Positions 1 through 64,000 of a stretch of DNA of 64,000 nucleotides are shown here, one piece after another. The first letter of the stretch is position 1, and every line of letters starts with the position of its first letter. The stretch covers positions 868,001 through 932,000 of the forward strand of contig NZ_NEVU01000002.1 of NCBI RefSeq assembly GCF_002261355.1. Direction: 5' to 3'. A program made the translations under genes and the position numbers. Under the pieces are notes generated by a model. It saw nothing but the letters and a program-made list of their open reading frames with translations. It had not been told where the DNA came from and made no database searches. The DNA comes from Bordetella genomosp. 12 (GTDB taxonomy: Bacteria; Pseudomonadota; Gammaproteobacteria; Burkholderiales; Burkholderiaceae_B).

Positions 1-316
1 GACCAATGGCCAGAATGGCCTGGAGCTGGCCAAGCTGCAGACGGCCAAAGTGCTCAACAACGGTTCGACCAGCCTGAACGAGCAATTCTCACAACTGATC
101 AACAACGTGGGTGTGCAGACGCAGCAGGTCAAGACGGCGATGACGGCCGCCGATAACCTGACCGCCCAGCAGCAGTCGGCGTTCTCTTCGGTCTCCGGTG
201 TGAATCTGAACGAAGAGTACGTCAACCTGGCCGTCTACCAGGAGCAGTATCAGGCGAGCGCCAAGATCATCGATGTGGCGAGCCAATTGTTCGATACCTT
301 GTTGGGCCTGCGCTGA
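1..316 (+). CDS. flgK: Flagellar hook-associated protein FlgK, C-terminal fragment
   Basis: Only the last 104 codons lie in the window; the reading frame is open from base 2 and ends in TGA at 314-316. The tail has the pattern seen at FlgK C-termini: an Asn-Glu-Glu-Tyr-Val stretch, then a Gln/Tyr/Ala-rich helix ending in Leu-Leu-Gly-Leu-Arg. FlgK is the first hook-filament junction protein, secreted by the flagellar type III apparatus and assembled at the hook tip. flgL starts 14 bp downstream, the usual flgK-flgL order, so the two are probably co-transcribed. The family assignment is strong; the N-terminal part cannot be assessed. Confidence 0.93.
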   Translation, partial: TNGQNGLELAKLQTAKVLNNGSTSLNEQFSQLINNVGVQTQQVKTAMTAADNLTAQQQSAFSSVSGVNLNEEYVNLAVYQEQYQASAKIIDVASQLFDTLLGLR

Positions 317-330
317 GCCCCTGGAGCGAG

Positions 331-1575
331 ATGATGCGTCTTAGCACTTCCCAAATCTATCAAAACGGTCTCAACGGCATCCTCAACCAGGAAAGCCAGA
401 TGTCGCGGCTGCAGGAGCAACTCTCCAGCGGCAAGCGGGTGCTCACGCCCTCGGACGATCCTCTGGCGGCCTCGCAGGCCATCAATGTCGCGCAGACGGC
501 CAGCATGAACAGCACCTATGCGTCCAACCGCAATGCGGCCAAGCAGTCGCTCGGCTTGGAGGAAAACGCCCTGACCTCGGTGGTCACGACGGTGCAAAGC
601 GTGCTGCAGCGCGTGGTCGAAGCCGGTAACGGAACCATGAGCGACGCCGATCGGCAGTCGCTGGCCACGGCGCTCAAGAGCGCGCGTGATCAACTGGTCG
701 GCCTGGCGAACTCCACCGATGGCAACGGTCAGTATCTGTTCTCGGGCTATCAGGGTTACACCCAGCCCTATGAAATCGATGGCGACGGCAACGTCAGCTA
801 CAAGGGCGACACCGGGCAGCGCATGCTGCAGGTCGAACAAAGCCGCCAACTGGCCGGCAGCGATATCGGCAGCGATATCTTCAGCCGCGCCGTATCCGGC
901 ACGCTGTCATATATCACTTCGGCAGGCAGCGCGACGACGCCCAACACCGGCACCGGCCAGTTCAGCACGGTGTCGCTGCAGGCGCCCACCGCGGACAACT
1001 ACGTCGGCGCCAACTTCGAGATCAGCTTCTCCACCAATGCCGACACCGGCGCGCTTCAGTACACCGTTACCAGTGACGCGCCAGGCTACACGCCGGTGAC
1101 GGCGGACTACAAAGAAGGGGCCACCATCGATATGGGCGGCGTCTCCTTGTCCATCAAGGGCCAGCCGGCCGCCGGCGACAGCTTTTCGGTGCAGACGCCC
1201 GACAGCGGCAATATGGATATGTTCGGCATGCTCAACGATCTGATCACGACCTTGGAGCAGCCCTCGCAGAACAGCGATGTGCAGACCGCCACGCTGGTCA
1301 ACAAACTGGCTACCGCCAACAAGACGCTGTCTCTGGGTCTGGACAATGTGCTGACCGTGCGCGCCTCGGTGGGCGCCCGCCTCAACGAGATCGACGCGCT
1401 GGATGCCACGGGCACCCAGAATGGCCTGAGCTACACCCAGCAGCTGTCCAAGCTGGAGGACGTGGATATTTACACCACCACCAGCGATCTGCTGTTGCGG
1501 CAGGTCGCCCTGCAAGCGGCGTCGTCATCGTTCTCGAAGATCATCGGCTCCAGCCTGTTTTCGATGAACAACTAA
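331..1575 (+). CDS. flgL: Flagellar hook-associated protein FlgL
   Basis: This 414-residue protein is the second hook-filament junction protein (HAP3). The N-terminus carries the flagellin-like D0/D1 helix signature (Arg-Leu-Ser-Thr-Ser-Gln at 3-8, then Leu-Ser-Ser-Gly-Lys-Arg and a SDDPLAAS segment near 33-48). The C-terminus (about 360-414) is the matching D1/D0 helix ending in Ile-Gly-Ser-Ser-Leu-Phe. The middle is a variable beta-rich domain. Two adjacent ATG codons (331 and 334) follow a GGAGCGAG ribosome-binding site, so the start is uncertain by one codon. It follows flgK by 14 bp. It is longer than E. coli FlgL, the extra length lying in the central domain. Confidence 0.95.
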   Translation: MMRLSTSQIYQNGLNGILNQESQMSRLQEQLSSGKRVLTPSDDPLAASQAINVAQTASMNSTYASNRNAAKQSLGLEENALTSVVTTVQSVLQRVVEAGNGTMSDADRQSLATALKSARDQLVGLANSTDGNGQYLFSGYQGYTQPYEIDGDGNVSYKGDTGQRMLQVEQSRQLAGSDIGSDIFSRAVSGTLSYITSAGSATTPNTGTGQFSTVSLQAPTADNYVGANFEISFSTNADTGALQYTVTSDAPGYTPVTADYKEGATIDMGGVSLSIKGQPAAGDSFSVQTPDSGNMDMFGMLNDLITTLEQPSQNSDVQTATLVNKLATANKTLSLGLDNVLTVRASVGARLNEIDALDATGTQNGLSYTQQLSKLEDVDIYTTTSDLLLRQVALQAASSSFSKIIGSSLFSMNN

Positions 1576-1649
1576 GGCGCCGCTTGCCGGCATGACATTT
1601 TCTCGCGCGCCACGGCAGGCGTGCGGTATCGATAAAGAACGGAATAAGC

Positions 1650-3488
1650 ATGTTTGCGAATATGAAAGTCCGGACCAGCATGATTCTGGTGCTCGGGCTC
1701 TTCTTCCTGGCGATGTTGGCGTCGAACGCCGCCGGTTGGTGGGGCCTGAATGCAAGCAACTCCCGGTTGGACAGCGTCAATCGGATCTTCACGGATCAGG
1801 TGATGGCCAGCTACGCCGGCTACACCGTGGCGCTGCGTTCGCGCATCAACATGAACAACGCGATGGCCAATCTGCAGGAAGGCCGCCTGAGCGAGTTCGA
1901 AGAGCAAAGCAAGCTCGCCAAGCAGGGGCTGGTCGAGGCGGCCAAGCGATTCGAGACCTTCAGCAAGGCGCCCAAAACGCCCGACGTCCAGGAAAAGGCG
2001 GCGCCGCTGGAGGCCAATTTCAAGACCTATGTGGAAGGCTTGAAGCGCCTGCAGGACGCGCTGGCACGCCAGGCTATTGCCGACTACATGCAGCTCATTC
2101 CCGAGGTCTCCGCGCAGAATCTGCGTTTCGATACCTCCATGGAAGCCTATATGAGCTATGTCGATGGCATCACCGATGCCTATGTCGCCGAAGCCGAGGT
2201 CGCCCACGTCCAGTCGAATGGGGTGATTCTGGCGCTGGTGGGGCTGTCGATCGTGCTGGCGCTGGGCGCGGCCCTGTTCATTTCGCGCAAAGTGCTCAAA
2301 CCGCTGGTCGAGGCGGGCGGTCACTTTGACCGGATAGCGGGAGGGGATCTGACGGCGCGGGTGGAAGTGCGCAGCAGCAACGAGATCGGTCAGTTGTTCG
2401 GTGCACTCAAGCGGATGCAGGAGAGCCTGACGCGCACGGTGTCGTCGGTGCGTCGAGGTGTGGACGAGATCAATGTGGGGGCGCGCGAGATATCGGCGGG
2501 CAACACGGATCTGTCGAGCCGCACGGAGGAGCAGGCGGCGTCGCTGGAAGAGACGGCGGCGTCGATGGAAGAGCTGGCGTCGACGGTGCGGCAGAACGCG
2601 GACAATGCGCGGCAGGCGAATCAGCTGGCGGCGAGGGCCTCGGATGTGGCCGAGCGCGGGGGTTCTGCGGTGTCGGAGGTGGTGCAGACGATGCAGGGGA
2701 TCTCGGCGAGTTCGCGCAAGATCTCGGAGATTGTGTCGGTGATCGACGGGATTGCGTTTCAGACGAATATTTTGGCGCTGAATGCGGCGGTGGAAGCGGC
2801 GCGCGCCGGGGAGCAGGGCAAGGGTTTTGCGGTGGTGGCGGGCGAGGTGCGGTCGTTGGCGCAGCGCAGCGCGCAGGCGGCCAAGGAGATCAAGGGGCTG
2901 ATCGAGGATTCGGTGGGCAAGGTGTCGGCGGGTTCGCAGCAGGTGGAGCGTGCGGGGGCGACGATGCAAGAGATTGTGGCGTCGGTCAAGCGGGTGACGG
3001 ACATCATGGGTGAGATATCGGCGGCGTCGCAGGAGCAGTCCAGTGGCATCGAGCAGGTGAACCGGGCGATCACGCAGATGGACGAGGTGACGCAGCAGAA
3101 TGCGGCGCTGGTCGAGCAAGCCGCGGCCGCCGCGGGTTCCCTGCAGGAGCAGGCCCGTTATCTTTCTGAAGCGGTGGCGGTATTCAAGGTCAACGCCGGC
3201 GAAGTCATCGACGTGCCCACGCGCCAACTGGCGGGTGCGGCGGGTGCGGCGGGTGCGCCGCGAGTCGCCGCCCCGGCCGCGCCGTCCGCAGCGCCCGCGG
3301 CGGCCCCCGCGGCCGACACCCCGCGGCTGGCCACGCGCGCGGCCAAGGCGGGCACGCCGGCCGGCGCCAGCTCGCGCCGTGCGGTTCGCCGGCCTGCCGC
3401 TGCCAATGGGCATGCGCCGACCGAGGCCACGGCCAGCCCGGCCACGCCGCGCAAGCCGGCCGCGGATGACGATTGGGAATCATTCTGA
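1650..3488 (+). CDS. Methyl-accepting chemotaxis protein with C-terminal WESF tail
   Basis: A 612-residue transmembrane chemoreceptor: TM1 about 9-30, a four-helix-type periplasmic domain about 32-188, TM2 about 191-211, HAMP about 212-265, then a long methyl-accepting coiled coil with the conserved hairpin tip ([18 protein letters not shown], near residues 388-405). The last 85 residues form an Ala/Pro/Arg-rich linker ending in Asp-Trp-Glu-Ser-Phe, very like the NWETF pentapeptide that tethers CheR and CheB in enterobacterial receptors. Residues about 225-490 are almost identical, also at DNA level, to the receptor at 4164-5897. The ligand cannot be inferred. No convincing sigma-28 promoter was seen in the 74 bp after flgL, so it may be read from flgL. 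Confidence 0.95.
2322..3120 (+). repeat. Near-identical 0.8-kb duplication, copy 1 (MCP signalling domain)
   Basis: This stretch encodes HAMP plus most of the signalling helix and aligns without gaps to 4950-5748 (constant offset 2628). By eye I found about nine or ten single-base differences, nearly all synonymous, for example AGG/AGC at the codon after GCG near 2634. Identity breaks off sharply at both ends, inside the Gly/Ala-rich part before HAMP and just after a GTCGAGCAAG segment. This is what a recent segmental duplication or ongoing gene conversion between the two receptors would leave. Confidence 0.93.
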
Positions 3489-3522
3489 GCACGCACACAC
3501 GGCGCTGATTCGGCGCGGCAGC

Positions 3523-3540
3523 CGGTCACCGGTGTGACCG
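3523..3540 (+). other. Short inverted repeat downstream of the first MCP gene
   Basis: CGGTCAC and GTGACCG form a 7-bp stem with a 4-nt loop, 35 bp after the MCP stop and about 70 bp before the lipoprotein gene. There is no T-tract, so it is not a convincing intrinsic terminator; it may be a weak mRNA hairpin. Confidence 0.35.
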
Positions 3541-3609
3541 CGGCAACCATGACCGGGCCCGATGGACGGGCCGCAAGCAGGGCGGACAGACCCTGGGGAG
3601 TAGAAAACG

Positions 3610-4053
3610 GTGTTCAAACAGATGATGGCAGGGTGCCTGGCAGCCTTGCTACTGGGCGGCTGTTCGGTGTCGGGGCATAACTTCGATGGCGGCAAGCTGT
3701 CGACGCTGACCCCGGGGCTCAGCACGCTCAACGATGCGACTCGCGCGCTGGGGGCCCTGCCCGACCAGGTGTACGGACGCCCGGATGGCGGGCAGGTGGT
3801 CCTGTGGCGCTCGCAGATCACCTTCGTGACGGACGGCTTTTACAGCAGAAAAGAGGCTTTGCTGCAGTTCGGGCCCGATGGCCGCCTCGTGCGTTTGCTG
3901 AACACGACCAATATTCTGCTCGAACCCTGGGAGCGCGAGAAACTCCTGGGTCCGGCACCGCAGCCACCCGCCGTGGCCGCCGCTGCGGCGGCGCCGCCGC
4001 CGGGGCTGGAAGTCATCGTGATCCCCGGTCCGGCGGAAACCGCCGCCCGCTGA
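3610..4053 (+). CDS. Small lipoprotein, BamE/SmpA-like fold suspected
   Basis: A 147-residue predicted lipoprotein. A short hydrophobic signal (about 5-17) runs into a lipobox Leu-Leu-Gly-Gly-Cys with the Cys at residue 18. The mature part has the pattern Leu-Thr-Pro-Gly-Leu-Ser-Thr-Leu followed by beta strands ([28 protein letters not shown]), resembling BamE/SmpA-type domains in which a helix pair packs on a small sheet. The C-terminus is an Ala/Pro-rich tail. The GTG start at 3610 sits 8-9 bp after GGGGAG; ATG codons at 3622 and 3625 are alternatives but leave a poorer signal. It lies between the twin MCP genes. A role in chemoreception is not shown; function unknown. Confidence 0.75.
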
Positions 4054-4163
4054 TCATCTTCGCCGCGATACCGCTGCCACAGGGACGGGCCCGCCATCGC
4101 TCGGGCCGGACCACAGGCTGTTTCGATACTCACTTTTGCCTTACAAGAAAGACGGGGAAGTAC

Positions 4164-5897
4164 ATGGAAACCAGTTTCGAATCCGAGGCCAAGCCGGTCA
4201 AGTCCAGAAAGCGCGCCCGCGCTGCCAAGCCCAAGCAACGGCGGGGCTTCTCCCTGCGCAATGCGCATGTCGGCACGTTATTGCTGGGTCTGCTGGGATT
4301 CTTTGCCGTGCTGATCGCCGCGCTGGGGGCGATGTCGGCCTACTTTCTGCAGCAGAACTACCACGCCGTACAGGAACTCAGCGACCTTACCGGGCGGGCC
4401 AAACAGGTCGAGAGCATCAATAGCGACATGCTGCGCGCGCGCGTCTCGCTCATGGTTGCCGCAAGGCATCTGCAGGAAGCGGGATGGGGCAATGGCGAAA
4501 ACTCCGCGCAGGCGGCGGCCAAGGCCTTGAAGGATGCCACCGACCTGCTCAACGGCGTGCGCAACCGCTTCAGTGAGTTCCAGAAGAACATGCTGGAAGA
4601 CGACACCGGGCGGCAACTGTCGATGAACCTGGTGCGGCGCTACCGCTCGTATATCGATGATGGCGTGGACACCATGGTCGAGGCGCTGCGCAGCGAAGAC
4701 TATTCGACCTTCTATATGGTGAACAACGAGTACGGCACGCCCCGCAGCGCGACCTTCATCGAAGCCATTGCCGAGTTCTCCAAATATATCGACCGGCAGC
4801 AACAGTCGACCATCGACTACGCGCGCCAGAGTTTCGATCGGGCCATCATCGCCGTGGTCGCCGCCGTGGTGCTGGCGTTGCTGCTGATGATCCTGTCTCG
4901 GGTCGTCTTCGGTCGCCTGGTCGTGCGGCCCTTGCTGGATGCCGGCAGTCACTTCGACCGGATAGCGGCAGGGGATCTGACGGCGCGGGTGGAAGTGCGC
5001 AGCAGCAACGAGATCGGTCAGTTGTTCGGTGCGCTCAAGCGGATGCAGGAGAGCCTGACGCGCACGGTGTCGTCGGTGCGTCGCGGTGTGGACGAGATCA
5101 ATGTGGGGGCGCGCGAGATATCGGCGGGCAACACGGATCTGTCGAGCCGCACTGAGGAGCAGGCGGCGTCGCTGGAAGAGACGGCGGCGTCGATGGAGGA
5201 GCTGGCGTCGACGGTGCGGCAGAACGCGGACAATGCGCGGCAGGCGAATCAGCTGGCGGCGAGCGCCTCGGATGTGGCCGAGCGCGGGGGGTCTGCGGTG
5301 TCGGAGGTGGTGCAGACGATGCAGGGGATCTCGGCGAGTTCGCGCAAGATCTCGGAGATTGTGTCGGTGATCGACGGGATTGCGTTTCAGACGAATATTT
5401 TGGCGCTGAATGCGGCGGTGGAAGCGGCGCGCGCCGGGGAGCAGGGCAAGGGTTTTGCGGTGGTGGCGGGCGAGGTGCGGTCGTTGGCGCAGCGCAGCGC
5501 GCAGGCGGCCAAGGAGATCAAGGGGCTGATCGAGGATTCGGTGGGCAAGGTGTCGGCGGGTTCGCAGCAGGTGGAGCGTGCGGGGGCGACGATGCAAGAG
5601 ATTGTGGCGTCGGTCAAGCGGGTGACGGACATCATGGGTGAGATATCGGCGGCGTCGCAGGAGCAGTCCAGCGGCATCGAGCAGGTGAACCGGGCGATCA
5701 CGCAGATGGACGAGGTGACGCAGCAGAATGCGGCGCTGGTCGAGCAAGCGGCGGCCGCTGCGGGCGCGTTGCAGGAGCAATCGCAGCATCTGGCGCAGGC
5801 CGTGGCCGTGTTCAAGGTGAATACGGGCGAAGTCATCGACGTTGCCACGCCCAAGCTGGCCGGCGGCTACAAGGCTCCCATGGTGGGCCAGCACTGA
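4164..5897 (+). CDS. Methyl-accepting chemotaxis protein, without CheR/CheB tail
   Basis: A 577-residue chemoreceptor. It begins with an unusually long, highly basic cytoplasmic segment (about 1-35, many Lys/Arg), then TM1 about 36-62, a periplasmic helical domain about 63-226, TM2 about 227-249, HAMP, and the signalling coiled coil. From about residue 263 to 528 it is nearly identical to the receptor at 1650-3488. Unlike that receptor it ends in [11 protein letters not shown], without a pentapeptide tether. The ATG at 4164 follows GGGGAAG by a good spacing; an upstream open frame exists but lacks features. It presumably shares CheA/CheW with its twin while sensing a different ligand. Confidence 0.95.
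4950..5748 (+). repeat. Near-identical 0.8-kb duplication, copy 2 (MCP signalling domain)
   Basis: Partner of 2322-3120. Both copies prefer GCG, GTG, GGG, ATT and TTT codons, while the neighbouring receptor gene at 6044-7678 encodes the same conserved peptides with GCC, GTC, ATC and TTC. The shared block therefore looks compositionally distinct from surrounding genes. Confidence 0.93.
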
Positions 5898-5908
5898 TTT
5901 ATCTAAGC

Positions 5909-5953
5909 GGGGCCGTTCAGGCGGCCCCTCATCTGGCCCGGAGACGCCGGGCC
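5909..5953 (+). other. Two consecutive GC-rich hairpins after the second MCP gene
   Basis: GGGGCCG (5909-5915) pairs with CGGCCCC (5922-5928), and GGCCCGG (5935-5941) pairs with CCGGGCC (5947-5953). Neither is followed by a T-run. They precede the better terminator at 5971-6001 and may protect the 3' end of the transcript. Confidence 0.5.
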
Positions 5954-5970
5954 CATTCGATTTCCGCGAC

Positions 5971-6001
5971 GATCCGGCCCAGTCCGGATCGTTTGTTTCT
6001 T
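5971..6001 (+). terminator. Intrinsic terminator after the MCP pair
   Basis: GATCCGG and CCGGATC form a perfect 7-bp stem with a 6-nt loop, followed by the T-rich stretch GTTTGTTTCTT. It lies 74 bp after the MCP stop and 43 bp before the aer-like gene, so it should separate the two transcripts. Confidence 0.7.
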
Positions 6002-6043
6002 AAAGCAGCGTTTTCGCGGTAAAGCAGGACAGGAGAGCAGGCA

Positions 6044-7678
6044 GTGCGTGTCAATCTACCCATTTTTGACGACGAAACGCTTCTACGCGAGGATCAGTAT
6101 CTGATTTCCCGCACGGATACCCAAGGCCGCATCGTTTATGCCAATCCGGCCTTTGTGGAGGTCAGTGGTTTCGAGCGCGACGAACTGATCGGGCAACCTC
6201 ACAATATCGTGCGCCATCCGGATATGCCGGCCGAAGCGTATGAAGATCTCTGGCGGACGCTGCAAAGCGGACAGTCGTGGCTGGGCGTGGTGAAAAACCG
6301 GCGCAAGGACGGCGGCTACTACTGGGTGTTGGCCAACGCCACGCCCATCCTCGAAGAGGGGGAGGTCGTGGCTTACTCGTCCGTGCGCGTGCGTCCTTCG
6401 GAGGAACAGATCGCCGCCGCCGAGGAATACTACGAGCAATTGCGCGAAGGACGGGCACGCGGCTGGCGGCTTCGCGAGGGCCAGGTCGTGCCACGAGGGT
6501 GGCGCAGCTTGATGGCGCGGCTGGCCTTCCCGTGGCGCCGCGGGGCACGCGCGCAGATGCTGCGCGCGGCGCTCTTGTCCAGCGCGCTGTTTGGCGGGCT
6601 GGCCGCCTGGATGCTGGCCATCCATTGGGACAGCCTGGATCGTGTGCAGGCCGGATTGGGCGTGGGCGGCGCGGCGGCCGGTGTGCTGTTGTTGTGGCTG
6701 GCGCAATGGCGGCTGGCCCGCAACCTGCTGCGGCCCTTGCGCGAGGCCGCGGACATGGCGCGTCAGGTCGCCGCCGGCAATCTCACCAGCCAGGTATTTG
6801 CCGATACCAAGGACGAAGTCGGCAATCTGGCCTTCTCTCTGGATGTGATGCGCAAGAGCCTGATCGGTATCGCGGGCGACGTCTATCAGGGCATCGCCGC
6901 CACGACCCACGCCGCGCAAGGCATTGCACAAGGCAATCAGGAGCTGTCGCTGCGCACCAGCGATCAGAGCGCCTCCCTGCAGAACACGGCCTCGAGCATG
7001 CAGCAGCTCACCGCGACGGTCAAACAGAACGCCGAGCATGCCCGCCAGGCCAATGACCTTGCCGCCAGCAGCATGGACGTCGCACGGCGTGGCGGCGACG
7101 CGGTCGATCAGGTGGTGCACACGATGCATGGTATTTCGGACAGTTCGCGGCGGATTGCGGATATCGTCAACATCATCGAGGGCATTGCCTTCCAGACCAA
7201 TATCCTGGCGTTGAATGCGGCGGTCGAGGCCGCGCGCGCGGGCGAGTCCGGCAAAGGCTTCGCCGTCGTGGCGGGCGAAGTGCGCAGCCTGGCGCAGAAA
7301 AGCGCGCAGGCCGCGCGCGAGATCAAGGACCTGATCGGCGAGTCGGTCGCGCGCGTGACCGAGGGCTCGGCCCAGGCCGAGCAGGCGGGCGCCACCATGC
7401 ACGACATCGTGGACGCCGTAAGGCGCGTGACGGATATCATCGGCGAGATCTCGGTGGCCTCGCAGCAGCAGGCCAGCGGCATCGAACAGATGGAGCACGC
7501 CGTGGCAGAGATGGACGGCATGACGGACAAGAACAGCGGGCTGGTGCAGCAGTTGGGGGCGGCAGTCTCGCAGCTCAGCGGGCAGTCCGCGGCCTTGCGC
7601 GAGACGATCCAGGTGTTCCGGCTTACGCGCGACAACGGGGACCGGCGCCTGGCGTACCACGGGCCAGAGGGCGGTTGA
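6044..7678 (+). CDS. aer: Aer-like aerotaxis receptor (PAS-HAMP-MCP)
   Basis: A 544-residue chemoreceptor with an N-terminal PAS domain (about 12-118) instead of a periplasmic sensor. The PAS segment contains the Aer-type NIVRHPDMP motif (about 56-64) and a following Trp-rich region, typical of FAD-binding Aer proteins that sense redox state. Two hydrophobic segments (about 171-193 and 205-225) form a membrane hairpin, followed by HAMP and the methyl-accepting domain with the usual hairpin tip ([17 protein letters not shown]). No WESF-like tail is present. Start is GTG at 6044, with AGGAGAG about 7 bp upstream. It converges with fliR. FAD binding is inferred from the family. Confidence 0.88.
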
Positions 7679-7692
7679 GACGGAGATGACGC

Positions 7693-7717
7693 CCGGGCCC
7701 GGCCGCGCCGGGCCCGG
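7693..7717. other. Perfect 11-bp hairpin between convergent aer and fliR
   Basis: CCGGGCCCGGC (7693-7703) and GCCGGGCCCGG (7707-7717) are exact reverse complements around a 3-nt loop. The hairpin fills almost the whole 41-bp gap between the converging aer-like gene and fliR. It lacks a T-run on either strand, so termination by it would have to be unusual or Rho-assisted. Confidence 0.6.
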
Positions 7718-7719
7718 CG

Positions 7720-8508
7720 CTAATGGGTGGCGAATCCTTGCGCCACGTCGCTCATGGCGTGCAGGCCGCGCTCGAAGAGCGCCTCCAGGAAGGGGCCGGC
7801 ATGCGGCAGCACCACCGCCAGCACGAGCAGGCCCACCGTCAGCATGATAGGGAAACCCACTGCGAACACCGTCAGTTGCGGGGCGGCGCGATTGAGAATG
7901 CCCATGGCCAGATTGATGGTCAGCAGCGCGCACACCAGTGGCAAGGACAGCAGCAGGCCGGAGACAAAGACGGTCCCGCCCCATTGCAGCACCACGCCGA
8001 GACCGTTGCGATCGAGCATCGCGGGGGTCAAGGGCAGAACATCGAAGCTGCGCACCAAGGCCGCCAGCATGAGCAGATGGCCGTCCAGGGTGAGAAAGAG
8101 CAGCATGGCCACGATGTTCAGAAACCGCGACAGCACGGCGGTATTGGCGCCGGTCGACGGATCGAAGAACGAGGCGAAAGACAGGCCCATTTGCAGGCCC
8201 ACATATTCGCCTGCCGTCTGCACGGCGGCGAACACCACCCGCATGGTCAGGCCTAGCGCCACGCCGATCAACACTTGCTGCGCCAGCAGGAGCAGGCCCT
8301 CGTAGCTGCTGGGCGAGACCGCGGGCATGGCGGGCAGGCCAGGCGCGATGGCGGCCGCAAGCATGAAGGACAGGCCGATCTTGACCTTGACCGGAATCGC
8401 CGATTCGGAAAACAAGGGGGAGGCACCGACCAGCGCCAGGATACGGATGAAGGGCCAGACGAACTGTCCCATCCAGCCATTGAGCTGATCGATGGTAAAG
8501 CTGAACAC
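7720..8508 (-). CDS. fliR: Flagellar type III export gate protein FliR
   Basis: FliR is an inner-membrane component of the flagellar export gate (FliPQR). The protein is almost entirely hydrophobic with the family pattern FSFTIDQLNGWMGQFVWPF at the N-terminus and a PLFSESAIPVKVKIGLS segment, and many predicted membrane helices. The start is unclear: GTG at 8508 gives 262 residues, close to the usual length, and CTG at 8517 overlaps the fliQ stop; no ATG fits between fliQ and the conserved N-terminus. It is the last gene of fliLMNOPQR and lies 5 bp after, or overlaps, fliQ, implying translational coupling. Confidence 0.93.
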   Translation of the reverse strand: MFSFTIDQLNGWMGQFVWPFIRILALVGASPLFSESAIPVKVKIGLSFMLAAAIAPGLPAMPAVSPSSYEGLLLLAQQVLIGVALGLTMRVVFAAVQTAGEYVGLQMGLSFASFFDPSTGANTAVLSRFLNIVAMLLFLTLDGHLLMLAALVRSFDVLPLTPAMLDRNGLGVVLQWGGTVFVSGLLLSLPLVCALLTINLAMGILNRAAPQLTVFAVGFPIMLTVGLLVLAVVLPHAGPFLEALFERGLHAMSDVAQGFATH

Positions 8509-8513
8509 GATCG

Positions 8514-8783
8514 TCAGGAGATCAGCATGGGAATGCCGCTGATCAGTTGCCGGATGTAGTCGACCAGCAGTTCGATCAACCAGGGGCCGAGCAAGACGAG
8601 CACGCCGCACATCGCCAGCAGCTTGGGAATGAAGGACAGCGTCATCTCATTGATCTGGGTGGCGGCCTGGAAGACGCTGATGACCAGGCCCACCACCAGC
8701 GTCACCAGCAATAGCGGTCCGGCCAGCGCCAAGGCGATCTTCATGGCCTGATAGGCCATGGTCATGACGGTTTCTGCGGTCAT
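8514..8783 (-). CDS. fliQ: Flagellar export gate protein FliQ
   Basis: An 89-residue protein of normal length with two transmembrane helices (about 16-40 and 50-75) and the family sequence Thr-Ala-Glu-Thr-Val-Met near the start and QATQINEMTLSFIPKLLA in the loop region. FliQ forms the gate complex with FliP and FliR in the inner membrane, the channel through which flagellar subunits are exported. It follows fliP by 16 bp and is followed immediately by fliR. Confidence 0.96.
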   Translation of the reverse strand: MTAETVMTMAYQAMKIALALAGPLLLVTLVVGLVISVFQAATQINEMTLSFIPKLLAMCGVLVLLGPWLIELLVDYIRQLISGIPMLIS

Positions 8784-8799
8784 TGCGCGGGTGCCCCGG

Positions 8800-9567
8800 T
8801 CATTGGTAGAAGCTCTGAGCCAGTGAGCCCAGCAAGAGATTCCAGCCGTCGGCCAAGACGAACAGCATGAGCTTGAACGGCAAGGACACCGTGACGGGTG
8901 GGACCATCATCATGCCCAGCGCCATGAGCACGCTGGCAACCACCAGGTCGATGATGAGAAAGGGGATGAAGATCGTAAACCCGATCTGGAACGCCGTTTT
9001 CAGTTCGCTGGTAATGAAGGCCGGGATCAGGATGCGCATCGGGACTTTCGAGGGATCTTCGATCTTGGGCAGGTTGGCCAGGTTGGCGAACAGGACCAGA
9101 TCGTTCTCGCGCGTCTGATGCAGCATGAAGGTATGCAGGGGCGCGCCGGCGCGCTCGACCGCCGTCTCAAACGGGATGCTTCCGGCCGATAGCGGCTCAT
9201 AGGCGTCGGTATAGATTTTGTCGAAGACCGGCGACATGGTGTAGAAGGTCAGAAACAGCGCGATGCCGACCAGCACATGATTGGGCGGCGAGGTCGCCGT
9301 GCCCATGGCGCTGCGTAACAGCCCGAGCACGATGATGATGCGGGTAAAGCCCGTCATCATCAGCAAGGCGGCCGGCAGGAAGGACAGCGACGTCATCAGC
9401 AGCAGGGTCTGCATGCTGAGCGAATAGGTTTGCGAGCCGTTGGCCCCCGGGGTGGCGGTCAGCGCCGGCAGCGTGGCCTGGGCGATGGCGCCGTCCGGCC
9501 ACAGGGCCAGCGCGGCGAGCAGCGCAAGCCCGAAAGCGGGCAGGCAGGAAGAGAGGGCTGGCTTCAT
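8800..9567 (-). CDS. fliP: Flagellar export gate protein FliP
   Basis: A 255-residue FliP, the core of the export gate. An N-terminal signal-like hydrophobic segment (about 8-28) precedes a periplasmic stretch and conserved membrane helices; the FliP signature regions are visible ([19 protein letters not shown]-like segment near 60-78, and [20 protein letters not shown]-like segment near 165-190, with the ExFKxAFxxGF core). The last residues, QSFYQ, are typical of FliP. It sits 19 bp after fliO in the fliLMNOPQR operon. Confidence 0.96.
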
Positions 9568-9586
9568 GTATGACAGAGCGGCCGGC

Positions 9587-9901
9587 TTACCGGCGGGTGA
9601 GCGCCTGCCCTAGTTTGTGGGCGAAACTGGCGGCATCGGCAACCGGGATCTCGCCCGCGGGCAGGGTATGCAAGGTGGTGATCTGGCCCGGCGTCACGCC
9701 CAGGACCAGCCAGGTCTTTTCGACTTCGATGATGACTACGCTCTGACGCGGGCCCAGGGTTTGCGAGGCAATCTGGCGCAGCAGCGCGCCTTGCGCGCGC
9801 GGACCCACGCCTGCGCGCCGGGCCAGCCATCCCGCGACGAGGATGGCCGCCACCACCAGCAGCAGGCCGAGCACCACGCGCATCAGGCTGGCTTCGTTCA
9901 T
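9587..9901 (-). CDS. fliO: Flagellar biosynthesis protein FliO
   Basis: A 104-residue FliO, a membrane chaperone that stabilises the FliP ring during gate assembly. It has one N-terminal transmembrane helix (about 7-27) followed by a short basic cytoplasmic domain with the family pattern [23 protein letters not shown] (residues near 52-74, shown here by its key hydrophobic strand). Sequence conservation in this family is weak, but position between fliN and fliP and the domain layout are decisive. It starts 6 bp after the fliN stop. Confidence 0.88.
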
Positions 9902-9907
9902 GATGCC

Positions 9908-10429
9908 CTAGCGCCGGCTGTTCAGACGATTGATGCGTTCGGAGGGAGTGATGATGTCGGTCAGGCGGATGCCGTATTTGTCCTCGACCACCACGACTTC
10001 GCCCTGCGCGATCAAATAGCCGTTGACGAAGATGTCCATGGGTTCGCCGGCCAGGCCGTCGAGCTCGACGACCGATCCCTGGCCGAGCTGCAGCAGGCTT
10101 TTGATGGTCAGGCGGGTGCGGCCCAGCTCGACGGTGAGCTGAACAGGCACGTCCATGACCAGGTCGATGTCCGCGCCGCCCGCGCCAGCCTTGTCGCTCA
10201 GCGGCTTGAACACGGCGTGGGCCGCCGATTGGGCCGCGGCTGCGGGTTTGGGCGCGGCGGAAGCCTGTTCGGCCATGGCGCTGGCCCAGTCATCCTGGCC
10301 GCGCAGGCCGTCTGCCTGGGTGGCCGGCGCGCTGCGGGCCTGCTCGGCGAGTGCTTCAGCCCAGTCGTCGGCCGCACTGGAAGCCGCGCCGGCGCCAGCT
10401 GGATCGGGCCGCTCGTTCGTGTCAGTCAT
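9908..10429 (-). CDS. fliN: Flagellar motor switch protein FliN with duplicated N-terminal motif
   Basis: FliN forms the lower C-ring of the motor switch and docks the FliH-FliI export ATPase. The C-terminal SpoA domain (about 85-173) is highly conserved (MDVPVQLTVELGRTRLTIK, EPMDIFVNGYLIAQGEVVVV and ITPSERINRL, near 87-170). The N-terminal arm is longer than in E. coli (173 versus 137 residues) because the conserved DDWAEALAEQA motif occurs twice, at about 21-31 and again as DDWASAMAEQA at 46-56, separated by a Ala/Gly-rich spacer. The start overlaps fliM by 8 bp. Confidence 0.96.
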   Translation of the reverse strand: MTDTNERPDPAGAGAASSAADDWAEALAEQARSAPATQADGLRGQDDWASAMAEQASAAPKPAAAAQSAAHAVFKPLSDKAGAGGADIDLVMDVPVQLTVELGRTRLTIKSLLQLGQGSVVELDGLAGEPMDIFVNGYLIAQGEVVVVEDKYGIRLTDIITPSERINRLNSRR

Positions 10430-11426
10430 GGTCGGGGATCTCGTTGGAATCGTCTTGGTTGAGCATGCTTTGCACGCGTAACGCGTACTGGCCGTTGAAG
10501 ACGCCGTAGCTGCATTCCATCAGCGGCACGCCGTCCACATGGGCGGTAATGGTTTGCGGAACTTCCACCGGCAGGATGTCGCCCACTTTCAACTGCGACA
10601 GCGCGCCGATGGTCGAGGGGATGTGCGCGAACTCCGCCACCAGATCCACATCGGCGCTGCGCACCTGGCGCGACAACTGCTGCGACCAGCGCTGATCGAC
10701 TTCTTCGAGCGCCGAGTCCTGCAGCGGCCGGGTCAACAGATCGCGCACCGGCTCGATCATGGAGTAGGGCAGGCAGATGTTCAGGTCGCCGCCGGTCGCG
10801 CCGAACTCGATATGAAAAGAAGACACCACGACGACCTCGTTGTCCCCGGTGATGCTGGCGAACTTGGTATGCATCTCGGAACGCACATACTCAAATTCGA
10901 TGGGATAGACCGGGTCCCAGGATTTGCCATAGCTATCCAGGGTCAGATTGAGCAGCCGGCGGATGATGCGCTGCTCGGTCGTGGTGAAATCGCGGCCTTC
11001 GACGCGGGTGTGGTAGCGCCCGTCGCCGCCGAACAGGCTGTCGATCACCAGAAATACCAGGCTGGGGTCGTAGGTGAACAACGCCGTGCCGCGCAGCGGT
11101 TTCATCTGAATCATGTTCAGATTGCTGGGCACAGGCAGATTGCGTTCGAAGTCGGCGTACTTCAGGATTTTGATCGAACCGACGGTAATGTCGGCGCTGC
11201 GGCGCATGAAATTCAGCAGCACGTGGCGCATATTGCGCGCAAAGCGCTCGTTGATGAGCTCCAGCGTCTGCATGCGCCGGCGCACCACCCGATCCGGAGA
11301 ACTCAGGTCGTAGGCCCGCGTGCTGTCCGCGGCATTGGCCTGGTTTTGCTTGGCGTCGCTTTCGCCGGTGACTCCCGCGAGCAGCGCGTCGACTTCGTCC
11401 TGAGAAAGAAATGCCTCGTAGGCCAT
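10422..11426 (-). CDS. fliM: Flagellar motor switch protein FliM
   Basis: A 334-residue FliM of normal length. The N-terminal EFLSQDEVDALL-type peptide (here FLSQDEVDALLAGV, 6-19) is the CheY-phosphate binding site. It is followed by the CheC-like middle domain that contacts FliG (with GxGD-like turn near 135-140) and a C-terminal SpoA domain that assembles with FliN. FliM transmits CheY-P binding into a change of rotation direction. It follows fliL by 2 bp and overlaps fliN, so the C-ring genes are translationally coupled. Confidence 0.97.
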   Translation of the reverse strand: MAYEAFLSQDEVDALLAGVTGESDAKQNQANAADSTRAYDLSSPDRVVRRRMQTLELINERFARNMRHVLLNFMRRSADITVGSIKILKYADFERNLPVPSNLNMIQMKPLRGTALFTYDPSLVFLVIDSLFGGDGRYHTRVEGRDFTTTEQRIIRRLLNLTLDSYGKSWDPVYPIEFEYVRSEMHTKFASITGDNEVVVVSSFHIEFGATGGDLNICLPYSMIEPVRDLLTRPLQDSALEEVDQRWSQQLSRQVRSADVDLVAEFAHIPSTIGALSQLKVGDILPVEVPQTITAHVDGVPLMECSYGVFNGQYALRVQSMLNQDDSNEIPDHD

Positions 11427-11428
11427 GC

Positions 11429-12022
11429 TTATTGCACCACGAAGGCCGTAAACAGAACGTCGGAGACGGCCTGGCCGTCGGGCAGCGGGGCGAAGGGCTT
11501 GCTCAGGGCAGCCTGCAGGCTTTTGGCCATCGCCTGCTTGCCCGGCAAGGATTGCACCGACTGCGGCGTCTGCGAAGACAGCACCATCAGGATGCGATTG
11601 CGTACTTCGGGCATGTAGCGTTCCAGCCGCTGGCGTGAGGATTCATCGCCCAGGCGCAGGGTCAGCCCCACATGCATGATGCGCTCCGACTCCGCATCAT
11701 TGATCGTGACGGTGAAGGCCTCGAGCGGAAAGAAAATCGGCGCGGCAACCACGGCGGGTTGCGCCGGCGGCGGCGCATAGTTGACCGGGGCCGCGCCCGC
11801 GCCCGCGGCGGCGGCCTGGCCTTGTTGCTGACCCACGCCCAGTTGCACCGCGGCCTGCTGTTGCTGCTGCTGATAGCGCGACATGAAGTACCAGGTCCCC
11901 GCGACGCTGGCCACGACCACAAGGACCAGAATCAGCAGCGCCAACAAAGGGCGCAGCAGTTTGCCTGCGCCGCCGGTGGCGCCGCGGGCGGCAGGCATGG
12001 CGGGAGATTTGGAGGTGGCCAT
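11429..12022 (-). CDS. fliL: Flagellar basal-body protein FliL
   Basis: A 197-residue FliL, a single-pass inner-membrane protein that rings the motor stators. A short cytoplasmic N-terminus with many basic residues precedes a transmembrane helix (about 25-47); then comes a Gln-rich linker with seven Gln around residues 51-58 and a Ala/Pro stretch, and a conserved periplasmic SPFH-like domain (about 95-197) with FFPLEAFTVTIND and RIMHVGLTLRL. It heads the fliLMNOPQR operon, 138 bp after the fliK stop; that gap shows no convincing promoter to me, so read-through from fliK is possible. Confidence 0.94.
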   Translation of the reverse strand: MATSKSPAMPAARGATGGAGKLLRPLLALLILVLVVVASVAGTWYFMSRYQQQQQQAAVQLGVGQQQGQAAAAGAGAAPVNYAPPPAQPAVVAAPIFFPLEAFTVTINDAESERIMHVGLTLRLGDESSRQRLERYMPEVRNRILMVLSSQTPQSVQSLPGKQAMAKSLQAALSKPFAPLPDGQAVSDVLFTAFVVQ

Positions 12023-12160
12023 TGTTGGAAGGGTTCGGGCTAGGCGAAGGAGTTGTCGTGATGAAGGGATTCTGCCCCAAGTCCGTCAGGGCCAGGGGGG
12101 CGAAAAACAGGGCGAAAGGCAGGTATCTCCGCCTATTGCTGCCCGGCCGGCAGCTCGCTG

Positions 12161-13456
12161 TCAGGCGTAAGTGTTGACGAGGCCGTCATGCGCCTGGCCG
12201 AGGCGCGCCGCAGGGCTGTCGCCGCGCGCCACGGCCTGAGGCGATGGGTTGTCCTGCGACTGTCCCTGGCCTGTCGAAGATTGCCCGGAAGACTGCCCGT
12301 CTGCCTGGCCGGACATGGCTTGCTGGCCCTGTTCGCCGACATGCGTCTGGCCCAGCGAAATGCCCGCTTGCGACAGGGCTTGCTGCAACTGTGGCAGGGC
12401 CGTTTCCACGGCGTGGCGCACCGCGGCGTGCGCGGAGACGAAGCTGGCGCTGGCCACGCCGTCGTTCAGGCTGAGCGTGACGCGCAATGGCCCCAGATCG
12501 GGAGGATCCAGGCGCAGTTCCGCAGTATGGCTGCCCTGGGTCAGATTCTGGCTGAAGGTCGCGACCTGGCGGCTGAGCTCCTGGCCCCATTGCGTGGCGC
12601 CTACCGGCGTGCTGAGCTGCAGGCTGGCGGTGGCGGAGGCCCCATCGGCGGTCACGGGCAGACGTGCTGCCGACAGGTCCAGGGCCGCGAAGGCTTCCTG
12701 AGGCGCGGGGGCCGGCTTGCCGGTCACGGCTTCCAGCGTGTCCGGCGGGGGGGCGGAAGCCGCGCGCGAGCCGGTGGCTCCGGCGGCGTCGACAGCTTGC
12801 GCCGCCAGTGCGGCGTGCGCTTGCGGCACCGTGTTGCTGACCGCGCGCGGGCTTTCCTGTGCGCTGTCGGCAGGCGTTCTGGACTGGGCCGCGGGGCGCG
12901 GTTTTGCCGGCGTGATGCTGGCCATCGTCTGCGGCGCTGCGGCGAGGGTGCGCACGTCCTCTTCTGCCTCCCGGGTCTCGGCCAGCGCTGCGGCGTTGCG
13001 GGGCGTCGCGGCCTTGGCCGCCGCGACCTGTGCCTGGACCTCGGCCGCCTGTGCGGCGATATCCAGCGCCTGTTGCGGCAGCGTCGTGACAGCGGGCGGC
13101 AAGGCGGCGGGCTGGACCAGGCCCAGCATGGCGGCGAGATCCGCAGCGTCGTCGGGTTGCGTCGCGGCCGCCGATGCTTTGATTTCCTCCGGCTTTCCGT
13201 CCGTGTCCGCGGCAGGGGCGGCGGCCGCTTCAGGCGTGGCGTTTGGCTTGCTGGCCTGCGGCCGGTCCTTGTCGCGGCCGCGCAAGGAAGTATCCGGTTG
13301 CGCGGCGTCCTTGGCGTTTTGCCGCTTGAGCGTGGCGGCAAACCCGCCATCGTCGGCGCGCTTGCCGGCGGCGGGGAGGGCGGCGGTCGTGGTCGCGGCA
13401 GGGGTCGGCGTGGCGGGGCTGGTCAACGTCAGGGCTAAAGCGGCAGCATTCATCAT
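12161..13456 (-). CDS. fliK: Flagellar hook-length control protein FliK
   Basis: FliK is the secreted ruler that measures hook length and switches export specificity via FlhB. The protein (431 residues from ATG 13456) has a long Ala/Pro/Thr-rich, low-complexity N-terminal ruler region and the conserved FliK C-terminal domain (about 285-380) with LRLDPPDLGPLRVTLSL and a Gln-rich tail. I chose the ATG pair at 13456/13453, 16 bp after fliJ, rather than the upstream ATG inside fliJ. It is the last gene of fliFGHIJK. A second FliK-like protein is encoded at 20054-21304. Confidence 0.9.
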   Translation of the reverse strand: MMNAAALALTLTSPATPTPAATTTAALPAAGKRADDGGFAATLKRQNAKDAAQPDTSLRGRDKDRPQASKPNATPEAAAAPAADTDGKPEEIKASAAATQPDDAADLAAMLGLVQPAALPPAVTTLPQQALDIAAQAAEVQAQVAAAKAATPRNAAALAETREAEEDVRTLAAAPQTMASITPAKPRPAAQSRTPADSAQESPRAVSNTVPQAHAALAAQAVDAAGATGSRAASAPPPDTLEAVTGKPAPAPQEAFAALDLSAARLPVTADGASATASLQLSTPVGATQWGQELSRQVATFSQNLTQGSHTAELRLDPPDLGPLRVTLSLNDGVASASFVSAHAAVRHAVETALPQLQQALSQAGISLGQTHVGEQGQQAMSGQADGQSSGQSSTGQGQSQDNPSPQAVARGDSPAARLGQAHDGLVNTYA

Positions 13457-13472
13457 CGCGGCGGTCCGGGGT

Positions 13473-13919
13473 TTACATGCCGGCCTGGCGGCGAACCAGG
13501 CGAGCCGAGATTTCATCATTGGCGCGCTGTTCGCGGCGCGCCTCGGTCAGTGCGCGGCTGCGGGCGTCGCGTTCGGCCAGGGTGTCGAAAGAGCTGAGCT
13601 TGCGCTTTTCGCGCTGCCAGTTCAGGCGTCCTTGCATCAATTGCATGTCGGCTTTCTGCAGTACATGGGTCTGCTGGCTGATGGCGTCATCAAGCGTGCC
13701 GATGAAGCGTTGATAGTTATGACAATCGGCCGCGGGCATGCCGGCGATCATGGCATCCTGCAGACGCTTGAGGTAATCCTGCCGGTAGTCATGCAGCATG
13801 CTCAGCTGACGCTCGGCATTGCCACGCTCGGCGTTCAGGCGGCCCAGTTCCCGGGCGGCCTCGTCGGTGCTGTCCTTGGCCAGGCTGATCAGCATATCCA
13901 GCGGCAGTTGACTAGGCAT
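13473..13919 (-). CDS. fliJ: Flagellar export chaperone/stalk protein FliJ
   Basis: A 148-residue, largely alpha-helical, charged protein with long heptad-like stretches and no hydrophobic segments. FliJ is the central stalk of the FliI ATPase ring and links it to FlhA. The start ATG at 13919 overlaps the end of fliI by 8 bp (the fliI stop lies at 13912-13914); an in-frame ATG farther upstream would be inside fliI and lacks FliJ features. Position between fliI and fliK plus size and coiled-coil character support the call. Confidence 0.92.
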
Positions 13920-15357
13920 GCATCTCTCCAGTGGCGAAGGTAGCGCGCAGGATTTCCACGGCATCGGCGTAGCTGACGTTCTCGCCGATGTTCTGTTGCA
14001 GGTAAGCCTCCAGGCGCGGATAGCGCGCGATGGCGTCGTCGAGCTGGGGGTCGGCCCCGGCCACGTACGCGCCGACGGAGATCAGATCGCGGTTGCGCTG
14101 ATAGCGCGACAACATCTGCTTGAAGCGGCGCACCATATTGAATTGCGGCTGCGAGATCAGCGAGGTCATGGCGCGCGAGATGGAGGCTTCGATATCGATG
14201 GCGGGATAGTGCCCGGCCTCGGCCAGCGAACGCGAGAGCACGACATGGCCGTCCAGAATGGCGCGCGCGGCATCGGCGATGGGATCTTGCTGGTCGTCGC
14301 CTTCGGCCAGCACGGTGTAGAAGGCCGTGATCGAACCCGCCTTGCCGTTGGGGCCGGGCGCACCCATGCCGGTGCGTTCGACCAGCGCCGGCAGTTTGGC
14401 GAAGACCGAGGGCGGATAACCTTTGGTGGCGGGCGGCTCGCCGATGGCCAGGGCGATCTCGCGCTGCGCCATGGCGTAACGCGTGAGCGAGTCCATGATG
14501 AGCAAGACGTCCTGGCCCTGATCGCGGAAATGCTCGGCCAGCCGGGTGGCGTAGGCCGCGCCCTGCAGGCGCAGCAGCGGCGAGACATCGGCCGGCGCGG
14601 CCACCACGACCGAGCGCGCCAGACCTTCGGCGCCCAGATTGTGCTCGATGAACTCCTTGACCTCGCGGCCGCGCTCGCCGATCAGCCCGACGACGATGAT
14701 GTCGGCGCGCGTGTAACGCGCCATCATGCCCAGCAGCACGCTCTTGCCCACGCCAGAGCCGGCGAACAGGCCCATGCGCTGCCCGCGCCCGACGGTGAGC
14801 AGGCCATTGATGGCGCGCACCCCGACATCCAGCACGGTATCGATAGGCGCGCGCGTCAGGGGATTGATGGGATGCGCCGACAAGGGCGCGAGATCGGCGC
14901 CCGTGAGGGGTCCCAGGCCGTCGAGCGGCCGTCCGGCGCCATCGACCACGCGCCCGAGCAGAGCATCGCCTACCGGAAGATGGCGGCCCAGTTGCGGCTT
15001 GGCGTTGCCATTGAGCTCGGCTTTGCGGGGCAGGGGAACCGGCCGCTGCACCGCCGGGTCGGCCGGCATGACGCGGGCGCCGGGCGGCAGCCCGGAGATG
15101 TCGGCTTGCGGCATCAGATAAAGGGTGTGGCCATCGAAACCGACGACTTCGGCATCGGCCCAATGATCATGGCCGCGCGCGATTTCGATGCGGCAGGCCG
15201 CGCCGACCGGCAGCCGCAGGCCGGTTGCATGCAGCACCAGACCGGTCGCGCGTGTGATGCGGCCGGTGGCCAGGGCGGGCTCGGTCGACGCCGCGCGGAT
15301 CGAACCGATCTGCAGTTGGGTCTGCCAGCGATCGATGGCTGCGGCCGGTTGGCTCAC
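13912..15357 (-). CDS. fliI: Flagellum-specific ATPase FliI
   Basis: A 481-residue F1-beta-like ATPase powering flagellar protein export. The Walker A motif GSGVGKS lies at 200-206, Walker B around [17 protein letters not shown], and the family motif [13 protein letters not shown] follows. The start is GTG at 15357, which overlaps the fliH stop by 4 bp (GTGA); the conserved N-terminal RWQTQLQ begins just after it. The catalytic hexamer is built on FliH dimers and FliJ, encoded on either side. Confidence 0.97.
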
Positions 15358-16091
15358 GCGCTTTCCTCCCAGGCGGTGGCGCGGCCCAGCGAGGCCGCTA
15401 CCCGGCGCCAGCGGGTCTGCAGGGTGGCGTCGATATCGCCCAGCGGCGATTCGGCGCGGCAGCCGCCGCGCGAGATGGATTCGTCGGCCAGCACGCGCCA
15501 ATTGCCGTCGCGCAACTCTTCGGCCAAATGCTGGCGCACCAGCTCGAGATCCAGCGGATGCACCCACAGGCGCAGCACGCCGCCCGAGCCTGTGGCCGGC
15601 ATGCGCAGCACTTCGCGCACGGCTTCCAGCATGCTGTGCGGTTGTTCGGCCAGCGTGGTGCGCAGAATTTGCCCGGCGACGTCCAGGGCCAGCGTCAGCA
15701 GCGCCTGGCCCATTTGCTCTTCCAGTTGGTTCAGCGAGCGGGCGGTGGCCGCCGACAGCGCGGCCAATTGCAGCCCTTCCTGGCGCGCCAGCTCGCGTCC
15801 TTCGGCCAGGCCCGCGGCGTAACCATCCTGCTGGCCGGCCTGCCAGCCCGCTTGCTGCCCGCTCGCTCGGCCTTCGGCCAGACCGGCTTCATAGCCGTGC
15901 GCATACCCTTCCTCGCGGCCCTGCGCCTCGGCCTGGGCACGCCATTGGCGTTTGAGCACTTCCGGATCCGGGCCAGGGTCGGCGGCGGCCGGGGCGGGCG
16001 GTTCGGGCTCGGGCGGCGTGTCGAAGGACGCCATCTGCCATCGACGCCAGGCCTCGCTGCCGACTGCGTCAAAGGCGGGCGCTTCAGACAT
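15354..16091 (-). CDS. fliH: Flagellar assembly protein FliH with extended GxxxG helix
   Basis: FliH (245 residues) is the FliI regulator that anchors the ATPase to FliN. The N-terminus is Pro/Glu-rich. Residues 58-98 contain eleven glycines at every fourth position, that is ten consecutive GxxxG repeats (Gly 58, 62, 66, 70, 74, 78, 82, 86, 90, 94, 98), the segment expected to form the close-packed FliH helix dimer. The C-terminal domain (about 120-240) that binds FliI resembles the V/F-ATPase E subunit. The ATG at 16091 overlaps the fliG stop by 8 bp. Confidence 0.94.
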
Positions 16092-17094
16092 AGCTGTCCT
16101 CGCCCTGGCTGCCCAAGGTGATCTGGCCGCCTTCGGCCAGACGGCGGGCGATCTGCAGGATCTTCTTCTGCTCGCCTTCGACCTTGGACATGCGGATGGG
16201 ACCCTGCGCGTCGAGGTCCTCGCGCAGCATTTCCGCCGCGCGGCTGGACATATTCCGCAGGAACTTGGTGCGCAGCTCTTCGGTGGCGCCCTTGAGGGCG
16301 ACCATGAGCGTGTCGTTGTCGATTTCCTTGAGAATGAGCTGGATACCGCGATCCTCGACATCGATGAGGTTGTCGAAGACGAACATCTCATCGACGATCT
16401 TCTGCGCCAGATCGGCATCGCGCTCGCGCAGACTCTCGACCACGGATTCTTCCTGGTTGGAGTTCATCATGTTCAGGATCTCGGCGGCCGTGCGCACGCC
16501 GCCCATCTTGCTGCGCTTGGCGCCTTGGCCGGCCAGCACCGAATTGAGCACTTCGGTCAGCTCGGACAGGGCGGCCGGTTGAACGCCGCCGAACGTGGCG
16601 ATACGCAGCATGACTTCGTTGCGCAACCGGTCGGCCAGCATGCTCAGGACGCCGGCCGCGCGGTCGCGCTCCAGGTGCACGAGGATGGTGGCGATGATCT
16701 GCGGATGCTCGTCGCCGATGAGTTCGGCCACGGTGTGCGGGTCCAGCCAGTTCAAGGCGTCGATGCCGCTGCCGCCTTCGCCGGCCTCGAGGATGTCCTC
16801 GATCAGTCCTGCGGCACGGTCGCTGCCCAGCGCCTTGGTCAGTACGGTGCGGATGTAATCGTCCGAACCCAGCGTCACGGCCATGAATTGGTCGGCTTCC
16901 TGACGGAATTCTTCCAGCACGCCGGCCACATCGCCGCGCGTCACCTGCTTGAGCGTGGCCATGGCCGCGCCCACCTGTTGCACTTCACGCGCCGTGAGGT
17001 ATTTGAAGACCTCCGCGGCGGCATCTTCGCCGAGCGACATCAGCAGCACGGCGCTGCGGGTCATGCCGTCGAGCGGCTTGGCGTCACTTTTCAT
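16084..17094 (-). CDS. fliG: Flagellar motor switch protein FliG
   Basis: A 336-residue FliG, the rotor protein that contacts the stator MotA and links the MS-ring (FliF) to the C-ring. All three domains are recognisable: the N-terminal FliF-binding part with RSAVLLMSLGEDAAAEVFKYL, the middle domain with the EHPQ motif (GDEHPQIIATILVHL), and the C-terminal torque-generating helix with charged residues (ADLAQKIVDEMFVFDNL and a later KxxxLLxALKG-like segment). Its start overlaps fliF by 11 bp. Confidence 0.97.
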   Translation of the reverse strand: MKSDAKPLDGMTRSAVLLMSLGEDAAAEVFKYLTAREVQQVGAAMATLKQVTRGDVAGVLEEFRQEADQFMAVTLGSDDYIRTVLTKALGSDRAAGLIEDILEAGEGGSGIDALNWLDPHTVAELIGDEHPQIIATILVHLERDRAAGVLSMLADRLRNEVMLRIATFGGVQPAALSELTEVLNSVLAGQGAKRSKMGGVRTAAEILNMMNSNQEESVVESLRERDADLAQKIVDEMFVFDNLIDVEDRGIQLILKEIDNDTLMVALKGATEELRTKFLRNMSSRAAEMLREDLDAQGPIRMSKVEGEQKKILQIARRLAEGGQITLGSQGEDSYV

Positions 17095-18730
17095 CTTTGG
17101 TCATCCAGGCACGCAGCACCATGGCCACCGCGCGGGGATCCTTGGTCGCCATTTCACGGGCGCGTTGCAGGTTGTCTTCGTAGCGATTGACTTCCTTGGC
17201 GCGGGCGGTGGCCAGCGCCTCGCGCTCGGCCTCGGCGCGCGTGGCCGCCGCTTCCTCGGGGCTGACTTCGGGATAGAAGTAGCCGGTGATCACCGGACGT
17301 ATCTTGCGATAGAGCCAGAACGCGATCAGCAGCCCGAACAGCCAGCCCAGCGCCGTTTTCAGCATGGCGATGAGTTCGGGGTCGCGCCACATCGGGACGA
17401 CCGGCGGGCTGTCGTTGAACTGGCTGTTGACCACATTCAGCGAGTCGCCGCGCGGCTCGGAGTAGCCCATGGCCTCGCGCACGAGATTGGTCAGTTTGTT
17501 CAGTTCCTCGGGCGGCAGCGCCTGCGGCTCGCCGTCCTTGCCGGGCAGGTAGTTGACGACCACGGCCACCGACAGGCGCTTGAGCTGGCCGACCGGCTGC
17601 TTGACGTGGCTGATCGTGCGATCGACCTCATAATTGGTCGTGGCGTCGCGCCGCTCGCTGCCCGGGGGCTGCTGCGGCGCCTGCGTGCCGGTGGCGTTCT
17701 GCGCTGCCTGGGGCTGGCGCGGCTGCGTGGCCGCGGGCGTGGCCACCGGGGCCTGGACGCCGGCCGGGGGCTGGTTGCTCAGCGCGCCCGGCACGCCGCT
17801 GGCGCCGGTGGCGCCGATCTGCCGCGAGTCGCTGGTCTGTTGGCTGCGCACGGCGGCCTGGCCCGGTTCCTGGTTGGGACGGTAGCTCTCCGAGGTTTCC
17901 TCGCGGCGCGCGAAGTCCATTTCGGCGCTGGCCTGGGCATGCACGTTGCCCGGGCCGACCAAGGGGTTCAGGATGGTGAGAATGCGCTCGACGGTGCGCT
18001 GTTCCACTTCGCGTACCAGCCGCATCTGATCGGCATCCATGCCCCGGCCTTCGCCGGCGGGTGTGGACAGCAGCCGCCCGTTCTGATCCACGATGGAGAC
18101 ATTGTCGGCGGCCAGATCGGGCACGCTGGAGGCCACCAGCCAGGCGATGGCCGAGACCTGGGCCTCGGCCAGGCTGCGTCCCGGGTGCAACGTCAGCAGG
18201 ACGGACGCGGTGGGCGGCTGGCGGTCGCGCACGAACAGGGATTGGCGCGGCAAGGCCAGATGCACGCGCGCATGCTGCACCGAATGCATGGCTTCGATGG
18301 ATCGCGCCAGCTCGCCTTCCAGGCCACGCTGATAATTGATCTGCTCGGCGAACTGGCTGGCGCCGAAACGCGCGTTGTCCATGAGCTCAAACCCGACCGA
18401 GCCGCCGCGAGGCAGCCCCTGGCTGGCCAGCTGCATGCGTGCGTCGTAGACCCGGTTGCCCGGCACGAGAATGGCCGTGCCATTCTCGCTGAAACGGTAG
18501 GGGACGTTCATCTGGCCCAGCGCGGTGACGATGGCTCCGCCGTCACGGTCGTCCAGATTGGAGAACAACACCTTGTAGTCCGGCTCCCGGCTCCACAGCG
18601 ATACCGCCACGATGAGCGCGATCAGGGCCGCCACGCCACCCAGCAGCAGCGGCTTGGGCAGCGCGCGCACTTTTTCCAGAAACGGAAATCGCGCCAGCAG
18701 GGAGGTGCTCAGACTGGCTTGCTGGTTCAC
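17084..18730 (-). CDS. fliF: Flagellar MS-ring protein FliF
   Basis: FliF forms the MS-ring in the inner membrane. The protein has TM1 about 28-50, a periplasmic region containing the ring-building motifs (YKVLFSNLDDRDGGAI and VHLALPRQSLF), a low-complexity Ala/Pro/Gln linker around 285-345, TM2 about 440-462, and a C-terminal FliG-binding tail. The GTG at 18730 after GGGAG (spacing about 6) gives 548 residues, near the 552 of E. coli; an upstream ATG at 18796 would add 22 uncharacteristic residues. It heads fliFGHIJK. Confidence 0.95.
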   Translation of the reverse strand: MNQQASLSTSLLARFPFLEKVRALPKPLLLGGVAALIALIVAVSLWSREPDYKVLFSNLDDRDGGAIVTALGQMNVPYRFSENGTAILVPGNRVYDARMQLASQGLPRGGSVGFELMDNARFGASQFAEQINYQRGLEGELARSIEAMHSVQHARVHLALPRQSLFVRDRQPPTASVLLTLHPGRSLAEAQVSAIAWLVASSVPDLAADNVSIVDQNGRLLSTPAGEGRGMDADQMRLVREVEQRTVERILTILNPLVGPGNVHAQASAEMDFARREETSESYRPNQEPGQAAVRSQQTSDSRQIGATGASGVPGALSNQPPAGVQAPVATPAATQPRQPQAAQNATGTQAPQQPPGSERRDATTNYEVDRTISHVKQPVGQLKRLSVAVVVNYLPGKDGEPQALPPEELNKLTNLVREAMGYSEPRGDSLNVVNSQFNDSPPVVPMWRDPELIAMLKTALGWLFGLLIAFWLYRKIRPVITGYFYPEVSPEEAAATRAEAEREALATARAKEVNRYEDNLQRAREMATKDPRAVAMVLRAWMTKDEK

Positions 18731-18817
18731 GGGCGGCTCCCGCAGGCTACGCGGAGCGGATGACTGGACAGCATGGGCGGGGTGGGCAAAGTGCACGCGA
18801 GGGATAGGGGAGGCTGG

Positions 18818-18845
18818 ATTATGGCGGGTTGGCCGGCAATCCCAA
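18818..18845 (-). promoter_or_regulatory. Candidate sigma-70 promoter for fliF
   Basis: On the minus strand TTGGGA (18845-18840) and CATAAT (18823-18818) are separated by 16 bp, matching 4/6 and 5/6 consensus positions. The start of transcription would lie about 80 bp before the fliF GTG. FlhDC-dependent flagellar promoters use sigma-70, so this is plausible for a middle-class operon; no clear FlhDC box was recognised. Confidence 0.4.
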
Positions 18846-19007
18846 GCGTCGAAAACAAGCGTTTTTTGGTGTCTTTTGTCTCCTATGTGGCGGCGTGCCG
18901 GGCAAGCGCCGAAGTGCGCGGGTTTTTGACGCTTGATAGGCGCAATGCCCGGGTCCGCCGCCTGTTAGTCTGCCGGCTATCGTGTTTCGCCCGTGCAAGG
19001 ATTGAAT

Positions 19008-19346
19008 ATGTCGGTTTCCGGCGTCTCAGGTATCGAAAGCATGCTGCAGCAGATGCGCGCCGTCGTGCGCGCCGCCCAGGACGGCTCGGCCGGCGCGGCG
19101 GATCTATCGCCTGCCGCCGCCCCGGCCAGTTTTGCGGCCGAGCTGCAGAACTCCCTGCGCAAGGTGTCCAACGCCCAGAACGCCGCGACCGCGCAGGCCA
19201 AGGCCTTCGAGCTGGGCGCGCCCGAGGTGTCGCTCAATGATGTGATGATCGATCTGCAGAAGGCCAGTCTCGGCTTTCAAACCACGGTGCAGGTGCGCAA
19301 CCGCCTGGTTGCCGCCTACAAAGAAATTTCGTCGATGTCGATCTGA
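19008..19346 (+). CDS. fliE: Flagellar hook-basal body protein FliE
   Basis: A 112-residue FliE, the adaptor joining the MS-ring to the rod. The C-terminal part carries the family pattern [27 protein letters not shown] (key residues around 77-103), ending YKEISSMSI. The ATG at 19008 follows AAGGA by about 6 bp; an in-frame GTG at 18993 is possible but lacks a ribosome-binding site. It is transcribed divergently from fliF, as in other flagellar systems, and converges with the small gene at 19355 with only 8 bp between the stops. Confidence 0.95.
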
Positions 19347-19358
19347 GGCCGGCCTCAG
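19343..19358. repeat. 16-bp perfect palindrome carrying both convergent stop codons
   Basis: CTGAGGCCGGCCTCAG is its own reverse complement. It contains the fliE stop TGA at 19344-19346 and, on the other strand, the stop of the 19355-19762 gene at 19357-19355. No T-run flanks it, so function as a terminator is doubtful. Confidence 0.8.
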
Positions 19359-19762
19359 GCTGGCGTATCCACCGGCGTTTCGCGCCGCAGCAGCTGCGGA
19401 AATTCCGTGACCATGCCGACACTGCCGTCGGCGAAATTCAGCACGGTCGGGCGGCCGGCCTGAAACTGCAGCCGGCTGCCGTCGTCCAGGGAAATGGAGA
19501 GCTCCACCGGCAGCGTGCCATTGAGCAGTTGGGCGCCGCCCGGCATGACTGCTGCCTGTTGCGGGTCGTGCGGACGCCAGAATAACAGGCTGGCCTGCCA
19601 GTCCGTACCGAGCAATTTGATGGGCCAGCTGCGGCCTTGCCCGTCCTGGGCGTGGGCGGTGTTGCCCGGGTGAACGGCGTCCTTGAGGAGGTCGATGATC
19701 TGCTGGGTGTCACGCAGCAGCTCGGTGTGGCACAAGGGCGGGGGGCTGAAAGGGTTAGGCAT
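19355..19762 (-). CDS. Small protein in flagellar operon, flagellar-brake (YcgR N-terminal)-like
   Basis: A 135-residue soluble protein without signal or membrane helix. I see an N-terminal helix (TQQIIDLLKDAV, about 19-30), then a run of strands: RSWPIKLLGTDW, ASLLFWRP, TLPVELSISLDDGSRLQFQAG. That order (helix, strand with a charged substrate loop, strand ending in Pro, then a LxFxxG strand) resembles the N-terminal domain of YcgR flagellar-brake proteins. The PilZ domain that binds c-di-GMP is absent. It overlaps the upstream FlhB-like gene by 8 bp and is last in the flaG operon, so a flagellar role is likely. The YcgR-N assignment is inference. Confidence 0.6.
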   Translation of the reverse strand: MPNPFSPPPLCHTELLRDTQQIIDLLKDAVHPGNTAHAQDGQGRSWPIKLLGTDWQASLLFWRPHDPQQAAVMPGGAQLLNGTLPVELSISLDDGSRLQFQAGRPTVLNFADGSVGMVTEFPQLLRRETPVDTPA

Positions 19763-20057
19763 GCGCGGCCTCGGTGGTGGCGGGCAGCTCCCGGGCTTCC
19801 AGACGATACAGCCAGGCGAGCAATTCGGCCACGGCGGTGTAGAGCTGTGGCGGGATGTGCGAATCCAGGTCGACCTGCATCAACAGGCCGACGAGCTCGG
19901 CGGACTCGTGGACATACAGGCCATGCTCCTTGGCGGTGCGCACGATGGTATCGGCGAGCTGTCCATAGCCTTTGGCCACCACGCGGGGCGCGCCATCGCT
20001 TTCGTCGTAACGGAGCGCCACCGAGGCGCCGCGGGAAGGGTCGTCGGTCGGCGTCAT
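19755..20057 (-). CDS. Free-standing FlhB C-terminal domain protein (FhlB/YlqH-like)
   Basis: A 100-residue protein that aligns to the cytoplasmic C-terminal half of FlhB only: strand VALRYDESDGAPRVVAKGYG, helix LADTIVRTAKEHG, strand YVHES, then helices AELVGLLMQVDLD and PPQLYTAVAELLAWLYRLE. It lacks the four membrane helices of FlhB and lacks the NPTH autocleavage motif; it starts about where the cleaved C-terminal fragment would start. Similar small FlhB-like proteins (FhlB; YlqH in Bacillus) occur beside FliK-like genes. The ATG overlaps the upstream FliK-like gene as ATGA (20057-20054). It may modulate the export-specificity switch. Confidence 0.85.
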   Translation of the reverse strand: MTPTDDPSRGASVALRYDESDGAPRVVAKGYGQLADTIVRTAKEHGLYVHESAELVGLLMQVDLDSHIPPQLYTAVAELLAWLYRLEARELPATTEAAHA

Positions 20058-21304
20058 GCGTCTGGCAAGAGGAAATCGGGAATCTGGACGGGCGGGGGCG
20101 CGACAGCCTGTACGCTCAGGTCGCTGAGCGTCAGGCCCGCGCCGGATAGCTGCTGGCGCAGCGCGGCGGCGGCTTGCTTGAGCTCGCCGGCGCTTTGCGG
20201 CGCAGTCAGCTGCAGTACCAGTTGCGAGCCGGCCAGCGACAGGCGGGCTTCGATCTCGCCCAGCCGAGGCAAGTGCAGCGTCAGGCGGCTGGCCCAATGG
20301 CTGTCCGGGTCCTGCGGTGCTTCGCCGTAGGGGTCGCGCCGCAGTTCCCAATCCATGTCGGCGCCGGGCCAGGGCTGGCCTTGCCAATGCACGACATGGT
20401 TGGCCAGGATCTCTAGCTGTTGGCGCACCAGGGCGTTGGTCTGCGGATGCAGGCCGGCGACCGGGGCGCCGGGCTCCTGTGCGCTGGCGCCCTCGGCCTG
20501 CGCACTGAGCGACAGCACCGCCGATCCCGAAGGCACCGAGGCCGGGCTGGCGGCCGCGCCGGCACGGCCGTGGACGGCGTTGGGCGTCGGCGCGGCGGGC
20601 GGCGGCGGCAGGGCCGCCTGCGGCTCGGCGCGCAAGGCCTCGGGCGCGCGCTGACCGTAAACCATGTCCGTCAAATGCGACTCATAGAACAGGCCGCTGG
20701 TCTGCAGGCTCTGGCGCAGCGCCTGGGCGAAAGCGGCCGCGCTGGGCAGCGGCCCAGCCGCTGCGCCGGACGCGCTTGGCGCGATCTGCGCGGGCCGGCC
20801 GGGCGGTGCCGAAACCGCGGCGTTCTCGACTTCGTCCGGCTGGGGCTCGGCCGACGGTGCTGGCGCGGCCTGCGCCGCGTTGCCGCGGGCGGGGTCGGGC
20901 GGGGTCCATAGTGCGCTGGCGCCCTGGGCGGCGGGCGCGGCGCCTGGGTATTGAGCCAGCAAGGACAGGATGATGCGCGCCGTATTGCCCAGCGTGGTGG
21001 GGGCCGAGGCGGTCGTGTCCCGGCTCGTGACCAGGCCGCGGGCGGCCAGGGCGAGTGCGGCCGCCGTTTTGGCGTCGACGACCGCGGCCTGACGTCCGGC
21101 CTGATCCGGCGTCGCACCAACCTGCCGCCTGGGATCGCGCGTCGCGTCATCGGTCTGGCCGGTGCGCGCCGTCTGCCCGGGTTGCCCCACCGCATCGGCG
21201 CGGGCGCCCGTCAGCGTGTTGGCGTGCGCGGCCATGGTGGTGCCCAGGACGGCGTCCAGGCGCTGCACCAGCACATTGCCCAGGGCGGGCGGGCCGACAC
21301 TCAT
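20054..21304 (-). CDS. Second FliK-like hook-length control protein
   Basis: A 416-residue protein with a long Ala/Gly/Pro-rich central part and a C-terminal FliK-like domain (about 305-405): MDWELRRDPYG, WASRLTLHLPRLGEIEARLSL, SQLVLQLTAPQSAGELKQAA, LRQQLSGAGLTLSDLSV. Sequence and length differ from FliK at 12161-13456. Genes of this type next to a FlhB C-terminal domain gene are found in several proteobacteria and resemble the ylqG-ylqH pair. It starts by ATGA overlap with fliT and ends by ATGA overlap with the FlhB-like gene. Whether it acts as a ruler or a regulator is not known. Confidence 0.8.
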   Translation of the reverse strand: MSVGPPALGNVLVQRLDAVLGTTMAAHANTLTGARADAVGQPGQTARTGQTDDATRDPRRQVGATPDQAGRQAAVVDAKTAAALALAARGLVTSRDTTASAPTTLGNTARIILSLLAQYPGAAPAAQGASALWTPPDPARGNAAQAAPAPSAEPQPDEVENAAVSAPPGRPAQIAPSASGAAAGPLPSAAAFAQALRQSLQTSGLFYESHLTDMVYGQRAPEALRAEPQAALPPPPAAPTPNAVHGRAGAAASPASVPSGSAVLSLSAQAEGASAQEPGAPVAGLHPQTNALVRQQLEILANHVVHWQGQPWPGADMDWELRRDPYGEAPQDPDSHWASRLTLHLPRLGEIEARLSLAGSQLVLQLTAPQSAGELKQAAAALRQQLSGAGLTLSDLSVQAVAPPPVQIPDFLLPDA

Positions 21305-21651
21305 GCGCTATTCGCCTTGCCGCCATAGGTGGCCAGCAGCGATTGCTGCCGCTTCATGCGGCCCAGCAGGTGGCCCAGGCGGGCCAATTGGGGCACGGCC
21401 AGGTCACGCACGGCGGCATCGTTTTCCAGGATGCGCACCAGCAGGTCGTACTTCATGGCGCGGCCGGCTTCGTCCAGCGCAGCGGCGGGATCCAGGGCGC
21501 GCAGTTGGTCGACCAGCGCTATATATTGACGTCCCAGGACCAGCACTTGGGTCCAGTCCTCGTCCTGCGCGGACGACAGCATATCTCCGGTCACGGAGGC
21601 GATGTCCTGATACAAATCGAGAACGGGGGCTTGCTGCATGAGAGCCGTCAT
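21301..21651 (-). CDS. fliT: Flagellar export chaperone FliT
   Basis: A 116-residue all-helical protein. The N-terminal helix LDLYQDIASVTGDMLSSAQDEDWTQVLVLGRQY and the following segment fit FliT, the cytosolic chaperone for the filament cap protein FliD and, in enterobacteria, an anti-FlhDC factor. The C-terminal LGHLLGRMKRQQSLLATYGG helix is the likely FliD/FliI-binding part. It follows fliS by 46 bp and overlaps the second FliK-like gene by 4 bp. ATG at 21651 is taken as the start; ATG at 21639 is an alternative. Confidence 0.88.
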   Translation of the reverse strand: MTALMQQAPVLDLYQDIASVTGDMLSSAQDEDWTQVLVLGRQYIALVDQLRALDPAAALDEAGRAMKYDLLVRILENDAAVRDLAVPQLARLGHLLGRMKRQQSLLATYGGKANSA

Positions 21652-21697
21652 GGATGTCTCGCGGTCGAAGCAAAAGGCAAAAAAGAAGAGGCCGTAT

Positions 21698-22126
21698 TCA
21701 GGCCGAAGCGCCAGCGGGGGCCGGGTCTACCGAGCTCTCCCAGGCCGAAGCCAATTCCGCCAGCAGGCGGTCCGCCACGTCGAGTTGCCCGGCGTCGGCG
21801 TGCAGATTGGCTTTGAGCAACGTGCGAGTGACAAAGTCGTAAAGCTCGGAGAGGTTCGCCGCGAGTTCGCCGCCAGCCTCCATATTGAGCCCCTGCTTGA
21901 GGCCTTCGTCCACGATGCGCGTGGCCTTGGAGATGGCCTGGCCGCGCTCGGCGACACGGCCGGCCTCGAGATGAAGTCGGGCCTGGGCGATCGCGGCGCG
22001 CGCGCCGCGATACAACAAGGTGATGAGGCGCTCCGGAGCAGCGCTCATGACCTCGGTTTCCAGGCCTATGTCCTGGTAGGAGCGGGCGGATTGGTAGCCC
22101 GTCGGGCGGCGCACGGCATAAGTCAT
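21698..22126 (-). CDS. fliS: Flagellin export chaperone FliS
   Basis: A 142-residue FliS. The N-terminus contains the conserved YRSARSYQDIGLETEVMSA pattern and AAPERLITLLYRGA helix, followed by helices that bind the flagellin C-terminus and stop premature polymerisation in the cytosol. It lies 11 bp after fliD and before fliT, the usual fliD-fliS-fliT order. The flagellin it serves is not encoded in this window. Confidence 0.95.
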   Translation of the reverse strand: MTYAVRRPTGYQSARSYQDIGLETEVMSAAPERLITLLYRGARAAIAQARLHLEAGRVAERGQAISKATRIVDEGLKQGLNMEAGGELAANLSELYDFVTRTLLKANLHADAGQLDVADRLLAELASAWESSVDPAPAGASA

Positions 22127-22137
22127 GATTTACAACG

Positions 22138-23514
22138 CTAGTCGGAAGACGAGGTCAGGGCGGCGAACTGCTGGGTCAGGTACTCGCTGGTGCTCTTTAG
22201 CTGCACCACCAGCGCATCCAGTTTGACGAACTGGGTGCGGTAGTTGGCCATGGTCGCCTCGATCTGGCTTTCGGTGGATTCGTATTGCTTCTTGAGGGTC
22301 TCGAGCGTTTTGTTCAGCCCGTCGGTGCGGGTTTTGATCGAGCCGTTGGTGCCCAGCATCTTGTCGGTCGCGGCGCCCATTTTGGATGCCACGCCGTTGG
22401 TGCCGGCAAAAACGCGCAGCACGTCGTTGGGGTTTTCGTTCAACGCTTTGGTGAACTTTTCGCTGTCCAGGCTCAACTGGCCCGTCGAGGAGTTGATCGT
22501 GATGCCCAGTTGGCCCAGATTCTGGACAGTGCCTTCGCCCGTGGCGACCTGCAAGGCCGCCGCGACGGCGGACTGGATGTTGCGCGCGGTTCCGTCGCCG
22601 GTCAGGGCGCTCTGCGTTTCGTCGGCGACACTGAAGGCGGTCAGGTCCGCGATCGTCGACTGCAGCGAGTTGTACGCATTGACGAAGGATTGCACCAGCG
22701 TGGTGACTTTGCTGTTGTCTTGCGAGATGGTCAGCGTGGCGCCATTGCCGCCGGTGGCGGTGACCGCGGTCAGATTCAGCGTGATGCCGTCGATGGCGGT
22801 GGTCACCGTGTTGGTCTGGCTGGTGACGGCAATACCGTTGATGGACAACTGCGCATCCTTGGCGGCCGTCAGCACCGTCATCGGCGAACTGCTATCGCTG
22901 GCGTCGTACTGGAGGGTGGCAGCCAAGGTGTCGTTACCGGTGACAGCAATCTTGCTGACCGCAGCCTTGGTGCCCTCGGTGTTGGAGGACACCATCAGGT
23001 AATAGTTGTTGTTGCCATCATTGACCACCGTGGCGCTCAGACCGAGCGAGTCATCGCCGTTGATGGCCTTGACGATGCCGTTGAGGGAGGTGTCCGTGCC
23101 CAGCGTGACAGACTTCTCTTCGCCGTTGATGGTGAAAGTCACCGTGCCGCCCGTTCCCATACTGTCGACGCGGCTGCTATAGGCCTGGGTTTGCAGGGAT
23201 TGCGCGGTGGCCAGCTGGGTTACCTTGATGTTGTAGGTGCCCGCCGTCGCGCCGGTGCCGATGCTCGAGGTCACGCCGTCGCCCGTCACCTTGTTGGTGA
23301 GGATGTTCGAGCCGGTCATGCCGGTGAGGTCGGACGCGGCTTTCTGCAAGGTTTCCACCGCGCTCTGGATCTTGCCGAACGCCGAAATCCGCGTCTGAGC
23401 GCTGGTCTGCTGATTGGTGATCAACGTCAGCCGTTGCTCTTCCGCGGCCTGCAGTTTGTCCAGCGTATCCTGCAGTGGCAAACCTGAGGAGCCGAGCGAC
23501 GAGATGGTGGCCAT
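22138..23514 (-). CDS. fliD: Flagellar filament cap protein FliD
   Basis: A 458-residue HAP2, the cap under which flagellin folds at the filament tip. The N-terminal coiled coil with TISSLGSSGLPLQDTLDKL and the C-terminal one ending LVVQLKSTSEYLTQQFAALTSS flank a Thr/Ser/Asn-rich beta domain (about 95-350) with VGTGATAGTYNIKVTQLA typical of FliD. Codon usage is less GC-extreme than in neighbours, as is common in surface flagellar proteins. The ATG at 23514 follows AAGGAG. It is separated from flaG by 134 bp holding a strong hairpin. Confidence 0.95.
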   Translation of the reverse strand: MATISSLGSSGLPLQDTLDKLQAAEEQRLTLITNQQTSAQTRISAFGKIQSAVETLQKAASDLTGMTGSNILTNKVTGDGVTSSIGTGATAGTYNIKVTQLATAQSLQTQAYSSRVDSMGTGGTVTFTINGEEKSVTLGTDTSLNGIVKAINGDDSLGLSATVVNDGNNNYYLMVSSNTEGTKAAVSKIAVTGNDTLAATLQYDASDSSSPMTVLTAAKDAQLSINGIAVTSQTNTVTTAIDGITLNLTAVTATGGNGATLTISQDNSKVTTLVQSFVNAYNSLQSTIADLTAFSVADETQSALTGDGTARNIQSAVAAALQVATGEGTVQNLGQLGITINSSTGQLSLDSEKFTKALNENPNDVLRVFAGTNGVASKMGAATDKMLGTNGSIKTRTDGLNKTLETLKKQYESTESQIEATMANYRTQFVKLDALVVQLKSTSEYLTQQFAALTSSSD

Positions 23515-23611
23515 GTGGGGTACTCCTTGCTAGCGAGACGATTCTGTCAAAGATTGGTGCCGCCTTAAGCGCCGGGTAGAGGCATAAGCGCGGGCTAATT
23601 CGGGGTTTATG

Positions 23612-23640
23612 CGCTCGCGCACCACGCTGGTGCGCGAGCG
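23612..23640 (-). other. Perfect 13-bp stem-loop between flaG and fliD
   Basis: CGCTCGCGCACCA (23612-23624) and TGGTGCGCGAGCG (23628-23640) pair completely around a 3-nt loop. It begins 9 bp beyond the flaG stop on the minus strand. No T-run follows in the direction of fliD, so it is probably not a full terminator; partial attenuation or protection of the flaG mRNA end would lower or raise fliD relative to flaG. Confidence 0.75.
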
Positions 23641-23648
23641 GACGTGAT

Positions 23649-24017
23649 TCAGGCCGTGGTCTCCACGGTATTGCCTTGCAGTTTCACGATCATCTTGGCG
23701 TACCGGATGGCCGCATCGGTCGGAATGGTGCGCAGCACTTCGCCGCTTTCACTGTCGCGCAGCGAGATCACGATGCGGTGCAGGTCCGGATCCATGTCAA
23801 AGTGCAGCTCGGTCGCCCACGCTTGAAGCTGCTTGTTGATGTCCTGCACGGCGGCCGCAACCGAGGCTGCCGCCTCCTGGGAGTCCGCCCTGGCGGGCTG
23901 GGCCGGGCCGGCGGCTGGGGTGCGCGGCGGTTCGGCGGATGCGGGCAGGGCGGCGGCGGGCGCCGTGCTGGCGGGCGCCGAAGCGGGCAAGGACAGGCTG
24001 ATGGGGCTGACAGTCAT
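23649..24017 (-). CDS. flaG: FlaG family flagellar protein
   Basis: A 122-residue FlaG/YvyC-type protein. The N-terminal half is an Ala/Pro-rich linker; the C-terminal half (about 60-122) has the family pattern LQAWATELHFDMDPDLHRIVISLRDSESGEVLRTIP and ends in a strand-rich DAAIRYAKMIVKLQG segment. FlaG influences filament length in other bacteria and usually lies next to fliD, as here. The ATG at 24017, with GGAG 5 bp upstream, is preferred to GTG at 24023. A FliA promoter lies upstream. Confidence 0.9.
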   Translation of the reverse strand: MTVSPISLSLPASAPASTAPAAALPASAEPPRTPAAGPAQPARADSQEAAASVAAAVQDINKQLQAWATELHFDMDPDLHRIVISLRDSESGEVLRTIPTDAAIRYAKMIVKLQGNTVETTA

Positions 24018-24105
24018 GTTCACTCCAGCGCGGGGTGGCCGTGGGATTTCGATCGCTCAAAGATGGGGGTGACGCATCATCGGTTGGGTAAAAATCTCAG
24101 CTACC

Positions 24106-24132
24106 ATAACGGCAGGCTGAACAAGAACTTTA
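24106..24132 (-). promoter_or_regulatory. FliA (sigma-28) promoter of flaG-fliDST operon
   Basis: On the minus strand TAAAGTTC (24132-24125), an 11-bp spacer and GCCGTTAT (24113-24106) match the enterobacterial FliA consensus TAAAGTTT-N11-GCCGATAA at 7/8 and 6/8 positions with exact spacing. Transcription would start about 80 bp before the flaG ATG. This fits late-class control of filament cap genes. Confidence 0.8.
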
Positions 24133-24166
24133 GGCCGCGCCTCCTCCCCATCCTTCCGTTCTGGCA

Positions 24167-24904
24167 ATGAGTGTCAAAACCGCCCTGCGCGTGATCGAGA
24201 TCATCGAGACCTATGCCCGCGAAAAGCGGGCATTGTCGTTGTCGGAGCTGGCCCGCCTGCTCGATGTCCCGGTCTCCAGCTGCCTGGCCCTGATCCGCAC
24301 CCTCGCCGAGCTCGGCTATCTTTATGAGACCGGCCGCCGGCAGGGCTATTACCCGACCGGCCGCCTGCTGGCCATGGCGCAGCGCATCGCCCGCGCCGAC
24401 CCCGTGCTGGACCGCGTCTATCCCAGCCTGCTCGAACTGCGCGAGGCCACGCGCGAAACCATCGTGTTCGCCAAACTGGACGCCGCCTCGCGGGTGGTCT
24501 ATCTGGAGGTGCTGGATTCGCCTCATACGATCCGATACGCACCCGTTGCAGGCGAGTTCCGCGAAATTCACGCCAATTCGCTGGGCAAGGCGCTGCTGTC
24601 GCAGCTCCCGCCGCCACAGCGCGCCGAGCTGCTGGCCCGTGCGCCGCTGACGCGCTTTAATGCGCGCACACTGGTCGAGCCGGCGGCGGTCGAGGCCGAT
24701 CTGCAGCAATCGCGCGAGCGGGGGTGGTTCTCCAATATCAGCGAATCCATCCCGGATGTCGGCGCCATCGCCTGGCCGCTGAGCCTGTCGGGCGAGCACT
24801 ACGCCATCTCGGTGGGCGGGCCGGTCTACCGCATCGAACCGCAGCAGGCGGTGTATGCCAGCATCCTGCGGGCGGCCTGCACCGCCCTGGAGCAGGATCG
24901 CTGA
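24167..24904 (+). CDS. IclR-family transcriptional regulator
   Basis: A 245-residue IclR regulator: N-terminal winged helix-turn-helix (about 3-65, with LSLSELARLLDVPVSSCLALI and a YPTGRLLAMA-like wing end) and C-terminal effector domain (about 75-245) with the family strand SRVVYLEVLDSPH, HANSLGKALLSQLP and the late WPLSLSGEHYAISVGGP segment. IclR proteins control catabolic operons for aromatic or small organic acids. Here the gene converges with the dehydrogenase operon, its stop being only 4 bp from that of the dehydrogenase; the putative target operator is at the far end of that operon (28697-28714). The effector is unknown. Confidence 0.93.
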   Translation: MSVKTALRVIEIIETYAREKRALSLSELARLLDVPVSSCLALIRTLAELGYLYETGRRQGYYPTGRLLAMAQRIARADPVLDRVYPSLLELREATRETIVFAKLDAASRVVYLEVLDSPHTIRYAPVAGEFREIHANSLGKALLSQLPPPQRAELLARAPLTRFNARTLVEPAAVEADLQQSRERGWFSNISESIPDVGAIAWPLSLSGEHYAISVGGPVYRIEPQQAVYASILRAACTALEQDR

Positions 24905-24908
24905 AGCC

Positions 24909-26075
24909 TCAATAGGATTTCGGCAGGCCCAGCACTTTCTCCGCGATGAAACACATGATGAGCTGCGGGCTGACCGGGGCGATGCGCGGGATATAGCTTT
25001 CCCGCAGCAGGCGCTCGACGTGGTACTCCTTGGCGTAACCCATGCCCCCGAGGGTCAGCACCGCGGTCTGGCAGGCTTGGTGGCCCGCCTCGGCCGCCAG
25101 ATACTTGGCGCTGTTGGCATAGGGCGCGCACGGCTTGCCCGCGTCGTAGAGGCTGGCGGCCTTGAACACCATGAGATCGGCGGCCTCCAATTGCATCCAC
25201 GCCTGCGCCAGGGGGTGCTGCACACCCTGGTTCTGGCCGATGGGCCGCCCGAAGACCACGCGTTCCGAAGCGTATTGCGCGGCGCGTTGCAGTGCGGCCC
25301 GGCCTATGCCGACCGCTTCGGCGGCGATCAGAATCCGTTCCGGATTCAGGCCATGCAGGATGTATTCGAAGCCGCGACCTTCCTCGCCGATGCGGTCTTC
25401 GGCCGGGATGCGCAGCCCGTCGATGAACAACATGTTCGAGTCCACCGCCTTGCGGCCCATCTTGTCGATCTCGCGCACTTCGACCCGCTCGCGGTCCAGG
25501 TCGGTGTAGAACAGCGTCAGGCCCTGTGTGGGCTTGGCGACATCGGCCAGGGGCGTGGTCCGCGCGAGCAACAGCATTTTGTGCGCGACCTGGGCGGTGG
25601 AGATCCAGATCTTTCTGCCGTGCACGACATAATGGTCGCCCTGGCGCTCGGCACGGGTCTGCAAATGGGTGGTGTCCAGGCCGGCGTCCGGTTCAGTGAC
25701 GGCGAAACAGGCCTTGTGCCGACCCGCAATCAGGGGCGGCAGCCAGCGCTGTCTTTGTGCCGCGTCGCCGAACACCACGACGGGGTTCAGGCCGAAGATG
25801 TTCATATGGACCGCGGAGGCGCCGGCGAAACCCGCGCCGCTGGCGGCGATGGTCTGCATCATCAGGGCGGCCTCGGTCATGCCCAGCCCGGCGCCGCCAA
25901 ACTCGGGCGGCATGGCGATGCCCAGCCAACCATCCTGCGCCAGCGCCGCGTGAAAATCGTGCGGAAATCCGCCGGCCTGATCACGTTCCAGCCAATAGTC
26001 GTCGGGGAAACGCGCGCAGACGCGTGCGACGGCGTCGCGCACGGCCAATTGATCCGAAGAGAATTCAAAGTCCAT
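24909..26075 (-). CDS. Acyl-CoA dehydrogenase, IVD-type catalytic position
   Basis: A 388-residue FAD-dependent acyl-CoA dehydrogenase with the family's substrate/FAD motifs ACFAVTEPDAGLDTT (122-136) and KIWISTAQVAH (155-165). Toward the C-terminus GGMGYAKEYHVERLLRES fits the dehydrogenase fold, but the usual YEGTSE-type catalytic Glu region reads RIAPVSPQ. Glu247 in LNPERIL occupies the position of the catalytic Glu of isovaleryl-CoA dehydrogenase. The ATG at 26075 overlaps the stop of the upstream CoA transferase by one base. Neighbouring CoA transferase suggests it oxidises the CoA ester of an imported acid; substrate unknown. Confidence 0.92.
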   Translation of the reverse strand: MDFEFSSDQLAVRDAVARVCARFPDDYWLERDQAGGFPHDFHAALAQDGWLGIAMPPEFGGAGLGMTEAALMMQTIAASGAGFAGASAVHMNIFGLNPVVVFGDAAQRQRWLPPLIAGRHKACFAVTEPDAGLDTTHLQTRAERQGDHYVVHGRKIWISTAQVAHKMLLLARTTPLADVAKPTQGLTLFYTDLDRERVEVREIDKMGRKAVDSNMLFIDGLRIPAEDRIGEEGRGFEYILHGLNPERILIAAEAVGIGRAALQRAAQYASERVVFGRPIGQNQGVQHPLAQAWMQLEAADLMVFKAASLYDAGKPCAPYANSAKYLAAEAGHQACQTAVLTLGGMGYAKEYHVERLLRESYIPRIAPVSPQLIMCFIAEKVLGLPKSY

Positions 26076-27292
26076 CAAGATTGTCCATCCAGGCAGGCGT
26101 GTTGGGTCATCAGGGCATCGATGGCGGCCTCGTCGAGACCGGCTTCGCGCAGGAGTTCGCGGCTGTGTTCGCCCAGCCGGGGAGCGGCGCGCCGCAGCGA
26201 CAGCGGCGTGCGCTCGTAGCGCCCCAGCGGGGCGGTGGTACGCAGGCGGCCTTCCGTGGGGTGATCGACCTCCCGCACAAAGCCGGTCTGGCGCAGATGC
26301 GGGTCGGCGATCAGGTCTTCCACGCCATACAGGCGCGAAGCCGGGATGTCGGCGGCTTCCAGGTCGCGCAGCCAACTGGCGCTGTCACGCGTGGCGATGA
26401 TCTGCGCCACGAAGGCGTAGACCGCTTCGATATGGCGTGCGCGCGCCGTGTGGTTGCAGAACCGGGGATCTTCATTGAGCTCGGGCTGGCCGATGAGCGC
26501 AAAGAAGTTGCGCCAGTGCTTGTCGTTATAGATAAGCAGGCAAAGATAGCCGTCGGTGGTGGCGTAGGGGCGGCGATGTGCCGCGAGCAGGCGCGCATAG
26601 CCTGTGGGTCCCAGGGGCGGCTCGAAACTGTGGCCGCCCAGATGATCGCCCAGCACCATATGCGCCATGCCCTCGAACATGGGCACTTCGACCGCCTGGC
26701 CCTGCCCGTCGGCGCGCGCGCGCAGCACACCGGACAGCAGGGCGATGGCCACGTGCAGGCCGACGCTGCGGTCGGCCAGGGTCAGCGGCGCATAGCGCGG
26801 CAGATCCCCGCTTTGCCTGGCGCTCAGATCGGCGATGCCGGTTTGCCCCTGAATGAGGTCGTCGTAGGCAGGCCGGCCCGCATAGGGGCCGGCCTCGCTG
26901 AAGCCGTAGGCGCCGACATACACGAGGCGCGGGTTGCGGGCGGCCACCGCCGCGTAATCCAGCCCCAGGCGCGCCATGGCCTGAGGGCGGATGTTGTAGA
27001 GCAGGGCGTCGCAACTCTCGGCCAGCTTCAGGCAGGCCTGGCGGCCGCTTTCCTGCTTGAGGTCCAGCACGATGGAGCGTTTGTTGCGATTCAGGTGCAG
27101 GTAGAGATGCCCCATGCCGGGATTGCGCATGGGGCCGACGGCGCGCATGTTGTCGCCGGCCGGCGGCTCGACTTTGATGATGTCGGCGCCCAGATCCCCC
27201 AGCACCTGGGTGGCGTAGGGTCCCATGACGACGGAGCTCAGGTCGAGGATGCGCACGCCCGCCAGCGGGCCTGTCAGGGCGGCTTGCGTCAT
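26075..27292 (-). CDS. Class III (CaiB/BaiF) CoA transferase
   Basis: A 405-residue class III CoA transferase that moves CoA from a donor thioester to a carboxylate. Family features: N-terminal GVRILDLSSVVMGPYATQVLGDLGADIIKVE with GADIIKVE, SIVLDLKQ, and PAYDDLIQGQTGI where Asp144 is the expected acyl-carrying residue. Residues after 200 contain the usual LLxxVLRARADGQGQ and a QxFPEL-like ARLRTTAPLG C-terminal domain. The ATG at 27292 overlaps the Bug gene stop as ATGA; an in-frame ATG farther upstream would sit inside that gene. It is coupled to the dehydrogenase gene downstream. Confidence 0.94.
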   Translation of the reverse strand: MTQAALTGPLAGVRILDLSSVVMGPYATQVLGDLGADIIKVEPPAGDNMRAVGPMRNPGMGHLYLHLNRNKRSIVLDLKQESGRQACLKLAESCDALLYNIRPQAMARLGLDYAAVAARNPRLVYVGAYGFSEAGPYAGRPAYDDLIQGQTGIADLSARQSGDLPRYAPLTLADRSVGLHVAIALLSGVLRARADGQGQAVEVPMFEGMAHMVLGDHLGGHSFEPPLGPTGYARLLAAHRRPYATTDGYLCLLIYNDKHWRNFFALIGQPELNEDPRFCNHTARARHIEAVYAFVAQIIATRDSASWLRDLEAADIPASRLYGVEDLIADPHLRQTGFVREVDHPTEGRLRTTAPLGRYERTPLSLRRAAPRLGEHSRELLREAGLDEAAIDALMTQHACLDGQS

Positions 27293-28254
27293 TGGGCTTC
27301 GATGCCGGCGTCGCGGATGAGCTGGCCCCATAGATCGCGCTGCTCTGACACGAAGGCGGCGAACGCCTGCGGCGTGCCGGAGAAGGCATCAAAGCCCAGA
27401 CCGGCCAGCTTCTGTTTGATGGCTGGATCGCGCACGATGTCATTGATGGCGGCGTTCAGGCGTTGCACCACCTCGGGCGGCAAGCCCGCCGGGCCGAAAT
27501 AGCCGTTCCAGGAGTTCAGATCGAAATCCGCCACGCCGGCTTCTTTCATGGAAGGCAGTTGCGGCACGATGGCGCTGCGCTCGGCGGTCGACACCGCCAG
27601 CGCCCGCAACTGGCCTGACTGGACGAAGGGCAGGCCCGAGGCCAGGTCCGTGAACATGAAGTCCACCTGGCCGCCCACCACGTCGGTCATGGCCTGGGGC
27701 GTACCTTTGTAGGGGACATGCAGGATGTCGATGCCCGCGCGCCTGGCCAGCGTGGCGCCGGCCACGATGCCGGTGCTGTTGCCGCTGGCATAAGTCACCT
27801 TGCCCGGATGCTGGCGCGCATAGTCGACCAGTTCCTGCACCGTTTTGTAGGGGCGTTTCGGATTGGCAACCAGAAGGAACGGCAGGTTGCCGCCGCGCGC
27901 GATCGGGGTGAAATCCTTGACCGGGTCGTAGGGCACCTGTTTCATCAGAAAGGGCGCCGCCGAATGCGAGGTATTGGTCGTGACGAACAGCGTGTAGCCA
28001 TCGGGCTTGGCGCGCGCCACGTAATTGGCGGCGATGGTGGCGTTGGCTCCCGGCTTGTTTTCCACCACGATCTGCTGTCCCAGGCGGTTGCCCAGTTCCA
28101 TGGCGAAAATCCGCCCCACCGCATCGGTCCCGGATCCGGCCGGAAAGGGCACCACCAGGGTGATGGGTTTATTGGGATAGTCGGCGGCGGCCGCCGGCTG
28201 AGCCATCGCCGTCGCGGCCAGGCACAGCGCTGCCATTACTCGCGGCAAATTCAT
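27289..28254 (-). CDS. Bug-family (TctC-like) periplasmic binding protein
   Basis: A 321-residue tripartite-tricarboxylate-transporter type solute receptor of the Bug family that is hugely expanded in Bordetella and relatives. It has a Sec signal peptide (about 1-23, cleavage after Ala-Ala-Ala) and the mature N-terminus DYPNKPITLVVPFPAGSGTD, the carboxylate-binding loop, with GQQIVVENKPGANATIAA and later NGYFGPAGLP. No membrane components TctAB are nearby, as is usual for orphan Bug proteins. Its operon position points to a ligand that is the CoA transferase/dehydrogenase substrate. Confidence 0.95.
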   Translation of the reverse strand: MNLPRVMAALCLAATAMAQPAAAADYPNKPITLVVPFPAGSGTDAVGRIFAMELGNRLGQQIVVENKPGANATIAANYVARAKPDGYTLFVTTNTSHSAAPFLMKQVPYDPVKDFTPIARGGNLPFLLVANPKRPYKTVQELVDYARQHPGKVTYASGNSTGIVAGATLARRAGIDILHVPYKGTPQAMTDVVGGQVDFMFTDLASGLPFVQSGQLRALAVSTAERSAIVPQLPSMKEAGVADFDLNSWNGYFGPAGLPPEVVQRLNAAINDIVRDPAIKQKLAGLGFDAFSGTPQAFAAFVSEQRDLWGQLIRDAGIEAQ

Positions 28255-28286
28255 GGAATGTCTCCTTGAGGGGGGCGCGCGTGGCG

Positions 28287-28673
28287 TCAACCGCGGATGA
28301 CGCGGTCGGGGCGCTCTTCGTAGGGCGGGGTGTAGATGACCAGCAACCGGGCGGGCTGCGCGCTGGTGACGGTAAACAGATGGGGGATGTCGGCGGGGAA
28401 GTAACAGCAGTCGCCCGCTTGCATGTCGGCGCTTTCGTCGCCCACCTGGGCGCGGGCCGTGCCCTCGAGCAGATAACAGACCTGCTCGATGCCGGGATGG
28501 GCGTGAGGCAGGGCGCCGCTGCCTTGCTCGATGGTGCCGAGCAAGACTTCGACATGCCGGGAGCCCACCGTCTCGGGGCTGATGAGGCGGCGGTTGGTGG
28601 TGCCGGTGTGGTTGGCAGGGTGGTAGGCGGTGGCGTCGCGTTCGCGTACCAGCCAGGTCGGTTTGCGGTGCAT
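28287..28673 (-). CDS. Cupin-domain protein
   Basis: A 128-residue single-domain cupin. Motif 1 is complete: GSGALPHAHPGIEQVCYLLEG gives His-x-His-x(3-4)-Glu for metal binding (about residues 50-70), and motif 2 GDCCYFPADIPHLF supplies the third His. Such small cupins in catabolic operons may be isomerases, dioxygenase-like enzymes or ligand sensors; the sequence alone does not say which. A good AGGAG lies before ATG 28673. It is the first gene of the operon that continues with the Bug protein 32 bp later. Confidence 0.85.
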   Translation of the reverse strand: MHRKPTWLVRERDATAYHPANHTGTTNRRLISPETVGSRHVEVLLGTIEQGSGALPHAHPGIEQVCYLLEGTARAQVGDESADMQAGDCCYFPADIPHLFTVTSAQPARLLVIYTPPYEERPDRVIRG

Positions 28674-28696
28674 CTTGTCTCCTAAAAATTCTTATT

Positions 28697-28714
28697 TGTG
28701 AAAACAGTTTCACA
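28697..28714. promoter_or_regulatory. Palindromic candidate operator ahead of cupin-Bug-CoA transferase operon
   Basis: TGTGAAA-ACAG-TTTCACA is a perfect inverted repeat with a 4-bp spacer, 24 bp upstream of the cupin ATG, in the most AT-rich part of the intergenic region. A second partly overlapping imperfect palindrome runs on to about 28723 (TTTC...GAAA). Half-sites with TTTC/GAAA are common in IclR-family operators, and the IclR gene at 24167 faces this operon. Confidence 0.5.
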
Positions 28715-28799
28715 TATGAGAAAAATGACGGCAAGCCCTGATGCGGCCTCGCCTCGCCCATTCCCCTGCGCGGGGCCCGGGTAAATACCGAGACGTCCC

Positions 28800-28808
28800 T
28801 GCTAAAAT
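28800..28808 (+). promoter_or_regulatory. Extended -10 promoter of folC
   Basis: TGCTAAAAT contains a TGn extension and a 5/6 -10 hexamer (TAAAAT). The start of transcription would be near 28815, which leaves a short leader and favours the folC ATG at 28836. Confidence 0.45.
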
Positions 28809-28835
28809 GACGGCTGTCTTACTCATGTGTCCGCC

Positions 28836-30140
28836 ATGCCTCCCCGTCCCGACGCCACAGCCGGCCTTGCCGACTGGCTGCACTACCTAGAGTCCCTGCA
28901 CGCCAAGACCATCGATCTCGGGCTGGAGCGCGTCAAGGCCGTCGCCGAGCGCCTCGCGCTGCGTCTGGACGCCGTGACGTTCACGGTGGGCGGCACCAAT
29001 GGCAAAGGCTCGACCTGTGCCATGCTCGAAGCGATTCTGCTGTCGGCCGGCTACCGCGTCGGCCTGTACACCTCACCGCATCTCATCGACTTCAATGAGC
29101 GGGCGCGGGTCAATGGCGAAATCGCTTCCGACGCGGCGCTCATCGAGCAGTTCCAGGCGGTCGAAGACGCCCGGGGCGAAACCAGCCTGACCTATTTCGA
29201 GTTCACCACGCTGGCCATCTTGCGGATGTTTTCGCAGGCGCGCCTGGATGCCGTCGTGCTCGAGGTCGGTCTGGGCGGCCGGCTCGATGCGGTCAACATC
29301 ATCGATGCGGATGTGGCCATCGTGACCAGCGTGGATCTGGATCACATGGACTACCTGGGCGACACCCGCGAGAAAATCGGCTTCGAAAAGGCGCATATCT
29401 ACCGCGCGGGCCGGCCCGCCATTTGCAGCGATCCCGTGCCGCCGCAAAGCCTGCTGGATCACGCGGCCGCCATCGGCGCCGATCTTTGGCTGTTCGGGCG
29501 GGATTTCAATTACTCCGGCGATCGCCAGCAATGGGCCTACGGCGGGCGTGATGTACGCCGCAGCTCCTTGGGGTATCCGGCGCTGCGCGGGGCCAACCAG
29601 TTGCTCAATGCCTCGGCGGCCTTGGCCGCGCTGGAAACCGTGCGCATGCGCCTGCCGGTGCCGCAGCAAGCCGTGCGCCTGGGCCTGCTGCAAGCTAACT
29701 TGCCGGGGCGCTTTCAGATACTGCCCGGCCAGCCCACCGTCATCCTGGATGTTGCGCACAATCCGCATGCTGCGGCCGTGCTGGCGCAAAACCTCGACAA
29801 CATGGGTTTCCATCCCTACACGCACGCCGTCTTCGGCATGCTCAGCGACAAGGATCTGCCGGGCGTCATCGCCAAGCTGGGCAGCCGTGTCGATCACTGG
29901 TATTGCGCCGGTCTGCCGGGCGCGCGCGGCAGCGACGGCGCCACGCTGGCTGGGCAGGTGCGGCAGGCGCTCCCGCCTTCGCCCGCGGGCGCCGAAGCGC
30001 CAACCGTAACCGCCTATGACGACCCGGCACAAGCCTATGCCGCTGCGCGCGAAAAGGCAGGTGAGGGTGATAGAATCGTCGTGTTTGGGTCCTTCCTCAC
30101 GGTTGCCGGCGTTTTGCAGGCATTGGGCCGCAAGGTATAG
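28836..30140 (+). CDS. folC: Dihydrofolate synthase / folylpolyglutamate synthase
   Basis: FolC joins glutamate to dihydropteroate and to folates in the cytosol. The 434-residue protein has the Mur-ligase-type P-loop GGTNGKGST (about 52-60) and a DxDHMDYLG motif, LGGRLDAVNI and the NPHAAAVLAQ region of the C-terminal Rossmann domain. ATG 28836 is chosen; a GTG nine bases upstream is also in frame. The next gene is dedD, 118 bp downstream, then cvpA and purF, a conserved housekeeping order. Confidence 0.95.
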   Translation: MPPRPDATAGLADWLHYLESLHAKTIDLGLERVKAVAERLALRLDAVTFTVGGTNGKGSTCAMLEAILLSAGYRVGLYTSPHLIDFNERARVNGEIASDAALIEQFQAVEDARGETSLTYFEFTTLAILRMFSQARLDAVVLEVGLGGRLDAVNIIDADVAIVTSVDLDHMDYLGDTREKIGFEKAHIYRAGRPAICSDPVPPQSLLDHAAAIGADLWLFGRDFNYSGDRQQWAYGGRDVRRSSLGYPALRGANQLLNASAALAALETVRMRLPVPQQAVRLGLLQANLPGRFQILPGQPTVILDVAHNPHAAAVLAQNLDNMGFHPYTHAVFGMLSDKDLPGVIAKLGSRVDHWYCAGLPGARGSDGATLAGQVRQALPPSPAGAEAPTVTAYDDPAQAYAAAREKAGEGDRIVVFGSFLTVAGVLQALGRKV

Positions 30141-30258
30141 ACAACGCAACGGCCATGCCGCGCTCCGGTCACCCTGTGCGTAGGCCTTTCGCCAGCAACC
30201 GCGGGCAAGTGCGCAGCGGGAGGGTTCCCGCCGTGCCGGCCGCCAGGATGTGAGTTCC

Positions 30259-31086
30259 ATGGGTTTGTTCACACGCAAAGATTCCGCCTCTGAATCCTCG
30301 CCCTCCCGGCCGCGTCCGTCGGTCTCCAGCGAGGCCCAGGCGGCCGAGTTGCGCGGCCGTGCCCGCCGCCGCCTGGCCGGTGCCATCGCGCTGGTGCTGG
30401 CCGCGGTCATCGTCCTGCCCATGATGCTCGATTCCGAGCCGGTGCCGGTGTCCGATGACATCCCGGTGCGCATTCCCGATCGCAACAGTCCCTATCAGCC
30501 CAACGTATCCGAGCCGGTCGCCGTGCCTCAGGCTCCCGCGCAGCCGCCGGCCGATGCCGGGCAGGCGCCGGCCACGCCGCCGGATGTCGCCGCCGCGCAA
30601 ACACCGGGCGCGCATGGGGTGCCGCCCGCAGGTGCGCCGCAGGCCAACGCCGTGCCGCCGCCGCTGGCTGCCACCACGCAGCCGCCGCGCCCGCAAGAGG
30701 CTCCCAAGCCGGCCGATAAACCGGCGCCGGCCAAACCTGCTGACAAGCCCAAGGCCGATAACCGTTCGGATGACGGCGCGCGCGCGCTCGCCCTGCTGGA
30801 AGGCCGCACGCCCGCGGCAGCGGCCAAACCGGCCGCCAAGCCGGCCGCCAATGGCAATTTCGTGCTCCAGGTGGCCTCTTACACCACGCAGTCCGATGCG
30901 CAGGAGCGGCGCGGCAAGCTGCACCAGGCGGGCGTGACCAACGCCTTCGTCGAACAGGCCAACATCAATGGCAAGCAGCAATACCGTTTGCGCGTCGGGC
31001 CTTTCCCTTCGCGTGAAGCGGCCCAGGCGGCCCAGGCGCGTCTGCGTACCCTGGGTTATGACAACGGCTTCATTGCTGCCCAGTGA
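30259..31086 (+). CDS. dedD: SPOR-domain cell-division protein, DedD-like
   Basis: A 275-residue bitopic inner-membrane protein: basic N-terminal cytoplasmic part, TM about 37-56, a long Pro/Ala/Lys-rich periplasmic linker, and a C-terminal SPOR domain (about 197-273) with NFVLQVASYTTQSDAQERR and YRLRVGPFPSREAAQAAQ. SPOR domains bind denuded peptidoglycan at the division septum. ATG 30259 is preferred over GTG 30250. It overlaps the start of cvpA by 4 bp. The assignment as DedD rests on position after folC and this domain layout. Confidence 0.88.
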   Translation: MGLFTRKDSASESSPSRPRPSVSSEAQAAELRGRARRRLAGAIALVLAAVIVLPMMLDSEPVPVSDDIPVRIPDRNSPYQPNVSEPVAVPQAPAQPPADAGQAPATPPDVAAAQTPGAHGVPPAGAPQANAVPPPLAATTQPPRPQEAPKPADKPAPAKPADKPKADNRSDDGARALALLEGRTPAAAAKPAAKPAANGNFVLQVASYTTQSDAQERRGKLHQAGVTNAFVEQANINGKQQYRLRVGPFPSREAAQAAQARLRTLGYDNGFIAAQ

Positions 31087-31571
31087 CTGGCTTCGACTTC
31101 GTCGTCATGACGATTCTTGCCGTCTCCGGCATCCTGGGTCTGGTGCGCGGCCTGCTGAAAGAAATGCTATCGCTGGTGGCTTATCTGCTGGCCTTCGCGG
31201 CGGCGATCTGGTGGGGCCCCACGGTCTACACCTGGCTGCAGCCTTATATCGAAACCAGTGTGCTGCGCATGGGGGTCTCCTACGCAGCGGTCTTCATCAT
31301 CGTGTTGCTGGCCGTGGGGCTGGTCAACATGACGCTCAGCGCGTTGATCCGCAGTACCGGCCTGTCGCCGGCGGATCATGGACTGGGGGCGGTGTTCGGG
31401 CTGGCGCGGGGGCTGCTGATCATCGTCGTGCTGGTGGCGCTGGCAGGCTACACCCCGCTGCCCGAAGAAGTCTGGTGGAAAGACGCGATGTTTTCGCATT
31501 CGGCCACCGAAGCCGTCAGGCAGCTCAAGGCGGCCTTGCCGCCGTCGCTGGCAACCTGGCTGCCGTACTGA
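31083..31571 (+). CDS. cvpA: CvpA family membrane protein
   Basis: A 162-residue protein with four predicted membrane helices and the family N-terminus FDFVVMTILAVSGILGLVRGLLKE. CvpA is needed for colicin V production and envelope stress resistance in E. coli. The start codon is GTG overlapping the dedD stop (31083-31086), so it is translationally coupled. purF follows 43 bp downstream, the canonical cvpA-purF pair. Confidence 0.93.
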   Translation: MTGFDFVVMTILAVSGILGLVRGLLKEMLSLVAYLLAFAAAIWWGPTVYTWLQPYIETSVLRMGVSYAAVFIIVLLAVGLVNMTLSALIRSTGLSPADHGLGAVFGLARGLLIIVVLVALAGYTPLPEEVWWKDAMFSHSATEAVRQLKAALPPSLATWLPY

Positions 31572-31614
31572 ATTACTGATTGTTTTACCGTTTTATATCT
31601 ATTAGGAACTCACC

Positions 31615-33135
31615 ATGTGTGGAATCGTCGGGGTCATCGGGCGCGGGCCGGTCAACCAGCTGCTCTATGACAGCCTGCTGTTGTTGCAGCATCGCGGCCA
31701 GGACGCCGCGGGCATCGCAACGATGCACGGCAATCACTTCAATATGTACAAGGCCCACGGCCTTGTGCGCGACGTCTTCCGCACGCGCAACATGCGGGCG
31801 CTGCCCGGCACCAGCGGGGTCGGCCAGGTGCGTTACCCGACCGCCGGCTCCAGCGCCAGCGAAGAAGAGGCACAGCCGTTCTACGTGAACGCGCCCTTTG
31901 GCATCATGTTCGCGCACAACGGCAACCTGACCAATTGGCGCGAGCTGCGCGAGTCGCTCTATCGGGTCGACCGCCGCCACATCAATACCAACTCGGACTC
32001 CGAGGTGCTGCTCAATGTGCTGGCGCACGAGCTGCAGTCGGCCGCCAGCGGCGTGTCGCTGGACGATGACGCGATTTTCCGCGCCGTCTCGGCGCTGCAT
32101 CGCCGCGTGCGCGGCGCTTATGCCGTCGTGGCCCAGATCTCGGGTTACGGCCTGCTGGCCTTCCGCGACCCGCATGGCATCCGTCCGCTCTGTATCGGCC
32201 GTCAGGAAACCGATGAGGGCGTGGAGTGGATGGTCGCCTCCGAATCCGTCGCGCTCGAAGGCAGCGGCTTTAGTTTCGTGCGCGATGTGCAGCCGGGCGA
32301 AGCCGTGTTCATCGACCTCGATGGCCGTCTGGCCAGCCGCCAGTGCGCCGAGAACGCCGAACTCGTGCCCTGCATTTTCGAGTATGTCTACTTCGCGCGG
32401 CCCGACTCGATGATAGACGGCGTGTCGGTCTACGACGCCCGCCTGCGTATGGGCGAGTATCTGGCCGACAAGGTGGCGCGCAATATGCGTCTGGGCGATA
32501 TCGACGTGGTCATGCCTATCCCGGACTCGTCGCGTCCGGCGGCCATGCAACTGGCCGCTCGCCTCAATCTCGATTACCGCGAAGGCCTGATCAAGAACCG
32601 TTACGTCGGCCGTACCTTCATCATGCCGGGCCAGGCCGTGCGGCGTAAATCCGTGCGCCAGAAGCTCAATGCCATCGGCATGGAGTTCAAGGGCAAGAAC
32701 GTGCTGCTGGTCGATGACTCCATTGTTCGCGGCACGACCAGCCGCGAAATCGTCGACATGGCGCGCGCCGCCGGGGCCAACAAGGTGTATTTCGCCTCTG
32801 CCGCGCCTCCGGTGCGTTTCCCCAATGTCTACGGCATCGACATGCCCACGCAGAAAGAACTCATCGCCACCGGCCGCAGCGACGATGAGATCGCGCGCGC
32901 AATCGGCGCCGATTCCTTGATCTACCAGGATCTGCACGACATGCAGCAGTCCGTGCGCGATATCAATCCCGCGCTCAAGCGCTTCGAGGCATCCTGCTTT
33001 GACGGCGAGTACATCACCGGCGACATTACGGCCGAGTACCTGGCCCGTCTGGGTCAGTCGCGTGATTCTTCGGCGGGCGAAGAGCTGGCTGGCGGCTTGC
33101 AGTTCAACATGGGTTACGCGGCCAACGACGTTTGA
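31615..33135 (+). CDS. purF: Amidophosphoribosyltransferase
   Basis: PurF makes 5-phosphoribosylamine from PRPP and glutamine, the first step of purine synthesis. The protein (506 residues, normal) begins Met-Cys-Gly-Ile-Val-Gly, so Cys2 becomes the N-terminal nucleophile after Met removal. The PRPP-binding signature [16 protein letters not shown] is at 363-378. A T-rich, AT-rich 43-bp leader separates it from cvpA. A strong terminator follows. Confidence 0.98.
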
Positions 33136-33156
33136 GGCGTCAGGCAGTGCGCATGC

Positions 33157-33185
33157 AAAAAGGCGGCCATCTGGCCGCCTTTTTC
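33157..33185 (+). terminator. Intrinsic terminator of the folC-purF operon
   Basis: AGGCGGCCA and TGGCCGCCT form a perfect 9-bp stem with a very short loop, flanked by A-run and T-run, 21 bp after the purF stop. The symmetric A/T flanks could also stop dsbB transcripts from the opposite side. Confidence 0.92.
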
Positions 33186-33201
33186 GTGGCTTGCGCTTGG
33201 G

Positions 33202-33681
33202 TCAGGCGCGGCGGCGTACGGTGGCCGCGGCCATGAAGAACAGCACTACGAACAGGGCCAGGCTCCAGATGGCGTACTCGATGCCCAGCAGGCTCACCAT
33301 GGCATCCATGCAGGTGGCGTAGATGCCAAAGACCGAGGGCAGCGCGCCATCAAGTCCGGTTGCGCTCATGAAGCGGTCGGCAAACGTCTGGTCGCAGGAC
33401 AGCATCTTGGCCGCCACACTGTATTGATACCAGGCTGCCGCCACGCCGCAGGCGGCAAGCACCGTGCACAGCAGACCGCCCAGGCGCGCGGCCAGCGGCG
33501 GGGCGTAGGCAGCCACCAGCGCAATCAGGCCGATGCACAGGTAGATCAGGCGCTGCATCACGCACCAGGCGCAGGGTGCCATGTCAAAAGCGTATTGTGA
33601 AAGCAAAGCCAGTCCGATCGCGCCGAAGCTGAGCAGGGCGATCAGCAGCAACAGGCGTCGGCGAGCGTTGGGGGCGTTCAT
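33202..33681 (-). CDS. dsbB: Disulfide bond formation protein DsbB
   Basis: A 159-residue four-helix membrane quinone reductase that reoxidises DsbA. Both essential cysteine pairs are present: Cys37-x-x-Cys40 in APCAWCVMQR and Cys96/Cys124 in the second periplasmic loop. The TM helices fall at about 10-28, 42-60, 66-84 and 125-150. It lies 12 bp after marC, perhaps co-transcribed. Confidence 0.94.
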   Translation of the reverse strand: MNAPNARRRLLLLIALLSFGAIGLALLSQYAFDMAPCAWCVMQRLIYLCIGLIALVAAYAPPLAARLGGLLCTVLAACGVAAAWYQYSVAAKMLSCDQTFADRFMSATGLDGALPSVFGIYATCMDAMVSLLGIEYAIWSLALFVVLFFMAAATVRRRA

Positions 33682-33693
33682 AAGGGATCCATC

Positions 33694-34407
33694 CTATGGT
33701 GTGGGTGCGGGTATGGCCAGCGCGGATTGGGCAAGCATGGCAAGCAGAAGTTCACGTGCGCCATCCCAAAAAATCTGCACGCCCAGGCAAAGCATGATGA
33801 AGGCCGACATGCGCATGAAGACGGCGGTGCCGTTTTCGCCCAGCCGGTGCAGAATCTGCGCGGCAAAGCGCAGGCAGATATAAAGCGTGAGCGAGACCAC
33901 CATCACGCCGGGCAGCGAGCCCCCCAGCCGCAGCAGACTGACCAGCCGGTCGTCGTCGCTGAGCGAAGCGCCCACGGTGATGGCTGCGGCGATCGAGCCA
34001 GGGCCGCAGGTGATCGGGAAGGTCAGGGGATAGAAGGCGCGAGCTTGGGCCGTTTCATTGGTGAACGGCTCGGCCATGCGAGCTACCCGGCTGGTGTCGC
34101 CATCGGCCGAATTGACCAGGCGCCAGGCGCTGTAAATGACCAGGATGCCGCCGCCCACACGCACGATGGCCAACGAAATGCCAAAAAAACTCAGCACCAC
34201 GTTGCCCGCCACCATGGCCACGATCAGCATGGCGGCCACGTTGACGGCCACCCGCTTGGCCAGCGCGCTGCGGGTGGCGTTGGAGGCGCCGGTGGTCATC
34301 GTCCAGAAAATCGGGGCGATGGCGGGAGGATTCAGAAAGGGCAGCAGGGTCGCCACCGCGAACAGAAAGCTGCGGCCCAGGATCAAGGCATATTCGGTGT
34401 ACGCCAT
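33694..34407 (-). CDS. MarC-family integral membrane protein
   Basis: A 237-residue hydrophobic protein with about six transmembrane helices and the MarC/UPF0056 features FLFAVATLLPFLNPPAIAPIF and FPITCGPGSIAAAITVGA (about 20-40 and 128-145). The biochemical function of this family is not established despite the multiple-antibiotic-resistance name. A -10 box lies about 27 bp upstream. dsbB follows. Confidence 0.9.
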   Translation of the reverse strand: MAYTEYALILGRSFLFAVATLLPFLNPPAIAPIFWTMTTGASNATRSALAKRVAVNVAAMLIVAMVAGNVVLSFFGISLAIVRVGGGILVIYSAWRLVNSADGDTSRVARMAEPFTNETAQARAFYPLTFPITCGPGSIAAAITVGASLSDDDRLVSLLRLGGSLPGVMVVSLTLYICLRFAAQILHRLGENGTAVFMRMSAFIMLCLGVQIFWDGARELLLAMLAQSALAIPAPTP

Positions 34408-34433
34408 ACGCTAAACGGCTGTTAAAAAAGCCG

Positions 34434-34439
34434 ATTGTA
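34434..34439 (-). promoter_or_regulatory. Candidate -10 box of marC
   Basis: Minus-strand TACAAT (ATTGTA on the plus strand) lies about 27 bp before the marC ATG; the same TACAATCGG string occurs ahead of the nfeD-like gene. No clear -35 was recognised. Confidence 0.35.
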
Positions 34440-34455
34440 TGCGGTTTGTCACCGA

Positions 34456-37053
34456 TTAAGCGGCCTTTTGTTGCGGCTCCTCGCCGGCCAGCGCATCCAG
34501 CACGGCATGCTCGAACTGCATTTGCGTGCGGGGGCGTTCGAGCACCGAGCCGGAAATGACGAACACGTCCTCGACCCGGTCGCCCAGCGTCATGACCTTG
34601 GCCATGACGAGGTCCACGCCATGTTCGGCAAACACCTTGGCCAGCGCATAGAGCAGGCCGGGGCGGTCGGTGGCCGTGACCGACAAGCGCCAGGACTGGC
34701 TGCGCTCATCGGGGTGCAGTTCAGCCTGCGGCATGACCGGAAACACCCGCGACAGACGCGATTGCCGGTTGCGGTGGTAGCCGTGCGACCGCGCCAGCGG
34801 CACATCGCCGCGTGCCTGCCGCAAGCGGGCAGCCAGTTCGTGTTCGACCAGCGCGGCTTGAGCGCGCAAATCAGACAGGGGTTCCGTAGGCAGCACTATG
34901 AAACTGTCCAGTGCCCAGCCCTGGCGCGTCGTATGGATACGCGCGTCCTGGATGCTGAACGCCTTGCCATCGAAATAGCCACAGGTGTTCATGAAGAGAT
35001 CGGGTGTGTCACGGGTGTAGACCATGATCTGCAAACCCGCGCCTTCTTCGGTCGGGCGCACCTTGACCACGGCCTCTTCGGGCTGCACCTGGTAGTAGAG
35101 GTGGCGGGTGTGCCAGGCGATCTCGGATGCATCGTGGCGCAGGAAGTAGGCCACATCCAGTTGTTTCCAGAACGCCTCGCGCGCATCGTCGCGCAGGCCG
35201 GCCAGCCGCAGCAGCCGGGCCGCCTCTTCCTTGCGCGCGGCCAGCACGGTGTGCGCGTCCTGCGCGCCGCCCAGCGCCGTGAGCGTCAGGCGATAGAGGT
35301 CTTCGAGCAGCTTGCCTTTCCAGGCGTTCCAGACCTTGGGGCTGGTGCCGCGGATATCGGCCACCGTCAGCAGATAGAGCGCGCTCAGGTGGCGTTCGTC
35401 CTTGACCTGGCGGGCGAAGTCGTTGATGACTTCGGGGTCGGACAGGTCGCGCTTCTGGGCCACGGCCGACATGAGCAGGTGCTGGCGCACCAGGAACTCG
35501 ACCAGCTCGGCGTCTTCGGGCGAGAGCCCATGTTCGTGGGCGAAACGGCGCACATCACGCGCGCCCAGCTCGGAGTGATCGCCGCCGCGGCCTTTGGCGA
35601 TGTCGTGAAACAGGGCGGCCACGTAGAGCAGCCAGTGCCTATCCAGGCCCGCCATGACCTGGCTGGCGACGGGGTACTCCAGCGCATGCTCGGGCATGGT
35701 GAAGCGGCGCAGATTGCGGATGACGGCCAGCGTGTGCTGGTCGACCGTATAGACGTGAAACAGATCATGCTGCATCTGCCCGACGATGCGGCGAAACACC
35801 GGCAGATAGCGCGGCAGGATGTTCAGCATGGTCATGCGCCGCAGCTCGTGCACGATGCCGCGCGGCTGCTGGAGGATCTGCAGAAACAGCTTGCGGTTGA
35901 CCGGATTGCGGCGGAACTGCGCGTCGATGCGATGACGGGAGTGCCAGATGGCGCGCAGCGTGCGGGCCGACATGCCGGTCAGTTCGGGATGCTGCTGCAT
36001 GATGAGAAAGGCCCGCAGCATCAGGGTCGGATTGCGTTCGAAGCAATCCTCGCGAATGATGTCGAGCCGCTCGTGCAGATTGCGGAAATCTTCGTCGATC
36101 GCGCGGGCGTCGCTCTCCGGGCGCGGCAGCAGCCTTTCCTCGATGTTCTGCACCAGGATGGCATTGAGCTGCGTCACCAGGCGCGCTGCCCAGTAATAAC
36201 GCTGCATCAACAGTTCGCTGGCGCGGCGCGTCGCCGTCGAATTGATCCCGTAGATCTCGGCCAGCGCCGGTTGCAGATCGAAGAGCAGCCGGTCTTCCCG
36301 GCGCCCGGTGAGCAGATGCAGTTCGATGCGCAGGCGTTTGAATGCCTGCTCGGCGCGGCGCAGGTCGCGCGCCTCGGAGGCGGTCAGCAGCCCGGCCTGG
36401 GCCACGGCGCGCCAATTGCGGCCGAATCCGGCGGCGCGCGCCATCCACAGGATGACTTGCAGGTCGCGCAGCCCGCCTGGCGACTCTTTGCTGTTGGGCT
36501 CCAGTGCGTACGGCGTGTCTTGATAGCGCGCGTGGCGCTGCTGCATTTCGACGCGCTTGGCCTGGAAGAAGGCGCGGGCATCCAGGCGCGCGGCCATGGC
36601 GGCCTCGAACTGCTTCATGAGGTTGCGGCTGCCCGCCAGAAAGCGTGATTCCAGCAGGGCCGTCTCCACCGTGATGTCGGCGGCCGCCTCGGCTTCGCAA
36701 TCGGCCAGCGTGCGCACGCTATGCCCGGGCTCCAGGCCCAGATCCCACAGCGCCGCCACCAGGGTCTCGACGGCTTCGGCTGCCGCGCCCGTGGGCGCGT
36801 CAGGCAGCAGGATGAGCAGATCCACATCCGAGTGCGGATAAAGCTCGCCGCGGCCATAGCCGCCGACCGCGGCCAGCGTGGCGCCGGCCGGCAGGGGGCA
36901 AAGCTTGAGCAGTTCCCGTAGGGCCTGGTCGACGATGCGCCGCAACTCGCCAAGCAGGGTATCCGGACGGTGATGCTGCCGGAATTCGGCCACCGCCGCC
37001 GCTCGCGCGGCCTGCATGCGTTCCTTGATGGGGTGAAGATCAATCTGGGTCAT
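34456..37053 (-). CDS. glnD: Bifunctional uridylyltransferase/uridylyl-removing enzyme GlnD
   Basis: An 865-residue nitrogen sensor that uridylylates and deuridylylates PII. Domain order: nucleotidyltransferase with GGYGRGELYPHSDVD (64-78), GlnD linker, HD phosphohydrolase with HDIAKGRGGDHSELG (around 480), and two C-terminal ACT domains (about 700-860) that bind glutamine. All landmark residues expected for both activities are present. The direction is the same as map, which lies 24 bp upstream of it, so the two may share a promoter. Confidence 0.97.
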   Translation of the reverse strand: MTQIDLHPIKERMQAARAAAVAEFRQHHRPDTLLGELRRIVDQALRELLKLCPLPAGATLAAVGGYGRGELYPHSDVDLLILLPDAPTGAAAEAVETLVAALWDLGLEPGHSVRTLADCEAEAAADITVETALLESRFLAGSRNLMKQFEAAMAARLDARAFFQAKRVEMQQRHARYQDTPYALEPNSKESPGGLRDLQVILWMARAAGFGRNWRAVAQAGLLTASEARDLRRAEQAFKRLRIELHLLTGRREDRLLFDLQPALAEIYGINSTATRRASELLMQRYYWAARLVTQLNAILVQNIEERLLPRPESDARAIDEDFRNLHERLDIIREDCFERNPTLMLRAFLIMQQHPELTGMSARTLRAIWHSRHRIDAQFRRNPVNRKLFLQILQQPRGIVHELRRMTMLNILPRYLPVFRRIVGQMQHDLFHVYTVDQHTLAVIRNLRRFTMPEHALEYPVASQVMAGLDRHWLLYVAALFHDIAKGRGGDHSELGARDVRRFAHEHGLSPEDAELVEFLVRQHLLMSAVAQKRDLSDPEVINDFARQVKDERHLSALYLLTVADIRGTSPKVWNAWKGKLLEDLYRLTLTALGGAQDAHTVLAARKEEAARLLRLAGLRDDAREAFWKQLDVAYFLRHDASEIAWHTRHLYYQVQPEEAVVKVRPTEEGAGLQIMVYTRDTPDLFMNTCGYFDGKAFSIQDARIHTTRQGWALDSFIVLPTEPLSDLRAQAALVEHELAARLRQARGDVPLARSHGYHRNRQSRLSRVFPVMPQAELHPDERSQSWRLSVTATDRPGLLYALAKVFAEHGVDLVMAKVMTLGDRVEDVFVISGSVLERPRTQMQFEHAVLDALAGEEPQQKAA

Positions 37054-37077
37054 GCAGGGCCTGCGAGTGCCTGGGGG

Positions 37078-37899
37078 TCAGATGGCCGGGACGATAACCG
37101 TGTCCGGCACGAAAGCGGGAGGGCGGGGCATGTTCGGCGAGATGGTCAGCACTTCACAGCCGGTGTCGGTCACGCAAATGGCGTGCTCCCATTGGGCCGA
37201 GAGGCTGTGATCGCGCGTGACCACGGTCCAGCCATCGGCCAGTTGGCGGATCTCGCGCCGCCCGGCGTTGATCATGGGCTCGATGGTAAAGAGCATGCCG
37301 GTCTGCAGTTTGACGCCGGAGCCCGGCTTGCCATAATGCAGCACCTGCGGATCTTCGTGGAAGCGCTGGCCGATGCCGTGGCCGCAGAACTCGCGCACCA
37401 CCGAAAAGCCCTGGGCTTCGGCATATTTCTGGATGGCGTGGCCAACATCGCCCAGCGTGGCGCCATTGCGCACGGCGGAAATGCCCTTCCACATGCAATC
37501 GAAGGTGATTTCGGTCAGGCGGCGCGCCAGGATGCTGGGTTCGCCCACGTAGTACATGCGGCTCGTGTCACCAAACCAGCCATCCTTGATGATGGTGACG
37601 TCGATATTTAAAACGTCCCCATTTTTAAGCGCCTTGTCGCCCGGAATGCCGTGGCAGACCTGGTGATTGACCGACGTACAGATGGCGCCCGTGAAGGGCG
37701 GGTAGCCGGGTGGGGCATAGCCGACCGTGGCGGATTTCACCTTGAGTTCATCCGTCAGGTATTGGAGCGCCAGCTTGTCCAGTTCGCCCGTGGTCACGCC
37801 GGGTTTCACGTAGGGCGTCAGGAAGTCGAGAATCTTGGCGGCGTCCTGGCAGGCCGCGCGCATCTTGGCCAAATCGGCCGGGTCGGTAACTATGCCCAT
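37078..37899 (-). CDS. map: Methionine aminopeptidase type I
   Basis: A 273-residue enzyme that removes the N-terminal Met from nascent proteins. Metal ligands of the pita-bread fold are visible: NIDVTIIKDGWFGDTSRMY (two Asp), a His in GHGIGQRFHE, and Glu residues near GMLFTIEPMINAG and AICVTDTGCEVL. It is transcribed divergently from rpsB, the usual map/rpsB arrangement, and lies just before glnD. A good -10/-35 promoter is upstream. Confidence 0.97.
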   Translation of the reverse strand: MGIVTDPADLAKMRAACQDAAKILDFLTPYVKPGVTTGELDKLALQYLTDELKVKSATVGYAPPGYPPFTGAICTSVNHQVCHGIPGDKALKNGDVLNIDVTIIKDGWFGDTSRMYYVGEPSILARRLTEITFDCMWKGISAVRNGATLGDVGHAIQKYAEAQGFSVVREFCGHGIGQRFHEDPQVLHYGKPGSGVKLQTGMLFTIEPMINAGRREIRQLADGWTVVTRDHSLSAQWEHAICVTDTGCEVLTISPNMPRPPAFVPDTVIVPAI

Positions 37900-38622
37900 G
37901 TATCAGCTTGAGTATCGGCTTGGAAAAATAGTAGAATTATAGGCTTGCCTAGAAAACCGTGTCTAAACGGCATATCTAAACGAGCTTTGTTCGGGCTTTG
38001 GTTTGCCTTATCGGGTTGGTGCGATTACTGGATGTTGCCAGATTGGCCTGTCGTTGCGAAGGAACGGCGTTGGCGGGTCCGGTAGCTTTGATGGAAGCGC
38101 GTTGAGCTTGAAGTGGGGCCAGAGTGGGGCAGGGCTTGGCTTGGCGCCTGGGAGCGATCCTGGGGTGTCTAGCCTGTCGTTTTGGCAGTCTGCCGCAAGG
38201 CAGGCGGTAATTTAGGTCAAGTCGTAGTAAAACAGAAATCGGGCGCGATGGGTGCGGCGAAAGCTGCCTCATAAGGCTTTGATCACGTTTTTGAGCGGCG
38301 GTGCAGGCGCGGTGTGGGCGCCCGGTTTAAGTTTGGCGGACTGATGACAGTCCGGCGAAATGCCCCGGGACCTGATTCCAGGACGCCGGATTCCGCCGCC
38401 AACAAAACGGTTCGAGCTTGCCATGGCCATGCGCCATGCCGGTCGTCTGGGTTTGTCGTGTGCGTTTCGGGGTGTCCCGGATGTGGCATGATCGGCCGAC
38501 CCGTTTTCTGCAAACCATCCTGTCAGGCATTGGCGCCAGGCAGGAAATCGCGCGTCTAGCCACCCAGGGTGCCGGAGAAACCGGTGCAGGCCAGGCGCAA
38601 GACCCAACCCTCGGAGATAGTT
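37900..38622. other. Long non-coding region between map and rpsB
   Basis: About 720 bp with no convincing gene. The two open frames longer than 80 codons here (37976-38272 minus and 38314-38559 plus) show no family features, have Arg/Ala-rich low-quality composition and no clear ribosome-binding site. I find the map promoter and a direct repeat at the left end, and presumably the rpsB promoter and a leader RNA at the right end, but no -35/-10 pair for rpsB that I trust. No tRNA or rRNA was seen. Confidence 0.6.
37936..37965 (-). promoter_or_regulatory. Sigma-70 promoter of map
   Basis: On the minus strand TAGACA (37965-37960) and a perfect TATAAT (37941-37936) are 18 bp apart. The transcript would begin about 30 bp before the map ATG. 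Two direct copies of TCTAAACG (37962-37969 and 37975-37982), overlapping and upstream of the -35, may be a regulator site. Confidence 0.75.
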
Positions 38623-39372
38623 ATGTCCCTCATGCGCGAAATGCTCGAAGCCGGTGTCCACTTTGGCCACCAGACCCGTTACTGGAACCCGAAGATGGCT
38701 CCGTACATCTTCGGTCACCGCAACAAGATTCACATCATCAACCTGGAACAAACCGTCGGTAAGTTCCAGGACGCCACCAAGTTCGTCAAGCAAGTGGCTG
38801 CCCGTGGCGGCAACGTGCTGTTCGTCGGCACCAAGCGGGCCGCTCGCGAGCTGGTCGCCTCCGAAGCCCAACGTTGCGGCATGCCCTACGTTGATGCCCG
38901 CTGGCTGGGCGGCATGCTGACCAACTTCAAGACCGTCAAGAGCTCGATCAAGCGCTTGAAGGACATGGAAGTCATGGTCGCCGACGGCAGCGTCGAGCGC
39001 CTGACCAAGAAGGAAGGCCTGCTGTTCCAACGCGAACTGGACAAGCTGAACAAGTCGATCGGCGGCATCAAGGACATGAACGGTCTGCCCGACGCCCTGT
39101 TCGTGATTGACGTCGGCTACCACAAGATTGCCGTGGCCGAAGCCCGCACGCTGGGCATCCCGGTCGTGGCCGTGGTTGATACCAACCACTCGCCCGACGG
39201 TGTGGATTACATCATCCCCGGCAACGACGACTCGGCCCGCGCCATCGAACTGTATGCCAAGGGCATCGCCGACGCCGTGCTGGAAGGCCGCGAACAAAAC
39301 CTGAACGGTCTGGTCGAAGAGATCGCCGAAGGCCAGGAAGAGTTCGTCGAAGTGCAAGAAGGCCAGGCCTGA
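38623..39372 (+). CDS. rpsB: 30S ribosomal protein S2
   Basis: A 249-residue S2, start ATG 38623 after CGGAG. Family landmarks: [19 protein letters not shown] (8-26), [20 protein letters not shown] and [41 protein letters not shown] in the later half. It is the classic rpsB-tsf pair. Codon choice is strongly biased toward the abundant codons, as expected of ribosomal proteins. In other bacteria S2 represses its own leader; here only the long leader region is visible. Confidence 0.98.
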
Positions 39373-39380
39373 TGCACGGT

Positions 39381-39405
39381 GCCGCCGGATGAAACATCCG
39401 GCGGC
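39381..39405 (+). other. Perfect 11-bp hairpin between rpsB and tsf
   Basis: GCCGCCGGATG (39381-39391) and CATCCGGCGGC (39395-39405) pair around a 3-nt loop 8 bp after the rpsB stop. No T-run follows. A partial terminator or processing site between S2 and EF-Ts would set their different amounts. Confidence 0.75.
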
Positions 39406-39475
39406 GATCATGCCGAGGCGGGCTCCCGCCTCAGGCCCGGTGCGATTGCCCGGGTGTCACAATGAATCAAACCAT

Positions 39476-39498
39476 ATGCCCCGGTTCTTCCGGGGCAT
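39476..39498 (+). other. Second hairpin in the tsf leader
   Basis: ATGCCCCGG (39476-39484) and CCGGGGCAT (39490-39498) form a perfect 9-bp stem with a 5-nt loop, 23 bp before the tsf ATG. The loop and neighbourhood are T-rich. It may affect tsf translation or mark the end of an attenuator. Confidence 0.65.
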
Positions 39499-39520
39499 GT
39501 CTTAGCGAATTGGAGCAAAC

Positions 39521-40399
39521 ATGGCTGAAATTACCGCCGCCCTGGTCAAGGAACTGCGCGAAAAGACCGATGCGCCCATGATGGAGTGCAAGAAGGCCCT
39601 GACGGAAGCCGAAGGCGATCTGGCTCGTGCCGAGGAAATCCTGCGCGTCAAGCTGGGCAACAAGGCCAGCAAGGCAGCTTCGCGCGTGACCGCCGAAGGC
39701 CTGATCGGCCTGTTCATCGCCGCTGATGGCAAGCAAGGCGCCGTCATCGAAGTGAACTGCGAAACCGACTTCGTGGCCAAGAACCCCGATTTCGTGGCCT
39801 TCGTCAACAAGCTGGCCGAGCTGGTCGCCACGCAAAACCCCGCCGACGTCGCTGCGCTGTCCGCGCTGCCCTTCGGTGAAGGCACCATCGAAACCACCCG
39901 TACCGCTCTGGTCGGCAAGATCGGCGAGAACATCTCCATCCGCCGCTTCCAGCGCATCGAAACCCCGGACGCGCTGGCCAGCTATGTGCATGGCGGCCGT
40001 ATCGGCGTGTTGGTCGAGTTCGCCGGTGCCGAAGAAGTGGGCAAGGATCTGGCCATGCACATCGCCGCCACCAAGCCCAAGGCCCTGAACGCCGACGGCG
40101 TGTCGGCCGACGATATCGCCACCGAGCGTTCGGTGGCCGAGCAGAAGGCTGCCGAATCCGGCAAGCCGGCTGACATCGTCGCCAAGATGGTTGAAGGCTC
40201 GGTGCAGAAGTTCTTGAAGGAAGTCACGCTGATGTCTCAGCCCTTCGTCAAGAACGACAAGCAATCGGTCGAGCAGATGCTCAAGGAAAAGGGCGCCTCG
40301 ATCAAGCAATTCGTTCTGTACGTCGTTGGTGAAGGCATCGAGAAGAAGACCACCGATTTTGCCGCCGAAGTCGCCGCAGCTGCCGCTGGCCGCGCCTGA
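39521..40399 (+). CDS. tsf: Elongation factor Ts
   Basis: A 292-residue EF-Ts, the guanine-nucleotide exchange factor for EF-Tu. The N-terminal [26 protein letters not shown] and the core [16 protein letters not shown] are characteristic. The full N-, core- and C-terminal domains are present; length matches the proteobacterial type. It follows rpsB with 148 bp that hold two hairpins, and is followed by pyrH 105 bp later. Confidence 0.98.
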
Positions 40400-40450
40400 A
40401 GCTTAAATTAGTGCCTAAGGGCCGGCGCATAGGGGCCAAATCCTCTGTGA

Positions 40451-41221
<771 letters not shown>

Positions 41222-41234
41222 CAAAGGAAAGACC

Positions 41235-41795
41235 ATGAGCCTCGCAGATATTCGTAAATCGGCCGAGAACAGGATGAGCAAGTCGCTCGATACGCTCAAG
41301 ACCAACCTGGCCAAGATCCGCACCGGCCGCGCTCACACGGGCATCCTGGATCACGTCCAGGTGGAGTACTACGGTTCGCCGGTGCCGGTGGGCCAGGTCG
41401 CCAACGTCAACCTGATCGATGCGCGCACGATCAGCGTGCAGCCCTACGAAAAGCACATGGGCGGCGCGATTGAAAAGGCCATCCGTGACTCCGACCTGGG
41501 TCTGAACCCGGTCTCCATGGGTGACACCATCCGCGTGCCCATGCCCGCGCTGACCGAAGAGCGTCGCCGCGATCTGACCAAGGTGGTGCGCGGCGAAGGC
41601 GAAGATGCCAAGGTGGCGATCCGCAATCTGCGCCGTGAAGCCAATGAAGGCCTCAAGAAGCTGGTCAAGGACAAGGAAATCTCCGAGGACGACGAGCGTC
41701 GCGCCCAGGATGAAGTCCAGAAACTGACCGACCGCGCCGTGGCCGACATCGACAAGATGGTCACGCAGAAAGAAGCGGAAATCATGACCGTCTGA
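41235..41795 (+). CDS. frr: Ribosome-recycling factor
   Basis: A 186-residue RRF that splits post-termination ribosomes with EF-G. The N-terminus [37 protein letters not shown] and C-terminal helix [19 protein letters not shown] fit the three-helix-bundle domain. AAGGAAAG precedes the ATG. It is 13 bp after pyrH and probably ends the rpsB-tsf-pyrH-frr transcript. Confidence 0.97.
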
Positions 41796-41798
41796 ACG

Positions 41799-41839
41799 AA
41801 AATCCGCCGCTTGCGCGCATTTGCGCTGGGGCGGTTTTT
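41799..41839 (+). terminator. Probable intrinsic terminator after frr
   Basis: AAAATCCGCC...GGCGGTTTTT: a 5-bp GC stem with an inner G/C-rich loop region (GCGC...GCGC can pair as a second stem) followed by five T. It starts 3 bp after the frr stop. uppS begins about 125 bp farther on. Confidence 0.55.
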
Positions 41840-41965
41840 CAAGGACGATGATGTTTTGCGCCGCCACCGCCGTGCCGCTGCCGGGTCCGGCAGAGGCAGG
41901 GGATAGGGGCGGCGCGGGTTTTTCAAGGCCTCGGTTGCCGCCGAGCGGCGCGAGGCAGACATTAC

Positions 41966-42724
41966 ATGGCAACAAGTTCCACCCAGGCGATTCCTGAAAC
42001 CGGCGCGATTCCCCAGCACGTTGCCATCATCATGGATGGCAACGGCCGCTGGGCCACGCGCCGCCACCTGCCGCGCACGGCCGGTCACGCCAAGGGCGTG
42101 CAAGCCGTTCGCCGCGTGGTCGAAGCCTGCGGGCGGCGCGGCGTGCGCTATCTCACGCTGTTTGCCTTCAGTTCCGAGAACTGGCGGCGTCCCGCCGATG
42201 AGGTCTCCCTGTTGATGCGCCTGTTCGTGCAGGCGCTCGAGCGCGAGGTCGACAAGCTCCAGGAGCAGGGCGTGCGCTTGCACGTCGTGGGCGACCTCTC
42301 GGCCTTTGAGCCGCGCCTGCAGGAGCTCATTCAGGCCGCCCAGGACCGCACCCGCGGCAACGATCGGCTGCATCTGTGTGTCGCCGCCAACTACGGCGGG
42401 CGCTGGGACATCCTGCAGGCCACGCGCGCCATGCTGCAGGCCGAGCCGGATCTGGCCGCGCGTCCGCAGGACATCGATGAAGTCCGTCTGTCGCAGTATC
42501 TGTCCATGGCGTGGGCCCCCGAACCTGATCTGTTCATCCGCACCGGTGGCGAGCAGCGCATCTCCAATTTTCTGATCTGGCAATTGGCCTATACCGAGCT
42601 GTTTTTCAGCGACGCCTATTGGCCGGATTTCGGCGCCGAACAACTCGATGCCGCCTTTGCCTGGTACGGCGGCCGGGAGCGCCGCTTCGGGCGCACGAGC
42701 GCGCAACTGGCGCCCGCGCGCTGA
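41966..42724 (+). CDS. uppS: Undecaprenyl diphosphate synthase
   Basis: UppS extends FPP with eight isoprenes to make the cell-wall lipid carrier. The 252-residue protein has the cis-prenyltransferase signature [14 protein letters not shown] with catalytic Asp24, [14 protein letters not shown], and [26 protein letters not shown] at 41966. It begins an operon continuing with cdsA, dxr, rseP. Confidence 0.97.
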
Positions 42725-42754
42725 CACCTACTATTCCATCCTAGGAGACGGCTC

Positions 42755-43606
42755 ATGCTGGGTCAGCGTATTGTTACCGCCGTGGTGCTACTGGTCATCC
42801 TGGCCGCCACCCTGGCCAGTTCCAATCCCTGGTGGTTCATCGCCTTGCTGGCGCTGGGCGCGGCGTGCGCGGCCTGGGAGTGGCTGCGCCTGACCTTGCC
42901 GCCGGGGTCTGCGGTCATCGCCATCGGCGTGCCCGCGCTACTCTTTCTGGCCATGCTCTGGCTGGCCGATCTGTGGTTGCGCGGGCAGGGCGAGTCTGTC
43001 TACATCACGGCCTGGGTGGTCCGGGGGCTGATTCCCGCCGTGGCCCTGGTCTGGGTCGTGGGCGCGCCCGCCGTGGTCTACCAAGGCCGCGCCGATGCGG
43101 ATCCGGTGAGCCTGGGCTGGTCGGTCTTCGCGGTGTTTGCCGTGCTGGCCGCCTGGTCGGCCCTGGCATTGTTCTATCTGTTGCGCGGCCCGGTTTATGT
43201 GGTGTCTTTGCTGGCGCTCGTCTGGGTGGCCGACATCGCCGCTTACTTCGCCGGCCGGGCCTTCGGTAAACGCAAGCTCGCACCCAAGGTCAGCCCGGGC
43301 AAAACCGTGGCCGGCGCCGTGGCGGGCGTGGCCGGCGCGGTCATTTGGACCGTCGCCAGCGGATGCTATCCCGGCACCTTCGGGCATGACCTGCTGCGCC
43401 ATGGCCTGGCGCTGGCGATTCCCGCCGCGGCGCTGCTGGGCGTGTTGTCCATCGAGGGCGACCTGTTCGAATCGCTGCTCAAGCGCCGTGCCGGCCGCAA
43501 GGACTCCAGCAATCTGCTGCCCGGCCATGGCGGCGTCTACGACCGCATCGATGCCGTCCTGCCTGTGGCCCCCGTGGCCCTGCTCATGTCTGGAGTGTTG
43601 TTTTGA
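42755..43606 (+). CDS. cdsA: Phosphatidate cytidylyltransferase
   Basis: CdsA makes CDP-diacylglycerol for phospholipid synthesis. The 283-residue integral membrane protein has many TM helices and the family signature near 243-268: [18 protein letters not shown] followed by Val-Tyr-Asp-Arg. The ATG follows AGGAGA. Its stop overlaps the dxr start (TGATG). Confidence 0.96.
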
Positions 43607-44802
43607 TGGCTTTTCAACGCATCGCGGTGCTGGGATCGACGGGGTCGATCGGCGACAGCACGCTGGATGTCATTGCGCGCTATCCCGAGTATTTCGGCGT
43701 CTTTGCGCTGTCGGCATTCAGCCGCATGGACAAGCTCGCCGCCCAGGCGGCGGCGACCGGCGCGGCCGTCGTGGTGGTGCCCGACGAGGCCGCCGCCAGC
43801 CGCTTTCGGCAGGCCTGGCAGGGCAGGGCTGCCTTGCCGGAGATCCGGGTCGGCGCGCAGGCGCTGGCCGACACGGCCGCGGATGCGGCCTGCGACACCG
43901 TCATGGCCGCCATCGTCGGCGCGGCGGGTCTGCCCTCGGCGTTGGCCGCGGCGCAAGCGGGCAAACGGGTGCTGCTGGCCAATAAAGAAGCCCTGGTCGC
44001 CGCCGGCTCGCTTTTCATGGCGGCCATACGCGATTCCGGCGCCGAACTGCTGCCCATCGACAGCGAACACAACGCGATTTTCCAATGCATGCCGCAGCGC
44101 GACCGCGCCCAGGCGCCCTTGGCGCCGGCGCCCGGCGTGCGCAAGCTCATTCTCACGGCGTCCGGCGGGCCCTTCCGCCTGCGGGATCCCGCCGATCTGG
44201 CCGACATCACGCCCGATCAGGCCTGCGCGCATCCGAACTGGAGCATGGGCCGCAAGATTTCCGTCGACTCGGCCACCATGCTCAACAAGGGGCTGGAGGT
44301 CATCGAGGCGCATTGGCTCTTCGCCATGCCGGCCGACCGCATCGACGTGCTGATCCATCCGCAAAGCGTGGTGCATTCCATGGTCGAGTACGACGATGGT
44401 TCCGTGCTGGCGCAGATGGGGCAGCCCGATATGCGCACCCCGATCTCCTACGGTCTGGGGTTTCCGCGGCGCCTGGACGCCGGCGTCAGCCCACTGGATC
44501 TGGCCAAATGGGGCCGTCTGGAGTTCGAAACCCCCGATTTGCAGCGTTTCCCCTGCCTGGGCCTGGCCTACGCTGCCTTGCGCAGCGGGCAAGCGGCCTG
44601 TGTCGCGCTCAATGCCGCCAACGAGATTGCGGTAGCGGGTTTCCTGGAGGGGCGCCTGCCTTACACCTGGATCCCCCGCGTCATCGAGGCCGCGCTTGAG
44701 TGGCAGGCCGGACGTCCTTCTGTTACGCTTGACCGATTAACTGACGTACTAGACCTCGATGCGGAAATACGCACTTATGCGGGCAATCTGGGTCTGGCCT
44801 GA
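43606..44802 (+). CDS. dxr: 1-deoxy-D-xylulose 5-phosphate reductoisomerase
   Basis: Dxr is the second step of the MEP isoprenoid pathway, converting DXP to MEP with NADPH. The N-terminal Rossmann [13 protein letters not shown] is at 10-22; metal-binding DSEHNAIFQ and the flexible-loop region [19 protein letters not shown] are present. 398 residues, normal. An alternative in-frame TTG one codon upstream exists; ATG at 43606 overlaps the cdsA stop. It supplies precursor for the neighbouring UppS. Confidence 0.97.
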
Positions 44803-44899
44803 TTTTCCTTCCTGCAGGCGTTGCGCGGCAGGGCAGGGCGTTCAGGCGCGTCGACTCCCCGCCAGGCTCCATCACCTGGTTTCGTATGGGTCCGCCTAA

Positions 44900-46234
44900 A
44901 TGATTTTCACCCTGCTCGCCTTTGTCGTGGCGCTGGGCATCCTGATCACCTTCCACGAGCTTGGCCATTATTGGGTGGCGCGCCTGTGCGGCGTGCGGGT
45001 GCTGCGTTTTTCCGTGGGTTTTGGCCGCGTGCTGCTGCGCCGGCGTGATCGCAATGGGACGGAGTGGGCCTTATCGGCCATTCCCCTGGGCGGTTACGTC
45101 AAGATGCAGGATGACCCGCCGCCAGGCGCCACGCCGCAACAGGCGGCAGAATCCTTCAATGTCCAACCCGTGGGCCGGCGTTTCGCCATTGTGGCCGCCG
45201 GGCCGATCTTCAATCTCATCCTGGCCGTGGCCCTGTATGCCGGGCTGAGCATGGTGGGCACCCAGGTGCCTGCGCCCATTCTGGGCCAGCCGGCGGCCGA
45301 CACTGCCGCGGCCCAGGCCGGCGTGGCCGCGGGAGACCGCATCGAAGCCGTCGACGGCCGGCCGGTCGAATCCTGGACCGATGCGCGCTGGCGCCTGTTT
45401 GACCGCCTCTCGTCGGGTCAGGCGGTCAATCTCGAGGTGCGGGGCGACAACGGAACGGCGCGCACGCTCACGCTGACGCTGCCTGCCGAGCAGCGAGTGG
45501 ATCCCTCCGAAGGGGACCCGGTCCAGATTGCGGGCCTGCGGCTGCAGGCAGCCAAGCCCGTGGTGCGCGCCGTGGTGGCTGGCAGCGTCGGCCAGGAGGC
45601 GGGCTTGCGCGAAGGGGATCTGGTGCTGACGGCTGGCGGCCAGCCTGTAGCCGACGCCGGCGCGCTGGTGCGCATCGTGCAAGAGTATGCCGGCCGGCCG
45701 CTGACCTTATCGCTGCAACGCGACGGCGCGCCGCTCGATCTGACGCTGACCCCCCGCGCCGAGACGGTGCAGGGCAAGGTCATCGGCCGCATCGGCGTGC
45801 AGCTCGGCGGCGACGTACCCATGGTGACGGAACGCTTCGGGCCGCTCGACAGCGTCTGGCGCGGGGTGCAGCGCACCTGGGATACGGCCTGGCTGTCGCT
45901 GCGCATGATGGGCCGCATGGTGTTGGGCGAGGTTTCCTGGCGCAATATCAGCGGCCCGGTCACGATCGCCGACTACGCTGGCCAGACAGCACGCATCGGC
46001 TTGGAAGCCTATATCGCCTACCTCGCCCTGATCAGTATCAGCCTCGGTGTTTTGAACTTGCTTCCCATTCCTATGTTGGATGGGGGGCATCTGCTGTACT
46101 ATCTCGTCGAAATTATCAGAGGCCGTCCGGTGCCCGACCGTTGGATAGACGTCGGACAGCGTGCCGGCCTTGGTTTGTTGGCGGGCCTCATGGGGTTGGC
46201 CCTGTTCAACGACTTCGCGCGGCTGTTCAGCTAG
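44900..46234 (+). CDS. rseP: RIP metalloprotease RseP (site-2 protease)
   Basis: A 444-residue membrane zinc protease that cleaves anti-sigma factors and residual signal peptides. The HELGH zinc site lies at 19-23 in TM1; two PDZ domains occupy roughly 115-300; the second site LLPIPMLDGGHLLYYLVE (NxxPxxxLDG-type motif) is near 388-405. Position just before bamA is conserved in betaproteobacteria. Confidence 0.97.
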   Translation: MIFTLLAFVVALGILITFHELGHYWVARLCGVRVLRFSVGFGRVLLRRRDRNGTEWALSAIPLGGYVKMQDDPPPGATPQQAAESFNVQPVGRRFAIVAAGPIFNLILAVALYAGLSMVGTQVPAPILGQPAADTAAAQAGVAAGDRIEAVDGRPVESWTDARWRLFDRLSSGQAVNLEVRGDNGTARTLTLTLPAEQRVDPSEGDPVQIAGLRLQAAKPVVRAVVAGSVGQEAGLREGDLVLTAGGQPVADAGALVRIVQEYAGRPLTLSLQRDGAPLDLTLTPRAETVQGKVIGRIGVQLGGDVPMVTERFGPLDSVWRGVQRTWDTAWLSLRMMGRMVLGEVSWRNISGPVTIADYAGQTARIGLEAYIAYLALISISLGVLNLLPIPMLDGGHLLYYLVEIIRGRPVPDRWIDVGQRAGLGLLAGLMGLALFNDFARLFS

Positions 46235-46246
46235 GCGCGAATCGAA

Positions 46247-46252
46247 TAAAAT
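46247..46252 (+). promoter_or_regulatory. Candidate -10 box of bamA
   Basis: TAAAAT followed by CCCCC lies in the 52-bp gap between rseP and bamA. No matching -35 or sigma-E site was recognised. The gap may simply be operon-internal. Confidence 0.3.
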
Positions 46253-46286
46253 CCCCCGCCATTTGCACGACCAAGGATAGCAAAGG

Positions 46287-48665
46287 ATGTCTTTTCGCCG
46301 GATGATTACTCACCAGAGGGGCGCAATGCAAAAAAGGCACACGCAACGGCAACCGTTCAAAGCCGTCAGATTGCCCAGCCTGATTGCCGCGCTGCTTTTG
46401 CCGGCGCTGGCCTATGCGTTTGACCCTTTCGTCGTGCGCGATATTCGCGTCGAGGGTATTCAGCGCACCGACGCGGGCACGGTCTTCGGTTATCTCCCCG
46501 TCAAGGTGGGTGAGAAATTCACCGAAGCCGACGCCACCGAGGCCATTCGGCGCCTCTACGCCACGGGGTTCTTCAGCGACGTTCAGGTCCGCACCGAGAA
46601 CAACGTCGTCGTGGTCGTCGTGCAGGAACGCCCGACCATCGCGTCGATCAGCTTCAACGGCATGCGTGAGTTCGAATCCAAGAACATCATCAAGTCGCTG
46701 TCGCAAGTCGGCTTCGGTGAGGGCCGCATCTTCGACCAGTCGATGCTCGAGCGCGCCCAGTACGAGCTCAAGGAACAGTACCTGAGCAAGGGCAAGTACG
46801 GCGTCGAGGTCACGGCGACGGTCACGCCCCTGCCGCGCAACCGCGTGGGCGTGAGCTTTGACGTCTTTGAAGGCGATGTGGCCAAGATCCGCGAAATCCG
46901 CGTGGTCGGCAACAAAGCCTTCTCGGAAAGCGAGCTGCTGGATCAGTTCGATCTGACCACGCCCGGCTGGTTGACCTGGTACACCAATACCGACAAGTAC
47001 TCGCGCGAAAAGCTCGAGGGCGATATCGAGCGTCTGCGCTCCTACTACCTCGACCGTGGCTATCTGGAGTTCTCCTCCGAGCCGCCGCAGGTGACCATCT
47101 CGCCGGATCGCAAAGACATCTACATCACGGTCACGATCCACGAGGGCGAGCCCTACAAGGTGCGCAGCGTCAAGCTGGCCGGCAATCTGCTGGGTCTGGA
47201 CGCCGAAATCGAGAAGCTCATCCAGCTCAAACCCGATGAAGTGTTCTCGGCGGCCAAGGCCAACAATTCGGCCAAGGCGATCACCGACTACCTGGGCGAG
47301 TTGGGTTATGCGTTTGCCAACGTCAACCCCAATCCGCAACTGGACCGCGAAAAGCACGAAGCCGACGTCACCTTCTACGTCGACCCGAGTCGGCGCGTCT
47401 ATGTGCGCCGCATCCAGATCGGCGGCAATACGCGGACCCGCGACGAAGTCGTGCGGCGCGAAATGCGCCAGCAGGAAGCCGCCTGGTATGACGCCGGCGA
47501 CATCAAGGTTTCGCGCGATCGCGTCGACCGTCTGGGTTACTTCAACGAGGTCAACGTCAAGACCGACCCCGTGCCCGGTTCGCCCGACCAGGTCGACGTC
47601 AACGTGGACCTGAAAGAAAAGCCCACCGGCATGATCAACCTGGGCGTGGGCTACGGCTCCACCGACAAGGCCATCCTGTCGGCCGGTATCAGCGAAGACA
47701 ACGTCTTCGGCAGCGGCACCAACCTGTCGTTGCAGGTCAACACCAGCCAGACCAACCGTGCGGCGGTGCTCTCGCACACCGACCCTTACTTCACCAAGGA
47801 AGGCATCAGCCGCACCACCTCGCTGTACTACCGCGTGACCGAGCCCTGGAACAACAACGACGGTGATTACCGCGTGAAGTCCATGGGTCTGGGCATGAAC
47901 TTCGGCGTGCCGATCTCCGAGTACGACCGGGTCTTCCTGGGTGCCAGCCTCGAGCGCAACCAGATCGATCTGTACACCAACTCGCCGCAGGCTTATCGCA
48001 ACTTCGTCGACCAGTATGGCGATTCGACCAACGCGGTGATCTTCAGCACGGGTTGGTCCAAGGACACGCGTGACAGCGCCCTGGCCCCGACCAAGGGTTC
48101 CTACACCCGCCTCAAGGGTGACCTGTCGACCATGGACTTGAAGTACTACCTGCTGACGGCTCAGCAGCAGTACTTCCTGCCCCTGGGCCGCGACTACACC
48201 CTGGCGCTCAATGGCATGGCCGATTATGGCCACGCCTACGGCGGCAAGGATTATCCGGTGATCAAGAACGTCTACGGCGGCGGCATCGGTACGGTGCGCG
48301 GCTATGACGGCGCCTCGCTGGGTCCGCGCGACACGCTCACGGGCGATTATCTGGGTGGTTCGCGCCGCTTGATCGCCAACGCGCAGCTGTATCTGCCGTT
48401 CCCGGGCGCCAACAAAGACCGCACCTTGCGTTGGTTCCTGTTTGCCGATGCGGGCCAGGTGTCGGCCGGCAGCGGTATGTCTTGCACCGCCGGCAAATCG
48501 ACCGATCCGGTCGAGGATCCTTGCGGCTGGCGTTATTCGGCCGGTATCGGTCTGTCGTGGCAGTCCCCGCTGGGCCCGCTGCAACTGTCCTACGCCCGTC
48601 CGCTCAACTCCAAGCCGGGTGATGACAAGCAAAGCTTCCAGTTCCAGATCGGTACGGGTTTCTGA
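46287..48665 (+). CDS. bamA: Outer membrane assembly factor BamA
   Basis: BamA folds beta-barrel proteins into the outer membrane. The 792-residue protein has a signal peptide ending about Ala-Tyr-Ala before FDPFVVRDIRVEGIQR, five POTRA domains (about 45-440), and a 16-strand barrel. The conserved loop-6 motif reads VRGYDGASLGPRD. The final residue is Phe, as in outer-membrane barrels. Start is either ATG 46287 or ATG 46326, which leaves a more typical 31-residue signal and has GAGGGG upstream. skp follows. Confidence 0.97.
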   Translation: MSFRRMITHQRGAMQKRHTQRQPFKAVRLPSLIAALLLPALAYAFDPFVVRDIRVEGIQRTDAGTVFGYLPVKVGEKFTEADATEAIRRLYATGFFSDVQVRTENNVVVVVVQERPTIASISFNGMREFESKNIIKSLSQVGFGEGRIFDQSMLERAQYELKEQYLSKGKYGVEVTATVTPLPRNRVGVSFDVFEGDVAKIREIRVVGNKAFSESELLDQFDLTTPGWLTWYTNTDKYSREKLEGDIERLRSYYLDRGYLEFSSEPPQVTISPDRKDIYITVTIHEGEPYKVRSVKLAGNLLGLDAEIEKLIQLKPDEVFSAAKANNSAKAITDYLGELGYAFANVNPNPQLDREKHEADVTFYVDPSRRVYVRRIQIGGNTRTRDEVVRREMRQQEAAWYDAGDIKVSRDRVDRLGYFNEVNVKTDPVPGSPDQVDVNVDLKEKPTGMINLGVGYGSTDKAILSAGISEDNVFGSGTNLSLQVNTSQTNRAAVLSHTDPYFTKEGISRTTSLYYRVTEPWNNNDGDYRVKSMGLGMNFGVPISEYDRVFLGASLERNQIDLYTNSPQAYRNFVDQYGDSTNAVIFSTGWSKDTRDSALAPTKGSYTRLKGDLSTMDLKYYLLTAQQQYFLPLGRDYTLALNGMADYGHAYGGKDYPVIKNVYGGGIGTVRGYDGASLGPRDTLTGDYLGGSRRLIANAQLYLPFPGANKDRTLRWFLFADAGQVSAGSGMSCTAGKSTDPVEDPCGWRYSAGIGLSWQSPLGPLQLSYARPLNSKPGDDKQSFQFQIGTGF

Positions 48666-48804
48666 TCGATCCAGGCTAGGATGGATTTAAAGGATCGATT
48701 AATCCCGGTAGCGCCGTATTTTGTTTTTACGGGTTTACGGGGTTAATCGTAACGGTTGAAACATGGGGTTATGGGCTCAGGCTCGCGCCCCTGCGGTTTA
48801 GTGG

Positions 48805-48810
48805 CACAAT
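48805..48810 (+). promoter_or_regulatory. Candidate extended -10 box of skp
   Basis: TGgCACAAT contains a TGn extension and CACAAT, 38 bp before the skp start, in the 183-bp bamA-skp gap. A nearby inverted repeat ATCGATCC/GGATCGAT (48665-48672 and 48692-48699) flanks a 19-nt loop just after bamA. Confidence 0.3.
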
Positions 48811-48848
48811 ATTGTCTTTGCCCTTTACCTTTCAAAGGTGAGATTTTC

Positions 48849-49403
48849 ATGATGTCTGATTTCGCACTCAACACCTCGGGCCGGCGCGCCGGCAAACTGG
48901 CGACGTCCCTGGCGCTGGCGGGTGCACTGCTGTTCGGCTCCGCCGCTGTCACCACGGCAGAGGCCCAGGCGCAAGGCACCAAGATCGGCTTTGTGAACAC
49001 GGAACGGATCCTGCGTGAGTCGGGCCCGGCCAAGGCTGCGCAAAGCAAGATCGAAGGCGAGTTCAAGCGCCGTGATGACGAACTGCAGCGCATGGGCACG
49101 CAACTGCGCAGCCAGGCCGAGAAGTTCGACAAGGACGCTCCCGTTCTGTCGGAATCCGACCGCGTCAAGCGCCAGCGCGAATTGTCCAACCTGGATATGG
49201 ATCTGCAGCGCAAGCGCCGTGAGTTCCAGGAAGACTTCAACCGTCGTCGCAACGAAGAGTTCTCGGGCATCGTGACCAAGGCCAACGAGGCCATCAAGCG
49301 TATCGCCGAACAAGAGAACTACGATCTCATCGTTCAGGATGCCGTGACGGTCAATCCGCGCATCGATATCACCGACAAGGTGATCCAGGCTCTGGGCCGC
49401 TGA
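48849..49403 (+). CDS. skp: Periplasmic chaperone Skp (OmpH)
   Basis: Skp shields unfolded outer-membrane proteins in the periplasm. The 184-residue protein has a signal peptide (about 1-42, Ala-Gln-Ala before GTKIGFVNTERIL) and long charged tentacle helices (about 75-140), ending DITDKVIQALGR. ATG 48849 or 48852; AAAGGTGAG upstream. It follows bamA and precedes lpxD, the conserved order. Confidence 0.95.
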   Translation: MMSDFALNTSGRRAGKLATSLALAGALLFGSAAVTTAEAQAQGTKIGFVNTERILRESGPAKAAQSKIEGEFKRRDDELQRMGTQLRSQAEKFDKDAPVLSESDRVKRQRELSNLDMDLQRKRREFQEDFNRRRNEEFSGIVTKANEAIKRIAEQENYDLIVQDAVTVNPRIDITDKVIQALGR

Positions 49404-49409
49404 TCGTCC

Positions 49410-50495
49410 ATGCCTGTCTTGCTGGATCCCGCCCAGGCGCCCCGCCTGGACGCTTTGCTGTCCCGGGTTAGTACGCAGGGGCTGGACCCGCAGCTCGATA
49501 CCGGCGGCGCGGCATTGCCGCTGATCGCTGGTATCGGCACGCTGGCCTCGGCCAGCGCCCAGGAAATCTCCTTCCTGTCGAATCCGCGTTATCAGAGCCA
49601 GCTGGCTGCCAGCGGCGCGGCGGCGGTGATCGTCACGCCCGAGGTGGCGCAGGCCCAGCGCGAGCAGGGCTGCACGCAGCTTTACGTCGTCTGTAAACAC
49701 CCCTATCTCTTGTACGCGCGCCTGGCACAGTGGTTTGATGCCGAGCGCCGCGGCTTGCCCGTGGCGGGTGTGCATCCGAGCGCGGTGGTGGCCGACGATG
49801 CCGTCATCGAGGATGGCGCCAGCGTCGGGCCGCATTGCGTGATCGAGTCGGGCGTGCGCATTGGCCGCGCTGCGGTCATCGGGCCCGGCTGCGTGATCGG
49901 CAAGGATAGCCGCATCGGCGCCGACACCCGTCTGAACGCCCGCGTGACGCTCTATGAGCGGGTCACGGTGGGCGCGCGCGTCATCGTGCACAGCGGCGCC
50001 GTACTGGGCGCCGACGGTTTCGGCTTTGCGCCGGATCCTACCCTGGGCAAGGGCGCCTGGGGTAAGATTCCGCAATTGGGTGGCGTAACGATCGGTGACG
50101 ATGTCGAAATCGGCGCGAACACCACGATCGATCGTGGCGCGCTGGAAGATACCGTCATTGGCCCTGGCGCCAAGCTCGACAACCTGATCATGATCGCGCA
50201 CAACGTGCGCGTGGGCGCGCATACCGCCATCGCGGCATGCACCGGCGTGGCGGGTTCGACCACGATAGGCGAGCGTTGCATCGTGGGCGGGGCGGCCATG
50301 TTCTCGGGCCACTTGACCATCTGCGACGACGTGACGATCTCGGGCGGTACGCCCGTGACATCGAACATCAGCAAGCCGGGGCGTTATACCGGTGTCTATC
50401 CCTATGCCGAGCATGGCGAGTGGCAACGCAACGCCGCCGTGATACAGCAGCTGGCCCAATTGCGTCGCCGGGTGCGCTCACTCGAAAAAGCGTAG
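49410..50495 (+). CDS. lpxD: UDP-3-O-acylglucosamine N-acyltransferase LpxD
   Basis: Third step of lipid A synthesis. The 361-residue protein begins with a LpxD N-terminal domain (to about 115) and continues as a left-handed beta helix of hexapeptide repeats (for example [20 protein letters not shown]). The catalytic His lies in the [20 protein letters not shown] segment. It follows skp by 6 bp. Neighbours fabZ, lpxA, lpxB complete the operon. Confidence 0.97.
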
Positions 50496-50520
50496 GCTGC
50501 GCGCCGCGAAACGTGTTTAG

Positions 50521-50546
50521 GCGAGGCCGTCCATGGGCGGCCTCGC
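50521..50546 (+). other. Perfect 9-bp stem-loop between lpxD and fabZ
   Basis: GCGAGGCCG (50521-50529) and CGGCCTCGC (50538-50546) pair around an 8-nt loop. No T-run follows, and fabZ starts 31 bp later. It may tune expression within the lipid A operon. Confidence 0.7.
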
Positions 50547-50577
50547 GTCATCTATCTACATTGCAGGAACGAAAGAC

Positions 50578-51033
50578 ATGGAACTCGATATCAAGGGGAT
50601 TATGGAGCGTCTGCCGCATCGTTATCCGATGCTGCTGATCGACCGGGTGCTGGAAATGGTCCCCGGCAAGTCCATCGTCGCGATCAAGAACGTCTCGATC
50701 AACGAACCCTTCTTCAATGGCCACTTCCCCCACCACCCGGTGATGCCCGGTGTGCTGATCGTCGAAGCCATGGCCCAGGCGTCGGCGCTGTTTTCGTTCA
50801 CGGACGAAAACGGTGGCCTGAAGTCCGAAGCGGGCAAGACGGCGTATTATCTGGTGGGTATCGACGGCGCGCGTTTCCGCCGTCCGGTCGTGCCGGGTGA
50901 CCAGTTGCGCGTCGAGGTCGAGGCCGAGCGCCTGAGCCGCACCATCTGCAAGTACCAGGGCCGCGCCCTGGTGGATGGCCAACTGGTGGCCGAGGCCAAA
51001 CTGATGTGCGCGATTCGCAGTCTGGAAGAGTAA
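50578..51033 (+). CDS. fabZ: 3-hydroxyacyl-ACP dehydratase FabZ
   Basis: A 151-residue hot-dog dehydratase of fatty acid elongation. Catalytic His49 in [16 protein letters not shown] and Glu63 in IVEAMAQ match the E. coli positions closely. The start ATG at 50578 follows AGGAACG; an upstream ATG at 50533 is inside the hairpin region. FabZ and LpxA compete for the same hydroxyacyl-ACP, which explains the operon. Its stop is followed at once by lpxA. Confidence 0.96.
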
Positions 51034-51828
51034 ATGTCTGCAAACATTCATCCCACCGCAGTGGTCGATCCGGCCGCTCGCATCGACAGCACGGCCAAGA
51101 TAGGCCCGTATAGCGTGGTGGGCCCCGATGTGACCATCGGCGCCGGCACCGAGATCGGGCCGCACTGCGTCATCGATGGGGTCACCACCATCGGGCGGGA
51201 TAATCGCTTTTACCGTTTCTGCTCCATCGGCGGCATGCCGCAGGACAAGAAATACGCGGGCGAGTCGACCCGGCTGGTGATTGGCGACCGCAACACGGTG
51301 CGCGAATTCACCACTTTCAATACCGGCACGGTGCAAGACGGTAGCGTGACGACCATAGGCAATGACAATTGGATCATGGCCTATGTGCACATCGCTCACG
51401 ATTGCCACATCGCCAACAACACCATCCTGGCCAATTCGGTGCAGCTCGGCGGCCACGTGCATGTTGGCGACTGGGCCATCGTCGGCGGCCTGACCGGCGT
51501 GCATCAGTTTTCCAAGATCGGCGCGCACAGCATGACGGGCGGCAACAGCTCCCTCATGCAAGACACGCCGCCCTACGTACTGGGCGCAGGCAATCCGTGC
51601 CGGCCCGTCGGGATCAACGTCGAGGGGCTGAAGCGCCGGGGCTTTTCCGCCGCCAGCATTTCCGCGCTGCGCGAAGCCTACAAGATTCTGTACCGCCGAG
51701 GCCTGGCGCTGGACGAGGCGCGCGCCGAGTTGCGTGCTCGCCAGCAGTCCGAGCCCGAGGTCGCGCCAGCCCTGCAGGTGTTGCTGGATTTCCTGGATGT
51801 TTCCAACCGGGGCATCATCCGTCCATGA
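51034..51828 (+). CDS. lpxA: UDP-N-acetylglucosamine acyltransferase LpxA
   Basis: First step of lipid A synthesis. A 264-residue left-handed beta-helix protein; catalytic His lies in [18 protein letters not shown], and the substrate loop [19 protein letters not shown] follows. The C-terminal helical domain (about 195-264) contains [22 protein letters not shown] immediately follows the fabZ stop and the gene overlaps lpxB by 4 bp. Confidence 0.97.
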
Positions 51829-53012
51829 GTTTGTCCATCGGCATGGTGGCCGGCGAGCCTTCGGGCGATCTGCTGGCCGGACGCATCATCGGGGGCCTGC
51901 AAGCGCGGGCCCCCGATGTGCATTGCGCGGGCATAGGCGGGCCGCAGATGCAGGCCAGAGGATTTCAGGCCTGGCATCCCATGCACGCGCTATCCGTATT
52001 CGGCTATGTGGATGCGCTCAAGCGCATCCCCAGCCTGTTGTCCATTTATGGCGATACCAAGCGGCGGCTGCTGCGCGCGCCGCCCAGCGCCTTCGTGGGC
52101 ATCGACGCGCCCGACTTCAATTTGCGGCTGGAGCTGCAGTTGCGGCAGGCCGGCATTCCTACGGTGCATTTCGTCGGCCCGTCGATCTGGGCCTGGCGCT
52201 ATGAGCGCATCCATAAAATACGCGCGGCCGTGTCCCACATGCTGGTGCTCTTTCCGTTCGAGGAAGAGATCTACCAGAAAGAGGGCATACCCGTGACCTA
52301 TGTGGGGCACCCGCTGGCCGGCGTCATCCCCATGCGCCCGGATCGCGCGGCCGCGCGCGCGCGGCTCGGTCTGCAAGCGGGCGAGCGGGTGCTGGCGATT
52401 CTGCCGGGCAGCCGGGCTTCCGAGATCCGCATCCTGGCGCCGCGTTTCCTGGCAGCGGCGCAACGCCTGTTGCGCAACGACCCCACGCTGCGTTGCGTGG
52501 TGCCCATGGTCAATCCGCAGCGGCGCGCCGAATTCGAGGCGATTCTGGCGCAGTATCCCGTGCCCGGCTTGCGTTGCGTCACGGCGCAGGACATTCAGGG
52601 CGATACCGGCACGCCGGTGGCCTGGAGCGTCATGGAGGCGGCCGATGCGGTGCTGGTGGCCAGCGGCACCGCTACGCTGGAGACGGCGCTCTACAAGCGG
52701 CCCATGGTGATCTCCTACGTACTGACGCCCTGGATGCGGCGCATCATGGCCTGGAAGTCGGGCCAGCAACGCCCCTATTTGCCGTGGGTGGGCTTGCCCA
52801 ATGTCCTGCTGAAAGATTTTGCCGTGCCAGAGCTGTTGCAGGACGACGCCACACCCGAGAAGCTGGCCGAAGCCACCTGGGCCGCCTTGACGGACCAGCA
52901 AGGCGCCGCGCGCATCGAGGCAAGGTTCACGGCCCTGCACCAGGCGTTGCTGCGCGACACCCCGACACTGGCCGCGCAGGCCATTCTGGAGGTGGCACAT
53001 GGACCAGGCTGA
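51825..53012 (+). CDS. lpxB: Lipid-A-disaccharide synthase LpxB
   Basis: LpxB joins UDP-diacylglucosamine and lipid X. The 395-residue GT-B glycosyltransferase begins [32 protein letters not shown] and [14 protein letters not shown] are conserved. The start overlaps lpxA (ATGA 51825-51828); the long upstream frame inside lpxA is not coding. It overlaps rnhB by 14 bp. Confidence 0.97.
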
Positions 53013-53607
53013 CCTGTTCGGCCAGCCCGAATTTCCGGTTCATGGCGTGGCGGGGGTCGATGAGGCGGGCAGGGGGCCTTTGGCCGGCGCGGTGTATGCG
53101 GCGGCGGTGATGCTCGATCCGGGCCGCCCCATCCAGGGTCTGGCGGATTCCAAGGTGCTCAAGGCCGCGCGCCGCGAGGCCCTGGCCGAAGAGATCAAGG
53201 CAGCCTCGCTGGCCTGGTGCATCGCCAGCGCCACGGTCCAGGAGATCGACAGCCTCAATATCCTGCGGGCCACCTTGCTGGCCATGCAGCGGGCGGTGCA
53301 GGGCTTGGGGCTCGCGCCGCAAGTAGCGCTGGTCGATGGCAATCAGGCGCCGCAGCTCGCGTGCTCGGTGCAGACGGTGATCAAGGGCGATGCGCGGGTG
53401 CCTGCGATCTCGGCGGCCTCCATTCTGGCCAAGACCGCGCGCGACAGCGATCTGCTGCGCCTGCACAGCCTTTATCCGCAGTACGCTTTTGATCAGCACA
53501 AAGGCTACGGCACGGCGCTGCATCTCGAACGCTTGCGCGCCCACGGCCCGTGCCCCGAACACCGCCGCAGCTTTGCACCCATCAAGGCATTTGGCCTCGT
53601 GTCATGA
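52999..53607 (+). CDS. rnhB: Ribonuclease HII
   Basis: RNase HII removes RNA from RNA-DNA hybrids and misinserted ribonucleotides. The 202-residue protein has catalytic [10 protein letters not shown] with Asp21/Glu22, and later [16 protein letters not shown] and the [10 protein letters not shown]-terminal motif. It overlaps lpxB by 14 bp and the next gene by 4 bp. Confidence 0.96.
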
Positions 53608-54383
53608 AGCTCATCACATCGCGTGACAATCCCGCCGTCAAGGCGCTGTACCGTCTGGCCGAACAGGCCGGCCGGCGCGGCGCGCCGGTGCTGCTCGAAG
53701 GCGTGCATCTGTGTCAGGCCTGGCTGGCGCGGCATGGCGCGCCCGAGCAGGCGGTGTTCGACGCCGACCGCCTGGACCATCCGGAGCTGGCCGATCTGGC
53801 GCGGCAGGTGCCCGAGCGGGTGGCACTGGCCCTGGACGCGCGGCTTATGCGCGGGCTGGGCAGTGTGGAAAGCGATCAGGGCGTGGCCTTCGTGGTGCGG
53901 CCCGTGTCGCCCGCGTTGCCGGAGACGATCACCGCCAATTGCGTGCTGCTCGACCGCATTCAGGATCCGGGCAATGTGGGCACGCTGCTGCGCACCTGCG
54001 CGGCGGCCGGCATACGTCAGGCCTTCCTGGCGACCGGCAGCGCCGCGGCCTGGTCTCCCAAGGTGCTGCGCAGCGGGCAGGGCGCGCATTTTGCGCTGGA
54101 GATTCACGAGCATGTGGATTTGCATGCCTTGAGCCAGCGGCTGGAAATCCCCATGGCGGTCACCACGCTGGAGGCATCCGAGGATCTGTTCGCCACGGCC
54201 TTGCCGCCCGCTTTGGCTTGGGTCTTCGGCCATGAGGGGCAGGGGGTGGACGCCCACCTGCAGGCCCGGGCCGGCCTGCGCCTGCGCATCGAGCATGACG
54301 CGCAGGCCGTCGAATCGCTCAATGTGGGCGCGGCGGCCGCCATTTGTCTGTTTGAGCAACGGCGGCAGGCCCGATCCGCCTGA
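53604..54383 (+). CDS. SPOUT (TrmH/SpoU-type) RNA methyltransferase
   Basis: A 259-residue putative RNA 2'-O-ribose methyltransferase. An N-terminal substrate-binding domain (to about 95) precedes the trefoil-knot catalytic domain: [31 protein letters not shown], and [24 protein letters not shown], with the NVGA-type motif at the end. The ATG at 53604 overlaps rnhB (ATGA); the longer frame upstream is not needed. It could target rRNA or tRNA; RlmB and TrmH types cannot be separated by eye. Confidence 0.92.
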
Positions 54384-54445
54384 TTTTCTCGCTCCCGAGG
54401 CCGGCTTTCGCTATGCTGGCGAGCATTCAATGGGAGCACATTTCG

Positions 54446-54844
54446 ATGAATGCTTTTTTTCGGTCCGCGCGCGGGCTGGCCGCCGCCATGTTGGTGCTGT
54501 CCGGGCTGCTGGCCTGCGCCAGCCATGAGCGCGCCTCCTTGGTGCAGGTGCGCAATGGCGAGGGCGATCGCATCGTGATTCTGTCGCGGGCGGTGCCCGC
54601 CGCCTTGTCGGGCGACGATGGCCGCAGCCTGCCGGAAAACTCGCGCTGGCGCCGCATCGGTGCGGTGCCGCAAGGCGATGTTTACCGGCGGCTGGATGAC
54701 CGCTTCGTGGTGCGCGCTCAGGGGCGCGAGCGCGAGGCCTATCTGGTCGAATCCAATGGCAAGCTCATGGGATTCTATCTGCCGGGCGAGAGCTGGTTCG
54801 TGCCCCTGTCCACGCCCGTGCGCATGCCGTCCTGGCAGCGTTGA
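54446..54844 (+). CDS. Small uncharacterised lipoprotein
   Basis: A 132-residue predicted lipoprotein. The signal about 5-25 ends in a Leu-Leu-Ala-Cys lipobox, with Ser-His-Glu after the Cys. The mature part is beta-rich and charged: QVRNGEGDRIVILSRAVPAAL, LPENSRWRRIGAVPQGDVYRRL and FVVRAQGREREAYLVESNGKLMGFYLPGESW. It resembles no family I can name. The ATG at 54446 follows GGGAGCA; upstream ATG 54413 gives an unneeded extension. It lies between the methyltransferase gene and convergent ppsR. Confidence 0.75.
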   Translation: MNAFFRSARGLAAAMLVLSGLLACASHERASLVQVRNGEGDRIVILSRAVPAALSGDDGRSLPENSRWRRIGAVPQGDVYRRLDDRFVVRAQGREREAYLVESNGKLMGFYLPGESWFVPLSTPVRMPSWQR

Positions 54845-54854
54845 CCGCCACCCT

Positions 54855-55682
54855 TCAATAGCGGCCCAGGCCCACCTCCTGCAGCACCGTCGTGGCGATT
54901 TCTTCGATGGACTTGGTGGTGGTCGACAGCCAGGAGATGCCCTCGCGCCGCATCATGCGCTCGGCTTCGGCGACTTCATAGCGGCACTGTTCGAGGGTGG
55001 CGTATTGGCTATTGGGCCGGCGCTCATTGCGGACTTCGGACAGACGATCGGGCTGGATGGACAGCCCGAAGAGCTTGCTGCGGTAAGGCGCAATCGTCTT
55101 GGGCAGGGTATTGCGTTCGAAGTCGTCCGGCGTGAGGGGGAAGTTGGCCGCCTTGATGGCATATTGCATGGCCAGATAGAGGCTGGTGGGCGTTTTGCCG
55201 CAGCGCGACACGCCGACCAGGATGACGTCGGCCTGATCGAGCTGGTTGACGAATTGCCCATCGTCGTGCGCCAGGCTGAAATTGATGGCGTCGATCCGAT
55301 TACGGTATTTTTCGGAGTCCGCCGCCATGTGCGAGCGGCCGATGGAGTGGCTGGACTTCAGCCCCAGGGCCTGCTCGATATGGCTGACGAAGGTGCCGAA
55401 CAGATCCAGGAAGATGCCGTTGGCCTGCCGGACCCGTGCCAGGATTTCCGGATTGACGAGCGTGCTGAAGACGATGGGCGGCAAGCCCGTTTCGTCGGCA
55501 TTGCGGTTGATGCGGGCGGCCGTCTCGTCGGCCTTTGCCAGGGTATCGATAAAGGGTAGCCGGATGGGCTTGAAATCGACCTCCTCGAATTGCGACAGCA
55601 CCGAATGGCTGAAGGTTTCGGCGGTGATGCCGGTGCTATCGGAGACGATGTAGACAGTGCGGACTATCGGGCTTGCGGTCAT
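54855..55682 (-). CDS. ppsR: PEP synthase regulatory protein (bifunctional kinase/pyrophosphorylase)
   Basis: A 275-residue DUF299/PPSR protein that phosphorylates and dephosphorylates phosphoenolpyruvate synthase on Thr using ADP and Pi. The N-terminus IVSDSTGITAETFSHSVLSQF is characteristic; the P-loop GVSRCGKTPTSLYLA is at about 157-171 (Lys163). It is divergent from ppsA, the target, across 158 bp. The call follows from the family and the neighbour. Confidence 0.94.
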   Translation of the reverse strand: MTASPIVRTVYIVSDSTGITAETFSHSVLSQFEEVDFKPIRLPFIDTLAKADETAARINRNADETGLPPIVFSTLVNPEILARVRQANGIFLDLFGTFVSHIEQALGLKSSHSIGRSHMAADSEKYRNRIDAINFSLAHDDGQFVNQLDQADVILVGVSRCGKTPTSLYLAMQYAIKAANFPLTPDDFERNTLPKTIAPYRSKLFGLSIQPDRLSEVRNERRPNSQYATLEQCRYEVAEAERMMRREGISWLSTTTKSIEEIATTVLQEVGLGRY

Positions 55683-55729
55683 ATGTAAAAATTTCCAACC
55701 AGGGAAGGGCTAGGGACTACCCGAACGAG

Positions 55730-55735
55730 TACAAT
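55730..55735 (+). promoter_or_regulatory. Candidate -10 box of ppsA
   Basis: TACAAT, 106 bp upstream of the ppsA ATG; the inverted repeat at 55773-55810 would be in the leader. No good -35 was recognised at the right distance. Confidence 0.4.
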
Positions 55736-55772
55736 CAGACCCCTGAAAAGTCACCCCAAGGGCACCCAGGCC

Positions 55773-55810
55773 AGTTTGGTCAGCGCAGGTTTTTCTGTCC
55801 TGACCAAACT
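55773..55810 (+). promoter_or_regulatory. 11-bp inverted repeat in the ppsA leader
   Basis: AGTTTGGTCAG (55773-55783) and CTGACCAAACT (55800-55810) are exact reverse complements 16 nt apart, with a T-rich loop. It may be a regulator operator or an RNA hairpin 30 bp before the ppsA start. Confidence 0.65.
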
Positions 55811-55840
55811 CGCTTTCTTCCATTGTAAAAGGTGACTTCA

Positions 55841-58207
55841 ATGTCGTACGTTGTTAGTTTCGAGCAGCTCCGCATGACGGACGTGGACTCGGTAGGAGGT
55901 AAGAACGCATCGTTAGGTGAAATGATCAGTCAGCTGTCTGGCGCGGGCGTCCGCGTTCCGGGCGGCTTTGCCACGACTGCTCAAGCCTTTCGTGACTTCC
56001 TGACGGCTTCCGGCCTCGACAAGCGTATCGCAGAGCGCCTGTCCACGCTCAACCCTGAAGACGTACGCGAACTGGCCGTGGCCGGCGCCGAGATCCGCCA
56101 ATGGATCATCGACGCGCCGTTCTCGGCCGAGTTCGAACAAGCCATCCGCGACAGCTTCGCCAAGCTGGATGCCGATGGCAAGGGCTCGTTCGCCGTGCGT
56201 TCGTCGGCCACCGCCGAAGACTTGCCCGACGCGTCCTTCGCCGGCCAGCAGGAGACCTTCCTGAACGTCGTCGGCATCGATGACGTGCTGGACAAGATCC
56301 GCCATGTCTTTGCCTCGCTCTACAACGACCGTGCGATCTCCTATCGCGTGCACAAAGGGTATGCCCACGCGGAAGTCGCGCTGTCGGCTGGCGTGCAACG
56401 CATGGTGCGCTCGGACAAGGGCAGCGCCGGCGTGATGTTCACCATCGACACCGAATCGGGCTTTGAAGAGGTGGTGTTTATCACGTCGTCGTACGGCCTG
56501 GGCGAGACGGTGGTGCAGGGCGCGGTCAATCCGGACGAGTTCTATGTGTTCAAGCACGCGCTCGACGCCGGCCATTACCCCATCCTGAGCCGCCGTATCG
56601 GCTCCAAGCTCATCAAGATGGAATTCGATCCGGAACGCCCCGAAGGCCGTGCCGTGCGCACGGTGGACGTGCCGGTTTCCGAGCGCAACCGCTATTCGCT
56701 GACCGATGAAGAAGTCATCGAGCTGGCGCGCTATGCCGTCATCATCGAAAAGCACTACCAGCGCCCGATGGATATCGAGTGGGGCCGCGATGGCGTGGAT
56801 GGCAAGATTTACATCCTGCAAGCCCGTCCCGAGACGGTGAAGTCGCAGCAAAGCGGCAATGACGTGCAGCTGCGTTACCGCCTTAAGGCCACCGGCCATG
56901 TGCTGGCGACCGGCCGCGCCATCGGCCAGAAGATCGGCGCGGGCCCCGTGCGCATCGTTGCCGATGTCTCCGAAATGGACAAGGTCCAGCCCGGCGACGT
57001 GCTGGTGACCGACATGACCGACCCCAACTGGGAGCCGGTGATGAAGCGTGCCTCGGCCATCGTCACCAACCGCGGCGGGCGTACCTGCCACGCGGCCATC
57101 ATCGCGCGCGAATTGGGTATTCCCGCTGTGGTGGGATGTGGCGACGCGACCGACATCCTCAAGGAAGGCCAGCCAGTGACGGTGTCGTGCGCCGAGGGCG
57201 ACGAAGGCCGCATCTATGATGGCCTGATCGAGACCGAGGTCGAGGAAGTGCGCCGCGGCTCGATGCCGCCGATCGACGTCAAGATCATGATGAACGTGGG
57301 CAATCCGCAGCTCGCCTTCGACTTCGCTCAGATTCCGAACTCGGGCGTGGGTCTGGCCCGCCTGGAATTCATCATCAACAACAACATCGGCATTCACCCC
57401 AAGGCCGTGCTCGACTATCCGAACGTGGATGGCGAACTCAAGCAGGCGGTGGAGTCGGCGGCCCGGGGCCATGCCAGCCCGCGCGCCTTCTTCGTGGAAA
57501 AGCTCGCCGAAGGCGTGGCGACGATCGGCGCGGCCTTCTGGCCCAAGTCGGTGATCGTGCGTATGTCGGACTTCAAGTCCAACGAGTATCGCAAGCTGGT
57601 GGGCGGTTCGCGCTACGAGCCCGAGGAAGAGAATCCCATGCTGGGTTTCCGTGGCGCGTCGCGCTACATCGCCGAGGACTTTGCCGAGTGCTTCCGCATG
57701 GAATGCGAAGCGCTGAAGAAAGTGCGCGACGAGATGGGCCTGACCAACGTCGAGATCATGGTGCCCTTCGTGCGTACCGTGGGCCAGGCGCGCAAGGTGG
57801 TCGAGCTGCTGGCAGCCCATGGGCTCAAGCGCGGCGAGAACGGCCTGCGCCTGATCATGATGTGCGAAGTGCCGTCCAATGCCATTCTGGCCGAGCAGTT
57901 CCTGGAGCACTTCGACGGCTTCTCGATCGGCTCGAACGACATGACCCAGCTCACCCTGGGTCTGGACCGCGACTCCGGCATGGAGCTGCTGGCCGCCGAC
58001 TTCGATGAGCGCGATGATGCCGTCAAGTTCATGTTGCGCCGTGCCATCCAGGCCTGCCTGGCTGCTGACAAGTACGTCGGCATCTGCGGCCAGGGCCCCA
58101 GCGACCACCCGGATTTTGCCCAGTGGCTCAAGGATGAGGGCATTCTGTCCATGTCCCTGAACCCGGACACCGTGGTCGACACCTGGCAGCAACTGGCCAA
58201 GGGTTAA
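55841..58207 (+). CDS. ppsA: Phosphoenolpyruvate synthase
   Basis: PpsA makes PEP from pyruvate and ATP for gluconeogenesis. The 788-residue protein has an ATP-grasp N-terminal domain with [11 protein letters not shown] and [23 protein letters not shown], a central phosphohistidine domain with [21 protein letters not shown] (His417), and a C-terminal TIM barrel ending in [18 protein letters not shown] at 55841 follows AAAGGTGA; a GTG three codons earlier is less likely. PpsR, divergent, regulates the His-containing domain. Confidence 0.97.
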
Positions 58208-58231
58208 GCGGGCAGTCTGCTTTGCCGCATG

Positions 58232-58267
58232 AAAAAGGCGGCCTCTTTCGGGAGGCCGCCTTTTTTT
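58232..58267 (+). terminator. Intrinsic terminator after ppsA
   Basis: AGGCGGCCTC and GAGGCCGCCT form a strong stem with a short loop, flanked by five A and seven T, 24 bp after the ppsA stop. It resembles the purF terminator in sequence and could act on both strands, stopping the convergent amidotransferase gene as well. Confidence 0.93.
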
Positions 58268-58288
58268 GCGTCGTGGCGCCGTGCAGGG

Positions 58289-59023
58289 TCAGGCTGCGCG
58301 CGGCTCCGCGGCATAGCAGGCCACGAAGCGCGCCAGCAGGCTGCCGGCTTGCGCCGTGTCGGCGACGGCGGCGCGCAGCGCCGTGGTGTCCAGCCCCTCG
58401 CGGATGTAGCCGTCGGCGTGGTGGGCGATATGATCGCGGACGAACTCGGGCTGGAACTCGGGATGAAACTGCGTGCTGTAGACGCCCGGGCGCAACCTGA
58501 GCATCTGGTGCCCGTCCATCGGCGAGCTGGCCAGCACGACGCTGCCGGCAGGCAGAGTGATGACGCTTTGGGCATGCATCATCTGGGCCGGCAGTGTCCG
58601 GGGCAGGCCCGCCAGCAGGGGATCCTCCTGGGCGGCCGGTGTCAGCACGATCTCGTGCGTGCCGAGTTCGCGGCCGGCCGGGTTATAGCCCACCTCGCCG
58701 CCCAGGGCGTGGGCCAGCAATTGATGCCCATAGCAAATCCCGAACATGGGCAGGCCGGCGTCGGCGGCCTCGCGCAGCCAGCCGGCGCAGGCCTCGCTCC
58801 AGGCTTCACGGTCGGTCACCATGGCCGGCGAGCCGGTGATGAGCGCGGCGCGGTAGCGGGCCGGCTCCTCGGGCTGCTGGCCCTCATGGACGGCCACGAT
58901 GTGGACGTCGGACGGCGCCAGGCCGGCGGCGCGGCGTAGCATTTCGGCATAGCTGCCATGTCTGCGGGCGAGTCCGGCCTCGGGGTCGCCTGTGTGGAGA
59001 ATGAGGATGGGCATGGGCGTCAT
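58289..59023 (-). CDS. Class I glutamine amidotransferase-like protein
   Basis: A 244-residue free-standing class I amidotransferase domain, similar to the N-terminal half of GMP synthase (GuaA). Catalytic triad is intact: Cys97 in GICYGHQ, His187 and Glu189 in TQFHPEF. Such proteins are often annotated as GMP synthase-like or gamma-glutamyl hydrolase-like; the acceptor reaction is unknown. Start ATG 59023 or the in-frame ATG at 59014. It converges with ppsA across the terminator. Confidence 0.9.
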   Translation of the reverse strand: MTPMPILILHTGDPEAGLARRHGSYAEMLRRAAGLAPSDVHIVAVHEGQQPEEPARYRAALITGSPAMVTDREAWSEACAGWLREAADAGLPMFGICYGHQLLAHALGGEVGYNPAGRELGTHEIVLTPAAQEDPLLAGLPRTLPAQMMHAQSVITLPAGSVVLASSPMDGHQMLRLRPGVYSTQFHPEFQPEFVRDHIAHHADGYIREGLDTTALRAAVADTAQAGSLLARFVACYAAEPRAA

Positions 59024-59107
59024 GATGCGGGAACAAAGTCAGCGAATGATAGCTCGCCCTGGCCCGCTGTCGAGCCAGAAAGACAGGACTTGCGGGGTGG
59101 GAGTCCG

Positions 59108-59113
59108 TACAAT
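59108..59113 (+). promoter_or_regulatory. Candidate -10 box of the nfeD-like gene
   Basis: TACAAT 31 bp before the ATG at 59144, with the string TACAATCGG also found before marC. No -35 was identified. Confidence 0.4.
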
Positions 59114-59143
59114 CGGGGCTAACTCATCCCGGGGGCGATATTT

Positions 59144-59575
59144 ATGTGGATCTGGTTCGGCCTGGCGGCGGTCGCCCTTATCGGCGAGGTAGCCTCGGGC
59201 ACTTTTTATCTGTTGCTGGTGGCGCTGGGGCTGGCCGCGGCGGGATTGGCGGCCTGGGGCGGCCTGGCGCTGGAATGGCAGTTGCTGGCCTGCGCGCTCA
59301 TCGCGCTGCTGGGATTGCTGCTATTGCGCCGCCGGGGCGTCCTCAAAAAACGCGAGATCGATGCGTCGCGTAATGCCGACGTCAATCTTGATATCGGTCG
59401 GACCGTCAGCGTCGAGGACTGGTCGGCGGCGGGCGAGGCCCGGGTACAGTACCGGGGCGCGTCTTGGCAGGCCCAGTTGGCCGCGGGGCAGCCGCGGCAA
59501 TCCGGCCTGCATGTCATCACTGAAATTCGCGGCGCGGTGCTGGTTCTGGCGCCCACGTCTCATCCGGCGCCTTGA
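59144..59575 (+). CDS. NfeD-like membrane protein
   Basis: A 143-residue protein with two or three N-terminal membrane helices (about 2-70) and a C-terminal OB-fold domain (about 85-140) with DIGRTVSVEDWSAAGEARVQYRGASW. This is the short NfeD type (YbbK/YuaF class), usually encoded with an SPFH/stomatin protein, as here (30 bp apart). NfeD-like proteins work with SPFH proteins in membrane microdomains. Exact function unknown. Confidence 0.9.
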   Translation: MWIWFGLAAVALIGEVASGTFYLLLVALGLAAAGLAAWGGLALEWQLLACALIALLGLLLLRRRGVLKKREIDASRNADVNLDIGRTVSVEDWSAAGEARVQYRGASWQAQLAAGQPRQSGLHVITEIRGAVLVLAPTSHPAP

Positions 59576-59605
59576 AGCGGCGCCCGTTCATTGCTAGGGG
59601 GAATC

Positions 59606-60532
59606 ATGCTGTTTGATACATCAACCACGGTGCTGGTCGTCGTTGTCGTCCTGGCGCTGTTGATCGTGATCAAGGCGATCGCCATCGTGCCGCAGCAACA
59701 TGCCTGGGTGGTCGAGCGGCTGGGTAAGTTCGACCGCGTGCTCTCGCCGGGCCCGGGCTTCGTGATTCCCTTCATCGAGCGGGTGGCCTACAAACACTCG
59801 CTCAAGGAAATCCCGCTCGATGTTCCCAGCCAGGTCTGCATCACCCGGGACAATACGCAGTTGCAGGTCGACGGCGTGCTGTATTTCCAGGTGACCGATC
59901 CGATGCGGGCCTCCTATGGTTCGTCGAACTATATTTCGGCCATCACCCAGTTGTCGCAGACCACGCTGCGTTCGGTCATCGGCAAGCTCGAGCTCGATCG
60001 CACCTTCGAAGAGCGCGATTTCATCAATACCACCATCGTGGCGTCGCTGGATGAAGCCGCCCTGAACTGGGGCGTCAAGGTCTTGCGCTATGAGATCAAG
60101 GATCTGACGCCGCCGGCGGAAATTCTGCGCGCCATGCAGGCGCAGATCACGGCCGAGCGCGAGAAACGCGCCCTCATCGCGGCCTCCGAGGGCCGACGTC
60201 AGGAACAGATCAATATCGCCACCGGCGAGCGCGAAGCCGCCATCGCGCGGTCCGAGGGCGAGAAGCAGGCCCAGATCAATAAGGCACAGGGCGAGGCCGC
60301 CGCCGTGCTGGCCATCGCCGAGGCCACCGCCAAGGCCATCACGCAGGTGGGCGAGGCCGTGCGCCAGCCCGGCGGCATGGAGGCGGTCAACCTCAAGGTG
60401 GCCGAACGCTATGTCGAGGCTTTCGGCGAAGTCGCCAAGGAAGGCAATACGCTCATCCTGCCGTCCAATCTGTCGGATGTCGGCGGGCTGGTGGCCTCCG
60501 CGATGACCATCGTGAAGTCGACTCGTACCTGA
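59606..60532 (+). CDS. SPFH/stomatin-family protein (QmcA-like)
   Basis: A 308-residue stomatin/prohibitin homologue: N-terminal membrane helix about 7-27, then an SPFH domain (about 25-200) beginning VPQQHAWVVERLGKFDRVLSPGPGFVIPF and containing FQVTDPMRASYGSSNYISAITQLSQTTLRSVIG; a coiled-coil tail follows (about 185-260, many Glu/Ala). Partner of the NfeD-like gene just upstream. ATG at 59606 is better than TTG at 59591. In E. coli QmcA is a membrane quality-control companion of the FtsH and HflKC type; that role is inferred. Confidence 0.93.
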   Translation: MLFDTSTTVLVVVVVLALLIVIKAIAIVPQQHAWVVERLGKFDRVLSPGPGFVIPFIERVAYKHSLKEIPLDVPSQVCITRDNTQLQVDGVLYFQVTDPMRASYGSSNYISAITQLSQTTLRSVIGKLELDRTFEERDFINTTIVASLDEAALNWGVKVLRYEIKDLTPPAEILRAMQAQITAEREKRALIAASEGRRQEQINIATGEREAAIARSEGEKQAQINKAQGEAAAVLAIAEATAKAITQVGEAVRQPGGMEAVNLKVAERYVEAFGEVAKEGNTLILPSNLSDVGGLVASAMTIVKSTRT

Positions 60533-60571
60533 ATCCGTCGCGCCGGCGCCGCGCGCCACCGGTAACCTGCC

Positions 60572-61729
60572 ATGCTAGCCCCGACCACTTTGCTGCTGAT
60601 GACCGCGCTGGCGTCGCTGATCGGGCTATGCGTGCTGGGCTCGCTGTGGCGCAGCGGCATGCCGGGCATACGCGAGGCCATGAGCGGCCACGTGACCACC
60701 ATCCTGGCCATGCTGCTCATGGCCCAGCAGGGCTGGGCGCCGCCGTGGCTGGGGGTGCTGCTGGCCAATCTGCTGTATGCGCTGGGCGGCGGCCTGTTCG
60801 TCTTCGGTGTGCGGCGCTTTCTGGGGCAGGGCATTTCCTGGCCGCTCATGTCGTGGGCCTTGTGTGCCTTCGTCGCGGCCATGGTGGTCTACACCTATGT
60901 CACGCCGGATGTCGGCGCGCGCATCGTGCTGGCCTCGCTGATCTACACGGTCTTGCTCATGCTGCTGGCGTGGTCGCTGTGGCGTGCGCGCGGCGTGCGC
61001 TTTGCCTACGGGCATGTTTTCATGCTGGCGCTGGCCTGGACCGGCATCGTCGGCCATGCGACCCGGCTGGTGATCTACGCCCTGGGGCTGGATGCGGTGC
61101 CCAGCCTGCTCACGCCTACGCGGCTCAATATCGTATTTCTGTCCCTGGGGGTGGTCGTCATGCCCAGCCTGACGCTGGGTCTGATCATGATGATCCACGA
61201 CCGGATGTTGCTGGAGCGGGAGCGGGAAGCCAATACCGACTTCCTGACAGGGGTGCTGTCACGCAAAGCCTGGTCGAAGACGGCGCTGCAGATGGGCGAG
61301 CGGGCGCGCGCCGAGGGCAGGCCCATGGCCCTGCTGTTGCTGGACATCGATCATTTCAAGCAGGTCAACGACACCATGGGTCACGCCGCGGGGGACGCGG
61401 TGCTGCGGCATTTCGCCGTGGTGGCGGGTTCCATGCTGCGCCCGGGCGACGCGCTGGGGCGCCTGGGCGGCGAGGAGTTCATGGCCGCCATGCCGGATCT
61501 GAGCGTGCAAGAGGCTCAGGCGCTGGCCGCGCGCATGCTGGCGTTGCTGAACACCATGCCTTGCCAATACGGTGACAGGCAGTTGCGCTATACCTTCAGC
61601 GGCGGCGTGGCCAGTTGGGACGGCGCCGAGAGCCTGGCGCTGGCAATGGAGCGCGCCGATCGCGCGCTGTACCGCGCCAAGGCAGGCGGGCGCAGCCGCG
61701 TGGATCTGGCCTACTCCGAGGCGGCTTAA
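60572..61729 (+). CDS. Membrane-bound diguanylate cyclase
   Basis: A 385-residue protein with about six or seven N-terminal membrane helices (about 4-200) and a C-terminal GGDEF domain that makes c-di-GMP. The active site reads GGEEF (299-303), with the inhibitory I-site RPGD at 290-293 in the canonical spacing of five residues. D-x-LT-x-NR and [19 protein letters not shown] are conserved. It follows the SPFH gene by 39 bp and converges with smpB, sharing TAA bases with its stop. Confidence 0.93.
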
Positions 61730-62187
61730 TCGTCGCGGCGGCGCGTGTCGTGCTTCATGACACGCTCGCGCTCGCGCTCCCAGTCTTTTTCGCGGGCGGT
61801 GTCGCGCTTGTCGTAGAGTTTTTTGCCGCGGCCCAGGGCAAAGTCCAGCTTGATGCGGCCATTTTTGTAATGCAGGTTCAAGGGCACGAGCGTGAAGCCG
61901 CGCTGCTCGACCTTGCCGATCAGTTTGTGGATCTCCTCGGCCTTGAGCAGCAGCTTGCGCGTGCGCACGGCATCGGGGTGGATGTGGGTCGAAGCCGTGG
62001 CCAGGGGGCTGACATGCATGCCGAGCAGGTAAAGTTCGCCATCGCGCACGATGACGTAACTCTCCTTGAGCTGGACGCGGCCGGCACGAATGGCCTTGAC
62101 CTCCCAGCCTTGCAGCACGATGCCGGCCTCGTAGCGGTCTTCGATGAAATAGTCGTGCGTGGCCTTGCGATTATCGATAATGCTCAT
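61726..62187 (-). CDS. smpB: SsrA-binding protein SmpB
   Basis: A 153-residue SmpB, cofactor of tmRNA in ribosome rescue. Conserved [33 protein letters not shown] and [19 protein letters not shown] define the family; the C-terminal tail is basic ([20 protein letters not shown]). Divergent from ratA across 65 bp, a conserved arrangement. Stop overlaps the 3' end of the diguanylate cyclase gene by 4 bp. Confidence 0.97.
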
Positions 62188-62217
62188 AGACGCAATGAAT
62201 GGGGCGCGCGATGCCGG

Positions 62218-62223
62218 TAAAAT
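62218..62223 (+). promoter_or_regulatory. Candidate -10 box of ratA
   Basis: TAAAAT followed by CCG, 29 bp before the ratA ATG in the divergent smpB-ratA gap. No -35 was identified. Confidence 0.3.
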
Positions 62224-62252
62224 CCGATCATTCTAGCGATTTGCGATAGGCG

Positions 62253-62687
62253 ATGCACAAAGTACAACGCTCCGTCCTGGTTCCCTACAGCGCGGCCCAG
62301 ATGTTCGACCTGGTTGCCGCAGTGGAGAAGTACCCTGAATTCATGCCGTGGTGCGGCGGCACCGAGGTGCAGTCGCGCAGCGAGCACGGCATGCAGGCTT
62401 CCGTTCTGATCAGCTTTGCCGGGATGAAGCAGCGTTTTACCACGCGCAACACCCACGACTACCCTAACCGCATCGATCTGGAGCTGGTCGACGGGCCTTT
62501 TTCCAGTCTGGTGGGCCATTGGGTGTTCCAGCCGCTGGCCGAGGATGCCTGCAAAGTGCTGTTCACCCTGGAGTACGCGTTTTCCAATCGCGCGCTCGAA
62601 ATGGTCGTCGGGCCGGTATTCAACCGCATCGCGACCAGTTTCATCGAGTCGTTCACCAAGCGGGCGCAGCAGGTTTATGGCGAATGA
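62253..62687 (+). CDS. ratA: RatA-type START-like protein
   Basis: A 144-residue coenzyme Q-binding/START-like protein. MHKVQRSVLVPYSAAQMFDLVAAVEKYPEFMPWCGGTEV and VGHWVFQPLAEDACKVLFTLEYAFSNRALEMVVGP are family features. RatA was proposed as a ribosome-association toxin in E. coli, while related Coq10/YfjG proteins bind ubiquinone. Immediately downstream is rnfH, overlapping by 11 bp, as in E. coli ratAB. Confidence 0.92.
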   Translation: MHKVQRSVLVPYSAAQMFDLVAAVEKYPEFMPWCGGTEVQSRSEHGMQASVLISFAGMKQRFTTRNTHDYPNRIDLELVDGPFSSLVGHWVFQPLAEDACKVLFTLEYAFSNRALEMVVGPVFNRIATSFIESFTKRAQQVYGE

Positions 62688-63009
62688 GCTGCGCGTCACC
62701 GTCTGCCATGCGCGCGATGACGCCATCTGGCTGCGTGAACTGACGCTGCCTGCGGGTTCGACCCTGGAGGATGCGCTGACCGCCAGCGGATTCCGCCAGG
62801 CGTTTCCCGAGGTCGATCCCTGGCAGGAGGGCGTGGGCATCTATGGGCAGCGCGCCCAGGCGCACACGGTGCTTGCCCAGGGCGATCGGGTGGAGATCTA
62901 CCGGGCGCTCAGTTTCGATCCCAAAGAATCGCGCCGGCGGCGCGCCGAACATCGGCGCGCAAGGCTGAGCAAAACGGGCGCCCGCCCGCGTCCGGCAGGG
63001 CTGCTCTAG
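62677..63009 (+). CDS. rnfH: RnfH family protein
   Basis: A 110-residue ubiquitin-fold protein (RatB in the E. coli naming). LRVTVCHARDDAIWLRELTLPAGSTLEDALTASG and GVGIYGQRAQAHTVLAQGDRVEIYRALSFDPKESRRRRAE are typical. The ATG at 62677 lies inside ratA, so the pair is translationally coupled. Function is not settled. Confidence 0.9.
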   Translation: MANELRVTVCHARDDAIWLRELTLPAGSTLEDALTASGFRQAFPEVDPWQEGVGIYGQRAQAHTVLAQGDRVEIYRALSFDPKESRRRRAEHRRARLSKTGARPRPAGLL

Positions 63010-63077
63010 GCCCGGCAGGGCGCCGCCGCGCGCCCGTCCTCTCCGTGTTTCCTCCAGCCTGGCAAGTCTTGCCGGCG

Positions 63078-63100
63078 ATTTACGTTTACGTTAACGTCAT
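63078..63100. promoter_or_regulatory. LiuR-like operator ahead of acyl-CoA dehydrogenase gene
   Basis: An AT-rich segment with three phased ACGT-type steps; its core ACGTTAACGT (63088-63097) is a perfect 10-bp palindrome, preceded by TTTACGTT. It resembles the TTTACGTT/AACGTAAA-type sites recognised by MerR-family LiuR regulators of branched-chain amino acid catabolism; from memory, not a matrix scan. It lies about 75 bp before the 63174 start. Confidence 0.6.
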
Positions 63101-63173
63101 GCCAAGCCGAGGGCACCGGTCTTGCTGACTGGCGCGACCGCAGACGGATCACAACAACTTGAGGAGACAGCCG

Positions 63174-64000
63174 GTGGATCTTGAACTCACCGAGGAGCAG
63201 CGCGCATTTGCTCAGGCCGCGCGCGATTATGCGCAAGGCGAGCTCGCGCCGCATGCGGCGCATTGGGACGCGGAGGGCATTTTCCCGCGCGAGGCCTTTG
63301 CCCGTGCCGGCGAGATGGGGTTTTGCGCCATCTACGCCAGCGAGGACATTGGCGGCTTGGGCCTGCCCCGGCTCGACGCCACGCTGGTATTCGAGGAAAT
63401 GGCCGCCGTGGATCCGTCTACCACGGCGTTTCTGACGATCCACAACATGGCCACCTGGATGGTGGGCAAGTGGGGCAGCGACACGGTGCGCCAGGAGTGG
63501 GGTGAGGCCCTGGCCAGCGGCCGGAAGCTGGCCTCCTATTGCCTGACCGAACCCAATGCGGGCTCGGATGCGGCGTCGCTGGTCACGCGCGCCGAGCGCG
63601 TGGGCGGCGACTTCGTGCTCAATGGCGCCAAGGCTTTCATCTCCGGCGGCGGCGACACGGATTTGCTGGTGGTCATGGCGCGCACCGGCGCGGCGGGCCC
63701 GGCAGGCGTCTCCGCATTCGCGGTGCCGGCCGACGCCGCCGGCATCAGTTACGGCCGCAAGGAAGAGAAAATGGGCTGGAACAGCCAGTCCACCCGGCCC
63801 ATCAGCTTTGAAAACGTGCGCGTGCCGGCGGGCAATCTGCTGGGCGCCGAGGGCGAGGGTTTCAAGATCGCCATGAAGGGCTTGGACGGCGGGCGCATCA
63901 ATATCGGCACCTGCTCGGTGGGTGCGGCGCAGGGCGCGCTGGACGCGGCACGCCGCTACATGGACGAGCGGCGGCAGTTCAATCGCAAGCTGTCGGAGTT
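63174..64000 (+). CDS. Acyl-CoA dehydrogenase, N-terminal part (isobutyryl-CoA type suspected)
   Basis: The first 275 codons of an acyl-CoA dehydrogenase; the gene runs off the window. MDLELTEEQRAFAQAARDYAQGELAPHAAHWD and SYCLTEPNAGSDAASL fit the family, with KAFISGGGDTDLLVVMART and MKGLDGGRINIGTCSVGAAQGALD. The Gly-rich sequence at the Glu247 position of the other dehydrogenase suggests a standard catalytic Glu lies beyond the window. The GTG start follows GAGGAGA. An isobutyryl-CoA dehydrogenase role fits the LiuR-like site but needs the rest of the operon. Confidence 0.93.
   Translation, partial: MDLELTEEQRAFAQAARDYAQGELAPHAAHWDAEGIFPREAFARAGEMGFCAIYASEDIGGLGLPRLDATLVFEEMAAVDPSTTAFLTIHNMATWMVGKWGSDTVRQEWGEALASGRKLASYCLTEPNAGSDAASLVTRAERVGGDFVLNGAKAFISGGGDTDLLVVMARTGAAGPAGVSAFAVPADAAGISYGRKEEKMGWNSQSTRPISFENVRVPAGNLLGAEGEGFKIAMKGLDGGRINIGTCSVGAAQGALDAARRYMDERRQFNRKLSE

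Follow-up and report, generated by a model that had tools for sequence, protein, structure and literature searches.

A second fliK, an orphan flhB domain and a predicted half of the flagellar brake YcgR form an old gene trio in Bordetella and its relatives

A flagellar operon of Bordetella genomosp. 12 ends in three overlapping genes, which we call K, B and T: a second FliK-like gene, an orphan FlhB C-terminal domain of the FlhX/FhlB type, and a small gene whose product is identified, by profile comparison and predicted structures, as a stand-alone N-terminal PilZN domain of the flagellar brake YcgR. Because a full-length YcgR gene, that is, a whole brake, occupies the place of T in many relatives, the trio is, as judged from gene order and homology, real and old, and Bordetella carries a clipped form of an old arrangement.

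Results

Gene layout

The window, by which we mean the whole stretch of DNA that was analysed, comprises 64,000 nucleotides (positions 868001-932000 of its contig) of a 4.5 Mb genome. Upstream of K, B and T lie flaG, fliD, fliS and fliT, all of which score above their Pfam cut-offs (Table 1). The genes fliT, K, B and T all start with ATG, and the overlaps read from the DNA are 4 bases for FliT/K, 4 for K/B and 8 for B/T; when the coordinates of the original prediction were reread, its head-to-tail overlaps and its placement of the three genes after flaG-fliD-fliS-fliT proved exact. The stop codon of T lies 8 bp from that of a convergent fliE-like gene, which leaves no space for a PilZ remnant past T, and such a downstream remnant was rejected for the window on this ground. 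The full flhB of the genome was located outside the window, and a plasmid search found no match. The weak candidate promoter ahead of flaG, which we take to resemble the sigma-28 consensus, has two mismatches to the pattern searched; over the whole window this pattern gave 21 matches against 14.9 expected, and 8 of 100 shuffles gave as many. With a window-wide count not above chance the site is suggestive only, and late-class transcription of the flaG-to-T operon is assumed in what follows.

Table 1. Features of the trio and its surroundings (window coordinates)
Feature	Coordinates	Strand	Basis and remarks
main fliK, outside the trio	12161-13519	-	PF02120 at 12320-12550, E 3.0e-22
fliE-like gene, convergent with T	18993-19346	+	open frame; named from reading the protein, not from a family search
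T, predicted stand-alone YcgR N-terminal (PilZN) domain, 135 aa	19355-19762	-	homologues and predicted structures
B, orphan FlhB C-terminal domain (FlhX/FhlB type), 100 aa	19755-20057	-	PF01312, TIGR00789
K, second FliK-like, 416 aa	20054-21304	-	PF02120; FliK C-terminal domain at residues 331-401
fliT	21301-21651	-	PF05400, E 8e-20; 4-base overlap with K
fliS	21698-22126	-	PF02561, E 7.9e-33
fliD	22138-23514	-	PF07195, E 1.2e-53
flaG	23649-24023	-	PF03646, E 1.5e-15
candidate sigma-28-like promoter, weak	24106-24132	-	TAAAGTTC, 11 bases, GCCGTTAT; about 80 bases upstream of flaG

K and B resemble the partners of the export-specificity switch

K matches PF02120 with 53.1 bits (cut-off 29.8, E 2.8e-14), and this FliK C-terminal domain above the Pfam cut-off agrees with its earlier designation as a second FliK; that it is separate from the main fliK is confirmed by the other PF02120 gene of the window (Table 1). 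A BLASTP comparison of K with the main FliK found no similarity (best E 0.24). K is a candidate binder of B. In one relative (L017, from genome G092) the K match is split into two pieces in different frames (positions 2205-3339 of the locus); K looks broken there, by mutation or by sequencing error, and B and T are open. A third PF02120 match in the source genome, outside the window (C3 736444-736656, L037, E 2.1e-10), falls in a 223-codon frame that adjoins an apparent lpxC, and its product is presumably a DUF721/DciA-type protein and not a flagellar FliK.

B spans only positions 262-335 of the 335 in the PF01312 profile (64.9 bits, E 9.5e-18), that is, the C-terminal end, as had been claimed of an orphan FlhB domain. 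Its TIGR00789 match (E 1e-24) scores 86.5 bits against an NCBIfam cut-off of 117.35, a value reached in 0 of 200 genomes of the family, so that the cut-off excludes the whole group sampled. B also matches FlhB structures, best 3b0z (E 6.4e-12). It has no membrane part, and NPTH, which is present in the row of the genome's own full FlhB, is missing from all 20 B rows of the B alignment. FlhX, FhlB and YlqH are likewise FlhB C-terminal domains without membrane part or NPTH; unlike them, B overlaps a fliK-like gene at one end and a YcgR-derived gene at the other. Among named records, the one that ranks first for B comes from Bordetella pseudohinzii (83% identity; 66% for T there). Adjoining FliK-like and FlhB-like genes have precedents, as the original prediction noted. 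YlqG/YlqH is such a pair, and another is in print, the flhX-fliK pair named for Nitratiruptor (Campylobacterota) in PMC9321776. The two genes adjoin there as K and B do, whereas in the Burkholderiales-type loci read the pair differs in lying mostly after fliD-fliS(-fliT) and in often having ycgR added.

T is a brake half without its sensor

The term brake-like, as first applied to T, was a guess from sequence, since T alone has no family match: it found nothing in Pfam or NCBIfam, gave weak unrelated matches only among PDB sequences (best E 0.4, to benzaldehyde lyase), and as a single sequence found nothing in a scan of genome contigs. Profile comparison and two predicted structures relate T, the fold of which is predicted with confidence, to the N-terminal PilZN barrel of YcgR. 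A profile of short and long T together (alignment A4) found YcgR among PDB sequences, chiefly by way of the PilZ half that its long members carry, and the short-T profile found no YcgR there. The PilZN fold is common to T, E. coli YcgR (5Y6F; YcgR-N, 5Y6H) and P. putida PP4397 (2GJG/3KYF); T differs from YcgR in lacking the PilZ domain, the RR...R motif and the C-terminal tail, and in having a motif of its own, FWR[PL]. The RxxxR and D/NxSxxG c-di-GMP motifs and the MotA-binding tail helix are gone with the rest of the C-terminal half, and because T stops where the c-di-GMP motif would start, it is not filed as YcgR. Without the c-di-GMP receptor domain, T cannot serve as a c-di-GMP brake by the known mechanism. 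The flagellar-brake domain proposed for the third gene thus held for its N-terminal PilZN half, to judge from profile and structures, and failed for the PilZ half that receives c-di-GMP. MotI of B. subtilis (MotI/DgrA, 5VX6) has a PilZ domain, in contrast to T. Two other assignments were rejected: a novel fold or brake-unrelated protein, by the profile comparison and predicted structures, and a full flagellar brake, by the absence of the PilZ half.

Short and long forms of T and the selection upon them

A search of 200 genomes of the family found T in 36, spread over 6 of 43 genera, and the order K, B, T is constant across all 30 loci read (from 30 of the 36 T-bearing genomes, our own included), which exceeds what chance would give. 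T is short in 16 of the 30 loci (128-140 aa, with two of the 16 frames read from the match start) and long in the other 14 (265-310 aa). In a Pfam scan of nine relatives, each of three long T matched PilZN and PilZ below the cut-off, while among six short T two matched PilZN weakly and four matched nothing. Both c-di-GMP patterns, the second searched loosely, are found in 8 of 8 long rows of the A1 alignment of T and in 14 of 14 of A4; RR...R is found in none of the 16 short rows of A1, and the short T terminate just ahead of its place. FWR[PL] is present in every T row, short or long (24/24 in A1, 19/19 in A4), and in 0 of 24 YcgR proteins of other groups (A5). Its occurrence in both forms suggests that the change in the N domain preceded the loss of the PilZ half.

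T is under purifying selection, and the constraint is weaker than that on B or on the long form. The A1 alignment has ten invariant positions. By NG86, the dN/dS of T in g1, the genus of the window, was 0.26 for L004-L070 and 0.29 for L007-L009, most other g1 pairs having a dS near or above 1; YN00 gave 0.16 and 0.07 for the same two pairs, and NG86 gave 0.11 and 0.13 for B. At g16-type loci dN/dS was 0.18-0.44 for T (21 pairs) and 0.11-0.22 for B (15 pairs), and for long T it was 0.09-0.19 (10 pairs).

Distribution of the full-length brake

A YcgR profile (A5) was searched against 38 chosen genomes of genera g1, g4, g6, g9, g10 and g16. All 11 g1 genomes have one or two full-length YcgR matches apart from the trio, and 10 of them have short T; the eleventh, G197, lacks it, and there the convergent fliE-like gene comes straight after B. 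T is absent beside B in G015 and L085 as well. Each of the 19 genomes of g4, g6, g9 and g10 has exactly one YcgR match, the operon's own long T. In g16, a Bordetella-like genus, short T is present in 7 of 8 genomes and a full-length YcgR match to the A5 profile in 0 of 8; g16 keeps T without a detectable full-length YcgR partner. A Pfam search for PilZ in 25 of the 38 genomes found none in the eight g16 genomes and adds little, because it missed the long T in 5 of 5 g4 genomes. The source genome has a separate full-length YcgR outside the trio; the second of its two PilZ matches (C1 218212-218502, L033), also outside the window, lies in a frame of 756 codons whose product resembles cellulose synthase BcsA. 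Two g1 genomes carry tandem full-length YcgR-type genes (G068, C2 8324-9994; G176, C1 303068-304738).

flhX, ycgR and fliK2 recur together

The named loci, an uneven sample, comprise the 80 top-ranked of 539 relatives of B. Among these best 80 of 539, FlhX has a YcgR-type gene behind it on the same strand in 50 (full length in 46), K lies upstream of B in 73, and fliS lies upstream in 53 of the 62 with over 3.5 kb of upstream sequence. The other 30 of the best 80 of 539, including loci of Cupriavidus, Pandoraea, Castellaniella and Paenalcaligenes, have no YcgR-type gene after B at the sensitivity of the search, and K is present in all of them. In two Paenalcaligenes loci (L104, L128) a fliE-like gene follows B on the same strand as B, the corresponding gene being convergent in the window. 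Absence of the association elsewhere, named as a refutation in the original prediction, did not occur: the arrangement recurs.

In an order sample of 110 genomes, with orphan and full FlhB classed by hand from open frames and scores, the matches listed include an orphan FlhB domain in 70 genomes, YcgR in 69 and both in 63. Among the matches listed, flhX and ycgR lie less than 1 kb apart in at least 25 of the 63 genomes with both, from 15 families, the figure being a lower bound because the YcgR profile is blind to short T and the genome of the window was counted as non-adjacent. In these adjacent cases, again among the matches listed, YcgR is 3' of FlhX, on the same strand in 22 and convergent in 3. 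The genomes G246, G260 and G303, of two families, have ycgR on the opposite strand and facing flhX, so that the two are neighbours without a shared transcript. As a control, ycgR was within 1 kb of full FlhB in 0 of 41 rows, these being a subset of the full FlhB matches listed. No adjacent pair was found in a class sample of 66 genomes, our own included, which was read by eye and held 33 TIGR00789 and 20 YcgR matches.

All seven named loci without K among the best 80 of 539 belong to Accumulibacter, where they make up 7 of 9 loci. In each of these metagenome-assembled loci (L111, L114, L120, L123, L130, L133, L147) YcgR directly follows FlhX, and no FliK, FliD, FliS or FliT frame was found in the locus DNA. 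The neighbours, viewed in four of the seven, include a dicarboxylate symporter in L111, DegT-type aminotransferases in L114 and L147, and in L130 a VIT-domain protein; the YcgR proteins of L111, L114 and L147 score above both the PilZN and the PilZ cut-offs. Thus flhX and ycgR stay joined even without a late flagellar operon around them, and these solitary pairs are the best evidence here for a possible link of FlhX with the brake beyond shared expression.

Discussion

We tentatively favor a reading in which K and B act as a FliK2-FlhX pair at the export gate and T is a c-di-GMP-blind, still-used remnant of the brake on the rotor. The pair would mirror both partners of the export-specificity switch, B as a ready-made copy of the cleaved C-terminal piece of FlhB and K as its candidate binder, and could in that case serve at the gate as a stand-in for, or a competitor of, FlhB-C and FliK. 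An action on the export switch is made plausible by HP1575 (FlhX) of H. pylori, which the title of Wand et al. 2006 (via PMC3040844) calls a 'spare part' for the FlhB C-terminal domain. T derives from a full-length YcgR brake that closed the same operon, and the N-terminal barrel of that brake was kept. In E. coli the C-terminal tail of YcgR binds MotA (PMC12713396), and according to the literature YcgR_C binds c-di-GMP and YcgR_N is proposed to bind FliG. Loss of the PilZ domain removed both c-di-GMP sensing and the MotA-gripping tail. With the rotor-side half kept and neither sensor nor stator grip, T would act whenever it is expressed, possibly as a constitutive, c-di-GMP-independent rotor binder on the FliG side that adjusts the switching bias or the engagement of stators. 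The trio would be held together at least by its overlaps and by a shared stage of use, when the filament grows and the motor starts. Against a place on the rotor stand the failure of the short-T profile to find YcgR among PDB sequences and the Accumulibacter flhX-ycgR pairs, which fit a link with FlhX better than a pure motor role; T also evolves faster than B and is absent beside B in some relatives; and FWR[PL] is the property of T and its long relatives, so that the binding surface may differ and FliG need not be the partner.

The first rival, a serious one that we regard as possible if rather unlikely, is that T works with FlhX, and perhaps FliK2, at the export gate itself: the full-length form would feed c-di-GMP into the specificity switch, and in Bordetella, with that input lost, T would have become a fixed part. 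Such a role would accord with the 8-base B/T overlap of the window, with the adjacency of flhX and ycgR in at least 25 of 63 genomes against 0 of 41 rows of full FlhB among the matches listed, with a YcgR-type gene after FlhX in 50 of the best 80 of 539 relatives of B, and with the retention of T in g16, a genus that gave no match to full YcgR. Co-expression with fliDST does not account for the 7 of 9 Accumulibacter pairs that stand alone. Adjacency within a late operon can nevertheless amount to shared expression, and since ycgR belongs to the last tier of flagellar genes in E. coli (PMC12713396), a position at the end of a late operon could reflect co-expression alone and not the single checkpoint that the original prediction proposed for the three proteins. 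The same rival has to accommodate the three convergent cases among the 25 listed matches, the 30 loci among the best 80 of 539 that have K-B but no detected T, and a 66-genome class sample with no YcgR match beside an orphan FlhB domain. A broader version, which we consider unlikely, sees in FlhX-YcgR, mostly accompanied by FliK2, an old module of the Burkholderiales through which c-di-GMP is coupled to the export switch besides or instead of the motor; the Bordetella/Achromobacter branch would have acquired the new FWR(P/L) surface, and the sensor would then have been dropped in Bordetella and g16.

T might on the other hand be what is left of a lost brake gene, in decay and largely or wholly without function. 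Its PilZ domain is gone, it evolves faster than B and it is wholly missing in G197, G015 and L085, and from its rate and its absences T is dispensable in some lineages. However, all 16 short loci read hold open frames of 128-140 aa, and a dN/dS clearly below 1, ten invariant A1 positions and a confidently predicted fold make decay improbable. A pairing of T with the separate full-length YcgR, for example in a heterodimer that blocks or tunes the brake, is suggested by the presence of such a YcgR in the source genome and in 11 of 11 g1 genomes tested. In g16, T is kept in 7 of 8 genomes under purifying selection, yet full YcgR is found in 0 of 8; pairing therefore cannot be the general role of T, and we judge it improbable.

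Motility is suppressed by c-di-GMP in Bordetella, yet in B. bronchiseptica deletion of the gene for YcgR, described as the only PilZ protein of Bordetella, leaves motility unaffected (PMC12805831). Lacking a PilZ domain, T would escape a count of PilZ proteins. In the open literature searched, as judged from titles and the opening lines of abstracts and with most subscription papers outside this scope, we recognized no description of the trio or of a PilZ-less YcgR in Bordetella, and the original view that the trio is undescribed was not contradicted there.

A YcgR-derived protein, unannotated, within a flagellar operon of Bordetella relatives would be a concrete candidate to examine in light of the ycgR deletion result. 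The recurrence of fliK2-flhX-ycgR, along with the lone flhX-ycgR pairs, makes cross-talk between the brake and the export switch testable, and if FlhX-YcgR is indeed an old module, T would be its 'blind' brake domain and, in g16, the sole detectable piece of the brake family. As a natural deletion experiment on a two-domain brake, the stand-alone PilZN domain may reveal what selection keeps when the c-di-GMP half is gone.
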